A stretch of DNA of 64,000 nt from Mogibacterium sp. (lineage in GTDB: Bacteria; Bacillota; Clostridia; Peptostreptococcales; Anaerovoracaceae), in assembly GCA_017431685.1 (NCBI GenBank), contig JAFRKO010000010.1:1-64000 (forward strand), given 5' to 3'. The position numbers and the translations under genes were made by a program. The first letter of the stretch is position 1, and the number at the start of each line of letters is the position of its first letter. This document shows positions 1 through 64,000 of the stretch, piece after piece. Under the pieces are notes generated by a model that was given only the letters and a program-made list of their open reading frames with translations, searched no databases and was not told the DNA's origin.

Positions 1-187
1 ACTAGCTGTGTATCCATACCTGATCCCTTTCCTGTCTAAATTACTTCCCTGGAGTAATTTGGAGTGATCTATACCTTTTGTCAGTATGGATTATCTCATT
101 TCGGCACCGGGCCCGCCACGCACGGATGGTTTACCGTTTACTAATAGGCGCTGTAATTTCTGCGAATTTACCCATGTCTCACCAACT
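1..187. other. Left-edge stretch without a convincing gene; nested inverted repeats
   Basis: I see no supported gene here. An outer inverted repeat pairs about 11-23 with 81-92 (TATCCATAC against GTATGGAT). It encloses a second one, 38-48 with 51-60 (AAATTACTTCC against GGAGTAATTT). A 31-codon minus-strand reading ending near 95 has protein-like composition but no recognisable family. It could be the remnant of a mobile element or of a structured RNA cut by the window edge. Confidence 0.3.
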
Positions 188-216
188 AAAAAAGGCGCTT
201 CCCGTTAGGAAGCGCC
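188..216 (-). terminator. Intrinsic terminator of the Ig-like secreted protein gene
   Basis: A perfect 9-bp stem (GGCGCTTCC at 194-202, GGAAGCGCC at 208-216) with a 5-nt loop is followed on the minus strand by six U residues (188-193). It lies about 60 nt past the stop of the gene ending at 275. Confidence 0.9.
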
Positions 217-274
217 CTCAAAATTCTTTATATTCCGTGAAGAGGGAAATTTTTCCTTTACTATAATTTTTCAA

Positions 275-1585
275 CTAACGTGTTTTTATTCTCTTTTTTG
301 CAGACCATTTCCCATAATATGTATTGCCATTTATTACTTTATATGAGCGAACTCTTATAGTATAAGTCTTTTTTCTTGCCAATGATTTTAGTGTCTTTGT
401 AGTTTTACTGGTTTTAATGGTTTTCCATTTGCCTTTTCCTGCTCGATATGCTATCTGATATCTGACATTATCTACACTGCTGATCTTTGAGTATTTAACT
501 GTTATTTTTCTTTTGCTTTTGCGCACTAAGCTCTTAATTTTAACTCTAGATTTTTTAACAGCATTAATCTCTTTAGTTCTATCTGGGTTTCCAACGACAA
601 CTGTGCAGGAAGCAGAATGGATTCCATCTTCAGAGGTAGCTGTTATGATTGCTTTTCCTGCAAGTTTACCAGTGACTATTCCGTTAGACACCGAGGCTAC
701 TTCAGGTGCACTACTTGTCCATATTACACCCTGCTCATCAGCGTTCAGCGGGTCAATGGAAGCTTGAAGTGTGCCCGTTTCACCAACTATTAATTTCATA
801 GAAGCTGTATTTATCTGGATATCATTTACCGGAATGCGCAGTTCAGGCACCGTCACAGTACATGAAGCTGACACTCCGCCATCGACAGATGTAGCAATAA
901 TTCTTGTAGTTCCCGATGCAACAGCAGACACAATACCATCAGACACCGTCGCGACTGCATTATTCTCACTCTTCCATGTGATCGAAGGATTAGTTGCATT
1001 TGTTGGAAATACTGTAGCTGTAAGCCTATGGCTTGAACCTTGCTCAATTGTAATATTCTCTGAATCCATTACTATGTCAGTAACAGCAACGGTAGGTTCC
1101 ACATACATCATCGTCAATGTGCTTGGTTTCGTAACTCTTCCTCCAACAAAATATATGCAACAATAGTATTCGCCCTTATCAAGGCTTGTTGAAGATTCAA
1201 AGAAATACCCATCTTTGGAGCTATCGTAGCTGAGAGTTTCTTTTGATGCAAGGGTTGTGATTTCTACATCCGGCTTTTCGACAGAGAGAATTTTAATTTT
1301 CCATGAATTCCCCGTAGTTTGTGTAAGCAAACTGCATTTTAGTATTCCCTGCTTAGGCATCTTGATTTTAAACACTTTAGCATGCGCTCTTGCACTGTTT
1401 ATTTTCACATAATCAGCATCCCCTGTTGAGAAAGTCTGTGAAGTTCCTAGTGAGAAATCGACAGCGTTATCCACATAGTTAACAGGAGTAGCAGCATGTA
1501 CTGTCAGTACCGGAATGCCGGAAAGCAGTATGCTTATTGCAAGCGTTAAAACCACCATTGTTTTAGTGAATATTTTGTTCTTCAT
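275..1585 (-). CDS. Secreted protein with two bacterial Ig-like (BIG2) domains and a fibronectin-III-like tail
   Basis: A 436-aa exported protein. The first ~32 residues form a signal peptide with a cleavable VHA-A site. Residues about 35-160 resemble a pre-peptidase/PPC-like beta domain. Two group-2 bacterial Ig-like domains follow (about 165-245 and 250-330), each with the typical V-x-D-I start, a W-[KT]-S motif and a TATS/IATS strand. The basic C-terminal ~90 residues look like a fibronectin type III domain ending in a Lys/Arg-rich stretch, as in wall-associated clostridial proteins. The start ATG has AGGAGGT nine bases upstream. No catalytic domain or LPXTG sorting signal is visible, so an adhesive or matrix role is inferred. 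The next gene upstream (1675-4347) encodes a protein of the same architectural style. Confidence 0.8.
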   Translation of the reverse strand: MKNKIFTKTMVVLTLAISILLSGIPVLTVHAATPVNYVDNAVDFSLGTSQTFSTGDADYVKINSARAHAKVFKIKMPKQGILKCSLLTQTTGNSWKIKILSVEKPDVEITTLASKETLSYDSSKDGYFFESSTSLDKGEYYCCIYFVGGRVTKPSTLTMMYVEPTVAVTDIVMDSENITIEQGSSHRLTATVFPTNATNPSITWKSENNAVATVSDGIVSAVASGTTRIIATSVDGGVSASCTVTVPELRIPVNDIQINTASMKLIVGETGTLQASIDPLNADEQGVIWTSSAPEVASVSNGIVTGKLAGKAIITATSEDGIHSASCTVVVGNPDRTKEINAVKKSRVKIKSLVRKSKRKITVKYSKISSVDNVRYQIAYRAGKGKWKTIKTSKTTKTLKSLARKKTYTIRVRSYKVINGNTYYGKWSAKKRIKTR

Positions 1586-1674
1586 GATGAACCTACCTCC
1601 TAAAGTGCATAAAGTTCTTAAGGATTACTGCATCTAAATACGTCTCTTACTGTTATTTCATTGTAGCATACGTT

Positions 1675-4347
1675 TTACTTTACTGTTACCTTAATCTTCG
1701 CAAATACTCCGTTCTGCGCATATGCATATACGTAGCAGGTACCTCTCTTTTTGCCCTTGATCACTCCTTTTGAGGATACTGTAGCAATTTTCTTATTGCT
1801 TGTTTCGTACTTCAGTACTCTGTGCTTCTTCACATTCAGCTTCTTGCTGGCGGCTTTCTGCTTCCCTGCCAGCTTGAAAGTCTTTCCTTTTTTGATCGAT
1901 ACCTTATTCTTCTTGGCTTTGGTCGTTACCTTGCCAACATTGCCGACTTTGCCGCCCTTAGTTGCAACATGGATGGTCTTCGATATTGCCAATGCTTTAT
2001 TACCGTCTACGGCAACGACAATATACTTGTAATAAGTGCCTTTCCTGAGACCCTTATGAGTGAATCTGGTTCCTGTGACTTCTTTAAGCTTCTTGTATGA
2101 TCTGCCTTTTCCGCACCTGTTACCATATACGACATACGTCTTTGCACCGGACACCTTCTTCCATGAAACAGTTATCTTATTTTTGGACTTCGCCATGCCT
2201 TTGGCCCGGAGCAGGTTGAAACTGCTTCCTTTCGTATCGGAATCTGTCTTAGCGGATTTAATCTGTTTTTCAACGGTTTCAGCTGCTACAGGATTTTCAG
2301 GCGATACGGTTCTGTTAATTCTCGTAGGTATGGTCGGCTCATCCGCAGCAACTGGATCCTCAGGTTTTGTTGATTCTGAAGATTCACCATCCTTTACCCA
2401 CTGCGCATACAATGTTACATCGCTCTCAGCCGTATAATTCGCACCAGACGCATAGCTCTTACCGCTTCCATCCGCTTTTGTATTCCAACCGCTGAATGAG
2501 TATTCTGATCGCGTAGGCTGGCCGCTTCTTAAAGACAAGGTTTCTCTATAATGTTTTATTTGAGATTCAGGAGCATTGACTCCTCCGTTTGCATCATAAC
2601 TAACATCATATTCCGCTGGAATGAACTTCCAGGCCTGATTTTTACCGTAGTGAACCGGATATTGCAATACATTGGCCCCATCATCTGTTTTAGCTTCCTG
2701 GATGTCTATGGCATGTCCGCTACATTTTACTCTTATAATAAATCCATCATTTTGGGTATCACTTAATATAGACCACTGCTGTGCTACGGAATTATTCTCT
2801 GTATGTAAAGCTATATTTGCACTATATGAAGACACGGCTTTTGTTAGATCCAGGCTTTTTCCTGATGCTTCATGTATAATGCTGTAATAACCATTGCTTA
2901 GCTTATTAACATTGAAAACATTTTTTCTGCTATCAATCGGATTGTTACAAATCTGAACATTAGTGTCTTCAGTAACACTGCCCGCAGTTCCTGCTATTCC
3001 AAGCTGGATATTCTCATCCATCGCGCTTACTATGACATATTTACCGTTCTTAACAGGCTGTGAAGGTTTATATGGTATAAACAGCCAGGATTGTGCATCA
3101 TAAGAGTTGCTGATCAGTTGCTGAACATTAGTACCATTTGCCAGAGTTCCTCCGTACACATCTACGGAATATCCGCTTATCTTAGATTGAATCCTGTATC
3201 CATTATTTCCATTACGGGATATAGCCCACTTCTGGTTTGAACCTCCATTGTAAGGAGATACAGCTATATTTGCACCGTTGTCGACACTCTTTCCCAATAC
3301 ATCCAGCGACATATTTGTCCCTTTTTGCATTATAGTATAGAACCCATTCTCGTAGGAGACAGACCACACTTCATAAGCAGGCGGCTCTCCTGTCAGTGGG
3401 CCTGCTACATCCACATTTGCAGTGTTTGCTGCAGGAAGGTCAGTTCCAAAGATGTCCAGATAGTAAAATTTCGTTTTATCCGGACTTCCTGCATTTGCAA
3501 TTAGATAATCTCCATCAGGAATAGTTCTGGCATAACCATCAGACATTTCAGTTCCCTGGTCTACGACCTGAAATATAATCCTCTTGGTGTCTTCATTACC
3601 ACCATCCGTATATGCGTATTTAAATGTTAATGTATGTTCACCTGCACCATATTTCGCCGTATCAACTTCGCAGCTGAAAAATCCATTACTGTCTGCCGTG
3701 AGGTGTCCGGTTATTGCCTGACCGTCAATGTAAAAAACACCATAGTGATTAGAGTCATTATTCGTCCGTTTAGCCCAAAGCTTCACTTTTCCGGTAAAAG
3801 TATCTCCATCATTGATTCCCCATAGCTGACTTAATCTATTAGCTGAATATATATAATCAATTGCTTCTTTGTCATTATTGATCGATCCTTCTGCACCACC
3901 ATATTGCCCCTGGTTTCCTGTCTTTATGGCAAAGTGAAGATGAACTCCGTCAGCCCATCCTGTTTCACCCATTGCGCCTATAACCTGACCTTGTGATACG
4001 TACTGACCTTCATTCACCAATATTGAACTCATATGTGCATAATGAGAATAATAACCATCTCCATGGTTGATTACTACGCCCAGACCATACCCTTGATAAT
4101 TAGATGAATCTTCACTTATCACCTTAAATACCGTCCCGGATTTACTTGCTAATATTTCACATCCATATTCTCCTCCAATATCCAGACCACCATGCGTTGC
4201 ATTCCATGGCTGAGTAACATTATCTGAACTTGGAACCGGCCATAGCCATTGTGTTTCTGCTGCATAAACCTCACTTTCAGAACCTACAACTGGAAAAAAA
4301 GAAACAATCATCCCAAGGAATATCACTATTGTTATAATTTTCTTCAT
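1675..4347 (-). CDS. Secreted M23 (LytM-type) peptidase with RICIN, InlB-type, FnIII and BIG2 modules
   Basis: An 890-aa exported protein. A signal peptide (ending near Ala30) is followed by an M23 zinc endopeptidase domain (about 35-165) with the complete metal set: H52 and D56 in HGGLDIG, H105 in the SHYAH segment, and H136/H138 in HLHF. This family cuts glycine-containing or peptide cross-links of peptidoglycan. Next come an Ig-like linker, two RICIN-type lectin repeat blocks (about 270-580, QKW/QSW-like motifs), one InlB B-repeat (about 580-650, ending LYAQWV), a low-complexity linker, an FnIII-like domain and a C-terminal BIG2 domain. A GTG three codons upstream is possible, but the ATG at 4347 has GGTGA at normal spacing. 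Likely a cell-wall hydrolase anchored through carbohydrate- and wall-binding modules. Confidence 0.88.
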   Translation of the reverse strand: MKKIITIVIFLGMIVSFFPVVGSESEVYAAETQWLWPVPSSDNVTQPWNATHGGLDIGGEYGCEILASKSGTVFKVISEDSSNYQGYGLGVVINHGDGYYSHYAHMSSILVNEGQYVSQGQVIGAMGETGWADGVHLHFAIKTGNQGQYGGAEGSINNDKEAIDYIYSANRLSQLWGINDGDTFTGKVKLWAKRTNNDSNHYGVFYIDGQAITGHLTADSNGFFSCEVDTAKYGAGEHTLTFKYAYTDGGNEDTKRIIFQVVDQGTEMSDGYARTIPDGDYLIANAGSPDKTKFYYLDIFGTDLPAANTANVDVAGPLTGEPPAYEVWSVSYENGFYTIMQKGTNMSLDVLGKSVDNGANIAVSPYNGGSNQKWAISRNGNNGYRIQSKISGYSVDVYGGTLANGTNVQQLISNSYDAQSWLFIPYKPSQPVKNGKYVIVSAMDENIQLGIAGTAGSVTEDTNVQICNNPIDSRKNVFNVNKLSNGYYSIIHEASGKSLDLTKAVSSYSANIALHTENNSVAQQWSILSDTQNDGFIIRVKCSGHAIDIQEAKTDDGANVLQYPVHYGKNQAWKFIPAEYDVSYDANGGVNAPESQIKHYRETLSLRSGQPTRSEYSFSGWNTKADGSGKSYASGANYTAESDVTLYAQWVKDGESSESTKPEDPVAADEPTIPTRINRTVSPENPVAAETVEKQIKSAKTDSDTKGSSFNLLRAKGMAKSKNKITVSWKKVSGAKTYVVYGNRCGKGRSYKKLKEVTGTRFTHKGLRKGTYYKYIVVAVDGNKALAISKTIHVATKGGKVGNVGKVTTKAKKNKVSIKKGKTFKLAGKQKAASKKLNVKKHRVLKYETSNKKIATVSSKGVIKGKKRGTCYVYAYAQNGVFAKIKVTVK

Positions 4348-5136
4348 TTCTATCACCGTATTATTAGCTTAATTAGAAGTTTATATCCTATCAATTACTC
4401 TAAATATACCATAAATAATTATTATCTTATAGACTATGATATGCAAAATAGGCTCTCCCTGTCTGCCTCTCACACTTAAATACTATCTATCTCTATTCTC
4501 TAGATTTCTTACTTTCTCTTCGAGAACAGGAACTCATGAATGCTATCGTGTTATATCCCTGCTCCCTTATCCGACTATATATTTTTCCTTTTTCCAAAGC
4601 AGAGCGATTGTCTTGTTTATATACATCAACTTGAAAATGTCGCCGTGATCCTTCACATACTCTGCGCATTACCGCTGATGCGTTTATGCTCTGGAAAAAA
4701 ATATCCGTCTTTCGGCAGGAGACTGTTAGGGCTAAGGACTATCTCTTTTTTCTTTGCAAATATGATGCATGAAAATACAATTTAAAAGTTCGTCCTTATT
4801 TTGCAGAAATCTGTACTGACGTACGAATTAATTCGTCCCTGATCCACGATATTGGTAACAAAAGCACGAGTTTTTCTTTTTCATATCCATCAGAATTATT
4901 CTCATATTTATATTCTTCTCATGTCTTCCCTGTGAGTACCTGACCAGTCTGACCTTTCCTGAGATTTCAGTAGAAAAATCAATCAAAGAAATGAATATGT
5001 ATTCAAAGCGTCAAGACTTAAGAGCGCACTCATGCAAGTATGTTCGTCATTGCCATTAGGATAATTGCCATTAGGGACGAAGATATTCGTACTTCTTCTC
5101 TATATTTCGCAAAAGAAGTACGAACAACACATATCG
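4348..5136. other. Gene-free 790-nt spacer rich in TTCGT/ACGAA words, a palindrome and short repeats
   Basis: I see no convincing gene between the M23 gene and the terminator at 5137. The stretch is AT-rich. Visible structure: a 14-bp perfect palindrome ACGAATTAATTCGT (4823-4836); a direct repeat of ATTGCCATTAGG (5049-5060 and 5064-5075, period 15); and a perfect 12-bp inverted repeat TTCGTACTTCTT/AAGAAGTACGAA (5086-5097 and 5113-5124). The words TTCGT or ACGAA occur about seven times from 4787 to 5124. The promoter of the M23 gene should lie here, so regulator binding sites are plausible but unproven. Confidence 0.5.
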
Positions 5137-5172
5137 AAAAAAGTGTGCAGTGGACATCACCACTGCACACTT
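5137..5172 (-). terminator. Strong intrinsic terminator overlapping the end of the XRE gene
   Basis: A perfect 13-bp stem (5141-5153 with 5160-5172; core GTGTGCAGTGG) has a 6-nt loop and a minus-strand U-tract at 5137-5142. The TGA stop of the XRE gene (5157-5159) sits in the loop. It closes the rtcB-XRE transcription unit. Confidence 0.93.
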
Positions 5173-5474
5173 ATACCTGTTACAACAGAATAATTGAAAG
5201 TCATATCTTTGGGGTCGGGACAGCCATCCTCGATCACAAGGATCTCGTCGACTGTGACTCCGAGTACAGCTGCCAGGATCACAAGATTGTCAATCGATGG
5301 CATGCACTCCCCGTTCTGCCACTTGTAGATCGCCTGCGGATTTGTGAAACCGAGGACCGTCTGGAGGTCTCTAACAGAGATGCCTGCCGCTGCCCTGAGG
5401 TTCTTGATGTTCTGTCCTGTTGCTCTGAGGTCGATCACCGGTACCGCCCAGGTGCCGACCGCCCTAACGTTCAT
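5157..5474 (-). CDS. XRE-family helix-turn-helix regulator downstream of rtcB
   Basis: A 105-aa cytosolic DNA-binding protein. Residues ~18-72 form a Cro/CI-type helix-turn-helix (G-x-N-I-K-x-L-R, then SVRDLQ and NPQAIYKWQNG, ending in the VTVDEI helix). There is no effector domain. The start ATG at 5474 has AGGAG about 10 nt upstream. A two-codon ATG-CAA-TGA reading overlaps the real start, which may be fortuitous. The gene lies 52 nt after rtcB on the same strand and shares its terminator, so it may regulate the locus. A hairpin (5489-5515) lies directly before its ribosome site. Confidence 0.8.
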   Translation of the reverse strand: MNVRAVGTWAVPVIDLRATGQNIKNLRAAAGISVRDLQTVLGFTNPQAIYKWQNGECMPSIDNLVILAAVLGVTVDEILVIEDGCPDPKDMTFNYSVVTGISVQW

Positions 5475-5488
5475 TGCATTTACTCTCC

Positions 5489-5515
5489 TTTTCCGGCAAG
5501 TCCATGGCCGGAAAA
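5489..5515 (-). promoter_or_regulatory. Hairpin directly before the XRE gene's ribosome-binding site
   Basis: A perfect 9-bp stem, TTTTCCGGC (5489-5497) with GCCGGAAAA (5507-5515), has no U-tract on the minus strand, so it is not a standard terminator. Its 3' arm on the transcript abuts the AGGAG of the XRE gene. Translational control, mRNA processing or a protein site are all possible. Confidence 0.5.
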
Positions 5516-5526
5516 GATGTACCGGC

Positions 5527-6726
5527 CTAGCTTGCCTTATAATTAAATATTGGTTTTAAAACTTCTATTACTTCTACTGATTCTTCGATGACATCGATTA
5601 TGTCTTCGAGCGACTTGTATGCCATTGGTGCTTCGTCCAGAGTAGCTGTGCTTACCGATGTGGTGTAAATGCCCTCCATCGCCTTTCTGTAGTCTTCCAT
5701 TTCGATCGCGACCTTGGCTCTGGATCTCGACATGATTCTTCCCGCTCCATGAGGTGCTGAGTAGTTCCACTCAGGGTTGCCCTTGCCGTATGCAAGCACA
5801 GACCCGTCTCTCATGTTGATTGTAATAAGAACGAGCTCCCCCGCATGAGCTGCAATAGCACCCTTACGCAGTATCATTTCGTCTGTATCGATGTAGTTAT
5901 GTATCGTGTGGAATGCCTCCATCGACTCGAGACCTGTATGCTCAAGGATGACTTCCGCCATCTTCTCGCGGTTGATTCTCGCGAATCTCTGGCATACCTC
6001 AACATCGTGCAGGTAGTCATCAAGGAATTGGCCGTAAAGGTAACAGAGATCGTCCGGGACATCTGAATCCTTCTTCTCCCACTTGAGAGCCTTGAGTGCA
6101 GTCTGGATCTCACGCCTTCTGCCTGCTGCCTTGTACTCCTCGATAATCTGATCACGCTTTGCGAGATACTCTTCCTTGCCGTGATTCAGGTCTATAGCGA
6201 GCTGCTGATAGTATTCCGCGATCTGCTTTCCGAGGTTTCTTGAGCCTGAGTGGATCACCAGGTACTTTGTGCCGTCAGCAGCAACATCGATCTCGACGAA
6301 GTGGTTGCCTCCGCCCAATGTGCCAAGAGACATGTTAAGCCTCTTTGTATTCTCAAGCTCCCTGTAGCATCTGAGCTCTGTAAGATCGAACGGCCACATG
6401 ACTCTGTCCCAGGTGTCGAAGCCTGACGGGATGATATGGCATGCCTCATCTACCTTCTCGAAGTCTATAGCCTCATCTCCGAGCTTTACTGTGTACATGC
6501 CGCAGCCGATATCTACTCCGACTACATTCGGAACTGCCTTGTCAGTGATAGTCATTGTTGTACCTATCGTGCAGCCCTTTCCGGCGTGCACGTCAGGCAT
6601 GATCCTGATGCGGCTTCCTCTTGTCATCTCTGTATCGCACATTCTCCTGATCTGCGCGACAGCCTCTTCTTCTATTACCCTGGCAAAGCAGATCGCTGTA
6701 TTCACCTTGCCTCTTATCTCTAACAT
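5527..6726 (-). CDS. rtcB: RtcB-family RNA ligase
   Basis: A 399-aa GTP- and Mn-dependent RNA ligase. RtcB joins 3'-phosphate (or 2',3'-cyclic phosphate) ends to 5'-OH ends through a guanylated histidine. Visible signature: DVHAGKG (45-51), VDIGCGM with metal ligands D72 and C75, GGGNHFVE (NH at 141-142), HSGSRNLG (H159), and APHGAGRIMSRS whose histidine (~326) is the guanylation site. All key residues are present, and the length fits the shorter bacterial RtcB branch. The start at 6726 is chosen for GGAGG eight bases upstream; the reading frame extends further but only through the leader terminator. No rtcA, Ro60 or Y RNA was recognised nearby. Confidence 0.95.
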   Translation of the reverse strand: MLEIRGKVNTAICFARVIEEEAVAQIRRMCDTEMTRGSRIRIMPDVHAGKGCTIGTTMTITDKAVPNVVGVDIGCGMYTVKLGDEAIDFEKVDEACHIIPSGFDTWDRVMWPFDLTELRCYRELENTKRLNMSLGTLGGGNHFVEIDVAADGTKYLVIHSGSRNLGKQIAEYYQQLAIDLNHGKEEYLAKRDQIIEEYKAAGRRREIQTALKALKWEKKDSDVPDDLCYLYGQFLDDYLHDVEVCQRFARINREKMAEVILEHTGLESMEAFHTIHNYIDTDEMILRKGAIAAHAGELVLITINMRDGSVLAYGKGNPEWNYSAPHGAGRIMSRSRAKVAIEMEDYRKAMEGIYTTSVSTATLDEAPMAYKSLEDIIDVIEESVEVIEVLKPIFNYKAS

Positions 6727-6740
6727 TTCAATTCCTCCGT

Positions 6741-6776
6741 AAAAAACCGCCTGTCCCTGTTTTCTGAGACAAGCGG
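6741..6776 (-). terminator. Intrinsic terminator in the rtcB 5' leader
   Basis: An 11-bp stem (6747-6757 with 6766-6776, two G-U pairs) has an 8-9-nt loop and six minus-strand U residues (6741-6746). It lies immediately before the rtcB ribosome-binding site and about 190 nt after the predicted transcription start. A terminator in that place usually means attenuation. The upstream transcript segment GAGACA (complement of 6837-6842) could pair with its 5' arm (TGTCTC). Confidence 0.82.
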
Positions 6777-6968
6777 TCATGGTTTCTCTGAATATGTGTA
6801 CGGCTAAATCTTAGCCTGCCGCACACCCATTATTCCTGTCTCATATTTGCACGCAAAACGATATCCCATCGGGTCAATAACCTGATGTTTCGATTCTGTA
6901 CTTATGCTTTTCGGTGCAAATCTCTGATATAACATTTGTTTTTCCTTTTTCAGTATTTTAATTTCTCC
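6777..6968 (-). promoter_or_regulatory. Structured rtcB leader RNA (candidate riboswitch or attenuator)
   Basis: Between the predicted start (~6968) and the leader terminator, the minus-strand RNA can form a long-range 8-bp perfect stem ATTTGCAC/GTGCAAAT (6914-6921 with 6845-6852). It can also form a separate hairpin, GTGTGCGG with CCGTACAC (6819-6826 with 6796-6803), extended by CTAA/TTAG inside. Together with the terminator this gives a compact regulatory leader of about 240 nt. I do not recognise it as a known riboswitch class. Confidence 0.6.
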
Positions 6969-6975
6969 GACAGTG

Positions 6976-7004
6976 AATATATCACAGGTTCCAGCGCTTG
7001 TCTA
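6976..7004 (-). promoter_or_regulatory. Predicted sigma-A promoter of the rtcB leader
   Basis: The minus strand carries TAGACA (6999-7004), a 17-nt spacer and TATATT (6976-6981), with a TG one base before the -10. It lies directly after the stop of the upstream gene (7018), so rtcB has its own start. Not tested experimentally. Confidence 0.6.
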
Positions 7005-7017
7005 TTAAACCTGTAGT

Positions 7018-9699
7018 TTAACCCTGTGCTTCACTTTCTCTGATCTTTCTGATCTCGATCTTCTTTTCTCTTTCTTTCCTGTACTTCTCAACAAATCTAC
7101 CGCGAAGTGGAAGTGAGTGGATCGGAACATTGTACTTCCTGACGATATGTATGGCATCGAATTTGCATCTCGTAGTACACATGCCGCATCCGAGGCACTT
7201 GTTCTGATCAACGACTGTAGCTCCGCACTTGAGGCAGCGCTCGGTCTCAGCCTTCATCTGCTCCTCAGTCAGGGTGAGTCTCTCATCGTACTTGCTCAGC
7301 ACCTTTGCAGGATCGAAACCAGGCACCTGTCTTGAGGTATTGTCATAGCTGATCTGATCGTAGTCGAGATCGTCCTTGTCGAGCGCTATGAACTCTCTGC
7401 GGTTTCTTCCGATCGTGAGGCTGTGGCCTTTCTTGGTAGCTCTTGTGATAGAGATAGCCGCTTCCTTTCCGGCTGCTATAGCATCGATGCAGAACTTCTG
7501 TCCTGTGTAGATATCTCCGCCGGCGAATATGTCATATTCCGAAGTCTGGTATGTCAGCGGATCTGCTATAACCAGGCCTCTCTTGTCGAGCTCTACGTTG
7601 ACGCCTGTCAGCAGCTTGCCCCAGTCCGGACGCTGACCGATGCAGTACAGGACTGTAGTGCATTCAGCCTCGCATGTTTCATTATCATCAAACTTAGGAT
7701 CGAATCTGCCCTCTTCATTTTTGACACTGATGCATTTGCGGAATCTGATTCCCTTACATTTGCCTGCTTTCTTGATGATCTCCGTCTGTCCCCAGCCGTC
7801 ATGGATAGTGATGCCGTCTGCCTTGCAGAATGCCTGATCCTCTGCGCCCATCGGCATCTCGTCATAGCTCTCAAGGCAGTAGAGATCGACGCTCTCAGCT
7901 CCGTGTCTGATTGCCGTCCTTGCAATGTCAGCTCCTATGCTTCCGCCGCCGATGACTACGACTTTACCGGAGAGCTTCACGTCATTCCCGCGGTTGATGC
8001 TCTTGACGAAATCCACACCAGGCATCACGCCGTCCGCGTTATCTCCCTTGATGCCGAGCTTGCCGCCGTTCTGAAGACCAATGCCGAGGTAGAATGCCTT
8101 GAAACCCTGCTCTCTGAGCTCAGGGATAGTGACATCCTTGCCTACCTCAACGCCGCACCTGAACTTGACGCCCAGCGCTCTCAGCACGTCGATTTCGGCG
8201 TCGACAACGTTCTTGTCGAGTCTGAAGTTAGGAATGCCGTTGGTGAGCATCCCACCCGGCTTGAGCTCCTTCTCAAACACTGTTACTTTATAGCCCTTTT
8301 CAGCGAGATAGTACGCACAGGATATTCCTGCCGGGCCGGATCCGATGACTGCGACCTTGGTATCGAAGTCCCAGGTGATCTTAGGAATGAATCTGTGAGC
8401 AGCATCGAGTTCTTTATCTGCAATGAACTTCTTGATCTCATCGATCGAAACCGGATCATCTATCCTGCCTCTTGTGCACTCATTCTCGCAGTCGTGAGGA
8501 CAGATGCGTCCGCAGACTGCCGGAAGAGGATTCTCTTTCTTGATGAGCTCGAGCGCCTCCATGTACTTGCCCTGAGCCGCGAGTCTTATGTAGCCCTGAA
8601 CAGCGATATGGGCAGGACATGTCGCTTTGCACGGGGATGAGCCCGTCTCCACAGAATTCTGCCTGTTATCCCTGTAATCAGGGTTCCATCTCTCCGGACC
8701 CCACTCGAGATCATCAGGCAGTTCCTGCATCTGATGCACTATCGGCGTCTTGGAGCAGATCTTCTGTCCGAGCCTGAGCGCATTGTTTGGACATATCTCT
8801 ACGCACTGTCCGCATGCGACGCACTTTTCCTCATCGATCTCGGATACATAATTGCTGCGTGTAAAATTAGGTGTGTTGAAATAAGAAGTTCCGCCTATGG
8901 CCATGCAGCTTGACGGCTGGCAGTTGCATATCGCCAGAGTCATTCCGTTCAGGAGCGTCGTTATCTGATGGATGCATCCGAGATCTTCGACCATCCTGAG
9001 ATGTTCATACACCTGCTCCTTGGTGATCTGCTCACCCATTCCGTGGCGGATCATGGTATCTGCAGCCATAGCCATGTATATGCACATACCGTCCGGAGAT
9101 TCTCCTGTTCCTTCGCCCATGCTTTCACGGACTCTTCGGCACTGGCACGGCACTTTGCAGAATATCTGTAAAGGCGATGTCTCAATAAGAGTGCTCAGTC
9201 TCTCCATGGTCAGAGTCTTTGTCTCCGCAGGCAGAGCGCTCTCTACCGGGATGACCCTCATGATGCCTACTCCCATAGGATTTGTAGGCAATACATCTGC
9301 GTGTGATACAAACTGGTGCTCAAAGAACCATCTCGCGACTTCAGGATGAGCCTCTGCATAACCCGGCCTTACCATCTGGAACTCAAACAGTCCCGGAGCA
9401 TATGGAATCATGATATAAAACTTTTGCTTCGTCTTTGGGATCTGGAAATCTATGAAGCAAGCTTTTTCCGCTATTCCATCGAGTATCTTCTTTGTCTTTT
9501 TTACAGAGAAACCCGAAAGCGCAGCCAATGCGCTCGCAGTAAACGGGATCGTAGGCCTCATATGGCACATGACCTCAAGCTCTTCGTCTTCCAGAAGATA
9601 GTCCAGCACCTTGTATTCCGGACTGTCGGGACTTGTATCCAGCTCTCCGCCGCACATGATTCTGGCAAGTTTTGCCAAATTTTCTTCTCTCGTATGCAT
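7018..9699 (-). CDS. GltD-like FAD/NAD(P) oxidoreductase fused to an Fe-S-rich N-terminal domain
   Basis: An 893-aa cytosolic protein. The N-terminal ~290 residues include a helical or winged region and scattered Cys (KVPCQC, CNCQPSSC). A ferredoxin motif follows (~293-304, CVACGQCVEIC). Then comes the GltD-type module: Cys-rich segment (~357-408, CxxxCP and CGRICPHDC), FAD-binding VIGSGPAG (~451), a second Rossmann motif VIGGGSIG, and the GGD FAD motif. Another ferredoxin-like cluster sits near the C-terminus (CLGCGMCTTRC). The FAD part resembles the small subunit of glutamate synthase and related electron-transfer enzymes, so it probably passes electrons between NAD(P)H and ferredoxin or a partner. 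The substrate is unknown. ATG 9699 is chosen because GAGGGGG lies seven bases upstream. Confidence 0.85.
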   Translation of the reverse strand: MHTREENLAKLARIMCGGELDTSPDSPEYKVLDYLLEDEELEVMCHMRPTIPFTASALAALSGFSVKKTKKILDGIAEKACFIDFQIPKTKQKFYIMIPYAPGLFEFQMVRPGYAEAHPEVARWFFEHQFVSHADVLPTNPMGVGIMRVIPVESALPAETKTLTMERLSTLIETSPLQIFCKVPCQCRRVRESMGEGTGESPDGMCIYMAMAADTMIRHGMGEQITKEQVYEHLRMVEDLGCIHQITTLLNGMTLAICNCQPSSCMAIGGTSYFNTPNFTRSNYVSEIDEEKCVACGQCVEICPNNALRLGQKICSKTPIVHQMQELPDDLEWGPERWNPDYRDNRQNSVETGSSPCKATCPAHIAVQGYIRLAAQGKYMEALELIKKENPLPAVCGRICPHDCENECTRGRIDDPVSIDEIKKFIADKELDAAHRFIPKITWDFDTKVAVIGSGPAGISCAYYLAEKGYKVTVFEKELKPGGMLTNGIPNFRLDKNVVDAEIDVLRALGVKFRCGVEVGKDVTIPELREQGFKAFYLGIGLQNGGKLGIKGDNADGVMPGVDFVKSINRGNDVKLSGKVVVIGGGSIGADIARTAIRHGAESVDLYCLESYDEMPMGAEDQAFCKADGITIHDGWGQTEIIKKAGKCKGIRFRKCISVKNEEGRFDPKFDDNETCEAECTTVLYCIGQRPDWGKLLTGVNVELDKRGLVIADPLTYQTSEYDIFAGGDIYTGQKFCIDAIAAGKEAAISITRATKKGHSLTIGRNRREFIALDKDDLDYDQISYDNTSRQVPGFDPAKVLSKYDERLTLTEEQMKAETERCLKCGATVVDQNKCLGCGMCTTRCKFDAIHIVRKYNVPIHSLPLRGRFVEKYRKEREKKIEIRKIRESEAQG

Positions 9700-9904
9700 T
9701 ACGTATCCCCCTCTCAAATCTTCAGACTTATTCAGCTATTTTTGTATGTATTCTTCTGACTCCCCTTTGCGAATTTGATTGCTTTTTCAATTGTTAACCG
9801 CTTCTGTTTACAGTATATCATTGCGGGAATATGTTTTCTATCATTATCCGAATACAGTGAACTATCCACTGCCTGCTCTGAGAACAGTACCAGTTTGCCA
9901 CACT

Positions 9905-9926
9905 AAAAAAGCGCCAAAAAGGCGCT
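9905..9926 (-). terminator. Intrinsic terminator after the NUDIX gene
   Basis: AGCGCC (9910-9915) pairs with GGCGCT (9921-9926) around an A5 loop, followed on the minus strand by six U residues. It closes the 12997-9961 operon. Confidence 0.9.
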
Positions 9927-9960
9927 ATAAAATCGTGCATTATATTGTCGTTTTAGAGGT

Positions 9961-10482
9961 CTAAAGGTTCCACGTTCCCCTTCTTTCTCTGGCGAAAAAC
10001 AAATAGCCTATCAGCTCCTTCTGATAAGGTATAAATCTGCCATCATCGATCATTTCTTCGACCTCTTTCTGGCTTGCCCATTTTGCATCAGCGACCTCCT
10101 CTGTCTGCAGGTGCAGATTTTCGAGCGAAATATCTTTCTCTATCGTGTAGAAATCATCGAAGCCGTCCGAGAAGTTGACTGTAATTACAGGTCTTCTGTC
10201 GCTGAAATCCATATTGAGTCCCAATTCCTCTGCGGTCTCCCGCTCTGCCGCCATGCGGCTGGTATCTCCAGCGCTGGCGCCGCCGCCAACACTTATATCC
10301 CAATACGAAGGCCAGCGGACTATGTCATCAGCCCTTTTCTGTATAAGCATTTCTCCCTTGCTGTTGAATATACAGACATGGACCACCATTCTGTACGTGC
10401 CTTTTTCAAGCGGATCTCCGCGTTTTGCAGTTTTTCCCGTCAGTTCACGGTCAACATTATAAAGATCTATGATCTCAGCCAT
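9961..10482 (-). CDS. NUDIX hydrolase
   Basis: A 173-aa protein of the NUDIX family, which hydrolyses nucleoside diphosphate-linked compounds or isomerises isopentenyl diphosphate. The NUDIX box spans about residues 67-90 with REtAEELG intact. The usual first Glu is replaced (AGDTS instead of AGETS), as in several IPP-isomerase-like or YfcD-like members. The RWPSYWDISVGG run before the box also fits that subgroup. Last gene of a five-gene operon. The substrate cannot be read from sequence. Confidence 0.9.
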   Translation of the reverse strand: MAEIIDLYNVDRELTGKTAKRGDPLEKGTYRMVVHVCIFNSKGEMLIQKRADDIVRWPSYWDISVGGGASAGDTSRMAAERETAEELGLNMDFSDRRPVITVNFSDGFDDFYTIEKDISLENLHLQTEEVADAKWASQKEVEEMIDDGRFIPYQKELIGYLFFARERRGTWNL

Positions 10483-10563
10483 TACTTTACATCCTTACAG
10501 TTATCGTTTAGTTGCTGTTCGCATACGCAACTGTTCAAGTTTGCACAAAATCCAGGTTCCCGG

Positions 10564-11061
10564 CTATCTTCTTACATACCTCAGCTGGCATGTCGGATCA
10601 CCTTTTGCTATCGTTCCCGGAAGATCCAGCTCTACACCGAAGCACTCACCGATTCCTCGGTCTCCGCACATGGCATGATCACACATCATTGCGATCAGCT
10701 CATCACTGCAGCCTTGCTTCTGCCAGGCTTTGACGAGCGGACAGTAATGGAAGTCTATGTCCAGGTGATCATCATCGCAGCGGAGGATATCCATCTCAAA
10801 CACTTTCTGCGCAAAGAACCCAAACAAAGCCTTTTTCAGGCCTTTCAGCGACTGCCCCTTCTTGCCCTTCTTCACGAGATTCTGTCCCTGATACAGTCCG
10901 CATCTTTTGATCGCATCGGGAGCGAAATCCTCAGCCTTGAGTCCGTGCTTTTCTGCCTCGTCACATAGAAGATACATCCACAGCGCGCGGTGCTCCAGCT
11001 GCTCACGTATGCCTACGATAAGCGGGTTCTTCACCTTTGCTTCGTTAACTATCCTGCTCAT
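10564..11061 (-). CDS. ATC hydrolase-like protein (L-2-amino-thiazoline-4-carboxylate hydrolase family)
   Basis: A 165-aa cytosolic protein with the layout of the ATC hydrolase family: an N-terminal helical part, a DIDFHYCPLVKAW strand (Cys and His near 105) and a C-terminal MCDHAMCGDRGIG segment with clustered Cys and His. Characterised relatives open thiazoline rings, but many family members have unknown substrates. The start has GGAGG six bases upstream. It follows the molybdenum-carrier-like gene with a 3-nt gap, so the two are co-translated. Confidence 0.75.
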   Translation of the reverse strand: MSRIVNEAKVKNPLIVGIREQLEHRALWMYLLCDEAEKHGLKAEDFAPDAIKRCGLYQGQNLVKKGKKGQSLKGLKKALFGFFAQKVFEMDILRCDDDHLDIDFHYCPLVKAWQKQGCSDELIAMMCDHAMCGDRGIGECFGVELDLPGTIAKGDPTCQLRYVRR

Positions 11062-11064
11062 AGT

Positions 11065-11586
11065 TTACCTCCATGTCCCTTTATCTGACTTCTTGTTATA
11101 GTCAATTATAAACTCCAGCAGCGAGATAAGTATAGCCATTGTCACATCATATGCTGCCGGACATTCACTTGCGCGAGGTCCGCCTACACAAAGCTCCGCC
11201 TCATCCGGAAGAGTGCTGATCCATCTGGCGATATCCGGAACATCGTCTAATCCTGTCGCGGTATACATTGGCTTGCCAAGCGCTTCTCCTTCAAACAGCC
11301 CTGTATCTGTTCCCGGCGAAGGCTCCGAACCTTCAGGTATGATCGTGAGGATCGCATCACAGTCACGCATATTCCATTTTGTACGCTGCTCTGTGCCTTC
11401 CGACGGTGTCTCTGTAAGCTCCGGATAGTCTGCAAGAAGTCCAGGAGCATCAGGATAATCCTCCGCCCAGCCATTCTTAGGGCACCAGCCGCAAAGCGGT
11501 ATACCATGCTCCTTTGCGAAGTCCATCACCGCCCTGTCGACACCGCTTTGTCCACCTGTACGTATCCGTATTATTTTCTTTGCCAT
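11065..11586 (-). CDS. Putative molybdenum-carrier-like Rossmann protein
   Basis: A 173-aa protein starting near ATG 11586, or earlier at GTG 11613. The N-terminal IRTGGQSGVDRA matches the SLOG/MoCo-carrier-like fold, in which the GGQSGVD loop binds a phosphate-rich ligand. The central CGWCPKNGWAEDYPD segment is typical of proteins annotated as putative molybdenum carriers. Related plant proteins bind molybdenum cofactor, but most bacterial members are uncharacterised. No molybdopterin biosynthesis or molybdoenzyme gene is adjacent, so the role is open. Confidence 0.75.
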   Translation of the reverse strand: MAKKIIRIRTGGQSGVDRAVMDFAKEHGIPLCGWCPKNGWAEDYPDAPGLLADYPELTETPSEGTEQRTKWNMRDCDAILTIIPEGSEPSPGTDTGLFEGEALGKPMYTATGLDDVPDIARWISTLPDEAELCVGGPRASECPAAYDVTMAILISLLEFIIDYNKKSDKGTWR

Positions 11587-11617
11587 GACTGCATCTGTCC
11601 TTTTCAACAGCACTATT

Positions 11618-12148
11618 TTATTTAAGAAATCTCTTTATGTCAGCCTCGTTTGCGCCCGGCAGGATGTCCCTAAGATGCTCAACTAGTTTCTCATAGGACT
11701 CTTTCGGGGTACAGTTATAGACGTTCGCTCTGAAGCTTTCGCCCATGAAGTGCTCCGGTGTGGAGTATTCAGCTACGCCCCAGCCGTACTCATTACCGTC
11801 CTTGTCTATCATGTATCTGAAGTCGCTTATTATCACATATCCCTGAGCCTGCAAGCGGTTGATGATGGTGTCGAAGCCTTTGTTGCCGCCCTTTCGGTAG
11901 TTGCCAATCTGCTTAAGACGCTTTGACAGGATCGGCGTATTGCTGTCTATCAGATCATAAAGCACTTTATCACCGTGGAATACAAGGCCATCCTCAAATC
12001 TCGCGTCAAAGTCATATCCGTCGCGGCGGTAGTTTGCAAAATGCAGGAACCACTCCGGACTTATATACGCCGCCTTCTTCTCAAAGAACTTGCCATAAGC
12101 GCAGCCCAGATCATTGATGTTCATTTTCCATTTCTCTAAAAGATCCAA
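11618..12148 (-). CDS. AlkZ-related protein, N-terminally truncated duplicate
   Basis: A 176-aa protein almost identical from residue ~14 onward to residues ~64-225 of the 225-aa protein at 17426-18103 (shared LGCAYGKFFEKKAAY start, SDFRYMIDK centre and DILPGAN end). About 60 N-terminal residues of the full copy are missing. The alignable part ends near a WK-x-x-I-N segment, and only 33 nt separate this gene from the upstream gene. Starts are poor (TTG 12148 or ATG 12124, weak Shine-Dalgarno). It may be a decaying copy or a working single-domain variant. The AlkZ-related family is named after a DNA glycosylase, but its function is not established. Confidence 0.7.
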   Translation of the reverse strand: MDLLEKWKMNINDLGCAYGKFFEKKAAYISPEWFLHFANYRRDGYDFDARFEDGLVFHGDKVLYDLIDSNTPILSKRLKQIGNYRKGGNKGFDTIINRLQAQGYVIISDFRYMIDKDGNEYGWGVAEYSTPEHFMGESFRANVYNCTPKESYEKLVEHLRDILPGANEADIKRFLK

Positions 12149-12181
12149 CCCCGGTTTTGAATTCTGCTTCTGTCTATGATA

Positions 12182-12997
12182 TCACATCAGGCGCTTATAA
12201 ATATCGAGCATGCTCTCGATGTGGTATTTAAGCAGCCACGATGCTTTGGTGTATTCAGGTGTTTCCTTTACGACTTTGATCAGACCAGGGAAATACTTTT
12301 CGGTCTCTTCAATATAGCGGTAAATCCCTTCGCGGCTCAGGCCCCACGACATCGTTGTGATGTTGTTGCATCTGTCTATGCACTTGATCAGCGCTGCTTT
12401 CGGATTTGACGCAAGCTTGCCGTAGTATTCGTCAAGCTTCTCCTCACGGGTTCCCGCGGCGTTTTTGTCCTTCGTCATGAGCCCTACGAGCTCTTTGGTC
12501 TCGTCATTTACAGGGAGCTCATCAATCGTCTTTTCGCAGTCCTCCACCACATCATGCAGCAGAATGGCAGCGATGATTTCATCCTCAATGATTCCCATCG
12601 AAATAGCGTGGCAGGCCATGTTGAGCGGATGGTAGATATATGGTATCTGTGACTTCTTACGCGTCTGCCCTTCGTGTGCAGCTACCGCATAGTCGACCGC
12701 CTTGTAAGCATTATGCATGCCGAGAGCTGAAGCTGTAGTTTTCACGTAAGTCTTCATGTGCTCCCAGCTATAAATCGTTTCCTTTGTTTTAAAAGTACCT
12801 TTTTTATCCTCAACGATTGCCGATACCGAAACATCGAACACCTCAGCCAGCTTCCGCAGGTTTGCTGTCTCTGGCAGATACTCATCACGCTCCCAGGATG
12901 AAACAGCCTGGAAAGTAACCCCAAGCTTTTCTGCCAGGTTTTCCTGTGTCAGTTTTTTAGCTTCTCTCAGTCTCCGTATGTTAATTCCTATGCTCAT
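12182..12997 (-). CDS. XRE DNA-binding domain fused to a SpoT/MESH1-like HD hydrolase domain
   Basis: A 271-aa protein. Residues 1-60 are a Cro/CI-type helix-turn-helix (TQENLAEKLGV, QAVSSWERDEYLP). Residues ~95-265 are an HD domain of the (p)ppGpp hydrolase type, with H108, H123, H148-D149, E152-D153 (HDVVED) and D209 (IKCIDRCNN), the metal and catalytic pattern of SpoT/MESH1. No synthetase or TGS/ACT domain is present. The start has AAAGGAG at ideal spacing. It heads a five-gene operon and has a clear promoter (13069-13097). It may sense or degrade an alarmone-like nucleotide and regulate transcription. The exact substrate is inferred. Confidence 0.83.
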   Translation of the reverse strand: MSIGINIRRLREAKKLTQENLAEKLGVTFQAVSSWERDEYLPETANLRKLAEVFDVSVSAIVEDKKGTFKTKETIYSWEHMKTYVKTTASALGMHNAYKAVDYAVAAHEGQTRKKSQIPYIYHPLNMACHAISMGIIEDEIIAAILLHDVVEDCEKTIDELPVNDETKELVGLMTKDKNAAGTREEKLDEYYGKLASNPKAALIKCIDRCNNITTMSWGLSREGIYRYIEETEKYFPGLIKVVKETPEYTKASWLLKYHIESMLDIYKRLM

Positions 12998-13068
12998 GTA
13001 AAATCTCCTTTTCAGTGTTATCAGATTTATCGAAATTACATGTTTATGATAGAAGGCCATCCACAATT

Positions 13069-13098
13069 ATTGTAGCGAGTGGATATTGAACTTTCAAT
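13069..13098 (-). promoter_or_regulatory. Sigma-A promoter overlapping an ATTGAA-CT-TTCAAT palindrome
   Basis: Minus strand: TTGAAA (13092-13097), a 17-nt spacer, TACAAT (13069-13074). The -35 lies in a perfect 6-2-6 palindrome (13085-13098). The same arrangement, including the CTCGC before the -10, recurs at 63526-63555. The expected start is near 13062, about 65 nt before the XRE-HD gene. Confidence 0.75.
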
Positions 13099-13136
13099 CT
13101 GCAATTCAAGCTGCACTTGAGTCGTTTGATTCAAAG

Positions 13137-13162
13137 ATAAAAGCGCCTTCAGCAGAAAGCGC
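13137..13162 (-). terminator. Intrinsic terminator after the GH3 gene and BIG2 fragment
   Basis: A 7-bp stem (13143-13149 with 13156-13162, one G-U pair on the transcript) is followed on the minus strand by a UUUUAU tract. It sits between the BIG2 fragment and the next promoter. Confidence 0.75.
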
Positions 13163-13249
13163 CTCCTACTTCTGTATGTGTTTATTGTGACATGTTCAAC
13201 AAATACGATTTCCTTGATTCTGGATTTAAGTCCTCCGTATGAACACAGG

Positions 13250-13393
13250 CTACTTAACGGTTACTTTGACCTTTGCAAATACTCCGTTCTGTGAGTATGC
13301 GTATACGTAACACGTTCCTTTTTTCTTTCCTGTGATCACACCTTTCTTTGTAACAGTCGCGACCTTAGTATCCCCGCCTGCTATTTCCAGTTT
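13250..13393 (-). pseudogene. Orphan C-terminal half of a BIG2 domain, out of frame with the GH3 gene
   Basis: Minus-strand frame 13393-13250 reads ...TKVATVTKKGVITGKKK..., continues through GTCYVYAYSQNGVFAKV and ends KVTVK-stop. This is nearly the same as the last ~40 residues of the M23 protein at 1675-4347. It lacks the first half of the domain and a start codon, and overlaps the last codons of the GH3 gene in another frame. It looks like the remnant of a C-terminal module left by recombination or a frameshift. Confidence 0.8.
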
Positions 13394-15279
13394 TTAAGCC
13401 CGGAGCCTCTTTCATACAGCACTTCATCCAGGAAAGTGGCTGTGCCGTCTTCAGCTATATCAACCTTCGGCACATTGACCGGCAGTTTTCCCTGCGGGAC
13501 TGACTGTCCGTAAACGGTACAGAGCGCAACTGCAAGGTTCATGTTGAAAGGCCCGTTTCCATCAGCGTCATGAGCGCTGCCGTACGGATGATACGCGCAG
13601 AGTATCGCATCAGCGTCCTTATATGTAGCTGCATCGTAAGGCAAATTCAGGCTGAGCAGTAGTGCCTTACCGCCTTCGTTCTGATGGACTCTCCAGATCG
13701 CCCTGTCCACAAGATCGTTTCTGTCTGCAGATTGCGACAGTATGATAAGCTGGTCAGCATCCTTCAAGGCCTTCTGCAGTCCATCATCGTTGAACTGCAT
13801 CCCGTCGTAGTTGATCGTCGTTACCGTTGACGCATCCAGCAAGCCCTCTTTCTCAAGCCTTTCCAAAGCATATTCTACTGTAGGCATGCGGTACTCGTTA
13901 GTCGCGAGAATCACCGTGTGCTTGCCGCTGTTCCCATCAAGCGGTAGCATGCCGGTGCTGTTTTTAAGAAGAGTCATACTCTTTTGCGTGATTTCCCAGT
14001 CTCTTGTCAGGTGTTTTTCGGATCCCACGACTTCTTTCACACGGTCCAGCTGATCTTCCTCTGAATCCGCGAGTGTATCTTTCATGATGCCTTTTTCATA
14101 TTTAAGCTTAAGGATACGCGCGACAGAATCGTCAAGCTCTTCCTCTTTGATATCGCCCGATTCTACCTTTTTCACCAGGCGTTTCATATACTTTTCCATC
14201 TTAGGGAAGGTATCAGTCTCATCGTCCTGATAGAGATCGACCGGACAGAGCAGAATGTCTACGCCGGCATTGATCGACATTACAGCGGCATCAATCGGAT
14301 TAAAATGCTCAGCAATCGCGTCCATATCCATAGCATCGGTGATTACGATGCCGTCATAACCCATGGTCTCTCGCAGCAGTCCGTTGATTATGGCATGTGA
14401 AAGCGTAGCCGGAAGATTGACAGTCTTTCCGTCCTTCCTGGATTTGTAAGTTTCCTTTTCGATATTAGGATACTGGATGTGCGCGGTCATAATCATGTCA
14501 GCACCGGCATCAATTCCGGCCTGGAAAGGCACGAGTTCGCACTCCTTAAGCTCATCTATTGTCAGCTCGGATGAAGGAAGTCCGGTATGGCTGTCTTCAC
14601 CCACATTACCATGGCCAGGGAAGTGCTTGAGAGCCGACGATATTTTGTTTTTGCTGAGTCCGTTCAGAAAAGCCGGAACATACTTAGCGACTGTTTCAGG
14701 GTCATCTGAAAATGCCCGGATTCCGATGACCGGGTTATTCGGGTTGTTGTTGACATCAGAGACCGGTGCAAAATTCATGTTGAACCCGAGCGCTGCTATC
14801 TCCTGCCCCAGCATATCTGCGCACTCCTCCGCCAGCTTAGTGTCGCCAGTTGCGGCCAGAGCCATGCTGCCCGAACCGGTAACGCCAAATGAGACACGAT
14901 TTACAAGTCCGCCCTCCTGGTCAGCACAGACCAGCAGAGGCACACCTTGTTCTGAGGCCATAGCCGCAGTCTGGCAGTCCCTTATCATTTTTACAGTCTG
15001 CTCAGCGTCTTCGATATTGCCGCCGAACATAATGATTCCGCCAAAACCATACTTCTTCAGGAGCTCCTCATAAGCCGGACTAATCTCTGTTGCGGTTTTT
15101 GTATTATGTGAATCGGAGCGGAATGCGACTACCATCATCTGCGCCAGCTTCTGCTCGGTTGTCATCCCTTCTATCATCTTATTGATCTGTTCATCTGTGC
15201 CCTTTTCATGCCCTCCGCATGAGCAAAGACTGAAGGTCATGATCAGCACCAGCAGAATGGCGATCCATCTGTTCTTCAT
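13381..15279 (-). CDS. Lipoprotein glycoside hydrolase family 3 (beta-N-acetylhexosaminidase, NagZ-like)
   Basis: A 632-aa lipoprotein: signal peptide with lipobox Cys near 19-21, then a GH3 TIM-barrel domain and a GH3 C-terminal domain. The barrel carries CADQEGG, KHFPGHGNVGEDSHTGLP (the DSH histidine dyad typical of NagZ) and the catalytic-Asp segment ITDAMDMDAI. NagZ-type enzymes remove N-acetylglucosamine from muropeptides by way of a glycosyl-enzyme intermediate. Extracytoplasmic Gram-positive members act in wall turnover. The start has GGAGG at ideal spacing. A BIG2 fragment directly follows in another frame, hinting that the protein once had a C-terminal wall-binding tail. Confidence 0.92.
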   Translation of the reverse strand: MKNRWIAILLVLIMTFSLCSCGGHEKGTDEQINKMIEGMTTEQKLAQMMVVAFRSDSHNTKTATEISPAYEELLKKYGFGGIIMFGGNIEDAEQTVKMIRDCQTAAMASEQGVPLLVCADQEGGLVNRVSFGVTGSGSMALAATGDTKLAEECADMLGQEIAALGFNMNFAPVSDVNNNPNNPVIGIRAFSDDPETVAKYVPAFLNGLSKNKISSALKHFPGHGNVGEDSHTGLPSSELTIDELKECELVPFQAGIDAGADMIMTAHIQYPNIEKETYKSRKDGKTVNLPATLSHAIINGLLRETMGYDGIVITDAMDMDAIAEHFNPIDAAVMSINAGVDILLCPVDLYQDDETDTFPKMEKYMKRLVKKVESGDIKEEELDDSVARILKLKYEKGIMKDTLADSEEDQLDRVKEVVGSEKHLTRDWEITQKSMTLLKNSTGMLPLDGNSGKHTVILATNEYRMPTVEYALERLEKEGLLDASTVTTINYDGMQFNDDGLQKALKDADQLIILSQSADRNDLVDRAIWRVHQNEGGKALLLSLNLPYDAATYKDADAILCAYHPYGSAHDADGNGPFNMNLAVALCTVYGQSVPQGKLPVNVPKVDIAEDGTATFLDEVLYERGSGLKNWK

Positions 15280-15370
15280 TTAATTACCTCCGATGAATAT
15301 TAAATATTTCAGAAGCTGATTGTACATCAAACTGCCAATAAGCGTCGCATAGCTGAAAAAACTTAAAGAT

Positions 15371-15396
15371 AAAAGGCTCAGTCACAGGACTGAACC
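15371..15396 (-). terminator. Intrinsic terminator after the Fe-S aldo/keto reductase
   Basis: A 9-bp stem, GGCTCAGTC (15375-15383) with GACTGAACC (15388-15396), has a 4-nt loop and a minus-strand UUUUAU tract. Confidence 0.87.
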
Positions 15397-15461
15397 TTCG
15401 TATGATGCTTCTATATCGCTTCCTGAACTATGACAATTCGACAATAAGATAACGTTGTGAT

Positions 15462-16640
15462 CTATCTCGAAAGGATTTTTCTGACAACAGGCAGAGCTAT
15501 CCTGTATGGCAGCGGTCTGAGTTCTTTATCTGCCTTCTTCAGCATCTCTCTGATTTCGATGTGCTGCGGGCAGTGCTGTTCGCACTTGCCGCAGCCTACA
15601 CACTGGCTCGCAAACCCCGGATTCCCCTGCAGGCCTACGTTTCTCGCGAATTCGAATCTTACAGGATTTTTCTTCCCCTCTATGTACATGAGATTCCAGT
15701 GATAGAAGTTGCCCGGTATGTCGACTCCAGACGGACAAGGCATGCAGTATCTGCATCCCGTGCATCCGACTCTTTCCTTCTCTTTGATGATTTTCTTTAC
15801 TCTGTTAACAAGTGCAATATCGCCTTCATCGAAGCTCCCTGGTTCTGCATCCGAAGCGATCCTTATGTTCTCGTCTACCATTTCAAGCGAGTTCATGCCC
15901 GAGAGAACCACTGTCACTCCGGTCTGGTTCCAGAGCCATCTGAGTCCGAGCTCTGCAGCGGTATAACCTTTGCCGCTGTCGCTGAGCTCACGCTTCGCCT
16001 TCACCGGCAGGTTAACCAGCTTTCCTCCGCGAAGCGGCTCCATGATCACTACGGGTATACCCTTCTTTTCTGCAGCTTCTACTCCGCGCCTTCCGGCCTG
16101 ACTGACCTCGTCGAGGTAGTTGTACTGCACCTGGCAGAAGTCCCAGTCATAGGCGTCGAGGATCTGAAGGAACATCTCCGTATCGCCGTGATACGAGAAG
16201 CCGATCTGTCTGATGCTGCCCTCGGCTTTGCGCGCGGCTATCCATTCCTCCATGCCATACGATTTCAGGCGCTCCCACTCAGAGATGTCTGTGAACATAT
16301 GCATCAGGTAGTAGTCGACATGGTCTGTCCGGAGACGCGATAGCTCCTCTTTAAAAGTCTTATCTATCGCTTTCATTGACCTTACCATGTACTGCGGCAG
16401 CTTGGTTGCTATGTTGACTTTATCGCGCACTTTGTTTTCCGCGAGTATCCTGCCGAGACACTCCTCACTGCCTGGGTACGCGTAAGCGGTATCGAAATAG
16501 TTCACACCGCTTTCTACCGCACGCATTATCTCGCGCTCGGCTTTCTCATAGTCGATCTTACCGCCCTTGCCGGTGAACCTCATGCAACCGTATCCAAGCT
16601 GCGAGAGCTCATTTCCGTATTTATCTTTTCTGTATTTCAT
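15462..16640 (-). CDS. Aldo/keto reductase with C-terminal 4Fe-4S ferredoxin domain
   Basis: A 392-aa cytosolic enzyme. Residues ~1-270 form an AKR barrel with NYFDTAYAYPGSE (D and Y of the catalytic tetrad), ATKLP, and H in YYLMHMF. The C-terminal ~110 residues add Fe-S motifs, CTGCRYCMPCP and CVGCGKCEQHCP. This fusion is common in Clostridia and suggests NAD(P)H- or ferredoxin-linked reduction of carbonyls. The start has GAGGAC nine bases upstream. Monocistronic, with its own terminator. Confidence 0.92.
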   Translation of the reverse strand: MKYRKDKYGNELSQLGYGCMRFTGKGGKIDYEKAEREIMRAVESGVNYFDTAYAYPGSEECLGRILAENKVRDKVNIATKLPQYMVRSMKAIDKTFKEELSRLRTDHVDYYLMHMFTDISEWERLKSYGMEEWIAARKAEGSIRQIGFSYHGDTEMFLQILDAYDWDFCQVQYNYLDEVSQAGRRGVEAAEKKGIPVVIMEPLRGGKLVNLPVKAKRELSDSGKGYTAAELGLRWLWNQTGVTVVLSGMNSLEMVDENIRIASDAEPGSFDEGDIALVNRVKKIIKEKERVGCTGCRYCMPCPSGVDIPGNFYHWNLMYIEGKKNPVRFEFARNVGLQGNPGFASQCVGCGKCEQHCPQHIEIREMLKKADKELRPLPYRIALPVVRKILSR

Positions 16641-16721
16641 TATATTCCAGTCCTCTTTTGCATATATGCAATATGCTTTGTCATTGTCTTTATGCTAGCT
16701 CCTTGCCGCATTATGATGTGC

Positions 16722-17186
16722 TTACTCATCATCTTTCAGCAGTCCCAGCACTGCATCACCGTGATGTACTTCGTCGTTCATGACCTCCACTACTTCAGGG
16801 AAGTCGTCGATGATGTGCTTATACTTTTCTGCAGCTGCGTACTCGCCTTTTGCAATGATCGGATATACTTTATTTTTCCCGAGCGTTCTGTACATCAGCG
16901 GAACAGCTATCCCTTTCGTCGGATTTGGCTTTATATCCTGGTTGGTGTACTTTTTAAACACTCCCGCATGCCTTGCCTCATCGCCTGCCAGTCTCTCGAA
17001 AGCCGCGCGGTCGGCCTCATCGCGTACCACCTTGGTCAGCTGCTCATACATATATACCGCATCTTCCTCGCCCTGCTGTGCAGTGACGAGAGCATTCATC
17101 TGATCCATCGTGATGCCGGCTTCAGCAGCTGCTGTGAATAGTGAATAGTCCTGCTCCTTTTTCTTCAGATTCTCTATTATTTTCAT
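16722..17186 (-). CDS. Ferritin-like/rubrerythrin-type diiron protein
   Basis: A 154-aa all-helical protein with two diiron-type motifs, GEEDAVYMYEQL and DEARHAGVF, plus GEYAAAEKYK and DEVHHGDAVL later. No rubredoxin Cys pairs are present. Such proteins reduce peroxide or handle iron and oxygen stress in anaerobes. The start has AAAGGG nine bases upstream. It lies between the Fe-S AKR gene and the terminator that ends the flavodoxin operon. Confidence 0.85.
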   Translation of the reverse strand: MKIIENLKKKEQDYSLFTAAAEAGITMDQMNALVTAQQGEEDAVYMYEQLTKVVRDEADRAAFERLAGDEARHAGVFKKYTNQDIKPNPTKGIAVPLMYRTLGKNKVYPIIAKGEYAAAEKYKHIIDDFPEVVEVMNDEVHHGDAVLGLLKDDE

Positions 17187-17366
17187 GACCTTTTACCCTT
17201 TCTCTTTTTGTGCATCCTGCTCATAGTAATGATTTCACGGTCAGAGATTCACATTATTGAAGCTTTGTCAAAAAAAGCAATTTCAATATTGTTAACCCCC
17301 TTTATTGCAGATATTTTCCCATATGTATAAGGGCATGTCAATTTGCTGTTTATACATATACAACAA

Positions 17367-17415
17367 AGCCCCGGACTATCTTCCGTTTAAGTACGGATAT
17401 CTCAAAGCCGGGGGT
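17367..17415 (-). terminator. Probable terminator of the TetR/flavodoxin operon
   Basis: AGCCCCGG (17367-17374) pairs with CCGGGGGT (17408-17415), with further pairing inside. The minus-strand tail is UUUGUUGU, less uniform than a classic U-tract. Confidence 0.65.
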
Positions 17416-17425
17416 CTTTTGCCGT

Positions 17426-18103
17426 TCATTTTAGGAATTTTTTAATGTCCTCTTCATTTGCTCCTGGCAGGATATCCCTGAGGTGCTCAAAGATGATCTC
17501 ATAAGACTCTTTAGGTGTGCACTGATAAACGTTCTGCCTGAAGCTGTCGCCCATGAAATGCTCCGGCGTTGAGTATTCTGCTACTCCCCAGCCGTACTCC
17601 CTGCCGTCTTTATCTATCATGTACCTGAAGTCGCTTATTATCACATAGCCCTGCGCCTGAAGCCGGTTGATGATGGTGTCAAAGCCCTTATTGCCGCCCT
17701 TTCGGTAGTTGCCGAGCTGTTTCAGGCGCTTCGACAGGATCGGTGCATTGCTGTCTATCAGGTCGTACATAACTTTGTCTCCGTGATAGACCAGCCCGTC
17801 CTCGAATCTCGCATCGAAGTCATAGCCGTCGCGGCGGTAATTCGCAAAGTGCAGGAACCACTCCGGACTTATGTACGCAGCCTTCTTCTCGAAAAACTTG
17901 CCATAGGCGCATCCGAGCTCGTTGATAACTGGACCCTTCCACTCCCACGGCCCATCGTTTCCCGTGAACCAGATCCCCGGATCGACATGCTCATCGATCG
18001 AGAATCCGCGGATCGAGTTCATGAAAAACGGCAGTATTCCAAGCTCTGTGACCGCGGTTTCCAGGTCGTCTATTGTCTGTATATAAAGATCATTGATTGT
18101 CAT
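17426..18103 (-). CDS. AlkZ-related protein, full-length copy
   Basis: A 225-aa protein. The N-terminal ~60 residues (…GFSIDEHVDPGIWFTG…) carry a region absent from the truncated duplicate at 11618-12148; the rest is shared. Conserved blocks are AYGKFFEKKAAYISPEWF, NYRRDGYDFDARFEDG, KRLKQLGNYRKGG and SDFRYMIDKDG. The AlkZ-related family is seen in Firmicutes without an assigned biochemical function; a nucleic-acid role is suggested only by the family name. The start is weak (AAGAAAG). Last gene of a long operon, 13 nt after the lipoprotein gene. Confidence 0.75.
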   Translation of the reverse strand: MTINDLYIQTIDDLETAVTELGILPFFMNSIRGFSIDEHVDPGIWFTGNDGPWEWKGPVINELGCAYGKFFEKKAAYISPEWFLHFANYRRDGYDFDARFEDGLVYHGDKVMYDLIDSNAPILSKRLKQLGNYRKGGNKGFDTIINRLQAQGYVIISDFRYMIDKDGREYGWGVAEYSTPEHFMGDSFRQNVYQCTPKESYEIIFEHLRDILPGANEEDIKKFLK

Positions 18104-18116
18104 CTTTCTTAAATAC

Positions 18117-18698
18117 TTAATCCTCCTGACTCACAGGGAATGTCAGCTCCGCCATTACGGTGTCTTCTCCGTCAATATTCAGGATCTGTATCGTAACAGG
18201 ATGTGAAGCATCCACCGGGAACCAGTAATCACAATTGATCATACTGCCTGCGTCTATCATTTCATACGCATTGTCTTCCTCAATAGTCTCCGCCTCCACT
18301 TCGCCGCGCGGATATATCACCTCATCACCCTGAACAGCCTGTATGATATACGATCTGTCAAGTGCGTCCTGATTCATCGGATCATCAACGCTGCTGTCCT
18401 GTGTTATGAGGTTAAGATCATTGGAGAATGTCATATGCAGGACGAAGAACTCCTCATCGTCATCCACCACATACTCGCCCTCATCTATATCGACATTGGT
18501 ACCTTCATACTCCACGGAACATGTGAGACTGTCCTGATCGACAGAAGCGGTGTATTCATACCCGGATCCTGTCACCCCCGTGACTCTGGAATAACCGGAT
18601 CCATCTCCTTCATCGGAAGTTACTGGAGACGTCGCGGAGCACGCAGCTGCAGTGAATGCAAACATAAGACAAAGTACAAATATAATCGTTTTTCTCAT
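18117..18698 (-). CDS. Small secreted lipoprotein of unknown function
   Basis: A 193-aa protein. The signal peptide ends with lipobox TAAAC (Cys ~20), followed by a Ser/Gly/Asp-rich linker and an acidic beta-rich domain with a SNDLNLITQDSSVDDPMNQ region and a VTIQILNIDG strand. It resembles Ig-like lipoprotein domains of Firmicutes (DUF5067-like), but I cannot name a family with confidence. ATG 18698 is chosen for GGAGAG upstream rather than a long leaderless reading. It sits in the redox operon between a GNAT enzyme and the AlkZ-related gene. Confidence 0.72.
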   Translation of the reverse strand: MRKTIIFVLCLMFAFTAAACSATSPVTSDEGDGSGYSRVTGVTGSGYEYTASVDQDSLTCSVEYEGTNVDIDEGEYVVDDDEEFFVLHMTFSNDLNLITQDSSVDDPMNQDALDRSYIIQAVQGDEVIYPRGEVEAETIEEDNAYEMIDAGSMINCDYWFPVDASHPVTIQILNIDGEDTVMAELTFPVSQED

Positions 18699-18745
18699 TA
18701 TCCGATCTCTCCGTTTGTTATTACTATCTCCTCTGTTGTGTTCTA

Positions 18746-19102
18746 TCATGTTGTAGAACAGAGGGATTTTTCGCTGTTTTTCCATATAAACCTGACTGTT
18801 TCTTCGTCCTGACTCTCAACGGTGAAGCCGAGATTCCTGTAAATCTGGAATGCGTAGCGTTCACGCGGTATCTCGTATCTTATGGTCTCCAATTCCGAGT
18901 TCTGAAGGTCTTCCATCAGGAGCTCAAGCAGCTCGGTGCCTATCCCATATTCGGCATATTGGCCTTTGAGGTTCATCTTCATTACTGCCTCTTTGCCGTT
19001 ATCTCTTACCTCGGCATAAGAAAGACCGGCGAGCTCATCGCCGATCTTCGCAACAAAACGATGGCCTCCCATGTGATCAACATCATTTGATTCCGTTGGC
19101 AT
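18746..19102 (-). CDS. GNAT-family N-acetyltransferase
   Basis: About 118 aa from ATG 19102 (19072 is also possible; neither has a clear Shine-Dalgarno). The acetyl-CoA loop motif QYAEYGIGTELLELL and the C-terminal YEIPRERYAFQIYRNLGF (Y and the NLGF end) are typical GNAT features. It overlaps the upstream gene by 20 nt, suggesting coupled translation. The substrate is unknown. The domain is on the short side, consistent with a minimal GNAT fold. Confidence 0.75.
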   Translation of the reverse strand: MPTESNDVDHMGGHRFVAKIGDELAGLSYAEVRDNGKEAVMKMNLKGQYAEYGIGTELLELLMEDLQNSELETIRYEIPRERYAFQIYRNLGFTVESQDEETVRFIWKNSEKSLCSTT

Positions 19103-20054
19103 CAAGCCACGCAGAAACATCATCAGGAAGTTCTGAGCCGCCCGAATAGTGAACGGACAACCCTTCCCCCAGATCAGCATCCGGCGCAAGCTTTGCTATG
19201 GCAGTAATGCTCTGTCCGAATCTGCCGCCTTCGATCAGAACGAATCCGTCATCGACATTTCCGGATGTCTCGTTCTGCTCTTCCTGACTTTCCGGCGTGG
19301 CACCCCAGTCTCCGGTACTTGTCTGTTCGTTATCCGCAAACACTGTGTTCAGCACCAGACCGATGATGACCGCTGCCATGACAAGTATAACAGGAAGCAT
19401 TGACTTTTTTTCTTCCTTGCCTCCGGACCTCATGCACAGCAGACTGCACTGCGTTCCGGCAAATGCCCAGAACAGCAGCATCACTATATTCTCCAGTATC
19501 ACCAGCGCTCCGGCCTTTTCATAGTCCAGGAACGCGAACGGAACCCGGAAAAACAGATAATCCGTCATTCCGTTGCGCAGGAAAAGCCACAGACCGATGC
19601 CCGCAATGCAGCACATCATAGCGGAAACAAGCGTCTTTTTTCTGCACTCAAGCTTCATCTTTGCAGTCATTGCCGGGATATGCAGGCCAAGATGCAGACC
19701 CATCAGTACAAATGACCAGTGAGACATCGACAGGTGCATCCTTCTCGCAAATGAAACAGGTGCCATGCCATACAGGAAAGGTACCGCGTGACCGCTCATC
19801 GACATTCCGCAGAATGCGGTCAGAGCGAACGACAACAACAACAGCAGTATATTCACTGCTGTTGTCACTATTCTGTATGCGCGATACTTGCCCTTAAAAA
19901 GCGCACCGTACCATTTTCTGTTGAGTATCTGGTGGACGATCACAAGTATCGTCATCCCTATTCCGATCCATTCATGCAGCGTCTCACCTGTGACCTGATA
20001 GGCCATGAGGAACAGCAGCAGTATGGTCATGCATACATCAATTATCCGTTTCAT
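19083..20054 (-). CDS. DUF4405-type membrane cytochrome-like protein with a flavodoxin-like tail
   Basis: A 323-aa membrane protein with about six transmembrane segments. Histidines lie in or near helices (LHEWIG, VHQILNRKW, HLSMSHW, GLHLGLHIP), as in haem-b-binding DUF4405/cytochrome b561-like proteins. After the last helix (~235) an extracytoplasmic acidic linker leads to a ~60-residue tail whose end (GGSELPDDVSAWLDANGIK) resembles the last residues of the neighbouring flavodoxin (GGGVSEEELQAWIDGLK). The start ATG overlaps the flavodoxin stop (TAATG), so the two are coupled. It likely passes electrons across the membrane to the lipoprotein flavodoxin. Confidence 0.72.
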   Translation of the reverse strand: MKRIIDVCMTILLLFLMAYQVTGETLHEWIGIGMTILVIVHQILNRKWYGALFKGKYRAYRIVTTAVNILLLLLSFALTAFCGMSMSGHAVPFLYGMAPVSFARRMHLSMSHWSFVLMGLHLGLHIPAMTAKMKLECRKKTLVSAMMCCIAGIGLWLFLRNGMTDYLFFRVPFAFLDYEKAGALVILENIVMLLFWAFAGTQCSLLCMRSGGKEEKKSMLPVILVMAAVIIGLVLNTVFADNEQTSTGDWGATPESQEEQNETSGNVDDGFVLIEGGRFGQSITAIAKLAPDADLGEGLSVHYSGGSELPDDVSAWLDANGIK

Positions 20055-20680
20055 TATTTCAGCCCGTCTATCCATGCCTGAAGCTCTTCTTCAGATACGC
20101 CTCCTCCGAAGCGCTCTCCGTCGAGCCAGTTGCCGCTGCCTGCATTTGCTTCGAGATTCTTTCCGCTCATTCCAATTCCGCTGCTGCTTGATGTGCAGAA
20201 CGGGATCATTGTTTTGCCGTCAAAATCATAGCTTTCCACGAAGGTGTCCATGATGCGCGGCTCCTCACCCCACCAGATCGGGAATCCGATGTAGATGGTC
20301 GAATAGCCCTCAAGTGATATAGAATCACTGCCGATCTCAGGGCGTACTGACTTGTCGTTCTGCTCATGAGTCGTGCGGCTGTCTGAGTCGTTCCAGTCAA
20401 GATCTTCGCTTGTATACTCCTGAGCCGCTTTGATTTCGTAGATGTCCGCGCCGGTGATCGACGCGATCTTCTCAGCAACACCCTTTGTCGTTCCGGTTGC
20501 GGAGAAATACACGACCAGTGTATCTTTTCCTGTTTCTTCCGTTACTTCTTCCTGTTCTTCAGCCTGAGCTGTCTCAGGTTCTGCAGGCTCTTCAGCTGTG
20601 TCATTCGTTTTGCTGCAGCCTGCAAATACAAGTAATGAAAGAATCAATAGTGTCGCAATAAATTTTATTCGTTTACTCAT
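20054..20680 (-). CDS. Extracytoplasmic lipoprotein flavodoxin
   Basis: A 208-aa protein. A signal peptide with lipobox FAGC (Cys22) and a Glu/Pro/Thr-rich linker precede a flavodoxin domain of the Flavodoxin_4 type. The FMN phosphate loop SATGTTKGVAEKI and the FPIWWGEEPRI and FCTSSSSGIG segments are intact. It would be anchored outside the membrane and carry FMN. Its gene is coupled to the DUF4405 membrane protein. A cytosolic homologue without signal peptide is encoded at 23334-23813 in the same operon. Confidence 0.88.
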   Translation of the reverse strand: MSKRIKFIATLLILSLLVFAGCSKTNDTAEEPAEPETAQAEEQEEVTEETGKDTLVVYFSATGTTKGVAEKIASITGADIYEIKAAQEYTSEDLDWNDSDSRTTHEQNDKSVRPEIGSDSISLEGYSTIYIGFPIWWGEEPRIMDTFVESYDFDGKTMIPFCTSSSSGIGMSGKNLEANAGSGNWLDGERFGGGVSEEELQAWIDGLK

Positions 20681-20713
20681 CTCAATATCCTCGTTAAATT
20701 ATCAATATGTATA

Positions 20714-21853
20714 TTAGAAGCTGTTCTCTGTCAGCCATTCAACAGCTTTCTTTACCATATCCGTGATGTCTTTGCCATCCTCCGTGAATACTCTCTGCTT
20801 TGACAGCCCGTCATGGAAGTCGACATGCTCCGCTTCAGCAAACGCATTCTTCAGGTAATTGTTATCATCGGAGAAACCCGGATCCGGCTGTATCTGACAG
20901 ATACTGTAGGCCTGAAGTATAGCGCTGACCGGAACGCCGTGGTACATGATATCCTTGTACTGCTCGATCTCACTCTGTTTGATCGGTGCACTTTCACGGT
21001 AAATGCTCATCGCTTCAGCAAGCACCCTGCGATCCTCATCCGTCAGTCTTTCAGCTGCGTTGCTCGTGGCCGTGTTGTCCTTCACCTGCTCAAGTGTGCT
21101 CATTCCTGAAAGGACTGCGATCACATCATCCAGATCAAGGCAGAAACGCACGGACCAGGATGCTATCGACCAGTCAGGATGTGCTGCCTTCAGCAGTTTT
21201 TCTGCTTCTTCCGGAAGTTTAGCGAGCCCGCCGCCTTTTACAGCTTCCATGATGACCACCTTGCGTCCGTGCTTGCGGATCACGTCATAGCAGAGTCCGG
21301 CCTGCACGAGCTCACTGTCCCAGTCAATAGGATTCAGAGCGATCTGTACAAACTCTATCTCAGGATGCTCCGTCAGAACGCGGTCGAGCAGCTTTGCGGA
21401 CGAATGGAATGAAATGCCGAGGTGGCGGATCTTTCCGTCCTCTTTCCACTTTTTTGCGTGGTCGAAAAGATGCGTCGTTTTTACGATGCCGCCCTTTCCG
21501 TCATATCCATCATAATAGACAGTCTGGATGTTATGAAGGAGGTAATAATCAACATAATCCACACCCAGATGCTCCAGCTGACTCTGGAAGGTTTCCTCGA
21601 TCTTATCCTCAGGGATCAGCATGAATGTTGGAAACTTCGTCGCAACAGTATAGCTGTCTCTCGGATGACGCTCAACGAGTGCTTTACGGGTCGCCTCTTC
21701 ACTTTTGCCGTCGTGATATACATAACTCGTATCAAAATATGTATAGCCTGCTTCCAGAAAAGCATCTACCATATCATTCAGCTGATCATAGTCAAAATCA
21801 GTAGGACCGGAGATAACCGGAAGTCTCATCATACCGAAACCTAAATTCTTCAT
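20714..21853 (-). CDS. Aldo/keto reductase
   Basis: A 379-aa cytosolic NAD(P)-dependent oxidoreductase. The AKR barrel shows LGFGMMRLP, YFDTSYVYHDGKSE (catalytic D and Y), ATKFPTF and YYLLHNIQ (catalytic H). The C-terminus is extended, as in the Fe-S AKR branch, but the ferredoxin cysteines are absent. ATG 21853 is chosen for AAAGGAG nine bases upstream. It lies in the TetR-controlled operon and probably detoxifies carbonyls. Confidence 0.9.
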   Translation of the reverse strand: MKNLGFGMMRLPVISGPTDFDYDQLNDMVDAFLEAGYTYFDTSYVYHDGKSEEATRKALVERHPRDSYTVATKFPTFMLIPEDKIEETFQSQLEHLGVDYVDYYLLHNIQTVYYDGYDGKGGIVKTTHLFDHAKKWKEDGKIRHLGISFHSSAKLLDRVLTEHPEIEFVQIALNPIDWDSELVQAGLCYDVIRKHGRKVVIMEAVKGGGLAKLPEEAEKLLKAAHPDWSIASWSVRFCLDLDDVIAVLSGMSTLEQVKDNTATSNAAERLTDEDRRVLAEAMSIYRESAPIKQSEIEQYKDIMYHGVPVSAILQAYSICQIQPDPGFSDDNNYLKNAFAEAEHVDFHDGLSKQRVFTEDGKDITDMVKKAVEWLTENSF

Positions 21854-21891
21854 GTAACCCACTCCTTTCACAATTAAAGTTTATTTTACTT

Positions 21892-22215
21892 TTAGCCCCA
21901 TACTTCCTTTGCAAGGCGGAATACTGCCCAGCCTTTTGGCCAGCCTACATACATCGTTGCGTGTGTGATGATGGCTGCGATCTCTTCTTTAGTAACGCCA
22001 TGTGCTTTTGCGTTCTGCAGATGGTATGTAAGCGATGAATCTGTAATGCCGGATGCCATCAGCGATACGACAGTGATGATGCACTTTGTCTTAACATCGA
22101 TTGCTTCCTCATTCCAGACTTCGCCGAACAGCACATCATCATTCAGGTGCGCAAACATCGGTGCGAATTCTCCAAGCTGATCTCTGCCTGCTGTCTGTAC
22201 GATCTTTTCACTCAT
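21892..22215 (-). CDS. Carboxymuconolactone decarboxylase (CMD)-family protein
   Basis: A 107-aa small helical protein. The family contains decarboxylases and AhpD-like thiol reductases. The CMD helix TYHLQNAKAHGVTKEEIAAIITH is clear, but the catalytic CxxC of AhpD is absent, so thiol peroxidase activity is unlikely. ATG 22215 is preferred because GGAGG lies nine bases upstream; the earlier ATG at 22221 is too close to it. It starts directly after the stop of the preceding AKR. Confidence 0.85.
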   Translation of the reverse strand: MSEKIVQTAGRDQLGEFAPMFAHLNDDVLFGEVWNEEAIDVKTKCIITVVSLMASGITDSSLTYHLQNAKAHGVTKEEIAAIITHATMYVGWPKGWAVFRLAKEVWG

Positions 22216-22221
22216 TTCCAT

Positions 22222-23268
22222 TTACCTCCCGATCTTCTGGTCTCCTGTCGACCAAACATGTTTTTCCTTTGATGCCGCCGGCTTGTTCTGAGCCATTACT
22301 CCGGCAAGAGGATGAGGAACATAAGGCTCCTCAAGATATGCTGTTTCTTCGCCTGACAGCCCAAGCCCGACTGCCTTTGCAGCACCTTCGATATGATGGA
22401 ACTTTGTAGCTCCTACTACAGGTGATGTTACCTTTGTCAGCAGCCATGCCAGAGAGACCTCTGTCATGCTGACTCCATGCTTATCAGCGAGCTCCGCTAC
22501 ACGGCTTATGATCACGTTATCCTGATCAGCTGTCGCGTCGTATTTGAACTTCGCATAGCTGTCTTCTTCAGCGCGCTTTGTGCCGCCTACTCCAGGAAGT
22601 CTCGAAAGCCTTCCGCTGGCCAGTGCGCTGTACGGAGTCAGAGCGATATTCTCTTCATCACAGTAAGGCACCATCTCGCGTTCCTCCTCACGGAAGATCA
22701 GATTGTAGTGGCCCTGCACTGAGACGAACTTCGCAAATCCCTCTTTATCAGCCAGAGCATTTGCCTTTGCGAGCTGCCATGCAAAGCAGTTGGAGATACC
22801 TATGTATCTGGCCTTACCTGCTTTCACGACGTTGTTGAGGCCTTCCATGATGTCATGGATCGGAGTATTCCAGTCCCACATGTGATAGATATACAGGTCA
22901 ACATAGTCCATGCCGAGGTTCTTAAGGCTGGTATTGATCATATTCTCAATGTGCTGCTGTCCGCTGATCCCATTTTCTATTTCTTCAGGAGTGCGCGGCA
23001 GGAATTTAGTCGCTACAACGACTTCGTCGCGCTTAGCAAAGTTGCGCAGAGCTCTTCCGACAAACTGCTCACTGGTACCGCTCTGGTATGCGATAGCCGT
23101 GTCATAGAAATTAACGCCAAGGTCAAGTCCGCGTCTGATGATTTCTCTCGAATGCTCCTCATCAATGGTCCAGCTGTGCTGACCTCTTGCTGAATCGCCA
23201 AAGCCCATGCATCCCATGCAGATGCGGGATACGTTAAGATCTGAATTGCCAAGCTTTATATATTTCAT
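22222..23268 (-). CDS. Aldo/keto reductase
   Basis: A 348-aa NAD(P)-dependent aldo/keto reductase with NFYDTAIAYQSGTSE (D and Y), VATKF, and IYHMWDW (H), plus the C-terminal VSLAWLLTKVTSPVVGATK cofactor segment. Full length for the family. The start has AGGAG upstream. It lies between a flavodoxin and the CMD gene in the TetR operon, a grouping seen in electrophile- or quinone-stress loci of Firmicutes. Confidence 0.92.
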   Translation of the reverse strand: MKYIKLGNSDLNVSRICMGCMGFGDSARGQHSWTIDEEHSREIIRRGLDLGVNFYDTAIAYQSGTSEQFVGRALRNFAKRDEVVVATKFLPRTPEEIENGISGQQHIENMINTSLKNLGMDYVDLYIYHMWDWNTPIHDIMEGLNNVVKAGKARYIGISNCFAWQLAKANALADKEGFAKFVSVQGHYNLIFREEEREMVPYCDEENIALTPYSALASGRLSRLPGVGGTKRAEEDSYAKFKYDATADQDNVIISRVAELADKHGVSMTEVSLAWLLTKVTSPVVGATKFHHIEGAAKAVGLGLSGEETAYLEEPYVPHPLAGVMAQNKPAASKEKHVWSTGDQKIGR

Positions 23269-23333
23269 TTAACATTCACTCCTGTCTTTTAGTTACATCC
23301 TTTAGTTTCTTCAGAAGCTCTGCAATGCGGTTG

Positions 23334-23813
23334 CTATAGTGCCTTATCAAGCCAGTTTCTGATAGTGGTTTCGTTCGGGCTGTTGATCTGAACGCCTTTT
23401 CCCCACTTCACATTGCCGCTGACGTTCTTGTGAAGCTCTGTATCGCTTCTGCCGACTCCGCTTCCGCCTGATGTGCAGAACGGGATGATAGTCTTTCCGG
23501 AGAAATCATAGCTCTCCAGGAAGGTCTCTATGATCCTCGGCGCTACGCCCCACCAGATAGGGAATCCGATTATTACGGTATCGTAGGAATCCATATCGCT
23601 CACTGTGCCTGCAATTGCCGGTCTTGCTGTCGGGTCGTTCATCTCTACGCTGCTGCGGCTCCTGCTGTTCATATAGTTAAGGTCGGCATTTGTATATTTC
23701 TCTGCCGGGACGATCTCGAAGAAATCGCCTCCGCTTATTCTCGCTATCTCCTGCCCGACTCTCTTTGTTACTCCGCTTGCAGAAAATACTGCTACTAATG
23801 TTTTATTTGCCAT
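23334..23813 (-). CDS. Cytosolic flavodoxin
   Basis: A 159-aa flavodoxin (Flavodoxin_4 type) with FMN loop FSASGVTKRVGQEI and the signature FPIWWGVAPRI and FCTSGGSGVG segments. It carries FMN and transfers single electrons. No export signal, in contrast with its lipoprotein relative at 20054-20680. It starts 15 nt after the TetR gene stop with a good AAGGAG site, so it is the first structural gene under TetR control. Confidence 0.92.
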   Translation of the reverse strand: MANKTLVAVFSASGVTKRVGQEIARISGGDFFEIVPAEKYTNADLNYMNSRSRSSVEMNDPTARPAIAGTVSDMDSYDTVIIGFPIWWGVAPRIIETFLESYDFSGKTIIPFCTSGGSGVGRSDTELHKNVSGNVKWGKGVQINSPNETTIRNWLDKAL

Positions 23814-23828
23814 TTATTTCATCTCCTT

Positions 23829-24452
23829 TTAATTCTTAAGTAACTGTATAAGGCAGTTATATGTGATTTCATAGATTGTCTGATATTTATAATCAACTTC
23901 CGCTTCCTTCATGGCCTCTTTCTGCTTTGCTGTTACCTCAGCATAAGGATAGATGCCGAACATGAACGGAAAGAATACGTATATGATCTGATCAGCTTCC
24001 CGCTGGGAGAGCCCGGAACAATGCCTGTCAAGTATCATCCTGAAATTCCTGATTGATCGTCCGTATGCCCTCTTGAATGATGTCAGAAGTTCGCCTCTGC
24101 TGTTTTCCTCCATATCGAAGTTGTTCATTGAAAGGAGTCTCAGAAGCTGTGCCCTTCTCTCAAGAGACCCGGCAATCAGGTCAGCAAGCTGATCTCCTGA
24201 GTACTCCTGATCACTGTTCAGGATCATTTCAAGATCAGCGTTCCATCTGTCATATTCACGCTCAAATAGCGCGAGGAATATTTCTTCTTTACTTTGGAAG
24301 TAGTTATATATCGTAGGGCGCGAAAAGGATGTGACTTTGCCGATTTCCTTGAGGGTAATGTCTTTGAAGCTCATCGTCTGATACAGCTGCTCGCATGCAT
24401 TAACGATTTCTTCTCTCCTCTGCGCGATGATATCAGGTGTTCCTTTGAACAT
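23829..24452 (-). CDS. TetR-family transcriptional regulator of the redox operon
   Basis: A 207-aa regulator. Residues ~10-57 are a TetR helix-turn-helix (TLKEIGKVTSFSRPTIYNYFQSKEEIF), followed by an all-helical ligand domain that looks like those in TetR/YbiH- or QacR-like members. The promoter upstream lies between two perfect 17-bp palindromes (24474-24526), which strongly suggests autorepression. It heads the operon running to about 17426. The inducer is unknown; an electrophile or quinone-like compound is inferred from the neighbours. Confidence 0.92.
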   Translation of the reverse strand: MFKGTPDIIAQRREEIVNACEQLYQTMSFKDITLKEIGKVTSFSRPTIYNYFQSKEEIFLALFEREYDRWNADLEMILNSDQEYSGDQLADLIAGSLERRAQLLRLLSMNNFDMEENSRGELLTSFKRAYGRSIRNFRMILDRHCSGLSQREADQIIYVFFPFMFGIYPYAEVTAKQKEAMKEAEVDYKYQTIYEITYNCLIQLLKN

Positions 24453-24473
24453 GATGTTATCTCCTTTCAGCCG

Positions 24474-24526
24474 GTTGACACTGTGTCAACAATTGGATTG
24501 TAGCACCGTGTTGACACCGTGTCAAC
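24474..24526 (-). promoter_or_regulatory. TetR promoter flanked by two identical-type 17-bp operators
   Basis: Two perfect 8-1-8 palindromes GTTGACAC-N-GTGTCAAC at 24474-24490 and 24510-24526 have centres 36 bp apart. The distal one contains the -35 TTGACA (24520-24525). A 17-nt spacer leads to -10 TACAAT (24497-24502). The proximal one covers the start region. Occupation of either would block RNA polymerase. Confidence 0.93.
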
Positions 24527-24563
24527 TATCTTTTTTGATTATTTTTCTGCAATTTATATACAC

Positions 24564-24585
24564 AAAAAAGGGCCTTGCGGCCCTT
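24564..24585 (-). terminator. Intrinsic terminator after the beta-lactamase-fold gene
   Basis: A 7-bp stem, AAGGGCC (24568-24574) with GGCCCTT (24579-24585), has a TTGC loop and a minus-strand U6 tract. Confidence 0.92.
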
Positions 24586-24614
24586 ATCGCAATAATCAAT
24601 GTATTTCGATCAAT

Positions 24615-26033
24615 CTATACACGTTTGAACATTTCCGGTTTGATTCCCGGTGTACCTTCCATTACCACAGCAAGACCGGCAATCTCACCGTCCTCATAAA
24701 CGAACTCTGCAGGAACTGCTGTCCCGAGTACAGGAAGCATCAGGTCGAACGTATCATAATTGTAATGTATCAGCATAGCCGGCAGTCCGTTCCAGGTTCC
24801 TGCGAGTCCCTGCTCTGTCATGGCAAATTCCATAGTTCCGAATCCCGGATGCTCGTATTTACCGGCATATTCTTCGATTGCCCTGGCAGGTGTTGTATCA
24901 GGAACTTTCGCCTCTTCCTTTGCCTGCATTCCCGCCATCATACCGTTCATCAGGTTCGCGAACACTTCGTTGAATCTTGCCGACCAGTCAGGAATATCCT
25001 CTACTCCCAGAGCCTCATCTGAAGCATAGTGGCCAAGAGCATTGACGGAGAAGCTCGATGTCGCATTGGACAATGCAACTACAGCGAACTTCTCGTCAGG
25101 AATGAGCGTCATCTGCGCGGAGAATCCATTGGTGTTGCCGCCGTGATTGATCAGTTTCTTTCCTCTGTAAATATCGGTGAACCAGCCTAATCCGTATTCT
25201 GCTTTCTCTGTCTCAGGGAAATCCCAGAAGTACGGGGTTCCGTTCATCTGAGGACTGTGCATCTCGTTCATCATTGCCTCACTGACAAGACGCTCGCCTT
25301 TCCATGTGCCGTCTCCAAGCTGGAACACAGCGAATTTTGCCATGTCTTCTGCTGTTGAAACGATAGCTCCGGATGGTGCGAATGCTCCGAGATGCATGTA
25401 TGGAGGTTCTATAAATGCCTCTCCTGTGAACACATAGCCCTTCGATGTTTTCTCATACTTTGCCAGCGATTCCACCTCAAAGTCGCTCGAGTTCATGCCG
25501 AGCGGCGCAAAGATCCTTTCCCTGACGAAATCTTCATACGATTTTCCAGACAGTACGTCAACGAGGTATCCTGCCAGCGAAACCATCTGATTGGAGTACA
25601 TGAATGCAGTGCGGAAAGGCGCGAATGTCTGCAGATATTCAAGGGACTTTACCATTTTCTCTTTATCGTCCGTTGCTGCATAAATCGCCTGAAGGTCGTA
25701 CTTCGGGGTTCCGGTGCGGTGGCACATGAGATCCCTGGCGGTGACATTTTCGGTGAGCTCCGGGTTGTTCAGCTTCAGCCATGGGATGTAATTGATTACA
25801 GGCGTATCCCAGTCCAGCTTGCCTTCATCGGCAAGCATTGCCAGAGCCAGTGAAGTGAATGTCTTAGTGATTGAACCTATCGGAAGCACGGTGTCTCCGG
25901 TCATCGGAAGGTCTTCCTCGACGTTTCTCTTTCCATAGCCTTCAACACTTACCAGCTCTCCGCCTTTAATAAGGGCAACGCTCATACCGGCTACGTTATA
26001 GTCTTCCATTAATTTTGCGATAGTCTTTTCCAT
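24615..26033 (-). CDS. Serine hydrolase of the beta-lactamase/class C (PBP4*-like) family
   Basis: A 472-aa protein with the penicillin-recognising fold: nucleophile motif S54-I-T-K57 (GSITKTF), a Y-S-N motif (MYSNQ) and HGGNTNG in place of KTG. A C-terminal lipocalin-like extension (~350-472) is common in esterase or peptidase members. There is no signal peptide, so it acts in the cytosol. It follows the dipeptide epimerase gene by 5 nt and is probably co-translated, which suggests a D-amino-acid peptide or related substrate. ATG 26033 is chosen for AAGGAG ten bases upstream. Confidence 0.87.
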   Translation of the reverse strand: MEKTIAKLMEDYNVAGMSVALIKGGELVSVEGYGKRNVEEDLPMTGDTVLPIGSITKTFTSLALAMLADEGKLDWDTPVINYIPWLKLNNPELTENVTARDLMCHRTGTPKYDLQAIYAATDDKEKMVKSLEYLQTFAPFRTAFMYSNQMVSLAGYLVDVLSGKSYEDFVRERIFAPLGMNSSDFEVESLAKYEKTSKGYVFTGEAFIEPPYMHLGAFAPSGAIVSTAEDMAKFAVFQLGDGTWKGERLVSEAMMNEMHSPQMNGTPYFWDFPETEKAEYGLGWFTDIYRGKKLINHGGNTNGFSAQMTLIPDEKFAVVALSNATSSFSVNALGHYASDEALGVEDIPDWSARFNEVFANLMNGMMAGMQAKEEAKVPDTTPARAIEEYAGKYEHPGFGTMEFAMTEQGLAGTWNGLPAMLIHYNYDTFDLMLPVLGTAVPAEFVYEDGEIAGLAVVMEGTPGIKPEMFKRV

Positions 26034-26038
26034 CTGCG

Positions 26039-27106
26039 TCATTCTCCTTTCACAATACACCCTATTCCAGGAGCATCCCACAACGTGACATGCCCTCCAC
26101 AGTGGTCGAACCCACCGTAAACGTCTTCCTGTTTTAATATATAAACTGAATCAAGATCGATATCCTTTATGTTGTCTGTTGCAGCTGCGAGGTGCATGCC
26201 TGCAAGGTTGCCGAGCGTGCTCTCGCCCATGCAGCCGATCATACAGGGAATTCCAGCTCCCTCACATATCGCAGCTATCTTGATTGCATTGTATATCCCT
26301 CCGCATTTCATGAGCTTGATGTTTACCACATCCACCGCGCGCATGGCTGCGAGCCTTGAAGCATCATGTATAGAATGGCAGCTCTCGTCCGCCGCAATCA
26401 GCACATCAGTACTGTTCCTGATTTCCCGGAGGCCTTCGAAATCAAAATCCTTTACCGGCTGCTCTATCAGGTCTACGCCAAGCTCCGTAAGCCTGCGGCT
26501 TATAACGACTGTATCCTTGACGGACCAGCCCTGGTTGGCATCGATCCTGATTTTTATGTCGTTCCCGACTTCTTCGCGTATAGCCTTGATTCTTTCCGTA
26601 TCAGTCGCTATATCTTCGCCCAGCTTGACCTTTATGATCTCAAACCCCTTGTCGACCCATGACTTCGCATCTGCAGCCATTGCGACAGGCTCGTTGATGC
26701 CTATAGTCACGTCTGAATGTATGTGTGGGTCATCACCTCCAAGGTATTTGTAAAGCGGTACCCCCGCAGACTTTGCTGCTATGTCGTAGCATGCGATGTC
26801 TATCCCGGCCTTTATAGCGCCGTTGCCCGCGTACATACTATCCATTACGCGATGAATCGCCCCGATTGCACGCGGATCCATGCCGATGAGCGCTTTTTTA
26901 AAATCGTTTCCTACAGAAATCACGGTCTCAAGATTATCACCTGTGACATAAGAAAAAGGCGCTGCTTCACCAAAGCCCGTTATGCCTTCATCCGTAGTTA
27001 TTTTGACTATGCAGGTCTCCATGTCTACGATGGTGGCAAACGCGACTTTCATCGGTTCTTCGAACCTGAAGCTGCGCACTTCAAACTGAATGTCTTTTAT
27101 TATCAT
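26039..27106 (-). CDS. Enolase-superfamily dipeptide epimerase (L-Ala-D/L-Glu epimerase type)
   Basis: A 355-aa enzyme of the muconate-lactonizing subgroup, with the KxK base motif (IIKVKLG), metal ligands in DANQGW, EQP and ADES, and the second lysine in NIKLMKCGG. This pattern fits dipeptide epimerases acting on murein peptides or other Xaa-Glu dipeptides. The exact dipeptide cannot be read from sequence. It is coupled to a serine hydrolase of the beta-lactamase fold, so the pair may salvage wall-derived peptides. The start has GGGGG six bases upstream. Confidence 0.9.
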   Translation of the reverse strand: MIIKDIQFEVRSFRFEEPMKVAFATIVDMETCIVKITTDEGITGFGEAAPFSYVTGDNLETVISVGNDFKKALIGMDPRAIGAIHRVMDSMYAGNGAIKAGIDIACYDIAAKSAGVPLYKYLGGDDPHIHSDVTIGINEPVAMAADAKSWVDKGFEIIKVKLGEDIATDTERIKAIREEVGNDIKIRIDANQGWSVKDTVVISRRLTELGVDLIEQPVKDFDFEGLREIRNSTDVLIAADESCHSIHDASRLAAMRAVDVVNIKLMKCGGIYNAIKIAAICEGAGIPCMIGCMGESTLGNLAGMHLAAATDNIKDIDLDSVYILKQEDVYGGFDHCGGHVTLWDAPGIGCIVKGE

Positions 27107-27245
27107 GTTAATCCCCCATCCAATACATACCCTTTGGTCATATTATATTTGACGGGATGTCGATTATCAACCAAGTTTAAATATGTGGGTTGACATATGG
27201 AGCGCGAATATTCTCGAATGGAGCCGGGGATGATTCTCAAACCGG

Positions 27246-27914
27246 TCATCGATTTGATCGGAGACATAAAATTACTGCGGCAATCATCCAGACTGTCCCC
27301 CCTGCTGTAACGATCTTGTTGGCCAGTCTGTCCGCGTAGAACCAGCCGAGGCAGAATCCCCTCTTTGACGGGTAAAACAAGCGAACCGATTTCTTATTCA
27401 TCATGTCGAGCAGAACGTGCGAGGTGAACGCTATCGCGAATGGTGCAGCCACCGCCGGGAATATCAGCCACAGGCATATAGTCTCCAGCGCCATTGCCAG
27501 CAGAGAGTGTGAGAAGCCGCGGTGGCCGGATCCACTGGCAAAAACGCACGTGATAACAAAGCCGGCAAGTCCCGCAAACCACAGATACGACCCTATCTGT
27601 CCCGACGCGCCTGACAAAGCATCGCGGGTCTGCCCAAGCAGGTCCATCAGATAGTTTCCGCTGGATCCAAATGATCTCCACATTCCCGCGTCCAGCAGAT
27701 GGTCTTCAATAAGTGCAGCTGCGACCACAAGCACCATCACGACCCTCCAGTGTGAGGAGTCGCTCTTTTCAGATTTGTTCTCACAGTCCAGGTCGCAGAT
27801 GAGACAGCCCAACGCTCCGCCTGCGATAACAGGCAGAGCCTCAGCGACCGTCTCTGGTCTCACTATGGAAAATGCCGCAGCCATTCCGACTGCAATATGA
27901 GCTTTTGCTAACAT
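27246..27914 (-). CDS. YdjM-type membrane metal-dependent hydrolase family protein
   Basis: A 222-aa integral membrane protein with about five hydrophobic segments. It shows the YdjM family pattern: AKAHIAVGMA at the N-terminus, GALGCLICDLDC, a GHRGFSHSLLAMA motif and AIAFTSHVLLDMMNKK, with His/Asp residues that could bind metal. Some members are annotated as LexA-regulated inner-membrane hydrolases. The start ATG lies one base after the stop of a tiny lipopeptide gene and has no Shine-Dalgarno of its own, so it is probably translated by coupling. Confidence 0.82.
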   Translation of the reverse strand: MLAKAHIAVGMAAAFSIVRPETVAEALPVIAGGALGCLICDLDCENKSEKSDSSHWRVVMVLVVAAALIEDHLLDAGMWRSFGSSGNYLMDLLGQTRDALSGASGQIGSYLWFAGLAGFVITCVFASGSGHRGFSHSLLAMALETICLWLIFPAVAAPFAIAFTSHVLLDMMNKKSVRLFYPSKRGFCLGWFYADRLANKIVTAGGTVWMIAAVILCLRSNR

Positions 27915-27915
27915 G

Positions 27916-28002
27916 TTAAATATTGCAGCTTGCAAGGAGAAAGATAGCCGCAAATACTGTTATTATTGTAGTCAGGTGTCTTGTAAGGTTATAGGTTTTC
28001 AT
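27916..28002 (-). CDS. 28-residue lipoprotein signal-peptide-only gene (candidate lipopeptide or leader peptide)
   Basis: Below the length of most gene callers. The minus strand has AAGGAGG eight bases before ATG 28002. The product starts MKTYNLTRHLTT, continues with a hydrophobic stretch and ends at the lipobox LLASC followed only by Asn-Ile and a stop. After signal peptidase II cleavage it would leave a lipidated Cys-Asn-Ile. The stop is one base before the YdjM-type ATG. It could be a translational coupling leader, an entericidin-like toxin-type lipopeptide, or a source of a signal-peptide-derived pheromone. Confidence 0.68.
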   Translation of the reverse strand: MKTYNLTRHLTTIITVFAAIFLLASCNI

Positions 28003-28151
28003 CTCATGGACCTCCTTATTTTACTGCATCCTCTCTTTCTGTTTGCTTAAGTGTGTTTCGACATCTACAGTGTAGCGCAATGCATGTCCAAAAAAGAGGA
28101 CAGCAAGAGGCCGGATTGTGATCAGCGTTTTCATTTCAGAACATAATAAAT

Positions 28152-28179
28152 GGGATGATCAGTGTCTGCTGCTCATCCC
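28152..28179. other. Hairpin after the nitroreductase gene
   Basis: GGGATGA (28152-28158) pairs with TCATCCC (28173-28179). There is no strong U-tract on the minus strand, so it is at best a weak terminator. Confidence 0.4.
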
Positions 28180-28265
28180 TTGCAGATCTTTTTTATCCGT
28201 CATTCCGTTTTCTGTGTTTGATTATCTCAGTCCTCCGATTTTGTTGGAATTCGCTTTTTACTTGT

Positions 28266-28928
28266 TTAGGCCTTCACCCTTTTGCCGGTTACAGCCTCGA
28301 AATGATATGCCACAATGCCAAGATCCACCTTTGTAAAGGTTCCAAGGCCTTTGATCTTTACGGATGGCTCGTCATTCTCGAGCATGAAGCAGAACTTCTG
28401 CTGATTCATAGCTGTCGGCGCCTTGAGAGCTGCCTCCACTCCGGCTACGAACCATTCCGGCATTCCGCCTTTCACATCTATAACATCAAACATGCTCTTA
28501 CCCTTGTGTGGATGGCCCTGTGTCCCGCCGTAGCCAAGCGAGATCACCATGCAAAGCTTCTCACCTTCAGGTATCAGCGTCCTGACTTTCTTTTTGTTAA
28601 ATGTCATCGCTGCCCAGCATGTGTTCAGTCCGAGCTGCTGTGCCTTCAGAACTATCTTCTCGCCGTAATATCCGCATACGAAATCAAAGTCCGCGCGCTT
28701 CTTGCCTTTCAGAACGATGTAATTATTTACGTTGCTGAAACTGCCGTAATGCGCCAGTCTTGAATCGAACCCCTCAGGGTCGTCGTATACAACAGTTATG
28801 TTCAGCCCGGACTCATCGTTGCAGGAGCTGACAAACGCGTCGAGCTGATCGCGTACATCCTGCGCAATAGGTATGTCCTTGTATGCCCTTACCGAATGTC
28901 TTGCTTCGATTGCTTCCATTAATGTCAT
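28266..28928 (-). CDS. Nitroreductase-family FMN oxidoreductase
   Basis: A 220-aa protein. The N-terminal ARHSVRAY is the FMN phosphate-binding signature. CWAAMTF and MVISLGYGG complete the fold, and the C-terminal KAPTAMNQQKF segment is typical of family members in Clostridia. It catalyses NAD(P)H-dependent reduction of nitro- or flavin-type substrates; the specificity is unknown. The start has AAGGAG upstream. The leucine-rich-repeat gene lies 36 nt upstream on the same strand. Confidence 0.9.
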   Translation of the reverse strand: MTLMEAIEARHSVRAYKDIPIAQDVRDQLDAFVSSCNDESGLNITVVYDDPEGFDSRLAHYGSFSNVNNYIVLKGKKRADFDFVCGYYGEKIVLKAQQLGLNTCWAAMTFNKKKVRTLIPEGEKLCMVISLGYGGTQGHPHKGKSMFDVIDVKGGMPEWFVAGVEAALKAPTAMNQQKFCFMLENDEPSVKIKGLGTFTKVDLGIVAYHFEAVTGKRVKA

Positions 28929-28964
28929 CTCTAAAGCTCCTTACCTTTTCTAAGACTAAGCACC

Positions 28965-29420
28965 TTACTCTTTTCCGGCTGATGAAAACCTGCCGGCGAA
29001 ATCCGCGGTACCGACAAACTCTGCGTTGCCGGCAAACTCTGCCGCGTATGACCCTTCGTTTGCAATTATCTTCAGATTCGGGCAATCCATAAATGCCTCG
29101 GCGCATATTTCAGTTACACTATCCGGTATCTTAAGTTCGCGGAGGCTTGTGCAGCCTCTGAATGCCCACTCGCCTATACTGGTCAGCCCGTCAGGTATGT
29201 TTATGGAGCTGAGCTTTTCGCAGCCTGAGAACACCTCTTTTTTCAGCCTTGTCAGACTCTTACCCAAAACCACCTTTTCGAGATTGACGCAGTCCGCGAA
29301 TGCTCCTACGCCGATTTCTGTAACACTGTCCGGAACCACAGCGCCCGTTATGTCACTGCCTCCGGCAAAACTATGATTACAAATGAATTCTGTTCCGTCC
29401 GGTATTATCAAAGTCCCCAT
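28965..29420 (-). CDS. Cytosolic BspA-type leucine-rich repeat protein
   Basis: A 151-aa protein made of about five LRR_5 repeats of the form [IV]P-D-[GS]-V-T-x-I-G-x-x-A-F-x-x-C-x-x-L. It has no signal peptide or anchor, unlike most BspA-like surface proteins. These repeats form a solenoid for protein binding; no partner is evident. The start has GGAGGG four bases upstream. It follows the HAD phosphatase gene by 14 nt. Confidence 0.85.
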   Translation of the reverse strand: MGTLIIPDGTEFICNHSFAGGSDITGAVVPDSVTEIGVGAFADCVNLEKVVLGKSLTRLKKEVFSGCEKLSSINIPDGLTSIGEWAFRGCTSLRELKIPDSVTEICAEAFMDCPNLKIIANEGSYAAEFAGNAEFVGTADFAGRFSSAGKE

Positions 29421-29434
29421 TTTACCCTCCTTTT

Positions 29435-30088
29435 TTATATCGCCAGACCCGGGATCTCCGCCGCGCTGTCAATGATTATATCAGCGCCAAATTCTTCGAG
29501 CTCGGTCCTCGGTCTGAAGCCCCATGTTACGCCTACCGCGGTGACTCCCGCATTGCGTGCTGTCAGCATGTCGGTGTTAGTATCTCCGAAATACAGACAC
29601 TCGCTCTTTTCCGATCTGAACTTCTCAAGTATCTCAAATACCCCGGTCGGATCAGGCTTTATAGGGATCTTGTCGGTCTGGCCCTGTATATGATCGAAGC
29701 AGCCTTTTCCGAAGATCGTCTCCACCACACCGATAGCGCTTTCGTGCGGTTTATTACTGAAAACTGCGATCTTTACGCCGTTCCTTTTGAGCTCCTTGAG
29801 CGCCCACACCATGTGATCATAAGGCACCACATGATACGCAGGATCCTCCTGCATCCAGGCGCGGCACATTGGCAGTCCCTCCTCGAGATGCGAAGCCGTA
29901 ATGTCGCCAGAGGCGATCAGCGCCCTTTTAAGCGCATTTTTGATGCCATCACCGGCAAAGTAATTAAAGGCCTCTACGGGCTGCTCCGGGAGGCCGTAAT
30001 GGGCCAGCGTCATATTCACAGGTCTCGCGATTGATTCCTGCGTTGCGGCCAGAGTTCCATCAAGATCGAAAATACAGATTTTTATCAT
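29435..30088 (-). CDS. HAD-superfamily phosphatase (phosphoglycolate phosphatase-like)
   Basis: A 217-aa HAD hydrolase: motif I FDLDGTL (nucleophile Asp ~7), motif II VFSNKP, motif III Lys in the KPDPTGV region and motif IV GDTNTDM. The helical cap insertion after motif I matches the Gph/PGP subgroup. It dephosphorylates a small phosphate ester; the natural substrate is not predictable. ATG 30088 is chosen for AAGGAAG upstream. Confidence 0.9.
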   Translation of the reverse strand: MIKICIFDLDGTLAATQESIARPVNMTLAHYGLPEQPVEAFNYFAGDGIKNALKRALIASGDITASHLEEGLPMCRAWMQEDPAYHVVPYDHMVWALKELKRNGVKIAVFSNKPHESAIGVVETIFGKGCFDHIQGQTDKIPIKPDPTGVFEILEKFRSEKSECLYFGDTNTDMLTARNAGVTAVGVTWGFRPRTELEEFGADIIIDSAAEIPGLAI

Positions 30089-30406
30089 AATCAATGCTTC
30101 CTTTTTTATATCGTCACTCACATTTTAGCGAGAGTAAGATATACTTGCAATATCCGTCATTATGTATGAAGCCTTTCAGCGGGATCCGGCGGAAGGAGCA
30201 GGCAAAAAGGCCTTGCGGCCTACTGAGTGAATATTACAATTTGGTCAGGAAGAACGTCGTTCGTCAACGACCGGCTCGACCTCCTGTTTTGGTCGCCGCC
30301 TAGTTATGAGAACCGGCCCCTTTTTCTTTGCAAATATTGTATCATTTAGACAGATCAAAAAAATCGCTGAGTTACAGCGGTCGTTTATTTCAAGGAGGAT
30401 TTTATA
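30089..30406. other. 318-nt divergent intergenic region with short hairpins
   Basis: This separates the minus-strand HAD gene from the plus-strand flavin reductase, so both promoters should be here. Visible: hairpin AGGCC-TTGC-GGCCT (30208-30221) preceded by A5 (a minus-strand terminator-like element with no obvious gene to end), a GTCGTT/AACGAC stem (30256-30271), and CGCTG/CAGCG near 30367-30381. A minus-strand open reading across 30245-30799 is only the antisense of the flavin reductase. Confidence 0.5.
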
Positions 30407-30976
30407 ATGAAAAAGGATCTTGGTATACAGCAGGCTGTTTTCCCTATGCCTGTACTGATGGTTGCTGCTTATGACGAGAACGAAAAAGTCAATGTGATGA
30501 ATGTTGCATGGGGACAGATCTGCGGCGCCGACCGTATCTATCTCTGCATTGGCAAAGGCAAAAAGACCCTGTCCAACATTCTCGTGAGCAAGGCATTCAC
30601 CGTCGCACTTGCTGACCGTGCGCACATGGATGTCGCTGACTTCTTCGGCATCGCATCCGGTAATAAAATGGATGACAAATTCGAGCGCACCGGTTATACC
30701 GCTGTCAGAAGCGACAAAGTTCACGCACCTGTCATTGAGGAGTTTCCTGTGGTAATGGAATGCGAGTTCCTCGAGGAGCTCGACACTGAGTACATCCACG
30801 GTGTTGTCGGACGCATAGTAAATGTAAAGGCTGAGGAGTCAGTCCTCAACGATGATGGCAAGATCGACGTGCTCAGGCTGAACGCGCTTATGTTTGACAA
30901 CTCCTGCCACGGATATTACAGCGTAGGAAAAAAAGAAGGCCAGGCCTGGAGTGCAGGCATGGACCTGATGAAATAA
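30407..30976 (+). CDS. Flavin reductase-like FMN-binding protein
   Basis: A 189-aa protein of the flavin-reductase/FMN-binding split-barrel family. The N-terminal FPMPVLMVAAYDE and NVMNVAWGQICG match the flavin-binding barrel. SHRT-type catalytic residues are not obvious, so it may be a carrier rather than a reductase. The start has AAGGAGG at ideal spacing. It is the only complete plus-strand gene I support here, and has its own terminator (31009-31057). Confidence 0.9.
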   Translation: MKKDLGIQQAVFPMPVLMVAAYDENEKVNVMNVAWGQICGADRIYLCIGKGKKTLSNILVSKAFTVALADRAHMDVADFFGIASGNKMDDKFERTGYTAVRSDKVHAPVIEEFPVVMECEFLEELDTEYIHGVVGRIVNVKAEESVLNDDGKIDVLRLNALMFDNSCHGYYSVGKKEGQAWSAGMDLMK

Positions 30977-31008
30977 GATGTTTTAATCTGGGCTTTTTAG
31001 TGAAGAAT

Positions 31009-31057
31009 CCGGACCAGATGCAATGGTTATTTGCAATGGTCCGGGCCTTTTGTTTTT
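31009..31057 (+). terminator. Terminator of the flavin reductase gene
   Basis: CCGGACCA (31009-31016) pairs with TGGTCCGG (31037-31044), with an inner TGCAA/TTGCA stem, then a T-rich run to 31057. It abuts the stop of the convergent membrane-protein gene, so it may act on both strands. Confidence 0.82.
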
Positions 31058-31574
31058 AGCCAAGTAATCCGCCCTGGTAAAGCAGTTCTGATGGGAAGAG
31101 GTACAGATACGGTGCAGTGATAAGCGCCAGTCTGAGAGCCGAGCGTTTTGCCTGCTCCGGATCGAGCCCTGCCTTGCCAAGTATCCGTCTGTCGATCAAA
31201 CAGATGCAGGCTGCTGAAACAGCAATGCACGACGCCACTATGAGAAATCCCAGCAGATCTGAAAATGGATCGAACATTACAGCGTGCCCTATGTCATAGA
31301 ATTTTTCGCCGCCATCGCCTGTCAGTAACGATATGGCCAGCATGATCGCTGCTCCCACGAAATCGCTGAAAAAGCCTGCAAGGCAAATCTTCCATGTATG
31401 CTTTCTGCAGAAAAGTCCTTTGTCCGGCTTATCACCCAGGCTCCACCTGAGCACCACCCTGTCAATGATGTAATTGAGCGGGATCAGCACCAGCCAAAAA
31501 TACGATGGCAGAAAGATGATCAGCCAAAGCGGGAGCAGAATATTATTCAGTTTTACACTCTTGTTGTTCTTCAG
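31056..31574 (-). CDS. Small multi-pass membrane protein with a probable CTG start codon
   Basis: A 172-aa protein with about four hydrophobic segments (LLPLWLIIFLPSYFWLVLIP, then AGFFSDFVGAAIMLAISLL, a third near LLGFLIVASCIAVSAA, and a short C-terminal one). A canonical AAGGAGG lies seven bases before CTG 31574, and the reading frame is open from there (KNNKSVKLNNILLP...). The first in-frame ATG/GTG/TTG lies well inside the first membrane helix. I do not recognise the family. The gene follows the CPBP protease gene on the same strand. Confidence 0.68.
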   Translation of the reverse strand: MKNNKSVKLNNILLPLWLIIFLPSYFWLVLIPLNYIIDRVVLRWSLGDKPDKGLFCRKHTWKICLAGFFSDFVGAAIMLAISLLTGDGGEKFYDIGHAVMFDPFSDLLGFLIVASCIAVSAACICLIDRRILGKAGLDPEQAKRSALRLALITAPYLYLFPSELLYQGGLLG

Positions 31575-31629
31575 AATAAATCCTCCTTATTCCTTTATCA
31601 GGTCGGAACAGAACTTATGAGATGCATTT

Positions 31630-32352
31630 TCAGTTAGAACCCGCCTCACCGTATGTATTCTTTTTTGATACGAGCACGAATGCATAAACTGCCTCAACTG
31701 CGAGCATCACGAAGAATGCAATCAATACCGGAGTCGACGATCCAGTTGCTGCCACGAATACCCGATTGGTTATGTCTATCGCTGTGTGAGCGATCATGAC
31801 TGAGAAAAGGTCGCCTGTTCTTATATAGATGGCGCCGAATACAAGTCCTACCACAACGGAATAGCCGGTCTGTACAAGTGCCTGCGCGATGTTTCCATTG
31901 ACGGCATTTGTAAGGTGAATGAGACCGAAAAACAACGCGGATATCAGAAGAGCCGCCATGTCGCTTTTGCCGCCGGATTTGAGGTTATGTATGAAAATGC
32001 CGCGGAATACAACTTCTTCGAAAATCGCCGGCGCGAGTCCGAGAATCAGAATTTCTGCTGTGAGCGGGTTGAAGTCGCCTTTTGTAAGGAAGTGGTTGAC
32101 GACGTTCCAGACCGCGAAAAGGAGCGCCGGCAGCATAACAAGGAATCCTGAAAACTGCTTTCCATCTTTCAGGCAGCTTCTGAAGATTATCAGCAGAACG
32201 ATGCCTGCCAATATCCTGCCGATGGCTATGCCCAGCTCGTTTTCTATCCCTATAAGCTGGCAAGGTATGCCGAAAGCCAATGCCAGCGCAAATGCTGCAA
32301 TAATAAGCAGTATCTCAAAAATAACCGGTGATTTGGTTGCAAGCTTCTTCAT
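31630..32352 (-). CDS. CPBP-family intramembrane glutamic protease
   Basis: A 240-aa membrane protein with the CPBP (Abi/Rce1-like) catalytic pattern: FEEVVFRG (EExxxR), FGLIHL and IAHTAIDI. Members process CAAX-like or bacteriocin/immunity-related membrane substrates, though for most the substrate is unknown. ATG 32352 is chosen for AAGGAG ten bases upstream; an upstream in-frame extension lacks support. It lies next to a small membrane protein gene that may be its functional neighbour. Confidence 0.88.
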   Translation of the reverse strand: MKKLATKSPVIFEILLIIAAFALALAFGIPCQLIGIENELGIAIGRILAGIVLLIIFRSCLKDGKQFSGFLVMLPALLFAVWNVVNHFLTKGDFNPLTAEILILGLAPAIFEEVVFRGIFIHNLKSGGKSDMAALLISALFFGLIHLTNAVNGNIAQALVQTGYSVVVGLVFGAIYIRTGDLFSVMIAHTAIDITNRVFVAATGSSTPVLIAFFVMLAVEAVYAFVLVSKKNTYGEAGSN

Positions 32353-32494
32353 TTGATTAAGTCTCCTTCTGCTGGATTTCACCAATATTATATAACTGTA
32401 CGCAGACCAGTAATCTTTAAACTCTTTAATAAAAACGGCTCTCAAAGGTGAGTCTGAGAGCAGTTTCTGAAGAGACTTACAAAATATATCGGAC

Positions 32495-33430
32495 TTAAAT
32501 CTGCGCGTGGATGAACTCCGCGATGTCTGTTATAACGTCCTCGCCTATGTGGCGTTCAACGCTGTACTCCTTTGCAGCTTTGAGTATGTCATCGTTGATG
32601 GCTGTGACGAAGCAATGATTCAGTTCCGGATAGAGTTTGTACCCGACATTGTCCCGGCCTTCGAGCTGCTCTTTGAATGCCTTGAAGTCATCGTCTGCCA
32701 GCACCTGGAAATCTCTGCCGCCCTGCATGATAAGCACAGGCTTGCTGCTCTCGTGCAGATAGTCTGCGGCTGTCTTCTGCCCCATATCCTTGAAGTAGTA
32801 GAGCGAAACATTGCCAGCAAACTTCTTCTTTTTCGCTTCCTCATCGCTCAGTTCATAAAGTCCGCTGAATCTATTCGCAAAATACTTGCATTCTAGACCT
32901 GTCACGAATCTGAGAACAGGATTGCCTCCGCCTTTCCGGCTCTGATCAAGCTGTCTGATCACGATATCTTCAAGGCGGTGAGGTGTTCCGGCCATCATTA
33001 CGAGGCCTTTAACATTGCCGCCCTCGGCATCTATCCTCGGCGCGAGCATCGCTCCCATGCTGTGACCGAGGATGAACAGATTGTCGCTGTCGAAGCGTTT
33101 GTCGCTTCTGAGCATCTCGAGCGCCAGTATAGCATCCTCTATTGTCTCCTCGCGGACGGTCATTCCGGATCCGTACTCTTTCACCATCTTCCGCCCGTAC
33201 ACAAAGCTGCGCTTGTCGTATCTGATAGAAGCTATCCCGTGCGCGGCCAGTCCGTCTGCAAGGTCCCTGAACGGCGTCAGCTTAATGACCTTCTCGTCCA
33301 TGTTGCTCGCACCTGAGCCATGCACCATAACAACGGCCGGAGACGGTCCGTATGCGCCGTCCGGGATCGTGATCAGGCCATTAAGCGGAAATTCTGATCC
33401 TTTACCTATTACGACTTTCTCTCTATACAT
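32495..33430 (-). CDS. Alpha/beta hydrolase (esterase/peptidase-like)
   Basis: A 311-aa cytosolic protein. MVHGSGASN is the oxyanion-hole loop, GHSMGA the nucleophile elbow (Ser ~124), and the C-terminal LNHCF histidine completes the triad, with an Asp in the MQGGRDFQV segment. It resembles dienelactone-hydrolase- or S9-like esterases of Firmicutes. The start has GGAGG at ideal spacing. The substrate is unknown. Confidence 0.9.
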   Translation of the reverse strand: MYREKVVIGKGSEFPLNGLITIPDGAYGPSPAVVMVHGSGASNMDEKVIKLTPFRDLADGLAAHGIASIRYDKRSFVYGRKMVKEYGSGMTVREETIEDAILALEMLRSDKRFDSDNLFILGHSMGAMLAPRIDAEGGNVKGLVMMAGTPHRLEDIVIRQLDQSRKGGGNPVLRFVTGLECKYFANRFSGLYELSDEEAKKKKFAGNVSLYYFKDMGQKTAADYLHESSKPVLIMQGGRDFQVLADDDFKAFKEQLEGRDNVGYKLYPELNHCFVTAINDDILKAAKEYSVERHIGEDVITDIAEFIHAQI

Positions 33431-33524
33431 TTGCTGTATCCTCCTGACATAGTCGAAATCATTCAGTTTGCGTGCCGCCAGCTGTTGTATTCTTTGATAC
33501 CTTTATGAGTTTTATTCATAGGTA

Positions 33525-34190
33525 TTACACGTATACAGTGCTGAGGACAATCAGAAGAAGTCCGACAAAGTATGTGAGGCTGTTGAGCCTGATCAGCCAT
33601 TTGTTGTCGTTGAAAATGAATCTGTACACATTCAGGTCTATATCCGAGATCATGAACAGGAAAGATCCGAGGCCAAGCATCGCATAATTAGTGTCCGGCA
33701 GCATTATCATAAGAGCAAGTCCTGTGATGCCGTGCATAAATATCGATGACAGATAGAATATCATTGGCCAGCGCATCTTGCCCATTTTGATTTTTTGAGG
33801 CCATCGTCCGCTGGCAAATATCACCACTGCAAGCATCAGTCCGGCCACCACATAGGTCCAGGCAAAATCGTTGAACCAGTAGCCCTTGTCTATAAGTACC
33901 GCCTGCTCGTACAGTATGAAGCAGATGTTTCCTGCGAGAAAGAAATCCCCTCCCCGGTTGAAGTCGAACACGAGGAATATGTCTCCCAGCCAGGCGAGTA
34001 TAAGGGCTGCCAGTAGCAGAGTCTGGTAACTCGCAAACTCATACTTGTCCAGGAATGTTACAAAGGCCAGCGACAAATACATTGTGGCCATGAAGTACTT
34101 GTTGATAGCCCTGTGCTTGATGTTGCCCGACGTTCTGGTCTTGAAGTAACAGCATAGAGCGATCAGATAAATAGCTATAAATATAATCAT
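33525..34190 (-). CDS. YhhN/TMEM86-family lysoplasmalogenase-like membrane protein
   Basis: A 221-aa protein with about eight transmembrane segments and the two conserved Asp motifs of the family, LAWLGDIFLV and LFMISDID. YhhN/TMEM86 proteins cleave the vinyl-ether bond of lysoplasmalogens. It is part of a tight cluster with a 2Fe-2S/FAD reductase, a CrtI-type desaturase and a lipid kinase, so a lipid-remodelling role is supported by context. The start has GAGG close upstream. Confidence 0.85.
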   Translation of the reverse strand: MIIFIAIYLIALCCYFKTRTSGNIKHRAINKYFMATMYLSLAFVTFLDKYEFASYQTLLLAALILAWLGDIFLVFDFNRGGDFFLAGNICFILYEQAVLIDKGYWFNDFAWTYVVAGLMLAVVIFASGRWPQKIKMGKMRWPMIFYLSSIFMHGITGLALMIMLPDTNYAMLGLGSFLFMISDIDLNVYRFIFNDNKWLIRLNSLTYFVGLLLIVLSTVYV

Positions 34191-34224
34191 TTTCCTCTTC
34201 CCCTGCTAAAACCGCTAAAAACTT

Positions 34225-35379
34225 CTAAGGATTCATTATCGGAATGTCTATCTCCATGTCTGACTCCGGATAAGTGGAGCATGGATGGATGTAATTGAAC
34301 TTTTTGTCTGCTGATCTGCGGAAATCATCTTTTAAGTCGATAAAATATTCTCCGTTAACTACTCTGCTGTGGCAGAATCCGCAGGATCCGTTACGGCATC
34401 TGACGACTGCAGGAATCCCGGCACGCTCGAGAGCTGTGATCAGTGTCTCATTGTTAGGCGCTTCAAGCTCATAAACAGCGTCGCGGATGTGAACAATCAG
34501 CCTGAACACCTTGATTTCATCGACTTTTCTGTCTCCCACGGAATTTCTCTCCTGCCGAATCCTGGAATAGTCAAATCCAAGAGTTTCCAGCTCTCCGCTT
34601 ACAAATCTGTACATTGCGTCAGGGCCGCACATGAATACACTGGTGTCGCCGTCTATGTATTTTTTCAGAAGATCCGCGGTTATAAAACCGTGCATGTATC
34701 CCTCAGCTTCCTCTTCGGAGAGCACAACTGCCGCGTCTACTCCCTCTCCCCTGAATTCCTCAGGATCAAACGGAATGTGGGCTCTTGTTCTGGCTCCGTA
34801 AATCAGCGTAATTCTGAAATCCTCGCTTCCCTCGCGGATAGCTTTCATCATCGAAAGGAACGGTGTAACGCCGCTTCCTCCTGCTATTGCGAGGATGTGG
34901 TTCCTGTCGCGTATGCTGTCATGGTGGAAGTCTCCTGACGGCTCTCCAAGCCACAGCCCAGTGCCTACAGGAGCTTCGTCTATCAGGAATGTTGAGAATA
35001 TCCCCTTTCTCTGCACCATTATCTCCAGCTTTCCCGCCAGAGCCTCTTTTGGTGAAGAGATGATTGAATACGGACGGCTCAGGAATGAGTCGCCGGCCCT
35101 GCAGCTCAGAGTAATGAACTGTCCGGCTCTGAAATACGGGAACTCTCCGCTGTCTGCAGGCTCCATAACTATCTTCACGCAGTCGGCGCTGCATGGTGCC
35201 TTTTCTGCTATCACGGCCTTTACGAAGCCCGGATGCAGCGCCTTTGCCAGACGGTTTACTCCATATTCGTAAACCAGAGGAGTAGCAGGCGCTTCGTCTA
35301 TAAGCTGACGGCGCTTTGCCGTCATTTCCATTGCGAGCTTTATGTCTTCGCCTGGAACATTACTTCTTTTGAAAGCCAT
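34225..35379 (-). CDS. FAD/NAD(P) oxidoreductase with C-terminal 2Fe-2S ferredoxin domain
   Basis: A 384-aa protein of the ferredoxin-NADP reductase/phthalate-dioxygenase-reductase type. RPYSIIS is the FAD-binding motif, GGSGVTPFLSM the NAD(P) motif, and MCGPDAMY the C-terminal FNR motif. The ferredoxin end has CRNGSCGFC plus a distal Cys near HPCST. It probably carries electrons from NAD(P)H to the neighbouring FAD desaturase-like enzyme (35381-36913), with which it is almost contiguous. The start has GGAGG nine bases upstream. Confidence 0.9.
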   Translation of the reverse strand: MAFKRSNVPGEDIKLAMEMTAKRRQLIDEAPATPLVYEYGVNRLAKALHPGFVKAVIAEKAPCSADCVKIVMEPADSGEFPYFRAGQFITLSCRAGDSFLSRPYSIISSPKEALAGKLEIMVQRKGIFSTFLIDEAPVGTGLWLGEPSGDFHHDSIRDRNHILAIAGGSGVTPFLSMMKAIREGSEDFRITLIYGARTRAHIPFDPEEFRGEGVDAAVVLSEEEAEGYMHGFITADLLKKYIDGDTSVFMCGPDAMYRFVSGELETLGFDYSRIRQERNSVGDRKVDEIKVFRLIVHIRDAVYELEAPNNETLITALERAGIPAVVRCRNGSCGFCHSRVVNGEYFIDLKDDFRRSADKKFNYIHPCSTYPESDMEIDIPIMNP

Positions 35380-35380
35380 A

Positions 35381-36913
35381 TTACCTGCCCTCCTTTTCCA
35401 TGTCTCTCAGGGTTCGGCCGGCTTCATTCACACCGGATTTGTAGCTGCTGGGGAAGCCGAGCAGTCTCTCTCCGTAGCCTCCGCCTATCCTGAGGCCCGG
35501 TACAAATCTGTCCTCTTCTACCATCTGTATCCTGTTCATCAGGCCATCATAGTACTGTGATTCGTAACCATAGACCGTTCCCTGCGGATGTCCGCAGTAT
35601 CTGGCATATGTTTCAGGGGTGGCAATAGCGATCTCTTCTATGTAATCGTGTATATTGGTACCGGTCGCTTTCTCGAACCTCTCGATCATGTTCGCAGCAA
35701 CCTTGTTTTTGATCCTGAAATAATCTTCTTTCTCTACGGAACTCCATGCGTCATCAGTGAACAGCGTAGTCATGTAAATGATGCAGGTCCCCTCAGGGGA
35801 ACAGTCAGGATCCGCATTGTTCAGACAGACCGTAGCCTGTGCAGCTGTATTTCCGATCGTCTTCATTGACTCATACTGCTTCACGTTGTCAGTGGTATCG
35901 TATACGAAGTAGTTGTGGTCTTTCAGTCCAAGCTCTTCCGCGGACCTGCTGATTCCCAGAAACACTGTGAATCCCCTTCCCGCGAGCTTTCTGAAGTTGG
36001 TAAGCTTCAGGGCCCTTTCAGGTACAGCTTCGCTGTCCAGGAGCTTTCCGTATACGATATGCGGAGAGCAGTTGGCGATAACATGCCTGCTTTCTATTTC
36101 TCTGCCGTCCCTGAGCCTGACACCGCAGACATGGCCTTCTTCGTCAGTAAGTATCTTAACGACCTCGCTGTTGAACCATATGTCTCCGCCAAGCTCGTGT
36201 ATGCGCTCCTCGAACGCCAGCGAGAGCTCGTGTGAACGGTACTTAGGTATTGTCGCTCCTTTTGAAAAGTAGCTGTAAATCATGTTGGCGTAGTGCAGAA
36301 AGCTCAGATTGTTTCCGTCAGCGCCAAGATAGCACCAGTATGTGTTGAGGTTGTCGACTATCTCCTTCGGATAGCCAAGCGCTTCGAATGCTTCGTTGAC
36401 CGAGTACGAACCGCAGGCGAGGTAATCAGGATATTTCTCCATCATCACCTTCGGATCAGGTCTGCCCTTCGTTTCGCCGATATAGCCCATCGCATCCCTT
36501 ATCTGCTGACACAGCGCGAAGAACTCGTTTATATATTTCTCACCGTCCGGATGTATTTGATTATTGGCCTTCGCAAAGGCTTCCCAGCCGAAAGGCATAA
36601 CATAATCATAACCCTCCGCCTCTGAGATCAGATGATATGCATCCTTAAGCTGTATCCATTCGATTTTGTCCGCTACGCCAAGCTGCTCAAAGAGGATGCG
36701 CGTGCTTCCCGGTTCTTCAGGCATGCCTATGCCGTTGAATTCGTGAAGCGATGCTTCGAATTCAAATCTTCCGCGCACAAAGCTCGTGGCAAAACCGCCC
36801 GGTATGTTGTGCTTCTCGCACACCAGGCATGTCTTTCCCGCATTGAGAATGCGACAGGCAGCACCGAGTCCGCCGTTTCCTGCTCCTATTACAATTACAT
36901 CATACTTATCCAT
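35381..36913 (-). CDS. CrtI/phytoene-desaturase-like FAD oxidoreductase
   Basis: A 510-aa cytosolic or membrane-associated FAD enzyme. The N-terminal dinucleotide motif is G10-AGNGG at 10-15, and the CEKHNIPGG and C-terminal RIGGGYGERL segments match the CrtI/carotenoid-isomerase/retinol-saturase superfamily. Such enzymes desaturate, saturate or isomerise polyene or lipid chains. No carotenoid synthesis genes are nearby; the immediate partners are a 2Fe-2S reductase and lipid genes, so a fatty-acid or polyprenyl substrate is plausible. Confidence 0.86.
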   Translation of the reverse strand: MDKYDVIVIGAGNGGLGAACRILNAGKTCLVCEKHNIPGGFATSFVRGRFEFEASLHEFNGIGMPEEPGSTRILFEQLGVADKIEWIQLKDAYHLISEAEGYDYVMPFGWEAFAKANNQIHPDGEKYINEFFALCQQIRDAMGYIGETKGRPDPKVMMEKYPDYLACGSYSVNEAFEALGYPKEIVDNLNTYWCYLGADGNNLSFLHYANMIYSYFSKGATIPKYRSHELSLAFEERIHELGGDIWFNSEVVKILTDEEGHVCGVRLRDGREIESRHVIANCSPHIVYGKLLDSEAVPERALKLTNFRKLAGRGFTVFLGISRSAEELGLKDHNYFVYDTTDNVKQYESMKTIGNTAAQATVCLNNADPDCSPEGTCIIYMTTLFTDDAWSSVEKEDYFRIKNKVAANMIERFEKATGTNIHDYIEEIAIATPETYARYCGHPQGTVYGYESQYYDGLMNRIQMVEEDRFVPGLRIGGGYGERLLGFPSSYKSGVNEAGRTLRDMEKEGR

Positions 36914-36925
36914 CGCATGTCCCCG

Positions 36926-37777
36926 CTATACACCGGTCTCGACTGTGTAGGTCAGCACATTTTCTATGACATCGCCGTCTATCTGAAGAGCGCATGGCTG
37001 ATCGAACGATACCGTCACCTTTTTACCCGTCTGTACCGTTACCCAGTCTTTTTTCAGGACGTGCTCGCCTTTGTTGAGCGACGGGAATCTCATCAGCGTC
37101 ACCAGTCTGTTTTTCTTATATAGTGTGACAACTGATACAGTACCTTCCTCATTGAAGCGGTCCTGTGCAGGAGCTACCATCATGCCTCCGCCGTAGAAGC
37201 GGCCTTTCATAGTTGAAGCCATCCAGACATTCTCGAATTTGCTCACCTTTCCGTCCACTTCCACAGTCGCTTTCTTGAGCTTATAGCTGCCCAGCAGTAG
37301 CCTTATGGCTATCTTCGAATAGCTGACAGGTTTGTCAGAAGTGGCTCTCTGTATGTCACCTATCCTGCAGGTCTCACCGTCAATACCGTATCCGATACCG
37401 TTCACGAATCTCCTCTGTATACCATTGACCGTAACCAGCGGCAGGTTCTTAAGGAACGGTCTGAGGTCGATTTTTCCGTTTACAGCGTATTTTTCGTTAT
37501 CGCGGTAAAAGTCATTGCCGCTGCCGCATTTGACGTAATAAACCGGATTTTTGAACTCGTAGCCGTATACATCGTTAGCGAATCTGTTCATTGTGCCGTC
37601 TCCGCCTGTCAGGATGACTTCGTCATCTCCGCCCAGTCCATCGAAGAAATCTTTCATGTCCCTGATGTCTAGCAGACTTTTGAACTCGCATTCAGTATTG
37701 TTTTCTGCGGCCCACTGCCTGGCATCCTGCTCTCCTTTAGAGTTGTTGGCCAATGGATTGTAAAGCAGATATGTCAT
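36926..37777 (-). CDS. Diacylglycerol/lipid kinase-type protein
   Basis: A 283-aa protein with the DAGK catalytic signature: LYNPLANNSKG at the start and GGDGTMNRFAN. It lacks membrane anchors. The family phosphorylates diacylglycerol, sphingoid bases or similar lipids. It is the first gene of the four-gene lipid-related cluster and starts with GAGG just upstream. The substrate is inferred. Confidence 0.9.
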   Translation of the reverse strand: MTYLLYNPLANNSKGEQDARQWAAENNTECEFKSLLDIRDMKDFFDGLGGDDEVILTGGDGTMNRFANDVYGYEFKNPVYYVKCGSGNDFYRDNEKYAVNGKIDLRPFLKNLPLVTVNGIQRRFVNGIGYGIDGETCRIGDIQRATSDKPVSYSKIAIRLLLGSYKLKKATVEVDGKVSKFENVWMASTMKGRFYGGGMMVAPAQDRFNEEGTVSVVTLYKKNRLVTLMRFPSLNKGEHVLKKDWVTVQTGKKVTVSFDQPCALQIDGDVIENVLTYTVETGV

Positions 37778-37852
37778 GGTCCTCTACCCCCTTTTTTTTT
37801 AAGTACTTGTACCTTTGTTAACCATTGTATCACATGCGCATATATGCGGAAT

Positions 37853-37883
37853 AAAAAAAACCTCTGACCGAAACGATCAGAGG
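37853..37883 (-). terminator. Intrinsic terminator after the aminopeptidase gene
   Basis: CCTCTGA (37861-37867) pairs with TCAGAGG (37877-37883), followed on the minus strand by eight U residues. Confidence 0.92.
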
Positions 37884-37899
37884 ATCTGTGATTCTTATA

Positions 37900-39132
37900 C
37901 TAGAATGCGAAGTTGCCGTTTACAAATACCGGTATCTCCTTGCCGTCATGAGTGATTCCGGTGATCTCGAGATCTTCGGAACCGATCATAAAGTCAACAT
38001 GTGTCATCGAAGTGTTTGCGCCAAGTGCTTTGAGCTCATCCTTTGTCATGTTCTCTGAACCTTTTATCAGCGGATAAGCCTCACCGAATGCGAAGTGACA
38101 CGATGCGTTCTCATCGAAGAGCGTGTTGAAGAACAGCACGCCGCTGTTAGATATAGGCGAATCGTACGGAACGAGTGCTACCTCTCCAAAGTACGAAGCG
38201 CCTTCGTCCACTGTGATAGCGTCCCTGAGGATATCTTCGCCCTTGTCTGCGTGCGCCTCAACGATCTTTCCGTTCTCGACCCTGAACACGATACCCTCGA
38301 TAACTGTTCCGTTGTGGCTGAGCGGTTTTGTGGATACGATGGTGCCGTTCATGCTGTTTCTGTCAGGCAGTGTAAACACCTCTTCTGTCGGGATGTTAGG
38401 CGAGAATATGACGCCCGTACCTGACTTCTCCGAACCGCCTTCCCAGTAGTGGCCTTCCGGAAGATCTACCGTAACGTTTGTGCCTGCTGAGTTTTTATAT
38501 CTCAGTGTTTTGAAGTTGTATCCATTCAGGATGTCGACGTGATTCTTGAGCTCATCGATGTGATTCTGCCAGTTCTGTATAGCGTCTCCGCCGTCTACTC
38601 TGCAGCATGCGAGGATCTCCTTCCACATCCTTAAGTCCGCTTCCTCTTCATTGAGATCAGGGAAAACAAGGCGCGACCATGCCTTTGACGGCACTGAGCA
38701 TACACACCATGGGCAGGCACTGCTCATCATTTTGCTGCGATAATACTCGAGCGCCTTTCCGCTGCTTATCTGAGCCCTTCTGATGCGGTCAGGATCTACT
38801 CCCTTCAGGCTCTCAGGATCTTCCGCATAGATAGTGAGGAATGCACATCCCTCATCTATGAGACTATTTGAGCGGTCTACGATCCACTGGTCTACGCTGT
38901 CGAACACCTCATCCGCTGCTTTCAGATACTTCATGCGGGTAAGCTCATCATCGGTCCAGCGGAGCAGTACTTCCTTGCATCCTGCTTCATACGCAGCTTC
39001 AGCGCAAAGCCTTGCAAAGTCTGCACATTCTATCTCACTTGTTATCGACAATCTCTGTCCCTTCTGTATATTGACGCCAGATCTGACGACCAGTTCTGCG
39101 TAATCTCTTTTTAATTTTTCCAGATCTGCCAT
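37900..39132 (-). CDS. M29-family aminopeptidase (AmpS-like)
   Basis: A 410-aa zinc or cobalt aminopeptidase of family M29. The metal ligands and surrounding segments are readable: VVRSGVNIQKGQRL start, EGHYWEGGSEKSGTG, ANTSMTHVDFMIGS and the DLEITGI C-terminus, matching AmpS/AmpT-like enzymes that remove N-terminal residues from peptides. Cytosolic. The start has AAAGGAG upstream. It has its own terminator and is monocistronic. Confidence 0.9.
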   Translation of the reverse strand: MADLEKLKRDYAELVVRSGVNIQKGQRLSITSEIECADFARLCAEAAYEAGCKEVLLRWTDDELTRMKYLKAADEVFDSVDQWIVDRSNSLIDEGCAFLTIYAEDPESLKGVDPDRIRRAQISSGKALEYYRSKMMSSACPWCVCSVPSKAWSRLVFPDLNEEEADLRMWKEILACCRVDGGDAIQNWQNHIDELKNHVDILNGYNFKTLRYKNSAGTNVTVDLPEGHYWEGGSEKSGTGVIFSPNIPTEEVFTLPDRNSMNGTIVSTKPLSHNGTVIEGIVFRVENGKIVEAHADKGEDILRDAITVDEGASYFGEVALVPYDSPISNSGVLFFNTLFDENASCHFAFGEAYPLIKGSENMTKDELKALGANTSMTHVDFMIGSEDLEITGITHDGKEIPVFVNGNFAF

Positions 39133-39172
39133 TCTGTAATGACTCCTTTCAAAAATTTTTATTGATTAGCAT

Positions 39173-39204
39173 AAAAAGCGTCCCCGGTTCAGGTAACCGG
39201 AGAC
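39173..39204 (-). terminator. Intrinsic terminator after the 39250-39627 gene
   Basis: GTCCCCGGTT (39180-39189) pairs with AACCGGAGAC (39195-39204) with one mismatch, then a minus-strand U5. Confidence 0.88.
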
Positions 39205-39249
39205 CCTCAGCTAATCCGGATTGTATGATATACTAACCGGGTTATAGTG

Positions 39250-39627
39250 TCAATCCCATGACTCCGGCTTGAATCTGCGGTCTTTCATATCCTCGATATA
39301 TTTCTTGTATGCCTGGGTATCTGTGATTCTGGTTCTGTTATTCAGAGCCTCCTCGAGAGCTGCAAGCTTGCCAGGGTCATATCTGTCGCCCATACGCCAC
39401 TGATATGAATGCGGATATGCATCGTCTTTATCAAGCACGGTAGGATCCCTGAGAATCATCCTTTCATAGTCATAATAAAGCAGCTCATAATCTGCGTTCG
39501 GATCATCAGCCTTCTCTGCTCCCTCTTCAGTCTTTCTGAATTCATTGACACCCGGGCTTATATAGCTGGCGTCCATAACTATCGTATATTCAAAATCTTT
39601 TTCATTAAAAGTCTTTTTCTTATCCAT
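39250..39627 (-). CDS. Hypothetical acidic protein
   Basis: A 125-aa protein without transmembrane segments, signal peptide or a family I recognise. It is acidic and helix-rich, with a central ELLYYDYERMILRD block and a C-terminal RITDTQAYKKYIEDMK helix. ATG 39627 is chosen for GAGG nine bases upstream, three codons after a weaker ATG. It lies 63 nt after the YcxB-like gene on the same strand and is closed by its own terminator. Confidence 0.65.
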   Translation of the reverse strand: MDKKKTFNEKDFEYTIVMDASYISPGVNEFRKTEEGAEKADDPNADYELLYYDYERMILRDPTVLDKDDAYPHSYQWRMGDRYDPGKLAALEEALNNRTRITDTQAYKKYIEDMKDRRFKPESWD

Positions 39628-39690
39628 CTTCAACAACCTCTTTTATCTATATTCAAAACGTGCTTTCTGCACCTTACCATTCCCTGTTTC

Positions 39691-40224
39691 TTATCTGACC
39701 ACTTTTACATCGATATTGTTGCTTTTGATGTATTCCATGATCTCTTTTCTGTAATCATTCGTCACAGAGAGGACGATACCGCTCAGATCCTTCGAAAAGA
39801 AGCATGTGGATTCAACGAACGATCTTACGAATGCCACATTATCCCATGCAAGTCTTACTGCCTGAGCTCCGGTCTTCTCGATTTCAACTCCGTTCTCATC
39901 GAGCGTAACTACTGACGGACGGTCATCTTCGAGGTAACCATCGACCATCTTTTTCATCCTGAGAAGGATAGCAATCGTTGCGACCGATGCTACTCCGGCA
40001 AACACAGCTGTCAGGATCTTCATAGCGTTAAATGAGCCGGTGATACCGCCGTATATGCTCATGAGACAAATAAGCACCATTGCTGCTGTCAGGAATATAT
40101 ATCTGGTAAAATTATCCTTCAGCTTATCCTCAGGTCTATACAGAAGCTGCCTGTACTGGGTAAGAACATTCACAACTTCTTTATAAAACTGTCTGGTTCC
40201 TTTTTCCTTTATCTCAATAGTCAT
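39691..40224 (-). CDS. YcxB-like membrane protein
   Basis: A 177-aa protein with two central transmembrane helices (~44-90, YIFLTAAMVLICLMSIYGG and MKILTAVFAGVASVATIAIL). The soluble C-terminal domain has alternating strands (VVTLDENGVEIEKTGAQAVRLAW) typical of YcxB-like Firmicutes proteins. No catalytic motif. The start has GGAGGG. Function unknown. Confidence 0.72.
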   Translation of the reverse strand: MTIEIKEKGTRQFYKEVVNVLTQYRQLLYRPEDKLKDNFTRYIFLTAAMVLICLMSIYGGITGSFNAMKILTAVFAGVASVATIAILLRMKKMVDGYLEDDRPSVVTLDENGVEIEKTGAQAVRLAWDNVAFVRSFVESTCFFSKDLSGIVLSVTNDYRKEIMEYIKSNNIDVKVVR

Positions 40225-40391
40225 TCTTTATACCCTCCGCTCACTGACAGTGCTGTCCGGTCAGCAAAAATGCAATTTGCTCAGAGTCAAATAATAACAC
40301 TTTTTGCGTGCGATTTATCCATCCCTTACAGATTATTATTATACTCCATACCGCAGTTTTGTTTGCGTTCGATTAGTGAATTTGCAGCTCG

Positions 40392-40928
40392 TCACCGGAT
40401 CCATTTATCAGTGATGGTCGGTTCTTCATAACCCCAGTCTTCGGGAACTGCGTGAACCACCAGGTCGAATCCGTTTTTCTCGAGGACCCGCGCCGAAGCC
40501 CGGTTTTCTATCATCGTGCTCGCTGTTATGATCTCGATATCGGTCTCATTATAGAGATAGTCGATCATCATACTCAGTGCCTTCGAAGCAACCCCCTGCC
40601 CCCAGGAACGTTCAAGCAGTCTGTACCCGACGCTTATCTTATGGATCTCATCTCTGAACCCGTACATTTCAGCAATGCCGCAGAAGTTACCATTATCTTT
40701 CAGGTATATTCCCAGGATTATAGATTCGCGGAAGCACTCGTCATAAAGATGATCGATCACATACTCTATGCTGTCATATTTCTTTTCAAAGAGAAACGTC
40801 GGAAGAAATCTGTAGACTGCCCCACTTTCTGTAAGTTCGCGCAGTGAATCAGCATCATCCCTGGTGATTCCATGGAGTACGATGCTGTCTCCCTCTATGT
40901 ACGGTATCTCTGAGAAGAGTTTTTTCAT
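40392..40928 (-). CDS. GNAT-family acetyltransferase (RimJ/RimL type)
   Basis: A 178-aa protein of the RimJ/RimL branch: SVGYRLLERSWGQGVASKALSM contains the acetyl-CoA loop (WGQGVA), and the C-terminal MIENRASARVLEKNGF matches family members acting on N-terminal or small-molecule amines. The start lacks a clear Shine-Dalgarno. It stands alone between a YcxB-like gene and a phosphodiesterase. Confidence 0.88.
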   Translation of the reverse strand: MKKLFSEIPYIEGDSIVLHGITRDDADSLRELTESGAVYRFLPTFLFEKKYDSIEYVIDHLYDECFRESIILGIYLKDNGNFCGIAEMYGFRDEIHKISVGYRLLERSWGQGVASKALSMMIDYLYNETDIEIITASTMIENRASARVLEKNGFDLVVHAVPEDWGYEEPTITDKWIR

Positions 40929-40937
40929 TGTTTGCTG

Positions 40938-41408
40938 TCAGATAGTTCTTAACTCTGCGCTGAATGTTCCGTTTTCGATGTTAAGTATTGCGTAGCCCGG
41001 ATAATAGCCGTAGCCGACAGTGCCCGGGTTCAGCAGCGTAATGCCATCTTTTTCGGCAAGGTACTGGTAATGCGTATGTCCGAAAAGAGCGATATCCGCG
41101 CCGGCTTCTTTAGCCTGATAAATCAGAGTCCTGAAATCATCCTCATATTTCACGTTGGACAGATGACCATGTGTAGCGAAAATGATGACACCCTCTACGT
41201 TGCATAAGATCAGTCTTTGCAGATCAGAGTTAAAGTCACAGTTCCCCCTTACCGAGTAGATCGGGAGATCCGGGAAGTGTTCTTCAAGCCTTATGACGTC
41301 CCGTTCACCGTCTCCCAGAAAGAAGCAGATGTCCGGTTTCTCAAGCTTTATCACACTTATCATATGGCCGACAAGGCCGTGTGAGTCAGAAAATACACAT
41401 GCTTTCAT
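40938..41408 (-). CDS. YfcE-type metallophosphoesterase
   Basis: A 156-aa calcineurin-fold phosphodiesterase. Metal-binding motifs SDSHG (D8, H10), GDGERD, GNCD, HGH and GHTH all lie in order. YfcE/MJ0936-like enzymes hydrolyse phosphodiesters and are Mn-dependent; the physiological substrate is open. ATG 41408 is chosen for AAGGAT nine bases upstream, discarding a leader extension. It lies just downstream of a Cof-type phosphatase gene. Confidence 0.92.
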   Translation of the reverse strand: MKACVFSDSHGLVGHMISVIKLEKPDICFFLGDGERDVIRLEEHFPDLPIYSVRGNCDFNSDLQRLILCNVEGVIIFATHGHLSNVKYEDDFRTLIYQAKEAGADIALFGHTHYQYLAEKDGITLLNPGTVGYGYYPGYAILNIENGTFSAELRTI

Positions 41409-41430
41409 AAATTGCAGATCCTTTGATTTA

Positions 41431-42255
41431 TTATATGAGTCCAAGTTTGCGGAATGCCCACTCTATTCCGTCTTCGTCTGTAGACGGACAGATAAAGTCA
41501 CTCCGCGCCTTAAGAAATTCGCTTCCGTTCTCCATGCAAACGCTGGTTCCAACGGTTTCTATCATCTCGATATCAATATTGCTGTCACCGAATCCGATGG
41601 TGTCTGCCATGTCGAAGCCCAGAGCATCCGCTACCACGCGCACAGCTCTGCCCTTATCGAACTTGCGGTTTATGATTTCGCCAAACAGGCATCCCGGTTC
41701 AGAGAAGGTATGAACTATGAACTGGAGCTCATCTCCCAGCGCTGCTTTTGCAGGACCGATCTGACCTTCATCGTGACAGGTGAACACGATCTTATACAGC
41801 GGGCAGCCGTCATATTCCGACAAAGACTTAGGGCCAAGCCCTATCCAGACGGCTTCTATCATGCTGCGCAGATAGTAGTTTCTGGCATCCCCCTCCTCAA
41901 GAAAAGCCTTTGCGCGCTCATCGCTGTATGCGTTATCTTTGCCTTCTATCGAAAGGAATACGCCTGCGTCTGTCATCAGAGTGATCAGCTTCTCCTGCTG
42001 CTCTTCCGTTAGCGGGCAGTTGTAAAGTACTTCATCACCCGCATATACATAACCGCCGCAGCTCGCTATGCCTCCGTCGAAACCGTATTTATGAAGCGGA
42101 GCCAGCATTCCGTAATTGCGCCCGGAGCAAAGAAAAACTTTGTGCCCGAGCTCACGTGCCCTTTTAACTGCTCTTACAGCACTTTCCGGGGGAACATAAC
42201 CGCCCGGAGCTGTAAGCGTGCCGTCAACATCCAAAAAAATCAGTTTTTTATTCAT
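41431..42255 (-). CDS. Cof-type HAD phosphatase
   Basis: A 274-aa HAD hydrolase of the Cof/YbiV (type IIB cap) subgroup: DVDGTL with the nucleophile Asp near 8, CSGRNYG, and a GFGDSNIDIEM motif IV. It dephosphorylates sugar phosphates or flavin-type intermediates in related proteins. The start at 42255 has GGAGG at ideal spacing. It is followed after 22 nt by the YfcE gene. Confidence 0.9.
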   Translation of the reverse strand: MNKKLIFLDVDGTLTAPGGYVPPESAVRAVKRARELGHKVFLCSGRNYGMLAPLHKYGFDGGIASCGGYVYAGDEVLYNCPLTEEQQEKLITLMTDAGVFLSIEGKDNAYSDERAKAFLEEGDARNYYLRSMIEAVWIGLGPKSLSEYDGCPLYKIVFTCHDEGQIGPAKAALGDELQFIVHTFSEPGCLFGEIINRKFDKGRAVRVVADALGFDMADTIGFGDSNIDIEMIETVGTSVCMENGSEFLKARSDFICPSTDEDGIEWAFRKLGLI

Positions 42256-42289
42256 TAATTGTCCTCCAGACAAATTCTTAATATATTCA

Positions 42290-43429
42290 TTATTCAGCAG
42301 AACTCTTCTGAGGTATTTCTACGGCCATGTAAGCGGTGCCGCTGAGCTTGTCATGTGCCATTGGCCTTTCACCCTTCAGTACAGCTTCTTTTATGAAATA
42401 GATCACGAAATAGATCCTTGAAACAAGTAACAAAATCAATATTACAAAATCATTGACTGATCCAGACTTTCCACCCGCCAGCCATCTGGTTATTATAATC
42501 GGAAAATCAGTGAAAAGCCAAAGGTAAACATAACGCTTTACTATCTGACCCGCTCTTGCGGCGCTTCCGTCCCTTGAGACAAGGACCATCCTGCAGATGG
42601 CATGTCCAAGAGTATACCCTTTTGTAAGAAGCACCTGTATTAGCGAGAATATGCAGAAGAAAGTCCAGCTATATGCCCAGCCGTAGATGTAGTAATCGTT
42701 GAAGCCCGGTATCACTACAAACAATACACCGTTAAGGAAATCAAACAGCATCATGCTGAAAACATAATCGAACAGCACAGCCCAGACTCTTCGCATCCCC
42801 GTAACGATCTTCCCTGCCTGACGGCAGTTCTCGTCGATTTCTTCCCTGCTCGGAAGCAGCTTTGTGAACAGATACGCAATATAGTAACCAAGCGCTCCGC
42901 CCATGGTGTTGCAGATCAGGTCCTCTACGTCGGCAAGTCTGTATGGGCCGGGATAGATGCCGAAAAGAGCTGTAAGCTGGCTCAGCTCATAAAAGAGGCT
43001 CAGCAGGAACGACAGCAGTATCGTGCTCTTCAGATCTTTTTTGAAGTAGTAGCGCATATAGACGCCGAAAGGAACTGTAAGCAGTATGTTGAACAGGAGC
43101 TGCCAGAGCGCCATGCTCTTCATATATGCTTTCAGGGTCGTCACGCTGATCACCTTGTCGTGCCAGTACAGCCATATCTGTCTGAACGGTATGAGATTGA
43201 GGTGATCCTGCATCGTATTGCCGACAGTAGATGCCCTGTCAGGCAGCGGCAGGATCACCATGAAGTAGGCTATCAACATGTAAAGAATAAAGCTGTAGAC
43301 GATAAGCGTCCTGTATCTTGAGACCGATCCGTATCTGTGATACTGAACCATCGCATACGGAAACGTAAACAAGGCTGCTATAAACGGAAACACTATCAGT
43401 CCTGTAACTACATCGTTGATATATACCAT
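42290..43429 (-). CDS. VanZ-like/RDD-domain membrane protein
   Basis: A 379-aa multi-pass membrane protein. The N-terminal half has the VanZ family pattern (NLIPFRQIWLYW and FGIYPGPYRLADVEDLICN), and the C-terminal half an RDD-like segment (RVWAVLFDYVFSMMLF and YTLGHAICRMVLVSRDG). VanZ-like proteins confer low-level teicoplanin tolerance in some species, but most are uncharacterised. The start site is weak. It is upstream of a HAD gene. Confidence 0.83.
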   Translation of the reverse strand: MVYINDVVTGLIVFPFIAALFTFPYAMVQYHRYGSVSRYRTLIVYSFILYMLIAYFMVILPLPDRASTVGNTMQDHLNLIPFRQIWLYWHDKVISVTTLKAYMKSMALWQLLFNILLTVPFGVYMRYYFKKDLKSTILLSFLLSLFYELSQLTALFGIYPGPYRLADVEDLICNTMGGALGYYIAYLFTKLLPSREEIDENCRQAGKIVTGMRRVWAVLFDYVFSMMLFDFLNGVLFVVIPGFNDYYIYGWAYSWTFFCIFSLIQVLLTKGYTLGHAICRMVLVSRDGSAARAGQIVKRYVYLWLFTDFPIIITRWLAGGKSGSVNDFVILILLLVSRIYFVIYFIKEAVLKGERPMAHDKLSGTAYMAVEIPQKSSAE

Positions 43430-43495
43430 TCTTTTAACTAATCAGTCTCTGAAAAAACAGTCTTACAGCCTTTTTCAATAATTGTATCGAGCCGC

Positions 43496-44125
43496 CTAAC
43501 CGAACAATTGCCCGGGCAGCTTCAGCTTCTCTTTAAGCGGAAAGTTCCTGTCGAATTCATCGACAGCAGCATCATCCACATAATAACCCTTCGGTGTCTG
43601 ATAAACCCCGGTTACATCATCGAGAAATCCCGGGATCAGCTCCCTGCAGAGAAAGAACGAGTCATCAGCCCCTTCCGGCAAATCGTGATACCTGATGCCA
43701 AACCTGCGGGCATAGTCAAACCCGCTCTTGCCATAGAAGTCTATATTGCCTTCAAACAGAACTGCTCCGAATCCCATCTGCGCTGCCCTTTCAAGAGAAT
43801 AATCGAGCAGCATCTTACCGTATCCCTTGCGCTTTAGCTCCGGTGTAATGCAGATCGGCCCCATAGTCAGCACCTCGATATCGCTCCCGTTATCAGCATT
43901 GATCATGGTCTTCATGAACATGTTCTGTCCTATCAGAGCTCCGTCTTTTTCCATCACGAAATCAAGCTCCTTAACGAATGCCGGATCATTGCGCAGCACA
44001 TGGATTACAAAATGCTCGCTGCATCCCGGGCGATAAACGTTCCAGAACGATTCCCTTATAAGGTTCTCAACCTCTCTGTATTCGCCTTTGTTTTCAAAAC
44101 GTATTATTACGTCGTTTGTATTCAT
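43496..44125 (-). CDS. GNAT-family acetyltransferase with C-terminal extension
   Basis: A 209-aa protein. The GNAT core includes the acetyl-CoA motif LKRKGYGKMLLDYSL and the Y-containing KSGFDYARRFG end. About 50 further residues (LPEGADDSFFLCRELIPGF) match the branch of predicted N-acetyltransferases with an FxRE-like tail. The start has AGGAGG. The substrate is unknown. Confidence 0.87.
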   Translation of the reverse strand: MNTNDVIIRFENKGEYREVENLIRESFWNVYRPGCSEHFVIHVLRNDPAFVKELDFVMEKDGALIGQNMFMKTMINADNGSDIEVLTMGPICITPELKRKGYGKMLLDYSLERAAQMGFGAVLFEGNIDFYGKSGFDYARRFGIRYHDLPEGADDSFFLCRELIPGFLDDVTGVYQTPKGYYVDDAAVDEFDRNFPLKEKLKLPGQLFG

Positions 44126-44169
44126 TGTTTAACCTCCTGAAAATTGTCGACTTCAATTGCCTGTAAAGC

Positions 44170-44201
44170 GGGAGGTTTGTAAGATCGTCTGCAAACCTCC
44201 C
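44170..44201. repeat. Perfect 10-bp inverted repeat between two genes
   Basis: GGGAGGTTTG (44170-44179) and CAAACCTCCC (44192-44201) with a 12-nt loop, and no U-tract on either strand. It lies just upstream of the GNAT gene start and after the ketopantoate-reductase-like gene. It may be an operator, an RNA processing site or a weak terminator. Confidence 0.6.
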
Positions 44202-44283
44202 GGTCAGCCTACAATCTCCATTGTGTAGTTCTTTTTCAAAAAGCACTCTCCTTTTGTGTAAAACTTTACTGTAATTATAACAT

Positions 44284-45276
44284 TTAAAACTGCATTTCCC
44301 ATTTTTTGTACAGTTCGGCAGATATCTTTTTATAAAGCGGCGTGCTGACGCCATACCTCTCCCCCATTCTTACGACTTCATATATCAAGCCGTCTATCTC
44401 CGAGGCTTTTCCCGCAGCCACATCCCGCTGCAGCGAGGTGGTCATGTCAGGTGAGAGACCTGCTGTTATCTCAAGGTTTACAGGGACTATGTCCTCACCG
44501 AATCCGATACCCATGGCGTCAGCCAGGTCTGATATCTCTCTGACCAGACCTGCAAAGCAATCTCTTATTTCTCCTGGCTGCTGAACTGCCCCAACCGGGA
44601 CATCATAATAAAGTCCACACGCGCCTTGAGGAGATACATAAGAAAACTTCCTGAGTGTGTCTCTTTCTATGTTGTCAGACAGAATGCCCTCGATGAGACT
44701 GCTGCACATATCATCACGTACCCTTTCGAGAATAGGGCCGATCATGTCCTGCAGATGCTTCTGATCTTTTCTCAGCCCGAATACCACTCTGAGAATGGTT
44801 CCCTTCATCAGGATATGGCCGGGTTCCTTTATTTCAGACGCGACATATATGCAGCCATCGGTCACAGTGATGCCCGGAAGATGCTTCTGCATCTGAGAGC
44901 CTGTTCCGAATATGTTGAGGATCGGTATGACGATAGTATCCGGACCTGCAACAGTATTTATGAATGGAATCGTGTCTTCAACGGAATAGCCTTTGACGCA
45001 CACTATTATTACGTCCGGCCTTTCACTTTCACCGGTCTGATCTGCTATACTGAAGCGCCCGGTATATTCTTCCATTGTAAAAGCTTTTACTGGATCTACG
45101 ATGAATTCCATGTCCGGCCTGCTCACTTTCAGACCGCTTTTTCGCATCGCATCAAGATGACTGCCACGCGCAATAAAAGTCACATCATGCCCGGCCTTCG
45201 CCATGTGAGATCCTATCGCTCCGCCGGTGCCTCCGGTTCCAATCACCAAATATTTCAATTTACCTTTTTTCATCAT
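44284..45276 (-). CDS. 2-dehydropantoate 2-reductase-like (ketopantoate reductase) protein
   Basis: A 330-aa NADP-dependent reductase fold. The N-terminal GTGGTGGAIGSH is the dinucleotide motif. CVKGYSVEDTI carries the conserved Lys (active site), and a second catalytic Lys is expected in the C-terminal helical domain. The family makes pantoate for CoA synthesis, but many Firmicutes carry extra copies on other 2-oxo acids. It lies 5 nt after the 45282-47216 surface-protein gene with a weak Shine-Dalgarno, so coupled translation is possible. Confidence 0.85.
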   Translation of the reverse strand: MMKKGKLKYLVIGTGGTGGAIGSHMAKAGHDVTFIARGSHLDAMRKSGLKVSRPDMEFIVDPVKAFTMEEYTGRFSIADQTGESERPDVIIVCVKGYSVEDTIPFINTVAGPDTIVIPILNIFGTGSQMQKHLPGITVTDGCIYVASEIKEPGHILMKGTILRVVFGLRKDQKHLQDMIGPILERVRDDMCSSLIEGILSDNIERDTLRKFSYVSPQGACGLYYDVPVGAVQQPGEIRDCFAGLVREISDLADAMGIGFGEDIVPVNLEITAGLSPDMTTSLQRDVAAGKASEIDGLIYEVVRMGERYGVSTPLYKKISAELYKKWEMQF

Positions 45277-45281
45277 TTTAA

Positions 45282-47216
45282 CTATTTAATCTTTACTTTC
45301 TTTCCGGCATTCGCCTTCGTGAATATCTTTTTATATGTCTTAACATACTTCTTGTTTACAGACTTCTTTGTACTTACCTTAACCTGAACGTTCTTGATTT
45401 TTGAATTTTTTAAGCAGCCTTTAATCTTTGTCTTTTTCAGAAGCCTGGTCTTCAGAATAAGCTTAGTTGCTTTCGATCCCCTGAACGCATTCTTCTTTAT
45501 TGCTCTGACATTTTTCCCGACTGTGACAGTCCGTATTTTCTTGCCTGTAAACGCTTTTGCATTTATCTGAGTTACCTTGAAAGTCTTGCCGTTGATCCTG
45601 ATCTTTGCAGGAACCGTAACGCTTTTTGCATTCTTTGATTTACTAAATGCAACAGTCTTTGATCTGACAGAGATAACCTTATACTTATTCTTCTGATATT
45701 TAACAGTATCTCCTGCCTTCACTGTCTTTACAGCCTGCTCTGCAGGTGTAGCTGGTGCCGGCACCTCTTTCTCTCTGAGGGCCGCCTTCGCTGCTGTAAC
45801 TTTGTCTGCTGCAGCCTTCAGCTGCTCTGCTGTGGCCTTATTATCTCCGGCGAGAGCCTCCGCTTCAGCTATTGCATCCTGAAGCGCCTTATATGACTCA
45901 TCAGTATAGTTTCCTTTCTCAACATTTCTGGCTGCTGAAACAGCTTCAGATACCGCAGTTCTGGCTATTTCAGTCAATGCAGACGGAGTCTTGCCGTCCG
46001 GATCTGCGTCCTCTGCATTGTCACCGGTATTGCCTGAACTGTCAGAGCCTGATGCGGACTCACCATTTTCAGTACCGCTATTGTTGCTGTCCTGATCGGT
46101 CGTATCAGATCCACCGGAGTTCTCACCCTGATCTCCCTGATCAGTATCATCTTCAGCACTCACAATATTGAAACTGACGACTCTGCTTCCGCTGTAGATA
46201 CCCATACCTGTTATAGTAACTGACGCGATACCCGGATCAACATTATCTGAATAAGAGACTGTGTAGTCCTTACTTTCAGTAAGTGCAGTTCCGTCCCAGT
46301 ATACGCTGACCTGAGGAGTATATGCCTGACCGGTGAAATTGCGGTCCGAAAAATCACCTTCAACTGTGCAGATATCGTCCGATAGACGTTTCTTTGAGAT
46401 GGTCACATTAGGTTCATCGCCATCCCAGATTACATGGCTGTAACACTCTTCCTCTTCATCAGTTGTGTTTTCAACAGTGTATACTTTCCCTCCTTCAGGG
46501 TATTTGATATATATGTCATCAGAAAGGTTCAGAGATCCGATAGCTACACCATATGCCGATGCATACCATACAATTACAGGAGTATAGTAATCATTAATAC
46601 ATATATCTGAACTTTCAATACTGATATTTCTCTCCGCATAAATACCAAATCTGTTTATTGGTGCGCTATACGGTTTATAACTGATGGTAAGATCGCAATC
46701 TGTAATATAAATATCTTTCATTGACCTGATGCCGTCCAGAACCTTTGTATCTATCGTACCGCTGACATTGTCCAGTTCTATATTGCCATCATGTGAAAGC
46801 AGACCTGATGCGACTCCTTTCATTTCCAGATCTGTGTTCTTTATTGTCAGATTATCAACACTGTCCAAAGCATAATCATAAAAAGATGGTGCTTTCATAT
46901 AGTTGTAAACAATAAGGCTGCAGTTTTCTACACTTATCGCCCCATCTGCATAAATCCTTGGGTCATCTGACTTCATAGTAAGTGTGTGGTGTGTCCCTTC
47001 TTCACTTTTTATACTTATATTTCCACTCGCATTGATTAGGGGAATTTCCAGATCAGCATCCAGAATCAGTTCCAGATCTCCATCAACTTTCAGAGCTTCT
47101 TCCGGGCTTAGATCACTGGCTCTGTATATCGTTGAGGCATACGCCACGTCCGGCAAAAAAGTCATCAGCATTATTGCAGATAAAAGCACTGCAGCAATAC
47201 TCTTTAAACACTTCAT
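45282..47216 (-). CDS. Large secreted surface protein with Ig-like, FIVAR and BspA-type regions
   Basis: A 644-aa exported protein. A 26-residue signal peptide precedes an N-terminal beta-rich carbohydrate-binding-like region (~30-340). A low-complexity Ser/Gly/Asp linker (~365-420) follows, then a FIVAR-type helical domain (~440-500) and a C-terminal block of BspA-like leucine-rich/hairpin repeats rich in Lys (~510-644). No LPXTG. Likely adhesion or wall-associated. The start has AAAGGACG upstream. Confidence 0.8.
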   Translation of the reverse strand: MKCLKSIAAVLLSAIMLMTFLPDVAYASTIYRASDLSPEEALKVDGDLELILDADLEIPLINASGNISIKSEEGTHHTLTMKSDDPRIYADGAISVENCSLIVYNYMKAPSFYDYALDSVDNLTIKNTDLEMKGVASGLLSHDGNIELDNVSGTIDTKVLDGIRSMKDIYITDCDLTISYKPYSAPINRFGIYAERNISIESSDICINDYYTPVIVWYASAYGVAIGSLNLSDDIYIKYPEGGKVYTVENTTDEEEECYSHVIWDGDEPNVTISKKRLSDDICTVEGDFSDRNFTGQAYTPQVSVYWDGTALTESKDYTVSYSDNVDPGIASVTITGMGIYSGSRVVSFNIVSAEDDTDQGDQGENSGGSDTTDQDSNNSGTENGESASGSDSSGNTGDNAEDADPDGKTPSALTEIARTAVSEAVSAARNVEKGNYTDESYKALQDAIAEAEALAGDNKATAEQLKAAADKVTAAKAALREKEVPAPATPAEQAVKTVKAGDTVKYQKNKYKVISVRSKTVAFSKSKNAKSVTVPAKIRINGKTFKVTQINAKAFTGKKIRTVTVGKNVRAIKKNAFRGSKATKLILKTRLLKKTKIKGCLKNSKIKNVQVKVSTKKSVNKKYVKTYKKIFTKANAGKKVKIK

Positions 47217-47279
47217 AACTTACGTCCTTTCTTTTACTGAAATAACCTGTTACCTTCCTGAACAAGCTGTTTTATCTTT

Positions 47280-48152
47280 TTATGCAGCAGGCGCCAGTTC
47301 TTCTTCATATTCTATGTACTTTAAGAAGTACTCATCAGACAGTTCATCAATTCTTCCGGACTTTTTTTCTCTCTCAAGGAAGTCATTAACATAATCCAGC
47401 AAATCCTCTGATCCTTTCGGCATCAGCACCCCCAGCTCTCCATGTGTAAACGGTTCATAAATGAGCGGTGCCGCAAGGCGGTCATCCTGTCCGACATAAT
47501 ATCCTGCTTCCACAATCTCCGTGATCATGACATCTGCCTCTCCGGAGGCAACCAGCCCCGGGATCTCCTGATTGACATCATGGATTGTTAATGTCGCGTC
47601 AGGCAGATTTTCGCGTGCGAATTTTTCATTAGTTCCGCCCGGATTCTCCATAACACGCACTTCCGGCCGGTTGATTGCTTCGATGCTCGTATATTTATCA
47701 GCATCCTCTGCACGGCAAAGAATTGTTTTACCGTTTTCAAGATAACCATCCGACATCAGCGCCTGTTCTTTTCTGGCGTCAGTGATTGTAATCCCTGTGA
47801 TCGCAAGATCAAATTTATCTGCCAGAGTTTCATCCATCAATGCAGGCCATGATGTTGCCACAAACTCTATATCGACATTCAGATCGTCAGCAAGATCTTC
47901 CGCAAGTTCCGCATCAAAACCAATATACTCGCCTGTTACGGGATCAAGGTAAGACATGGGCTGATAATCCCCGGTTGCACCCACTTTCAGTACACCTCTT
48001 TCACGTATCTCCTCAAGACCGGTCACTTCTGAAGAATCCGGGGTTTTATCAGAAGTCTGACATCCGGCAGGCAACAGCATACAGATCGTAATAACGGCAA
48101 GTATCAGAATGAGTAAAAATCTATGATCTTTATGTTCTGACATTTTATTCAT
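47280..48152 (-). CDS. Periplasmic-type substrate-binding lipoprotein with cyclohexadienyl-dehydratase (PheC) likeness
   Basis: A 290-aa lipoprotein (lipobox LLPAGC, Cys31). The two-lobe SBP_bac_3 fold is clear: GVLKVGATGDYQPMSY and YIGFDAELAEDLADDL. The NPGGTNEKFARENLP block and the MITEIVEAGYY run match cyclohexadienyl dehydratases (PheC), which dehydrate prephenate or arogenate, more than typical amino-acid receptors. Either a secreted dehydratase-like enzyme or a binding protein is possible; no transporter permease is adjacent. The start has GAGGAGG. Confidence 0.75.
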   Translation of the reverse strand: MNKMSEHKDHRFLLILILAVITICMLLPAGCQTSDKTPDSSEVTGLEEIRERGVLKVGATGDYQPMSYLDPVTGEYIGFDAELAEDLADDLNVDIEFVATSWPALMDETLADKFDLAITGITITDARKEQALMSDGYLENGKTILCRAEDADKYTSIEAINRPEVRVMENPGGTNEKFARENLPDATLTIHDVNQEIPGLVASGEADVMITEIVEAGYYVGQDDRLAAPLIYEPFTHGELGVLMPKGSEDLLDYVNDFLEREKKSGRIDELSDEYFLKYIEYEEELAPAA

Positions 48153-48215
48153 TGCTGTTCCTCCTCGTATTACATAATACATAACTACTTCAGATTTTCA
48201 TCCCTTATACTTCAC

Positions 48216-48686
48216 CTAATCTATACACATACCGAATTCCCTGCACAGATTATCAAAGCGTGCCAGTTCCTTTTCTTTTATAGATTTTGACAGATCGTTC
48301 ATGCAGTGATGTATGACATCAGCGTCTTTAAGGACTTCATCCATCGGACCATCCGTAACGAGTTTATCATCATGATGATAAATGGCAGAGCAGATAGTCT
48401 CTGTTTCTTCCTCATTCGTCAGATTTAGCTCACCCAGGATTTCTTTTGCCAGTTCGGCTCCCTTATGTGCATGATCATCGTATGATCCGGTCTTATACGC
48501 GTGAAGATCATGCAGCATCGCAGCCATTGAAGCGATTTCCCAGTCGAGTCCGCGCTTTTTTGCTATCATAGTCGCCGCAAGCGAAACGCCATAAAGATGA
48601 ACGATCGCGCTGTTTCGCTTATCTTCATTTTCCATTTTATTCAGTTCAGCATTTACATATGCTCGAAGTTCCTTCAGTCTGCCCAT
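48216..48686 (-). CDS. HD-domain phosphohydrolase
   Basis: About 156 aa from ATG 48686. The HD motif is complete: H in AIVHLYG, LHDLHAYK (HD), and YHHDD, with a C-terminal D (KDADVIHHC). HD proteins hydrolyse phosphate esters such as nucleotides or cyclic nucleotides. An upstream ATG (48743) extends the frame but lacks a ribosome site. Function not assignable further. Confidence 0.8.
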   Translation of the reverse strand: MGRLKELRAYVNAELNKMENEDKRNSAIVHLYGVSLAATMIAKKRGLDWEIASMAAMLHDLHAYKTGSYDDHAHKGAELAKEILGELNLTNEEETETICSAIYHHDDKLVTDGPMDEVLKDADVIHHCMNDLSKSIKEKELARFDNLCREFGMCID

Positions 48687-48772
48687 GATTATTCTATACC
48701 CCGTTTCTCCTGGCTCCTCTTTTTCAAGTTTACCTGTATCCATCCGCTGGAATGATCGTATTTTTATACGCT

Positions 48773-49654
48773 CTATACATCAAGGTGAGCACCCCATGCA
48801 GTTCCGCTCAGAACATCGACTTCATAGTAATTATTACCATTTTCATCGTCCTCAGTCAGATAATACATGTAATGGGAGACCTTAACATTACTGATCTTAT
48901 CTCTGAGGCCTGCTCCGTCAATATCCTCTCTGAAATATGCCTCACTGCTTACAGTTTTCCCGGATCCGAATTCATCTCCGGCGAATCCTCCGCCGACATT
49001 TACTATAACGCCTTCACCGTCAAAACCATCAATATAGTAGTCGACCGACTCAACAGTCCCGCCTGTGTTGTTGGTTATCTCAGCAATATATACTAACTCG
49101 CCATCGCTGTTCACGCCCCTCTCTGTAAGGGAAAAAGTCAGACTGTTTGCTGTATCAAAGTCCCCGCTTGTATCGAGTTCGTAATTTCCGTCACCGGCAG
49201 TGGTCTTGTCTGTTTCGATTTCATAGACAAAGTCGCGCTTTCCATCAAAACAGATGAGGTTTGACAATTTGATGGTATTAACAGTTTCCGGATCCAGATC
49301 CCATGTGCTCGCGGTGAGATATGCGGTCTGTCCGTCGCTCAGGCATCCGGTGTAATGCAATGCGCCTTCGCTGATCTCATCACGGTCTCCATACGTGAAA
49401 TCTACATCTCCGTGAAGGTTGTAGATATCAAAGCCACATTTATTGGTGATTTTATATATGGCGCGCATTTCGTTATCCTTATTCCCACGCATATATTCCT
49501 CTACGGTAAAATGCCCTTCCACCGGTTCCTCTTCTGTCATTTCCGGTTCTTCTGTGTCAACGCCTGTTGTGACAGCATCGTCCGTTGGCCTTCCGCATGC
49601 ATTTAGTCCCACAGCAAGTACGACTATCAGCAACATGTATATTATTCTCTTCAT
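48773..49654 (-). CDS. Secreted lipoprotein of unknown function
   Basis: A 293-aa lipoprotein (lipobox GLNAC, Cys20) with an acidic linker and two beta-sandwich-like halves: one with YKITNKCGFDIYNLHGDVDF, one with VYIAEITNNTGGTVESVDYY. The repeated immunoglobulin-like design is common in clostridial lipoproteins of unknown role. GGAGAG is close to the start. It lies 140 nt after hypE, beyond its terminator. Confidence 0.75.
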   Translation of the reverse strand: MKRIIYMLLIVVLAVGLNACGRPTDDAVTTGVDTEEPEMTEEEPVEGHFTVEEYMRGNKDNEMRAIYKITNKCGFDIYNLHGDVDFTYGDRDEISEGALHYTGCLSDGQTAYLTASTWDLDPETVNTIKLSNLICFDGKRDFVYEIETDKTTAGDGNYELDTSGDFDTANSLTFSLTERGVNSDGELVYIAEITNNTGGTVESVDYYIDGFDGEGVIVNVGGGFAGDEFGSGKTVSSEAYFREDIDGAGLRDKISNVKVSHYMYYLTEDDENGNNYYEVDVLSGTAWGAHLDV

Positions 49655-49757
49655 TTCTCTCCGCTTTCTTCTATATCATTACCGTTCTCATTGTTTATCT
49701 CAGACAAATCGTTCAAATAGAGTATAGCACGCAAATAAGAGTAAATACGCACAAAAC

Positions 49758-49790
49758 ATGATCCCTCAGGCCTAAAACCTGAGGGATCAT
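49758..49790. terminator. Terminator at the end of the nif-like/hyp operon
   Basis: A perfect 13-bp stem, ATGATCCCTCAGG (49758-49770) with CCTGAGGGATCAT (49778-49790), lies four bases after the hypE stop. The U-tract is short on both strands (UGUUUUGUG on the minus strand), so it may act in both directions or partly read through. Confidence 0.82.
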
Positions 49791-49793
49791 TCT

Positions 49794-50798
49794 TTAACAT
49801 ATTCTAGGCAGCAATTCACCGCCAGGCTGCGGCAGAAGTGTCTCTGCACCTATTTCAGTAGTCATTATGACCTTTCCCGGCATCTCATCTGTTATCTCTC
49901 CTATGACAGCAGCTTTTGAGGTGTATTTTCCTTGCCTCAGTACTTCAAGTATCTTATCTGCTTCTTCTTTTGGCGCAATGATCACAAGGCGCCCCTCGCA
50001 GGCAAGATAGAGCGGCTCAAGGCCAAGCATCCCGCAGACACCTTTTACTGCTCTGTCGACCGGAACAGATTCTGCTTCGATTCTTATACCTACATTGCTC
50101 TGCTCAGCAATTTCATAAAGGACCGTGCCTACGCCTCCGCGCGTGGCATCTCTGATAACATGGACATCGTCCGCAGCTGACAGAACAGAGTCTACTGCAC
50201 CCCACAGCGGTGCGCAGTCACTGTCGACATCAGCTTCTATGCCATATTCATTGCGGGCAAGAAGGATCGTGCATCCGTGTCTTCCGACATCACCTGTTAC
50301 GATTACAGCATCACCCGGTTTTGCCAGCGCTCCTCCGGTCTTTACGCCATCTCTTATGCGACCGATCCCGGTAGTGGTGATAAACACGCCATCCACCTGT
50401 CCTTTGCCGGCTACTTTCGTATCTCCGGCAACGATCCTGACTCCAGCTTCTGCAGCTGTCTTTTCCATGGCAGCAGCGATCTCTTCAAGCTTATCCATCG
50501 GGAAGCCTTCCTCTATGACAAAAGCGCATGTCAGATAGAGCGGCTCAGCTCCCATGCAGGCAAGATCATTGACTGTTCCGCATATGGAAAGCTTTCCTAC
50601 ATTCCCGCCCGGGAATTCATACGGAGAAACGATAAACCCGTCAGTCGACATGGCCAGTTTCCCTGCTTCTATATCCAGAACAGCCGCGTCATCCGCTGTA
50701 AAGAGCGGATTGGCAAAATGCGCCGCAAATACTTCATGTATAAGCTCAGATGTCTGCTTGCCACCTGCCCCGTGTGCAAGAGTTACAGTCTTACCCAT
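49794..50798 (-). CDS. hypE: Hydrogenase expression/formation protein HypE
   Basis: A 334-aa protein of the AIR-synthase/ThiL-like ATPase fold that dehydrates the HypF-made thiocarboxamide to a thiocyanate on its C-terminal Cys, giving the CN ligands of the Fe(CN)2CO unit. Visible: HGAGGKQT at the N-terminus, the FTADDAAVLD ATP/metal segment, and the diagnostic C-terminal PRIC with carrier Cys334 intact. It starts within the hypD stop (8-nt overlap). No hydrogenase gene is adjacent; the operon is nitrogenase-like. Confidence 0.97.
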   Translation of the reverse strand: MGKTVTLAHGAGGKQTSELIHEVFAAHFANPLFTADDAAVLDIEAGKLAMSTDGFIVSPYEFPGGNVGKLSICGTVNDLACMGAEPLYLTCAFVIEEGFPMDKLEEIAAAMEKTAAEAGVRIVAGDTKVAGKGQVDGVFITTTGIGRIRDGVKTGGALAKPGDAVIVTGDVGRHGCTILLARNEYGIEADVDSDCAPLWGAVDSVLSAADDVHVIRDATRGGVGTVLYEIAEQSNVGIRIEAESVPVDRAVKGVCGMLGLEPLYLACEGRLVIIAPKEEADKILEVLRQGKYTSKAAVIGEITDEMPGKVIMTTEIGAETLLPQPGGELLPRIC

Positions 50799-51852
50799 CT
50801 ATTGTCTCCTTCCTGTATGCGTACCATGCCGCACAAGTTCCTTCATTAGATACCATGCAAGCTCCTATAGGGTGAAGCGGAGTGCATCCCCTGCCAAACA
50901 CCTTGCAGTCTGCAGGTGTGCATTTACCCTGAAGCACATCACCGCACCTGCATGCAGGATTAGGTCTGCCCTTGATCTCAGGCAGGCTGAATTTCTTTCT
51001 CGCATCATAAGCCGCGTATTCTTTGCGCAGCCTCAGTCCGGACTGCGATATTATACCAAGCCCTCTCCACTCGGAGTCGCAAGGTTCCATAATTTCTTCC
51101 ATCATGCGCTTTCCGGGGATACTTCCTTCATCAGTCACGACTCTCGGATAGCAGTTTTTGAAAAACGGCTTGCCCTCCTGAAGCTTTACGATAGTGACCG
51201 CAAGCGCTGCCAGTATCTCTTTGGCGGTAAACCCCGCGACGACGCCGTAGATGCCTTCATCGACCAGCTGCGCACATGAATCAGCACCGGTTATCGCATT
51301 AACATGACCCGGATACAGGAACGCATCCGCACTTCCCTTAAGGGCTCGGTAAGCATTGGTCATCGTCTTGTTGGCAGTCAGGATCGAGAAATTGTCTATT
51401 CCCTGCTCTGCCGCCATTTTGACAGCCATGCATGCCGAAGGTGTCGTGGTCTCAAAGCCGACTGCAAGGAACACGACCTGTTCCTCAGGATGCTCAGCAG
51501 CATATTTACACGCATCAGTCGGTGTATATACCGGCAGCACTCTGGCTCCTTCGCTCCTTGCTCCGGCCAGACTCTTTTCTGAACCCGGAACGCGTATAAG
51601 GTCACCGAATGTAGTGATAGTGCAGTTATGCTTTTCTGCCAGATACACAGCTTCGTCTATGAAACCTACCGGCGTTACGCACACCGGGCATCCCGGTCCC
51701 GAGATGAGTTCTATATTATCCGGGAGTATATTCCTTACACCGAGCCTGAATATCTCATGAGTATGCGTACCGCACACTTCCATGATGCGGACCTTTGGTC
51801 CGTCGTAGCTCTGGATTATCTCCCGTGCAGTTTTTTTATTATTGTCATTCAT
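50791..51852 (-). CDS. hypD: Hydrogenase expression/formation protein HypD
   Basis: A 353-aa scaffold that, with HypC, carries the Fe(CN)2CO intermediate and holds a [4Fe-4S] cluster. Family motifs are complete: MEVCGTHTH (C27, H30, H32), GPGCPVCVTP (C55, C58), FEVTTPSA-type segment, and the C-terminal Cys series including GRGCTPLHPIGAC and NEGTC (near C332 and C340). Both the Fe-binding and cluster-binding residues appear present. Coupled to hypC and hypE. Confidence 0.97.
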   Translation of the reverse strand: MNDNNKKTAREIIQSYDGPKVRIMEVCGTHTHEIFRLGVRNILPDNIELISGPGCPVCVTPVGFIDEAVYLAEKHNCTITTFGDLIRVPGSEKSLAGARSEGARVLPVYTPTDACKYAAEHPEEQVVFLAVGFETTTPSACMAVKMAAEQGIDNFSILTANKTMTNAYRALKGSADAFLYPGHVNAITGADSCAQLVDEGIYGVVAGFTAKEILAALAVTIVKLQEGKPFFKNCYPRVVTDEGSIPGKRMMEEIMEPCDSEWRGLGIISQSGLRLRKEYAAYDARKKFSLPEIKGRPNPACRCGDVLQGKCTPADCKVFGRGCTPLHPIGACMVSNEGTCAAWYAYRKETIDG

Positions 51853-51870
51853 AATACTTTTCCCGAACTT

Positions 51871-52080
51871 TTACAGAAGATCATCAAGCAATGCATCAGC
51901 CTCTTCATCATCATCAGATGTGATCTTTGCTATAGCGACCCCTGCATGCACCATAACATAATCGCCCGGATCAAGCTGCTCCAGCAGCTCGGCCGATACT
52001 TCCCTCTTTGCTCCTGATGCGTCAACAAGCGCCATGCCGTTTTTGACTGTCACCACTCTTGCAGGTAAGCCTACACACAT
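51871..52080 (-). CDS. hypC: Hydrogenase assembly chaperone HypC
   Basis: A 69-aa protein with the defining N-terminus M-C2-V-G-L-P. Cys2 binds the iron of the Fe(CN)2CO unit together with HypD, and the chaperone hands it on to the target apoprotein. The small OB-fold follows, with an acidic C-terminal tail. AGGAGG precedes the start. In a typical hydrogenase operon HypC recognises a large subunit; here the nearest candidate clients are the nitrogenase-like subunits. Confidence 0.95.
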   Translation of the reverse strand: MCVGLPARVVTVKNGMALVDASGAKREVSAELLEQLDPGDYVMVHAGVAIAKITSDDDEEADALLDDLL

Positions 52081-52095
52081 TTTCTTATCCTCCTC

Positions 52096-54558
52096 TTACA
52101 TATGAAGTTCATCTATATGTTCAACTGTCCGCTGAACATTCTCAGCGCCCTTTCCTGAGGGGTCGCCTTTTTTCGTTCTATATAAAGCTCTTGCAGCTAC
52201 AGCAGCCTGTCCGAGACATATGCCGCCGTCATTAGGCGGTACCATGCTGTGTATCATCACCTCGAAGCCTTCCTTCTCAAGTCCTGCCTCACACATCCTC
52301 AGGAGCAGCCTGTTCTGGAAAACTCCACCGCTCAGCGCAGCGATCTGCACACCGGTTTTCTTTCTTATCCTGCAGCACATATCGACTATACCATCCGCGA
52401 GCGACTGATGGAACATCCATGCGAGTTCTTCCTGCGAGCGTCCGTTCATTCTTTGAGCGACCAGCCACATGAACATACCGTTCGTGTTCTGTATGAGTGC
52501 TCCATCATCAGTCATCCCGGCACAAGGCGCAGGCATCATGTCTTTATCTGCTGCATCACCGTATTGCACAGTTCCCGGCTCTTCGCTCCATCTTTCAGCT
52601 GTGAACTGGAGTGTAGTGGATGCTTCACCTTCGAATGTCGATACCCTTCTGATACCCAGAGCGGCACTTACAGCATCAAAGAGCCTTCCTGCACTTGTCG
52701 ATCTGATGCTGTTGATATTTTTATCCGCCATCATGAACTGAACTCTAAGCTCCTGATCAGAACAAAGTCCCAGTTTCTCTACTATAGCAGCAGTCTTTTC
52801 TCTGTCTCCGGTTGCTGCGTAGATCATTGACACCGCAATTCTCCAGCCCTCTTTTGCCGAGACATCTCCGCCGATCTGGAGGAATGGAGCTATATGTCCT
52901 TCTCTTGCATATCCGTCCAGGTCAGCAAGCAGGAATTCCCCGCCCCATACAGTTCCGTCATCTCCATATCCGGTACCGTCGAAAGACACTCCGATCACCT
53001 TATCCGTGCGGTTATTCTCTGCAAGGCATGATGCTATGTGAGCATAGTGGTGCTGGACCTCTATCACAGGCAGTCCCAGCTCATGAGCAACAGCTGAAGT
53101 GTTGTATTTCGGGTGCTTGTCGCACGCGACGATCTCAGGCCCGGCCTCAAGGAGATCGCACATCCTCTTAATCGACTCTCTGAGAGCTCTTACAGTACGT
53201 ATATCCTCTGTGTCACCGATGTATGGGGACGGATAAAAGAGATGGTTTCTCGAAACACAAAACGTATTCTTGAGCTCTCCGCCTATAGCAAGCACGCTGC
53301 CCGGGCAAGGCATATCCAGCATGAAAGGCAGTGGTGCATAACCTCTTGACCTTCTTATCATATAAGGTTCGCCTTTGTGAAAATCCATGACAGAGTCATC
53401 AGCGCGAAGTCTTATAAGCCGGTTATGGGAAAGGATCACATCGCACATTCTGGAAAGCTCTCTCACAGCGTCCTCATCGTCCCTGCATATAGCTGCGCCC
53501 GATACGTTGCCGCTTGTCATGACCAGACAATCCGGCATAGTGATCCCGTCAGGATAGTCAAACAGCAGCATCTGTACCGGTGCATACGGCAGCATCACTC
53601 CTATGGCCGGGTTATCAGGAGCGATCCCGGGAGCCAGTTTTGCGTCTGGCGCTCCTTTCCTCTTTCTGAGAAGCAGTATCGGTTTCTGATGACCATCTAT
53701 GATCTCTTCCTGATAATCTTCAAGTATACATTCTCTGCGGACTGCTGTGAGATCTCTCATCATGACGGCAAAAGGTTTTGCCGGACGTGGCTTGATGTCC
53801 CTTAACCTCTGCACTGCTGCCTGATTGGTGGCATCGCAGCACAGATGGAATCCGCCGATGCCTTTAATCGCAACTATACCGCCACTGCTCACTATACGCC
53901 TGACCTCCGTGATAGCAGGTCCGCCTTTCATCCATTTTGGCAGTGAACTGACATCGACGGGCAAAACAGCGCTTCCGTCAGTCGGGATCATATATACTTC
54001 CGGTCCGCAGTCATTGCAGCAGACCGGCTGTGCATCGTATCTCCTTGTCTCTGAATGTGTATACTCATATTCGCACTGAGGGCACATCGGGAATTCCGCC
54101 ATACTGGTGCGTATCCTGTCATAAGGCATCCCGTCAAGGATCGTGGTCCTCGGTCCGCATGATGTGCAGTTTATGAAGGGATGCAGATACCGCCTGTCAT
54201 TGGGATCGAACAGCTCCGTTCTGCACCTTTTGCATGTAGCTATATCAGGAGATACGAATATCTCTCCGCTGACCTTGGCGCTCTCTATTATAGAAAAGTG
54301 ATCATCTTTTCTGATGTTCTGCGGCGCATCCTCTCTGTCGAGCTTAAGGATTATAGCCCTTTCAGGGGGATTATGCCTGAGGTCATCAAGAAAGGCATCG
54401 ATATCCGCGGCCTCACCCTGAGCATCTATCTCAACGTAAGGGCCTTTATTGCTTACACTTCCTTTTATGCCGTGTTTATTCGCAAGTCTGTCTACCGATG
54501 GGCGGAATCCCACGCCCTGAACTATTCCGTATACCCTTGCAATGACAGCATGCTGCAT
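52096..54558 (-). CDS. hypF: Carbamoyltransferase HypF
   Basis: An 820-aa protein that converts carbamoyl phosphate to a carbamoyl-adenylate and loads it on HypE. Modules in order: acylphosphatase (VQGVGFRP, R19, N37), two C4 zinc fingers (C109/C112, C131/C134, C159/C162, C180-C184 region), a YrdC-like domain, and a Kae1-like domain with HHYAHIAS. All regions are intact and near the usual length. ATG 54558 is preferred because AGAGGT lies at good spacing; an upstream extension reads through the previous gene's end. Confidence 0.96.
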   Translation of the reverse strand: MQHAVIARVYGIVQGVGFRPSVDRLANKHGIKGSVSNKGPYVEIDAQGEAADIDAFLDDLRHNPPERAIILKLDREDAPQNIRKDDHFSIIESAKVSGEIFVSPDIATCKRCRTELFDPNDRRYLHPFINCTSCGPRTTILDGMPYDRIRTSMAEFPMCPQCEYEYTHSETRRYDAQPVCCNDCGPEVYMIPTDGSAVLPVDVSSLPKWMKGGPAITEVRRIVSSGGIVAIKGIGGFHLCCDATNQAAVQRLRDIKPRPAKPFAVMMRDLTAVRRECILEDYQEEIIDGHQKPILLLRKRKGAPDAKLAPGIAPDNPAIGVMLPYAPVQMLLFDYPDGITMPDCLVMTSGNVSGAAICRDDEDAVRELSRMCDVILSHNRLIRLRADDSVMDFHKGEPYMIRRSRGYAPLPFMLDMPCPGSVLAIGGELKNTFCVSRNHLFYPSPYIGDTEDIRTVRALRESIKRMCDLLEAGPEIVACDKHPKYNTSAVAHELGLPVIEVQHHYAHIASCLAENNRTDKVIGVSFDGTGYGDDGTVWGGEFLLADLDGYAREGHIAPFLQIGGDVSAKEGWRIAVSMIYAATGDREKTAAIVEKLGLCSDQELRVQFMMADKNINSIRSTSAGRLFDAVSAALGIRRVSTFEGEASTTLQFTAERWSEEPGTVQYGDAADKDMMPAPCAGMTDDGALIQNTNGMFMWLVAQRMNGRSQEELAWMFHQSLADGIVDMCCRIRKKTGVQIAALSGGVFQNRLLLRMCEAGLEKEGFEVMIHSMVPPNDGGICLGQAAVAARALYRTKKGDPSGKGAENVQRTVEHIDELHM

Positions 54559-54571
54559 GTCAAATACCTCT

Positions 54572-55678
54572 CTAATTATAGAATCTGACCGATTCTTCAT
54601 CAGCAAAATGGCCTGATACGGCGAAGTGCGGCAATTCTATGAACCTGCCGCCGAAATCTCCCGCAGCTTTGCGGAATGATCCATCTGCGATGATGATATC
54701 CCAGTTTCCGTCTCTGACCCGGTCAAAGAAATCAGATTCCTCTCTGATCCTGAAATCGCCTTCTTCAGCTATCTCATCAAACATCGAAAACCATGTCGCT
54801 GCTGTGATCTCAGGAGAATCGCTTAAGCCTCCTGTCTCCTCCAGGAGTGCTTCTCTGAGAGCGTTAGCCCTCACCTGCTGATGTATTATCAGCACCTTCT
54901 TACCGTAAAGCTCTTCCGTATCCAGAGGAAGGCCGGCGCGTACATCTGTTATAAGCGGATCAGTACACTCGTAAGGTGTTCCATATCTCTCTTTGAGATA
55001 TCTTGCAGCCCTGATTCCTGAAGCAGCCACCACAATGTTCTTTTCCATTCTGCCTGCATCTGCGAAGTCGTCAAGTGAGCCTCCCGCACCGTAGCAGATA
55101 ACTCTCCTGCTGCCCTTTTTTCTCAAGGTCTCTATGATCCTCTTCCCGCTGGTGAGACTGTCCGAATCGAGCGGTGTGACACCTATGACCCCGACAGAAC
55201 CAGGAATGATACATTTTGCATTATCCTCCGGAATGAATCTCCTGAAACATTCAATATAAGTCTTTTCGATTCCCGAGTCATACCAGAGAACACCATTGCT
55301 GTCTATTGTTATGACCGGCAGCCCGGTCCTCTTCTCTGCCATTCGTCTGAGCGCTTTATAATCCGTTGCGATCGTCGCCGGCACCGGTGTACCAATGACA
55401 GCTACGAAATTTGCATCGATCTTAGCTGACGCTTTTTTTATTTTCTCTATGAGGAGATCATCTCTTCCGAGAATGGCATCCATATCCCTGAGTCCGGCAG
55501 AAAAAACCGCACTTTTGGTGCTGAGCCATCTCGGCTCATCGAATCCGCACACATTTCCTGCACATCCGCCGGCATCGCATATGATTATCATACCGCCGAG
55601 CTCATAAAGTACCGCGGCAGCTCCCGACTGGTCCGGCGCAAATGGATATATTATTTTGTGAAGTCCTTTTACACTCAT
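54572..55678 (-). CDS. Nitrogenase component-1-like subunit (NifK/NifE-type, short)
   Basis: A 368-aa protein with the NifD/K fold. The N-terminal PFAPDQSGAA, ICDAGGCAGNVCGFDEPRW and DMDAILGRDD segments match uncharacterised clostridial component-1 oxidoreductases. Cysteines C34, C39 and C44 cluster at the N-terminus and could bind an Fe-S cluster. The position matching NifK Cys153 (a T-T-C in Mo nitrogenase) reads GTPVPAT, with no Cys. Much shorter than NifK (~520 aa). It overlaps the NifD-like gene by 4 nt and is followed by hypF after 13 nt. Not expected to fix nitrogen. Confidence 0.85.
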   Translation of the reverse strand: MSVKGLHKIIYPFAPDQSGAAAVLYELGGMIIICDAGGCAGNVCGFDEPRWLSTKSAVFSAGLRDMDAILGRDDLLIEKIKKASAKIDANFVAVIGTPVPATIATDYKALRRMAEKRTGLPVITIDSNGVLWYDSGIEKTYIECFRRFIPEDNAKCIIPGSVGVIGVTPLDSDSLTSGKRIIETLRKKGSRRVICYGAGGSLDDFADAGRMEKNIVVAASGIRAARYLKERYGTPYECTDPLITDVRAGLPLDTEELYGKKVLIIHQQVRANALREALLEETGGLSDSPEITAATWFSMFDEIAEEGDFRIREESDFFDRVRDGNWDIIIADGSFRKAAGDFGGRFIELPHFAVSGHFADEESVRFYN

Positions 55679-56961
55679 GCAAGGGCCTCCGTCATTTTTT
55701 CAAATAAGCGTGTTACTCCCGAATATCCGAAAGGCTGTTTTTCCTCATTCCACGGCACATTAGGACAATCGGGATGATAGTACTCAGCATCCTTTCCGAG
55801 TGTCAGATCCGCATCTGCCCTGCTGCAGTCATAGAAGAGCATGGTCGGAGAAAGATTTGTAAACAACCTGGTCTCCGGTGATATCTCAGCAAGATGTCTT
55901 ATAAACACATAGTCCTCGCGGGATACATTCGAATATATCTCCGGGACTTTGAATCCGTATTTTACCAGAGCAAGCGCGAGCTCAAAAGCATTGGCGTTGA
56001 GCATCTCGCCTACAGCAATGCTTATGCTGCCATACTTTTCCCTGAAGTCTGCTACTGCCCTCTCTGCCCGTTCTCTGAATTCAGAGTCATCGAACACAGC
56101 GCCTATGCTTTCCGCGAACGCACTGTACTGATTAGCTATCTTATCTGTCTGATACAGGCGTGTCAGTTCGAGATATGGTATTCCGAGCCTTCCAGCAAGG
56201 TCATCAGCAGCTGTCCGGGCCTCATGGTTAAGGATTATATTGAAATTGGCACGAGACATACCCATATACTCCTCAAACTCATTGCATCTGGAAATCTCGT
56301 TTATCTTTTTTACTCCTGCCTGTCTGAGCAGATCATACATTTCACAATCATCAGTCAGAGGAGAGAAATACCCCATAATATTGACTGTACGCGGATCTCT
56401 CTTCGCCGGTTCAAGAAGTGAATAGATAGCTTTGCGGACAAGTACCATCGGAGGTTTACGGCCTTCACGAGTAAGGGCGTACATATAACATGGTCTGACA
56501 GGCACTCCGGAGAGTGTCTCAGCCTTCCGGCATACCCTGTCCCAGTCTGTCCCGAGAAGCGCATCCACACAGGTAGCGCAGACCATGACCGCGGATGGTT
56601 TCTCGTCCAGATAATCGACGACTTCCCTGACTGCCTCAGGTACCCTGGCCAGATGATCACCGTTTACGATGTCCGATTCATCCATAAGCAGAAAGAAGAA
56701 TCTGTCCTCATAACCAGGTATCTCAGACAGAAGCTTGGTATTGCGTCCGCAGCATCCCGGTGCTACAAGCAGCATAACTGATCCAGGGATGGCGAGTCCT
56801 GCCCTTTTGACACCAAAGCCTGTCGCTCCCGGAGAGTTGAATGCCAGAGTTGCCGGCGAGCTGTATATCAGCTGCGTTGCAGGCACCAGTTCAGGTGGTA
56901 TATTGTCTGCACCGGCTTCATTAAGTTCTCTTATGGTAATACTGTATGGTTCTGTTATCAT
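55675..56961 (-). CDS. Nitrogenase component-1-like subunit (NifD-type, short)
   Basis: A 428-aa protein with the component-1 fold. Recognisable segments are APGCCGRNT (C70-C71), [20 protein letters not shown] (C128, C131) and LGIPYLEL. By eye, C70 and C131 match NifD Cys88 and Cys154. The match to NifD Cys62 has no Cys (there is none before residue 70), and the NifD Cys275 region (FeMo-cofactor ligand) reads as IILNHEAR without Cys. The cofactor site therefore differs from that of MoFe protein. It overlaps the NifH-like gene by 4 nt, so the two are translated together. Confidence 0.87.
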
Positions 56962-57713
56962 ATGTCCAGCTCCAGAAGCCTCTCTGCAAGCTCTGTGAAT
57001 TTGCGGCTGATCGGCAGATCAGGATCCCCTTCGATCACTGTCATACCCTGTTCTTCAAACTGATTGATTTCATCACTTCTCGGGATATCGCCTATGATCT
57101 CAAGGCCTTTTTCTGCTGCAAAGTTTTTGACTTTTTCTTCTTCTCCCGGGATGTTCCTTCGATTGAGTATGATTCCTGCGACGTCGGCATAGCCACGGTC
57201 TGCAAAGTTTTCTACTGCGCTGCATATGTTGTTGGCAGCATAAAGTGCCATCTTCTCTCCTGATGTTACTATCAGGACATGCTCGGCATACCCCTCTCTT
57301 ATAGGTGCAGCAAATCCACCGCAGACTACATCGCCAAGCACGTCATACATAACCACATCCGGTTTTACCGTCTCAAAGAGTTCCAGCTCCTCAAGCAAAT
57401 TGAATGTGGCGATGATACCGCGCCCGGCACATCCGAGCCCCGGTGTCGGACCGCCGGTCTCGATGCAGAGGATATCACCATATCCGGTCTCGGAAATCTC
57501 GTCTATGGATGTTATATCGTCACCGTGATCTCTTATATAGTCCATAACCGGCTGCTGAGCTCTTCCCCCAAGCAGATTGATAGTCGAATCAGCCTTCGGA
57601 TCGCAGCCTATCTGTATTACTTTTTTCCCAAGCGAAGCAAAAGCAGCTGAAAGATTTGCTGTCATAGTTGATTTACCGATACCGCCCTTGCCGTAGATCG
57701 CCAGTTTTAACAT
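56958..57713 (-). CDS. NifH/BchL-family ATP-dependent reductase
   Basis: A 251-aa homodimeric ATPase that would hold a [4Fe-4S] cluster at the dimer interface and drive ATP-coupled electron transfer to the component-1-like subunits. Complete signature: P-loop GKGGIGKST (8-16), switch CDPKADST (37-44), cluster ligands C95 (GLGCAGRG) and C131 ([12 protein letters not shown]), plus R98 at the position that is ADP-ribosylated in some NifH proteins. Shorter than NifH (~290) but near BchL/CfbC lengths. AGGAG upstream. First gene of a seven-gene operon. Confidence 0.95.
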
Positions 57714-57889
57714 GCAAGTTTCTCCTGAATCCTATTTAAATCGTAAAAAAAGCTCTCTCATCCGGACGACCGAAATGAAAAAGCCTGCTTAAAACATAGC
57801 AAACGAATCGCTATTCTCAAATCTTATTGATTTCAGCAAGCTTTCTGCTCGGAATTACCTTGCAGTCAGGATGTCACAGCTATATTATA
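57714..57889 (-). promoter_or_regulatory. Promoter and structured leader of the nif-like/hyp operon (attenuator or riboswitch candidate)
   Basis: The minus strand carries TATAAT (57884-57889) with a weak -35, TTGTAT (57906-57911), at 16 nt. The leader of about 165 nt can form a stem AAAGCTTGC (57844-57836) with GCAGGCTTT (57788-57780), 9 bp with one G-U, enclosing two small hairpins. A competing stem GCAAG/CTTGC uses 57863-57859 and 57840-57836. The downstream arm of the first stem overlaps the 5' arm of the terminator at 57745-57784, so the structures exclude each other. Confidence 0.72.
57745..57784 (-). terminator. Leader terminator before the NifH-like gene
   Basis: A 10-bp stem, GCTTTTTCAT (57784-57775) with ATGAGAGAGC (57761-57752), with inner CGG/CCG pairing and a U7 tract (57751-57745) on the minus strand. 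It lies about 30 nt before the ribosome site, so the operon is expressed only when this hairpin is prevented. Confidence 0.87.
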
Positions 57890-57964
57890 CCCACTTAAAA
57901 AATATATACAATCAACATTTTTTCACTTTTTGCAATATGCCTTTTCCATGATCCATGCCGTAGT

Positions 57965-58702
57965 CTATTTGCTCAGAGACTTTTCCAGGTCATCCATCCT
58001 CTGCCTGTAGTGCTCAAGCATCTCGTTCATCCTTTCTCTTCTCGGCAGGCTCATAAAGAACCGGATCTTATCCTTCTGCTCTTTGCGCTTCTCGTATGTT
58101 ATACGTTTGAATTCTTCGTACTTGACAACGATTTTCTTCTCATCAGCAAATTCCCTGATCCGTGTTACCAGGTTTATGGAATAGGCGACATCTATTGAAA
58201 ACACTCCAAAGAAAACACCTATGAAGAAAGAGAATGCAAGGTTGGACGCCAACCATGCAAGTGCCTCAAGTATATGTGGATGGATCAGATAATAGTACAT
58301 CACGCCAAGCAATGTCCAAAACAGAGTAAACAGAGGACAGATAAGCCCATTTACATTTCCCCACATCATACTGTAATCCCACAGCCTGACATTTGCTGCC
58401 TTGAGGAGGAATATACCTGCTATGTACTCAAGCAGTGTGAGTTCTGCAGCTATGAGAATGAGAGCAAGTACATGCTGCGCAATGCCGGTGATATCCACGC
58501 GTTCTATCATGCTTGCCATGAAATACAGTATACATAGGCCGAATCCATACAGAGGGACATAAGGACCAACACAGAACCCCGGATTTATCCATCTGTGCTC
58601 GGGATTAGCCCTTGAAAACCAATGCCTGAATACGAGCTCCAGTCCCCATCCGAACAATGAGCCTATGAAAAAGAGAAATGCATATATCAGAAAAATATTC
58701 AT
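57965..58702 (-). CDS. Putative ABC-transporter type IV (CmpB-like) membrane protein
   Basis: A 245-aa protein with about six transmembrane helices. It matches the PF06541-like family of putative ABC-type membrane proteins in Firmicutes (FIGSLFGWGLELVFRH, HRWINPGFCVGPYVPLYG). A C-terminal basic helical tail (~195-245) follows. No ATPase or binding partner is adjacent. ATG 58702 overlaps the previous gene's stop by 4 nt. It ends 250 nt before the nif-like leader. Confidence 0.8.
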   Translation of the reverse strand: MNIFLIYAFLFFIGSLFGWGLELVFRHWFSRANPEHRWINPGFCVGPYVPLYGFGLCILYFMASMIERVDITGIAQHVLALILIAAELTLLEYIAGIFLLKAANVRLWDYSMMWGNVNGLICPLFTLFWTLLGVMYYYLIHPHILEALAWLASNLAFSFFIGVFFGVFSIDVAYSINLVTRIREFADEKKIVVKYEEFKRITYEKRKEQKDKIRFFMSLPRRERMNEMLEHYRQRMDDLEKSLSK

Positions 58703-59097
58703 GGTTTCCATACGTGCAGGTCTTCGCCTGCTGAAATATGCCTGAGCAGTTCCAGAAGATCGTCGTCAGGATTGAAAACTGTCATGCTTGTGTCATCCGG
58801 CTCTGAGAGGATCATTGAGTCCCCTACCATAATATAGAGAAATCTTAGACGCATCTCTTCTGCAATGCGCTCAGGCGACGGATTCACCTCTGTCTCCTCA
58901 TCGATTGAAATATCCCTGTAACAATTCAGTTTGAGAATCACATTTATATGTTTCTCTTTTATCACCGTAAAACGTTCTTTTTCAAGATAATACTTTTCTA
59001 CTGCAAAATACTGCCCCGGACTGTATGCCGGAACTTGTTTCGGCAGTATGTCTATTATCCAATATGGGGTTTGCAGCAGTTCTTCTATTGTCCTCAT
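58699..59097 (-). CDS. Hypothetical protein
   Basis: A 132-aa soluble protein I do not recognise. It has a beta-rich N-terminal half (TPYWIIDILPKQVPAYSPGQYF), a central INVILKLNCYRDI strand, and an acidic C-terminal end. There is no signal peptide and no catalytic motif. It overlaps the downstream membrane protein gene (ATGA), suggesting paired function. GGCGGA upstream is a weak ribosome site. Confidence 0.6.
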   Translation of the reverse strand: MRTIEELLQTPYWIIDILPKQVPAYSPGQYFAVEKYYLEKERFTVIKEKHINVILKLNCYRDISIDEETEVNPSPERIAEEMRLRFLYIMVGDSMILSEPDDTSMTVFNPDDDLLELLRHISAGEDLHVWKP

Positions 59098-59146
59098 ATT
59101 CTATTCCGCCAACATAATTATCCGTGGACTTTGAATGGCTCCCTTT

Positions 59147-59701
59147 TCAGGAAAAACAAGCTGAAAGCTGCTCAAGAATACCCTTTGCCTCATTAACGAC
59201 TTCTTCGTTCTCATTGTATTTAACGAGAGCACTCAGCATTTTCTCAAGTTCTCCCAGGTATACGGATCCCTGCTCACTTTCATCATCTTCTGATTTCGAC
59301 ACACTTATTCCGCTGCGCCATGGAGCCATGCCTGGGACAGCTCTGTCTGCAAGTGTCTGAAAGTGATCCTTCATACAGGCCAGCATTCTGAGTATCTGGC
59401 TGTCGTCTTCTGAATCAAGAACCTCTTCTATAAGATCGGTTCCCCATTCCAGACACTTTCTTTCCAGAAGGCCATACCTTTCAGAATAATGCCCAAAGGG
59501 ACCGTTCACATCTTCAAGGCTTATGACACTTTTTATTTCATTTTTATAAAACACAATTGGGGTAAGGCGCAAAGCCTCCTGATCATAACCGTATTCATGG
59601 AGAGCATATTCTCTGTCGTCGTAAGATACGACCCCCTCAAATACCTCTCCCGAGGCAGTAATGATCCTTACGCATTTACCATCAAATTTATTAAGATCCA
59701 T
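59147..59701 (-). CDS. LSm/Sm-like fold protein with helical C-terminus
   Basis: A 184-aa protein. Residues ~1-70 resemble the Sm/LSm barrel (DLNKFDGKCVRIITASGEVFEG, KSVISLEDVNG). The rest is helical with charged segments (LEWGTDLIEEVLDSEDD). Sm-like proteins of this type in Firmicutes are mostly unannotated; RNA binding is possible. ATG 59701 is chosen for GGAG five bases upstream; a longer reading exists. Confidence 0.62.
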   Translation of the reverse strand: MDLNKFDGKCVRIITASGEVFEGVVSYDDREYALHEYGYDQEALRLTPIVFYKNEIKSVISLEDVNGPFGHYSERYGLLERKCLEWGTDLIEEVLDSEDDSQILRMLACMKDHFQTLADRAVPGMAPWRSGISVSKSEDDESEQGSVYLGELEKMLSALVKYNENEEVVNEAKGILEQLSACFS

Positions 59702-59916
59702 ATCTGTCTCCGGTTGCCATACCGCAAAGTCCCTCATAAATCCGTATATGCCGCTCATGTCCTGCGCATTTCAAGTGCAAAAAGTGCATCGCCCGGGAAG
59801 AGGTATGCAGAATCGCACACATAGCCCCGAAGCCAAAGATCACCATATGTTTTTCCCCTTTATCAAACCGTAATTTATCAGCCTGGTAGTCCCGCCATCG
59901 TTTTGTAAAAATCATC

Positions 59917-60084
59917 TTATATAATAACGACTTTTTCGCTGATCCTGCTAAAGGAATCAATAAACCATCTATTACATTGCCTGAGATCATCAGCAGTACA
60001 GTCTGCCTTGATCAATCTGCTTTCCACCCCGGATTCATGTTCGATGATTGCATCAAAGTGATCTTCTATGTATTCCTCAGACAT
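59917..60084 (-). CDS. Possible 55-residue acidic ORF in the gap before the Vat gene
   Basis: Below the usual length cutoff. It reads MSEEYIEDHFDAIIEHESG..., continues with LIKADCTADDLRQCNRWF and ends EKVVII-stop. Its acidic amphipathic composition looks coding, but there is no Shine-Dalgarno and no family match. It may be a remnant. The rest of the 59759-60128 gap shows nothing else I can support. Confidence 0.35.
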   Translation of the reverse strand: MSEEYIEDHFDAIIEHESGVESRLIKADCTADDLRQCNRWFIDSFSRISEKVVII

Positions 60085-60128
60085 TGCGAGGCAGATGAAT
60101 GATTTCTTTGACTATCGGCCACAGATTT

Positions 60129-60827
60129 TTACCTCTGGAACCGTAGACAAGGATCATGAATGTCTTCATCGAGATCATCGGAGTCTGGTTCTGATCGTTT
60201 CTCTAACTCTGCTTTCACCTTTGCCAGATCACTGCAGGTAAGGACCGGAATAAGACTGTTGATTTCATCAATACTCTTGTCCCACCATTTGAATCCAAGA
60301 AGCATATCTATAAGTTCTTTATCAAAGCGCTTACGGAGTTCCTTCGCAGGATTGCCGGCCACGATGGTGTACGGCTCAATATCACTCCCGACAACGCTGT
60401 TCGCACCTATAATCGCTCCATCGCCTATATGGACTCCAGGAAGGATCACCGCGTTCTGACCGATCCAGACATCGTTCCCGATTACCGTATTTCCCTTAAA
60501 AGGCATATCTGATGCTTCAGGTGCCTCCATCTCCCAACCCTCAAGCGTATAGAACGGAAATGTTGAGACGGCGTTCATCTGATGATTCGCATCATTCATA
60601 ACAAACTCGACACCTGCCGCGATCTGGCAGAACTTCCCTATAATCAGTTTGTCTTTACTCCACGGATATAAGTGTGTCACATGGCTTTCAAACTTTGAAT
60701 CTGCGATATATGTAAAGTCACCAACGATTATGTTGGGATTCGTTATCGTTGGTTTTACATAGATTTCATTTTCGTATCCAGAAATCGGATGGATTGCATT
60801 CGGGTCAGGATCTTTTCCTTTTTTCAC
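60129..60827 (-). CDS. Vat/CatB-family xenobiotic O-acetyltransferase
   Basis: A 232-aa left-handed beta-helix acetyltransferase. The family acetylates streptogramin A or chloramphenicol. Visible: the VMNDANHQM loop with the catalytic-type His, hexapeptide repeats (VIGNDVWIGQNAVI, GVHIGDGAIIGANSVV) and the trimer-forming C-terminus. The GTG start has GGAGG at ideal spacing. It sits beside a TipAS and an Imm5-like gene, suggesting a small resistance or self-protection group. Native substrate unknown; some relatives are not resistance enzymes. Confidence 0.92.
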   Translation of the reverse strand: MKKGKDPDPNAIHPISGYENEIYVKPTITNPNIIVGDFTYIADSKFESHVTHLYPWSKDKLIIGKFCQIAAGVEFVMNDANHQMNAVSTFPFYTLEGWEMEAPEASDMPFKGNTVIGNDVWIGQNAVILPGVHIGDGAIIGANSVVGSDIEPYTIVAGNPAKELRKRFDKELIDMLLGFKWWDKSIDEINSLIPVLTCSDLAKVKAELEKRSEPDSDDLDEDIHDPCLRFQR

Positions 60828-60927
60828 AACTGTTCCTCCGCAAACGTGAATTTGCCGTTTTGATCAAGCGTTGTTCTCATAGGATTCCATCAGGGCAGGC
60901 ACATTCCTGCCGTTGATCATCTCAGCT

Positions 60928-61296
60928 TCACTTTCTGCAATAAGACTTTATTGCCTTAGCTGCAAATTCTGCAGTACCTTCTCCGGCTGCAGCATTTATA
61001 TTCTTCGTGAATTCTCCACCACTTCCGTATGCTTCGCCAAGACTTGCAAGGATCTCATCAGTGCAGGTGTAATAATGAGCTGTGATAAAACACTGCAGTT
61101 TTCTTACCAATGCCTGCGCTTCATCAGAAGCTGAGGACTGATCCTTTATCTCACTGAACTCGCCAAAGACTGCCATCATTTCATTAGCGATTTCATTGTG
61201 ATCCTCCTGCGTATATCCTTTAGTTTTTTCTTCATACTCTCTGTATGCAGGAGTATCGCCCCACAGCTTTTTCGCCTGATTCTTGTATTCAGTCAT
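60928..61296 (-). CDS. TipAS-domain (antibiotic-recognition) protein
   Basis: About 122 aa from ATG 61296 (or 127 aa from 61311). The all-helical TipAS fold is readable: KLWGDTPAYREYEEKTKGY, ANEMMAVFGEF, and FITAHYYTCTDEILASLGEAYG. TipA-type domains bind thiopeptide antibiotics and are often linked to MerR regulators; here the domain stands alone. The upstream Imm5-like stop overlaps the 61311 ATG, while the 61296 start has AGGGA at normal spacing. Confidence 0.82.
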   Translation of the reverse strand: MTEYKNQAKKLWGDTPAYREYEEKTKGYTQEDHNEIANEMMAVFGEFSEIKDQSSASDEAQALVRKLQCFITAHYYTCTDEILASLGEAYGSGGEFTKNINAAAGEGTAEFAAKAIKSYCRK

Positions 61297-61307
61297 TTTC
61301 TTTTCCC

Positions 61308-61781
61308 TCATTGCTTCTGCTCTGTTTTCTTGATTTCCTGCAGATGACAGATCTGCCACAGACGTTCTTTTCTGACTGCTTCCATACAATCGGGATGCAG
61401 TAAACTGATTACTTTTACTGCATAATCAGAGGCTACCATTGCATGCTGTCTCATATGAGCTACAGCAACTGCATGGCCTGCAGCTCTCAAGGCAGCGGAG
61501 ACAGTCGGATCTTCGCTTGCTTTTGCAATTTGATGGATCCTGAAGCTGATCTGCCTGACATCATGTATACGAGCACTGCCCTGCTGCCACTGTTCATTGA
61601 TCATAAAGCCTTCTTTGACTGTGTTACAATCCGGAGCTGAATAATCGATCTTTTCCAGTATGTGGGCAGCCAGTATCAGCGCATATTTGCATAGCTGCAC
61701 CTGAGAAGCATCTTCATATTCCTGATTCAGTATGGATCTTAGCTCTGTATCATCGGGAATCCTGATCTTGGCTTTTGTCAC
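61308..61781 (-). CDS. Imm5-like putative immunity protein
   Basis: A 157-aa helical protein. SARIHDVRQISFRIHQIAKAS and AALRAAGHAVAVAHMRQHAMVASDYAVKVI match the Imm5/putative immunity family seen next to polymorphic toxins. The GTG start overlaps the preceding small gene (GTGA), and GGAGG lies eight bases upstream. No cognate toxin is seen in the window, so this may be an orphan immunity gene or serve another role. Confidence 0.8.
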   Translation of the reverse strand: MTKAKIRIPDDTELRSILNQEYEDASQVQLCKYALILAAHILEKIDYSAPDCNTVKEGFMINEQWQQGSARIHDVRQISFRIHQIAKASEDPTVSAALRAAGHAVAVAHMRQHAMVASDYAVKVISLLHPDCMEAVRKERLWQICHLQEIKKTEQKQ

Positions 61782-61966
61782 CTTACATGCCTCCGATACA
61801 CTAGATAACTCATTCCCCAGATAGCTGCATTTATAACAACGAGTAATACAATCAGCACTCCAGGATCTTCATCTATCTGCACTGTTGCGTCTACGATTCT
61901 CACAAAGAATCTGGAAGCAATCAACATGATCGTAATAGTTACTATAATATGCAAAGTCTTTTTCAT
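61778..61966 (-). CDS. Small two-helix membrane protein
   Basis: A 62-aa protein with two transmembrane helices (IIVTITIMLIASRFF and GVLIVLLVVINAAIWGMSYLV) separated by an acidic loop, ending in Arg-rich residues. It overlaps the Imm5-like gene by 4 nt and is probably co-translated with it. Function unknown. Confidence 0.72.
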   Translation of the reverse strand: MKKTLHIIVTITIMLIASRFFVRIVDATVQIDEDPGVLIVLLVVINAAIWGMSYLVYRRHVR

Positions 61967-62271
61967 TTGATTGTCGCCCAGTCTTTCCGGCTCATAAATA
62001 GCCCCTGCAACATGGAATTTGTATGCATCTCAACAGGCCTGAATCTGGATGTATAATGCCAACCGCTTGCCATTATGCCCTCTTGAGCCTGTAACATCAG
62101 GATGTCATCCCCTGTGAGCCTGGCCTCCTGATGTTGCAGACTGCATTCGATGTGATGATAAATCCATCCATATACGAAAGAGCAGGAATAGGAGTTTTTG
62201 AATTTTTTCTTAAAACGAGGTGATTTTTCAGGCCGTTTTAAGAAAAAATAGCTCGTCTTCCATTTTTGCAT
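61963..62271 (-). CDS. Doubtful ORF; only the C-terminal half looks coding
   Basis: A 102-codon reading. The part corresponding to codons ~10-22 overlaps a 38-bp inverted repeat (62207-62244), so the N-terminus is probably non-coding. The C-terminal ~48 residues (LTGDDILMLQAQEGIMASGW, then HTNSMLQGLFMSRKDWATIK) have protein-like composition, and the stop overlaps the next ATG. Possibly the end of a shortened gene. Confidence 0.28.
   Translation of the reverse strand: MQKWKTSYFFLKRPEKSPRFKKKFKNSYSCSFVYGWIYHHIECSLQHQEARLTGDDILMLQAQEGIMASGWHYTSRFRPVEMHTNSMLQGLFMSRKDWATIK
62207..62244. repeat. 38-bp inverted-repeat element, copy 1
   Basis: Starts TTCTTAAAA and ends TTTTAAGAA. The pairing extends outward to a perfect 15-bp inverted repeat (62203-62217 with 62234-62248). 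It is not a terminator: the T-run comes before and the A-run after the stem on both strands. Copy 2 is at 62405-62442. Confidence 0.78.
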
Positions 62272-62587
62272 GATTATACGTTAAAAAATAACCAGGTTCC
62301 GATAATTATTGTAAAGTTTTTTGGTTAACAAATGCGCAAATTTGTCGTATCAGAATCTTTTTGGGACATATCACTGCTCAAACATCTGTTTCAGGATAAA
62401 ACAATTCTTAAAAGCACCTATTTTTTCAACCAATTTTAAGAATATTATTTTAAACTCCTTTTCAGGGCTGAAAACCAACTGTTACTTATTCAAAACTGAT
62501 TATTTTTATTCATTTTGGTCAAGGTGGTATCTGTATGATATCACCTATTGAAATTTCAAAGGAATCCGCCAGAAAGTGACTGCTTTT
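62272..62587. other. 316-nt AT-rich spacer with repeat elements
   Basis: No gene supported. It contains copy 2 of the 38-bp element (62405-62442), a TTTTCAGGGCTGAAAA palindrome (62459-62474), and a GGTGGTATC/GATATCACC inverted repeat (62524-62546). Short open readings here lack ribosome sites. Confidence 0.6.
62405..62442. repeat. 38-bp inverted-repeat element, copy 2
   Basis: TTCTTAAAA-N20-TTTTAAGAA, the same length and ends as copy 1, with 28 of 38 positions identical by eye, including TTTTTCA in the loop. The starts of the two copies are 198 nt apart. Confidence 0.78.
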
Positions 62588-62761
62588 TCAGCGTTTTCTA
62601 ACGAATAGTGGAGAGACAATCGTTATGATCAGCCCTGTAAAGAAAATCCATGCAGCCAAATCTGGCACCGGCTTACTTATGACTACAAGAAATGACATGA
62701 TGATTCCCGCAATCAACATGATTATCAGCCCAACTTTTGTTGCATTGCTAAAATCTTTCAT
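62588..62761 (-). CDS. Small two-helix membrane protein
   Basis: A 57-aa protein with two transmembrane helices (KVGLIIMLIAGIIMSFLVVI and AAWIFFTGLIITIVSPLF), ending VRKR. ATG 62761 is chosen for GGAGG eight bases upstream. It lies 28 nt after the upstream hypothetical gene. Unknown function; comparable to the 61778-61966 protein in layout, though not clearly homologous. Confidence 0.72.
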   Translation of the reverse strand: MKDFSNATKVGLIIMLIAGIIMSFLVVISKPVPDLAAWIFFTGLIITIVSPLFVRKR

Positions 62762-62789
62762 TTCATATACCTCCACAAACTGTAATTTA

Positions 62790-63482
62790 TCAGTCCGTTG
62801 CCGACACGAGCATTACTACATATCTGTTCATGCTCTTGTCATAAATGCTCCAGCAACATGCGCCATACCATTCGTGTCCGGCGTCAAACAAATCCGACCA
62901 GTCCGTCGTCCATTCATATATGTCAAGCGCACCTGTACCGTTTGGAAACAGAACCTCGTTCACTTTTTTGAAGTCTTCAGGCTTATTTCTTCTGCCATGC
63001 ACCGGTTCCATGACAGCATACCAGTAAGGGACTGTCGTTCCACAGTTCTCGTCATTTGGTTCCCATTCGGCATCATAACAGACATTGCCATAATAATCGA
63101 TCTTTACAATATTCGGACAATAGAAAAAATCATTTGGCTCCAATGGAGTTGGTTTAGCCTTATCGATATCATAGATCAACGGGGACATCTTATCCGCTAC
63201 ATCATCGCCATATCTTTCTCTGATGCCCTTAAGATCCTCTATACTGTTTTCTGCCAGGCGGTCAAAGACAACTATCAGGGCCTCCCTGTGTGATCGCAGA
63301 CCTTCATAAAATTTATCACTTTTTAAAAGATGATAGTCAACCTCACCGACAATATAGTATTCGTCATCCAAATCATATGGTCTTATAAAATCATAGAAAG
63401 GGTCTTTTGTTATTTCTTTCATATTAGATACCTTAGAATTGCGATTTAGCGATATCCCAACAAATGAGAATTTATCAATCAA
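62790..63482 (-). CDS. Hypothetical cytosolic protein, TTG start
   Basis: A 230-aa protein without membrane segments; no family recognised. It is rich in Tyr/Trp/Asp (YDFIRPYDLDDEYYIVGEVD, YWYAVMEP, DWSDLFDAGHEWYGACCWS). The TTG 63482 start has AGGAGGG five bases upstream, and the promoter at 63526-63554 excludes the earlier ATG. A later ATG (63422) with a weaker site is the alternative. It may be an immunity-type protein by context. Confidence 0.62.
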   Translation of the reverse strand: MIDKFSFVGISLNRNSKVSNMKEITKDPFYDFIRPYDLDDEYYIVGEVDYHLLKSDKFYEGLRSHREALIVVFDRLAENSIEDLKGIRERYGDDVADKMSPLIYDIDKAKPTPLEPNDFFYCPNIVKIDYYGNVCYDAEWEPNDENCGTTVPYWYAVMEPVHGRRNKPEDFKKVNEVLFPNGTGALDIYEWTTDWSDLFDAGHEWYGACCWSIYDKSMNRYVVMLVSATD

Positions 63483-63525
63483 TTCTACCCTCCTTACATG
63501 ATTTTTTAGGAGGTTTTCTGATTTC

Positions 63526-63555
63526 ATTGTAGCGAGCAAAAATTGAACTTACAAT
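63526..63555 (-). promoter_or_regulatory. Sigma-A promoter with the same layout as that of the XRE-HD gene
   Basis: Minus strand TTGTAA (63549-63554), 17-nt spacer, TACAAT (63526-63531). It shares CTCGC before the -10 and GTTCAAT after the -35 with the promoter at 13069-13098. The ATTGAA-CT palindrome has one mismatch here (TACAAT instead of TTCAAT). Confidence 0.78.
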
Positions 63556-63585
63556 AAAAAACTCAAGCAATGCTTGAGTTTTTTT
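63556..63585. terminator. Bidirectional terminator-like hairpin
   Basis: ACTCAAG (63561-63567) with CTTGAGT (63573-63579) and a CAATG loop, flanked by A5 on the left and T5 or more on the right, so it can act on both strands. It separates the minus-strand genes from the plus-strand region at the right edge. Confidence 0.86.
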
Positions 63586-63701
63586 GGATATTATATCGTT
63601 TAGCATATTGCCATAACAAAGCATAATGCTAATACCGCTATTATGATTTTTAAACTACGTGTTAATTACTGATCAGGATCTCAATCGGATCCGGAACTAA
63701 C

Positions 63702-63734
63702 AGGGAAAGAGGAGTTCGCTTCTCTTCCCTTTTA
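63702..63734 (+). terminator. Hairpin with T-run before the plus-strand ORF
   Basis: AGGGAAAGAG (63702-63711) with CTCTTCCCT (63722-63730), followed by TTTT. No plus-strand gene ends here, so it is either a leader attenuator of the ORF at 63761 or the end of an unseen transcript. Confidence 0.65.
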
Positions 63735-63760
63735 GCGTTTTTGCTATGTGGGAGGATCTA

Positions 63761-64000
63761 ATGACCGCAAAAGAACTATTACTTCAGTATGAGAACGCTA
63801 TTATCAAAGAGAAGATCCTGAGAGATTTTATCTCCAGTCAGAGGAAGATGATAAAAGCCTTGTATCACATACCCGGTCGACTCGATCGACAGATGAAAGA
63901 AGATCTCTCTCGTCTGGAGAAGAAGCTGACTCCATATGAGGAAGAGCTCGTCGGAATACCAAAGACGAAGCAAAAGATCTTCGACCTGATCACAGAAATC
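63761..64000 (+). CDS. Start of a plus-strand coiled-coil protein (phage/element-like, DUF1492-type), cut by the window
   Basis: The first 80 codons, running off the right edge. The product starts MTAKELLLQYENAI and is rich in charged helices (RLEKKLTPYEEELVG), like the DUF1492/ArpU-type proteins found in phages and integrative elements. GGAGG lies five bases before ATG 63761. It is on the opposite strand to the neighbouring block. The family call is tentative because only the N-terminus is present. Confidence 0.58.
   Translation, partial: MTAKELLLQYENAIIKEKILRDFISSQRKMIKALYHIPGRLDRQMKEDLSRLEKKLTPYEEELVGIPKTKQKIFDLITEI

Follow-up and report, generated by a model that had tools for sequence, protein, structure and literature searches.

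A seven-gene operon that joins a nitrogenase-like trio to the maturation genes hypF, hypC, hypD and hypE probably replaces HydG in the assembly of the H-cluster, supplying HydE with an iron unit that bears CO and CN. The replacement is strongly supported by the co-occurrence of genes across genomes; the chemistry of a HydG-independent route we infer. The operon lies in a window of 64,000 nucleotides, the whole stretch of Mogibacterium sp. DNA that was analyzed. Since the genome of the window (G000) has an [FeFe] hydrogenase, HydE, HydF and a second nitrogenase-like trio without HydG, the likely product is the H-cluster of [FeFe] hydrogenases, and not a new catalytic cofactor borne by the reductase. 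A sequence-only reading of the window had offered, as one option, that the reductase builds on or carries a cofactor derived from Fe(CN)2CO: the direction of that option, the building of an Fe-CN-CO unit, stands, and the new catalytic cofactor on the reductase probably does not.

The operon and its conservation

The seven genes and two features of their leader are collected in Table 1. That the genes are tightly packed on the minus strand at these coordinates is as the sequence-only reading had it, with identities now given by Pfam and NCBIfam. Both nifH and nifD, and nifD and nifK, overlap by 4 nt, hypF and hypC are 15 nt apart, hypC and hypD 18 nt, and hypD and hypE overlap by 8 nt. The listed start of hypF is a TTG at 54606, 35 nt inside nifK; judging by the sequence, the more plausible start is the ATG at 54558, 13 nt past nifK and with AGAGAGG ahead of it. 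HypA, HypB, NifB and NifEN are not found among the seven genes of the operon.

Table 1. Genes of the operon and features of its leader, in window coordinates.
Feature	Coordinates	Strand	Evidence
NifH-like ATP-dependent reductase (trio 1)	56958..57713	-	Pfam PF00142 Fer4_NifH, 301 bits
NifD-like component-1 subunit (trio 1)	55675..56961	-	PF00148 Oxidored_nitro, 97.8 bits
NifK-like component-1 subunit (trio 1)	54572..55678	-	PF00148 Oxidored_nitro, 68.3 bits
hypF, carbamoyltransferase (cyanide branch)	52096..54558	-	TIGR00143, 715 bits (cutoff 466)
hypC	51871..52080	-	TIGR00074, 68.2 bits (cutoff 48)
hypD	50791..51852	-	TIGR00075, 385 bits (cutoff 193)
hypE	49794..50798	-	TIGR02124, 418 bits (cutoff 252)
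Conserved leader RNA element, candidate riboswitch aptamer	57829..57877	-	Covariation on 20 leaders
Terminator-type hairpin and T run in leader	57743..57786	-	Hairpin of -18.4 kcal/mol, then T7

Looking for this gene order in relatives, as had been suggested, we find nifHDK-hypFCDE kept in 27 of the 28 loci long enough to judge, in at least three families, so that the arrangement goes beyond chance. The exception (L205) has hypC-D-E without a preceding hypF or trio 1, and one further locus in the survey (L001) includes only the end of nifH.

The Hyp set and [NiFe] hydrogenases

HypE and HypF make the cyanide ligands, and HypC and HypD assemble the Fe(CN)2CO, of [NiFe] hydrogenases, into which HypA and HypB insert nickel. 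By curated models the operon has a [NiFe]-type maturation set: HypC, D, E and F all score over their cutoffs and keep their conserved residues, C2 and H45 of HypC in 22/22 aligned sequences and the C-terminal Cys334 of HypE in 21/21, and HypD matches the solved HypD 2z1d with 262.7 bits. The set is thus complete and intact, as first described.

The search of the whole genome for a [NiFe] large subunit that the sequence-only reading had proposed gives no match to PF00374 in G000. Its description of the operon as lacking a hydrogenase therefore holds for the [NiFe] type and fails for the [FeFe] type, for which there are three HydA-type matches elsewhere in the genome. A [NiFe] large-subunit match is present in 4 of 29 operon genomes, versus 14 of 15 chosen HypD-bearing controls. 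In a HypD tree with 20 further HypD of the family, the 29 from the operon group as a clade of their own (support 100/100). One operon genome, G125, has a second HypD that groups with the controls, and a [NiFe] match.

[FeFe] hydrogenase and its maturases

Together with the HydA-type matches, G000 has HydE (587.6 bits) and HydF (556.7 bits), and we find no HydG in it. Contig C23 has HydE and HydF, and C51 the second nitrogenase-like trio (trio 2); the operon of the window is not beside hyd genes. Among 17 operon genomes, HydA is present in 16 (it is not found in G013) and HydF is over its cutoff in 15 (it is not found in the other two, G006 and G014, nor in G125), while HydG (TIGR03955) is over its cutoff in none of the 17. 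A hidden HydG was considered and rejected: the strongest HydG-like match in these genomes (G016, 182.6 bits) is ThiH by its own model. By eye, that gene is flanked by open reading frames resembling thiG and thiE.

The presence of HydE was confirmed for G000 and for the individual loci examined. Comparing HydE of at least 270 aa from 17 of 22 HydG loci and from 16 of 16 others, we find 96 columns conserved in both sets, a tree in which the two are mixed, and no column that separates genomes with HydG from those without, on which we reject a divergent HydE as the substitute for HydG. Of 18 HydA sequences scanned, 15 have motif L2, and the best HydA match in G000 has TSCSPGW in motif L1.

Mutual exclusion with HydG

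In a sample of 148 genomes of the family, 14 have the operon and 52 have HydG at E 1e-60 (51 over the cutoff), with no overlap. If we restrict the sample to the 73 genomes with HydF at E 1e-60 (71 of them over the cutoff), 13 have the operon only, 50 HydG only, none both, and 10 neither (p = 1.3e-8). The exclusion is weaker when each genus has one vote (p = 0.012). For HydF, the best tree has 8 switches, 4 of them forced by well-supported branches. Five genomes (G036, G079, G080, G107 and G157) have HydF with neither HydG nor a trio.

The second trio follows the same pattern. All 14 genomes with the operon in the family sample have it, as do 5 of the 10 HydF genomes with neither operon nor HydG, and none of the 20 trio-2 genomes of the family has HydG. 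Six of them lack both trio 1 and HypD, five of the six having HydF; therefore, trio 1 and the Hyp proteins are not needed in every HydG-free genome. An ABC importer is present in 10 of 11 trio-2 loci without Hyp genes nearby, versus 1 of 24 where the genome has Hyp. In a sample of 391 genomes of the class, 16 have a strong trio 2 (at least 427 bits); 14 of these lack any HydG match at E 1e-60, and the matches in the other 2 are weak. There are switches within genera g5, g151, g234 and g285. When all 20 trio-2 matches are counted, p ranges from 1.7e-5 to 5.8e-4. The distant trio-2-like sets are in HydG genomes in 3 of 4 cases, without hyd neighbors.

Gene neighborhoods in relatives

In about half of the relatives, the operon is linked to hydE, hydF, hydA or TM1266, a regulator of the hydrogenase system. 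Five relatives (L008-L011 and L016) have hydE and/or hydF between nifD and nifK, and in L061 hydA-hydE-hydF-TM1266-nifHDK-hypFCDE form one run. In L203 the run is TM1266-HydF-HydE-trio2-trio1-Hyp. L076 reads HydE-trio2-HydF where L056 reads TM1266-HydE-HydG-HydF: trio 2 is in the place of hydG.

The proteins of trio 1

The NifH-like protein keeps C95 and C131, which we take to be the [4Fe-4S] ligands of NifH, in 26/26 aligned sequences; the NifD-like protein keeps C70, C71, C128, C131 and C144 in 26/26, and the NifK-like protein C39 and C44 in 25/25. An AlphaFold2 model of the NifD-like protein (pLDDT 81.6) has the nitrogenase component-1 fold by fold search, in which the Mar structure 9fmg ranks 38 among component-1 folds. 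Three long NifD relatives (P0001, P0109 and P0030) look like assembly or start artefacts and were set aside.

The trio scores below the cutoffs of the following NCBIfam models: nitrogenase (nifH 319.5 vs. a cutoff of 394, nifD 35.9 vs. 653), CfbCD of F430 synthesis (CfbC 304.9 vs. 402; methan_mark_13 NifD 19.4 and NifK 21.1 vs. 268), and BchLNB and BchXYZ (BchL 212 vs. 345, BchX 199.5 vs. 331, BchB 32.9 vs. 490). No NCBIfam Mar model matched trio 1.

A leader RNA ahead of nifH

The leader of the operon combines the conserved element and the terminator-type hairpin of Table 1. The 3' flank of the element can pair with its own 5' arm, and this alternative pairing appears when the leader is folded as a whole. 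A model of the element, R1, gives 44.4 bits on the leader of the window, which was among those used to build it, and R1 also matches leaders left out of its building. There is no Rfam match to the leader at the gathering score, and we rejected a known riboswitch class, the eight matches obtained all being weak (E at least 1.5). The leader RNA is also present in G080, ahead of an ABC importer and then hydF.

A proposed HydG-independent route

HydG is described as a radical-SAM tyrosine lyase that uses tyrosine and SAM (PMC12752695, PMC3105041), and its product is given as Fe(CO)2(CN) (PMC12752695). HypCDEF gives Fe(CN)2CO, so a rearrangement of ligands would be required. In the route that we propose, HypF and HypE would make cyanide from carbamoyl phosphate, and HypC and HypD would keep it bound to iron. 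With ATP, the NifH-like protein would feed electrons to the NifDK-like proteins, a low-potential step in which these may turn CO2 into CO or remodel Fe(CN)2CO. The final step shared by these genomes would fall to trio 2, which would hand Fe(CO)2(CN) to HydE, after which HydF and HydA would act as usual.

A fuller scheme is possible, although as a whole we hold it to be doubtful. In it, the line is free of tyrosine: HypCDEF would provide iron-bound CN from carbamoyl phosphate, the two nitrogenase-like complexes would reduce CO2 to CO and place it on the same iron, and HydE and HydF would finish the cluster. Bacteria without trio 1 and Hyp would retain trio 2 and take up the precursor through a FecCD-type ABC importer, and a new riboswitch before nifH would control the pathway. 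Import by bacteria without the making branch would mean that an organometallic precursor is shared between rumen cells.

Alternative explanations

Could the neighborhood be one of chance, with the Hyp genes serving a [NiFe] hydrogenase next to an unrelated reductase? Known [NiFe] maturation does use HypCDEF, and a few operon genomes have a large-subunit match; but neither the genome of the window nor 25 of the 29 operon genomes has one, the operon HypD form a clade of their own, and the order is kept in nearly all loci. On these grounds we reject [NiFe] maturation, and the chance reading is hardly credible. It is also very unlikely that the trio is one of the known tetrapyrrole or C-S reductases (CfbCD, BchLNB/XYZ or MarHDK), with the Hyp genes as accessories. 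The NifH-like protein does score some 305 bits with CfbC and 212 with BchL, and component-1 proteins of several kinds, Mar included, match equally in the fold search, but the trio is under the curated cutoffs of the CfbC, CfbD, Bch and Nif models, no Mar model matched, and its recurring neighbors are hydrogenase-maturation genes.

We consider improbable an H-cluster modified in its CO/CN set, for which the operon makes a new product and not that of HydG. Textbook HypCDEF chemistry puts two cyanides on each iron of [NiFe] hydrogenases, which together with the L1 motif of the best HydA match in G000 would fit a modified cluster, but HydE has no column that distinguishes it from that of HydG genomes, and most operon genomes and scanned HydA sequences keep HydF and motif L2, respectively. 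Unlikely, although less so, is that trio 2 alone replaces HydG, while trio 1 and HypCDEF make a separate, related Fe-CN-CO cofactor or an accessory product that some need. The six family genomes with trio 2 but neither trio 1 nor HypD, five of them with HydF, point this way, as does L076, where trio 2 and not trio 1 occupies the HydG position. On the other hand, trio 1 with Hyp is not seen without trio 2 in the family sample, hydE and/or hydF is inserted within trio 1 in five loci, Hyp, trio 2 and HydF stay side by side in L203 and the g151 loci, and trio-2 loci without Hyp nearby have the ABC importer instead.

Significance and comparison with known systems

No biological origin other than HydG is known to us for the CO and CN that the H-cluster bears, and our searches of open-licence papers turned up no comparable system in titles or abstract openings. 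If the operon replaces HydG, there would be two unrelated ways to the same organometallic center, one of them from nitrogenase relatives and [NiFe] maturases, and three iron-based enzyme systems would be joined in one pathway. A function would follow for a large, as yet unnamed clade of nitrogenase-like proteins: of 8000 candidates scored, 2497 protein clusters match one NifD of the clade at E 1e-60. Annotation would be corrected, in that a missing HydG would not imply an inactive [FeFe] hydrogenase, a point that bears on models of rumen H2, and there would be a new biosynthetic route for laboratory production of [FeFe] hydrogenases.

With CfbCD, BchLNB/XYZ and MarHDK, trio 1 shares a NifH-like reductase with a NifDK-like partner of the component-1 fold; it differs from the Cfb and Bch systems in its scores under their cutoffs and in neighbors unlike theirs. 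NifEN, the scaffold for FeMo-cofactor assembly, is likewise a nitrogenase relative employed in building a cofactor, and NifE is the top NCBIfam match of NifD1 and the top PDB sequence match of both NifD1 and NifD2. However, NifD1 scores 73 against a cutoff of 505, and the NifE cysteine in the stretch CSKAML, presumably the L-cluster ligand, has no counterpart in the profile alignment. The HypCDEF of [NiFe] maturation has all four proteins in common with the operon, conserved cysteines and histidines included; here, in contrast, most genomes have no [NiFe] match, the linkage to a nitrogenase-like trio is fixed, and HypD has its own clade. With HydG, finally, the operon would share the role of providing a CO- and CN-bearing iron unit for HydE, and trio 2 lies between hydE and hydF in L076, but the proteins are of another superfamily: nitrogenase-like, ATP-driven reductases, with carbamoyl-phosphate chemistry added where trio 1 is present.

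A conserved run of nitrogenase-like and Hyp genes

The window is part of contig C28 of a genome (G000) of 2.74 Mb in 74 contigs, 94% complete. Its seven-gene run, named from Pfam and NCBIfam, encodes NifH-, NifD- and NifK-like proteins (trio 1), HypF, HypC, HypD and HypE, with spacings of -4, -4, 13, 15, 18 and -8 nt (the 13 counted from the hypF ATG start), and so bears out the tight minus-strand packing reported by the sequence-only reading. All four Hyp proteins score above curated NCBIfam cut-offs; trio 1 passes no cut-off of the NCBIfam models for nitrogenase, CfbCD, BchLNB or BchXYZ. Aligned relatives keep HypC C2/H45 (22/22), HypE C334 (21/21), the HypD cysteines, and the cysteines of trio 1: NifH C95/C131 (26/26), NifD C70/C71/C128/C131/C144 (26/26) and NifK C39/C44 (25/25).

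Scanning public genomes yielded 16 relatives, which bear labels of uncultured Clostridiales, Clostridia, Lachnospiraceae, Eubacterium or Mogibacterium and in some cases name rumen or jejunum in the title. Adding genomes from the family sample and from further families of the class brought the examined loci that have trio 1 or its Hyp genes to 36, the window included. Gene order can be judged in 28, the other eight being cut by contig or stretch ends, and the conservation that the sequence-only reading proposed to check is found in 27 of these, with proteins ~97% to ~40% identical to those of the window (L001, counted here, has only the end of nifH, at a contig end). The exception, L205 (G469), has neither hypF nor trio 1 upstream of hypC-D-E on its stretch.

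Five loci carry hyd maturase genes in the nifD-nifK gap: hydE and hydF in L008, L009 and L010, hydE in L011, hydF in L016. Those of L008 and L010 were recognised by tblastn; in L009, L011 and L016, HydE scores 575.9 and 561.3 bits (cut-off 254.6) and HydF 576.3 and 560.5 bits (cut-off 325.6). One further insertion is a 179-aa ORF between nifH and nifD in L014.

Features and their locations
Feature	Location	Strand	Context
Seven-gene run	window 57713-49794	-	nifH-nifD-nifK-hypF-hypC-hypD-hypE
Conserved structured leader RNA	window 57829-57877	-	5' of nifH; also leaders of relatives
Leader RNA	L075:4256-4304 (G080)		precedes importer-hydF operon
Trio 2 + FecCD-type ABC importer	L092, L093, L095, L096, L197, L199, L200, L202, L204		often 1-2 TM1266-type genes

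Which hydrogenase do the Hyp genes serve?

The known partner of Hyp proteins is a [NiFe] hydrogenase. A large-subunit match is present in 14/15 control genomes, hand-picked from 59 HypD-bearing genomes without the operon, in 4/29 operon genomes and in 0/6 genomes with only the second trio described below (p 3.5e-7). The other 25 of the 29 operon genomes, G000 among them, show no such match. In the HypD tree, 29 operon HypD (from three families and L001-L016) and 20 control HypD form separate clades with full support; one genome with a [NiFe] match, G125, has a second HypD, which groups with the controls.

The claim of the sequence-only reading that there is no hydrogenase does not extend to the [FeFe] type, as G000 has three HydA-type matches. 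In G000 and the 16 genomes of L001-L016, 17 operon genomes in all, HydA is over cut-off in 16, HydF in 15 and HydG in none; the strongest HydG-like match (G016) is ThiH, with 499.8 bits to ThiH's own model. The window operon has no adjoining hyd genes; those of G000 lie elsewhere in the genome, contig C23 carrying HydE (587.6 bits) and HydF (556.7 bits). Linkage to hydA, hydE or hydF is seen in 13/36 operon loci, or 19/36 with the TM1266 regulator also counted, a distant HydA-like protein of L007 (26% identity) being left out. Single runs read hydA-hydE-hydF-TM1266-nifHDK-hypFCDE (L061), TM1266-hydF-hydE-trio2-trio1-hypFCDE (L203) and, behind a leader RNA, hypC-D-E-TM1266-nifD2-nifK2-hydF-hydE (L205), the last uniting Hyp and trio 2 with the two hyd maturases. 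In a HydG genome the order is TM1266-hydE-hydG-hydF (L056).

In a family sample of 148 genomes (profile threshold E 1e-60), operon NifD matches 14, HydG 52 and HydF 73, and no genome has operon and HydG together. The 73 HydF genomes comprise 13 with the operon only, 50 with HydG only and 10 with neither (Fisher p 1.3e-8, a guide and not a strict probability because the genomes are related).

HydE of 16 HydG-free and 17 HydG loci shares 96 near-invariant columns, and no column discriminates the two sets; therefore HydE likely meets the same substrate in both, as judged from these alignments. Motif L1 of HydA reads TSCSPGW in several HydG-free genomes and TSCCPGW in others (L045, L038, L047, L049).

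A second nitrogenase-like trio

Many operon loci adjoin a second, diverged NifHDK-like trio (trio 2), whose NifH forms a separate clade (support 100/100). By NifD2 profile it occurs in 20/148 family genomes, namely all 14 operon genomes and six more, and HydG is in none of the 20. HypD was not found in the six; five of them have HydF and neither HydG nor operon. In one of these five, G073, the order at L076 is hydE-nifH2-nifD2-nifK2-hydF, trio 2 taking the position held elsewhere by hydG. In G000 it lies on contig C51. At L205-L208 (genus g151) no own NifH is seen beside trio 2, and one NifH may serve both trios.

A class-wide set of 391 genomes contains 20 with trio 2, of which 16 match strongly (427 bits or more) and four weakly (291-354 bits). 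In the strong set, 14/16 lack any HydG match at E 1e-60; the HydG-profile matches of G370 and G476 (E 6.6e-66 and 2.4e-64), far below full HydG, are probably ThiH. The exclusion then has p 1.5e-7 (HydG 0/16), or 3.7e-5 if both are counted as HydG; with weak matches added, 1.7e-5 and 5.8e-4. Of the weak sets (L209-L212), NifHDK with an ABC importer, 3/4 are in HydG genomes, and no hyd genes lie beside any of them in the stretch read; they appear to be a relative of different function.

The alternation recurs within genera: six trio-2 genomes without HydG vs three with HydG in g151, two vs one in g234, and one of each in g285 and g5. Fitting the trio-2/no-HydG label to a 63-row HydF tree takes 8 changes, of which well-supported branches force 4. 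Counting genera in place of genomes in the family weakens the exclusion (p 0.012).

Where trio 2 has no Hyp nearby (for five of these loci, which are not from the family, the absence is local only), a periplasmic binding protein stands next to nifK2 in 10/11 loci and a FecCD-type permease in 8/11. In Hyp genomes the binding protein is found at 1/24 trio-2 loci, that of G000 (L092), two of the 24 having too little sequence past nifK2 to tell (p 6e-7 against 10/11). Five binding proteins (PF01497) and two permeases (PF01032) were identified by Pfam, the others by tblastn. All tabulated importer loci except L092 come without trio 1 or Hyp nearby. These arrangements suggest that the product of trio 1 and Hyp may be imported. 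G000 and G151 are sister genomes by HydF; since both have trio 2 and importer, and only G000 the window operon, G000 may have gained this operon recently, or G151 may have lost it.

A leader RNA

The leader has a conserved core 5' of nifH, CTGAC-NGC-AAGG-N-CC-GAGCNGG-AAG, which shows covariation: 91.7% of cells are paired and 11 cells changed on both sides (0/500 shuffles as high on either). A terminator hairpin follows, and its 5' arm and the 3' flank of the core can pair with each other. The model recovers leaders outside its building set at 25 to 46 bits: before nifH (L005, L206, L208), the hypC-D-E run (L205), hydF (L203) and TM1266-nifHDK (L061). In L075, of a genome with HydF and without HydG or a trio, the leader precedes a three-gene ABC importer followed by hydF. 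In 54 other loci, HydG operons included, the best match is only E 0.046, and no Rfam family matches the leader at gathering score. On this comparative evidence, it is a candidate new riboswitch that trio 1 shares with the hyd operons of L203, L205 and L061 and with the importer-hydF operon.

Comparison with known systems

HypF and HypE convert carbamoyl phosphate to cyanide, and HypC/HypD hold Fe(CN)2CO. Nitrogenases reduce CO2 to CO, and also reduce cyanide. The HydG product is Fe(CO)2(CN)(Cys), taken by HydE (PMC12752695). The Hyp proteins could supply the Fe-CN part, the nitrogenase-like enzymes could either contribute the CO or reorganise the ligands of Fe(CN)2CO, and trio 2 would make the final unit. 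Neighbouring genes, HydG exclusion, absence of [NiFe] hydrogenase and an unchanged HydE argue that the operon system is likely a HydG-independent route to the H-cluster, by chemistry of this putative kind.

The predicted structure of NifD1, the NifD of trio 1 (pLDDT 81.6, pTM 0.81), is about as close to nitrogenase as to NifEN, BchNB and Mar structures (TM 0.58-0.69 relative to the query, among the best 50 rows), which is evidence on fold, not function; by sequence profile, NifE comes nearest to NifD1.
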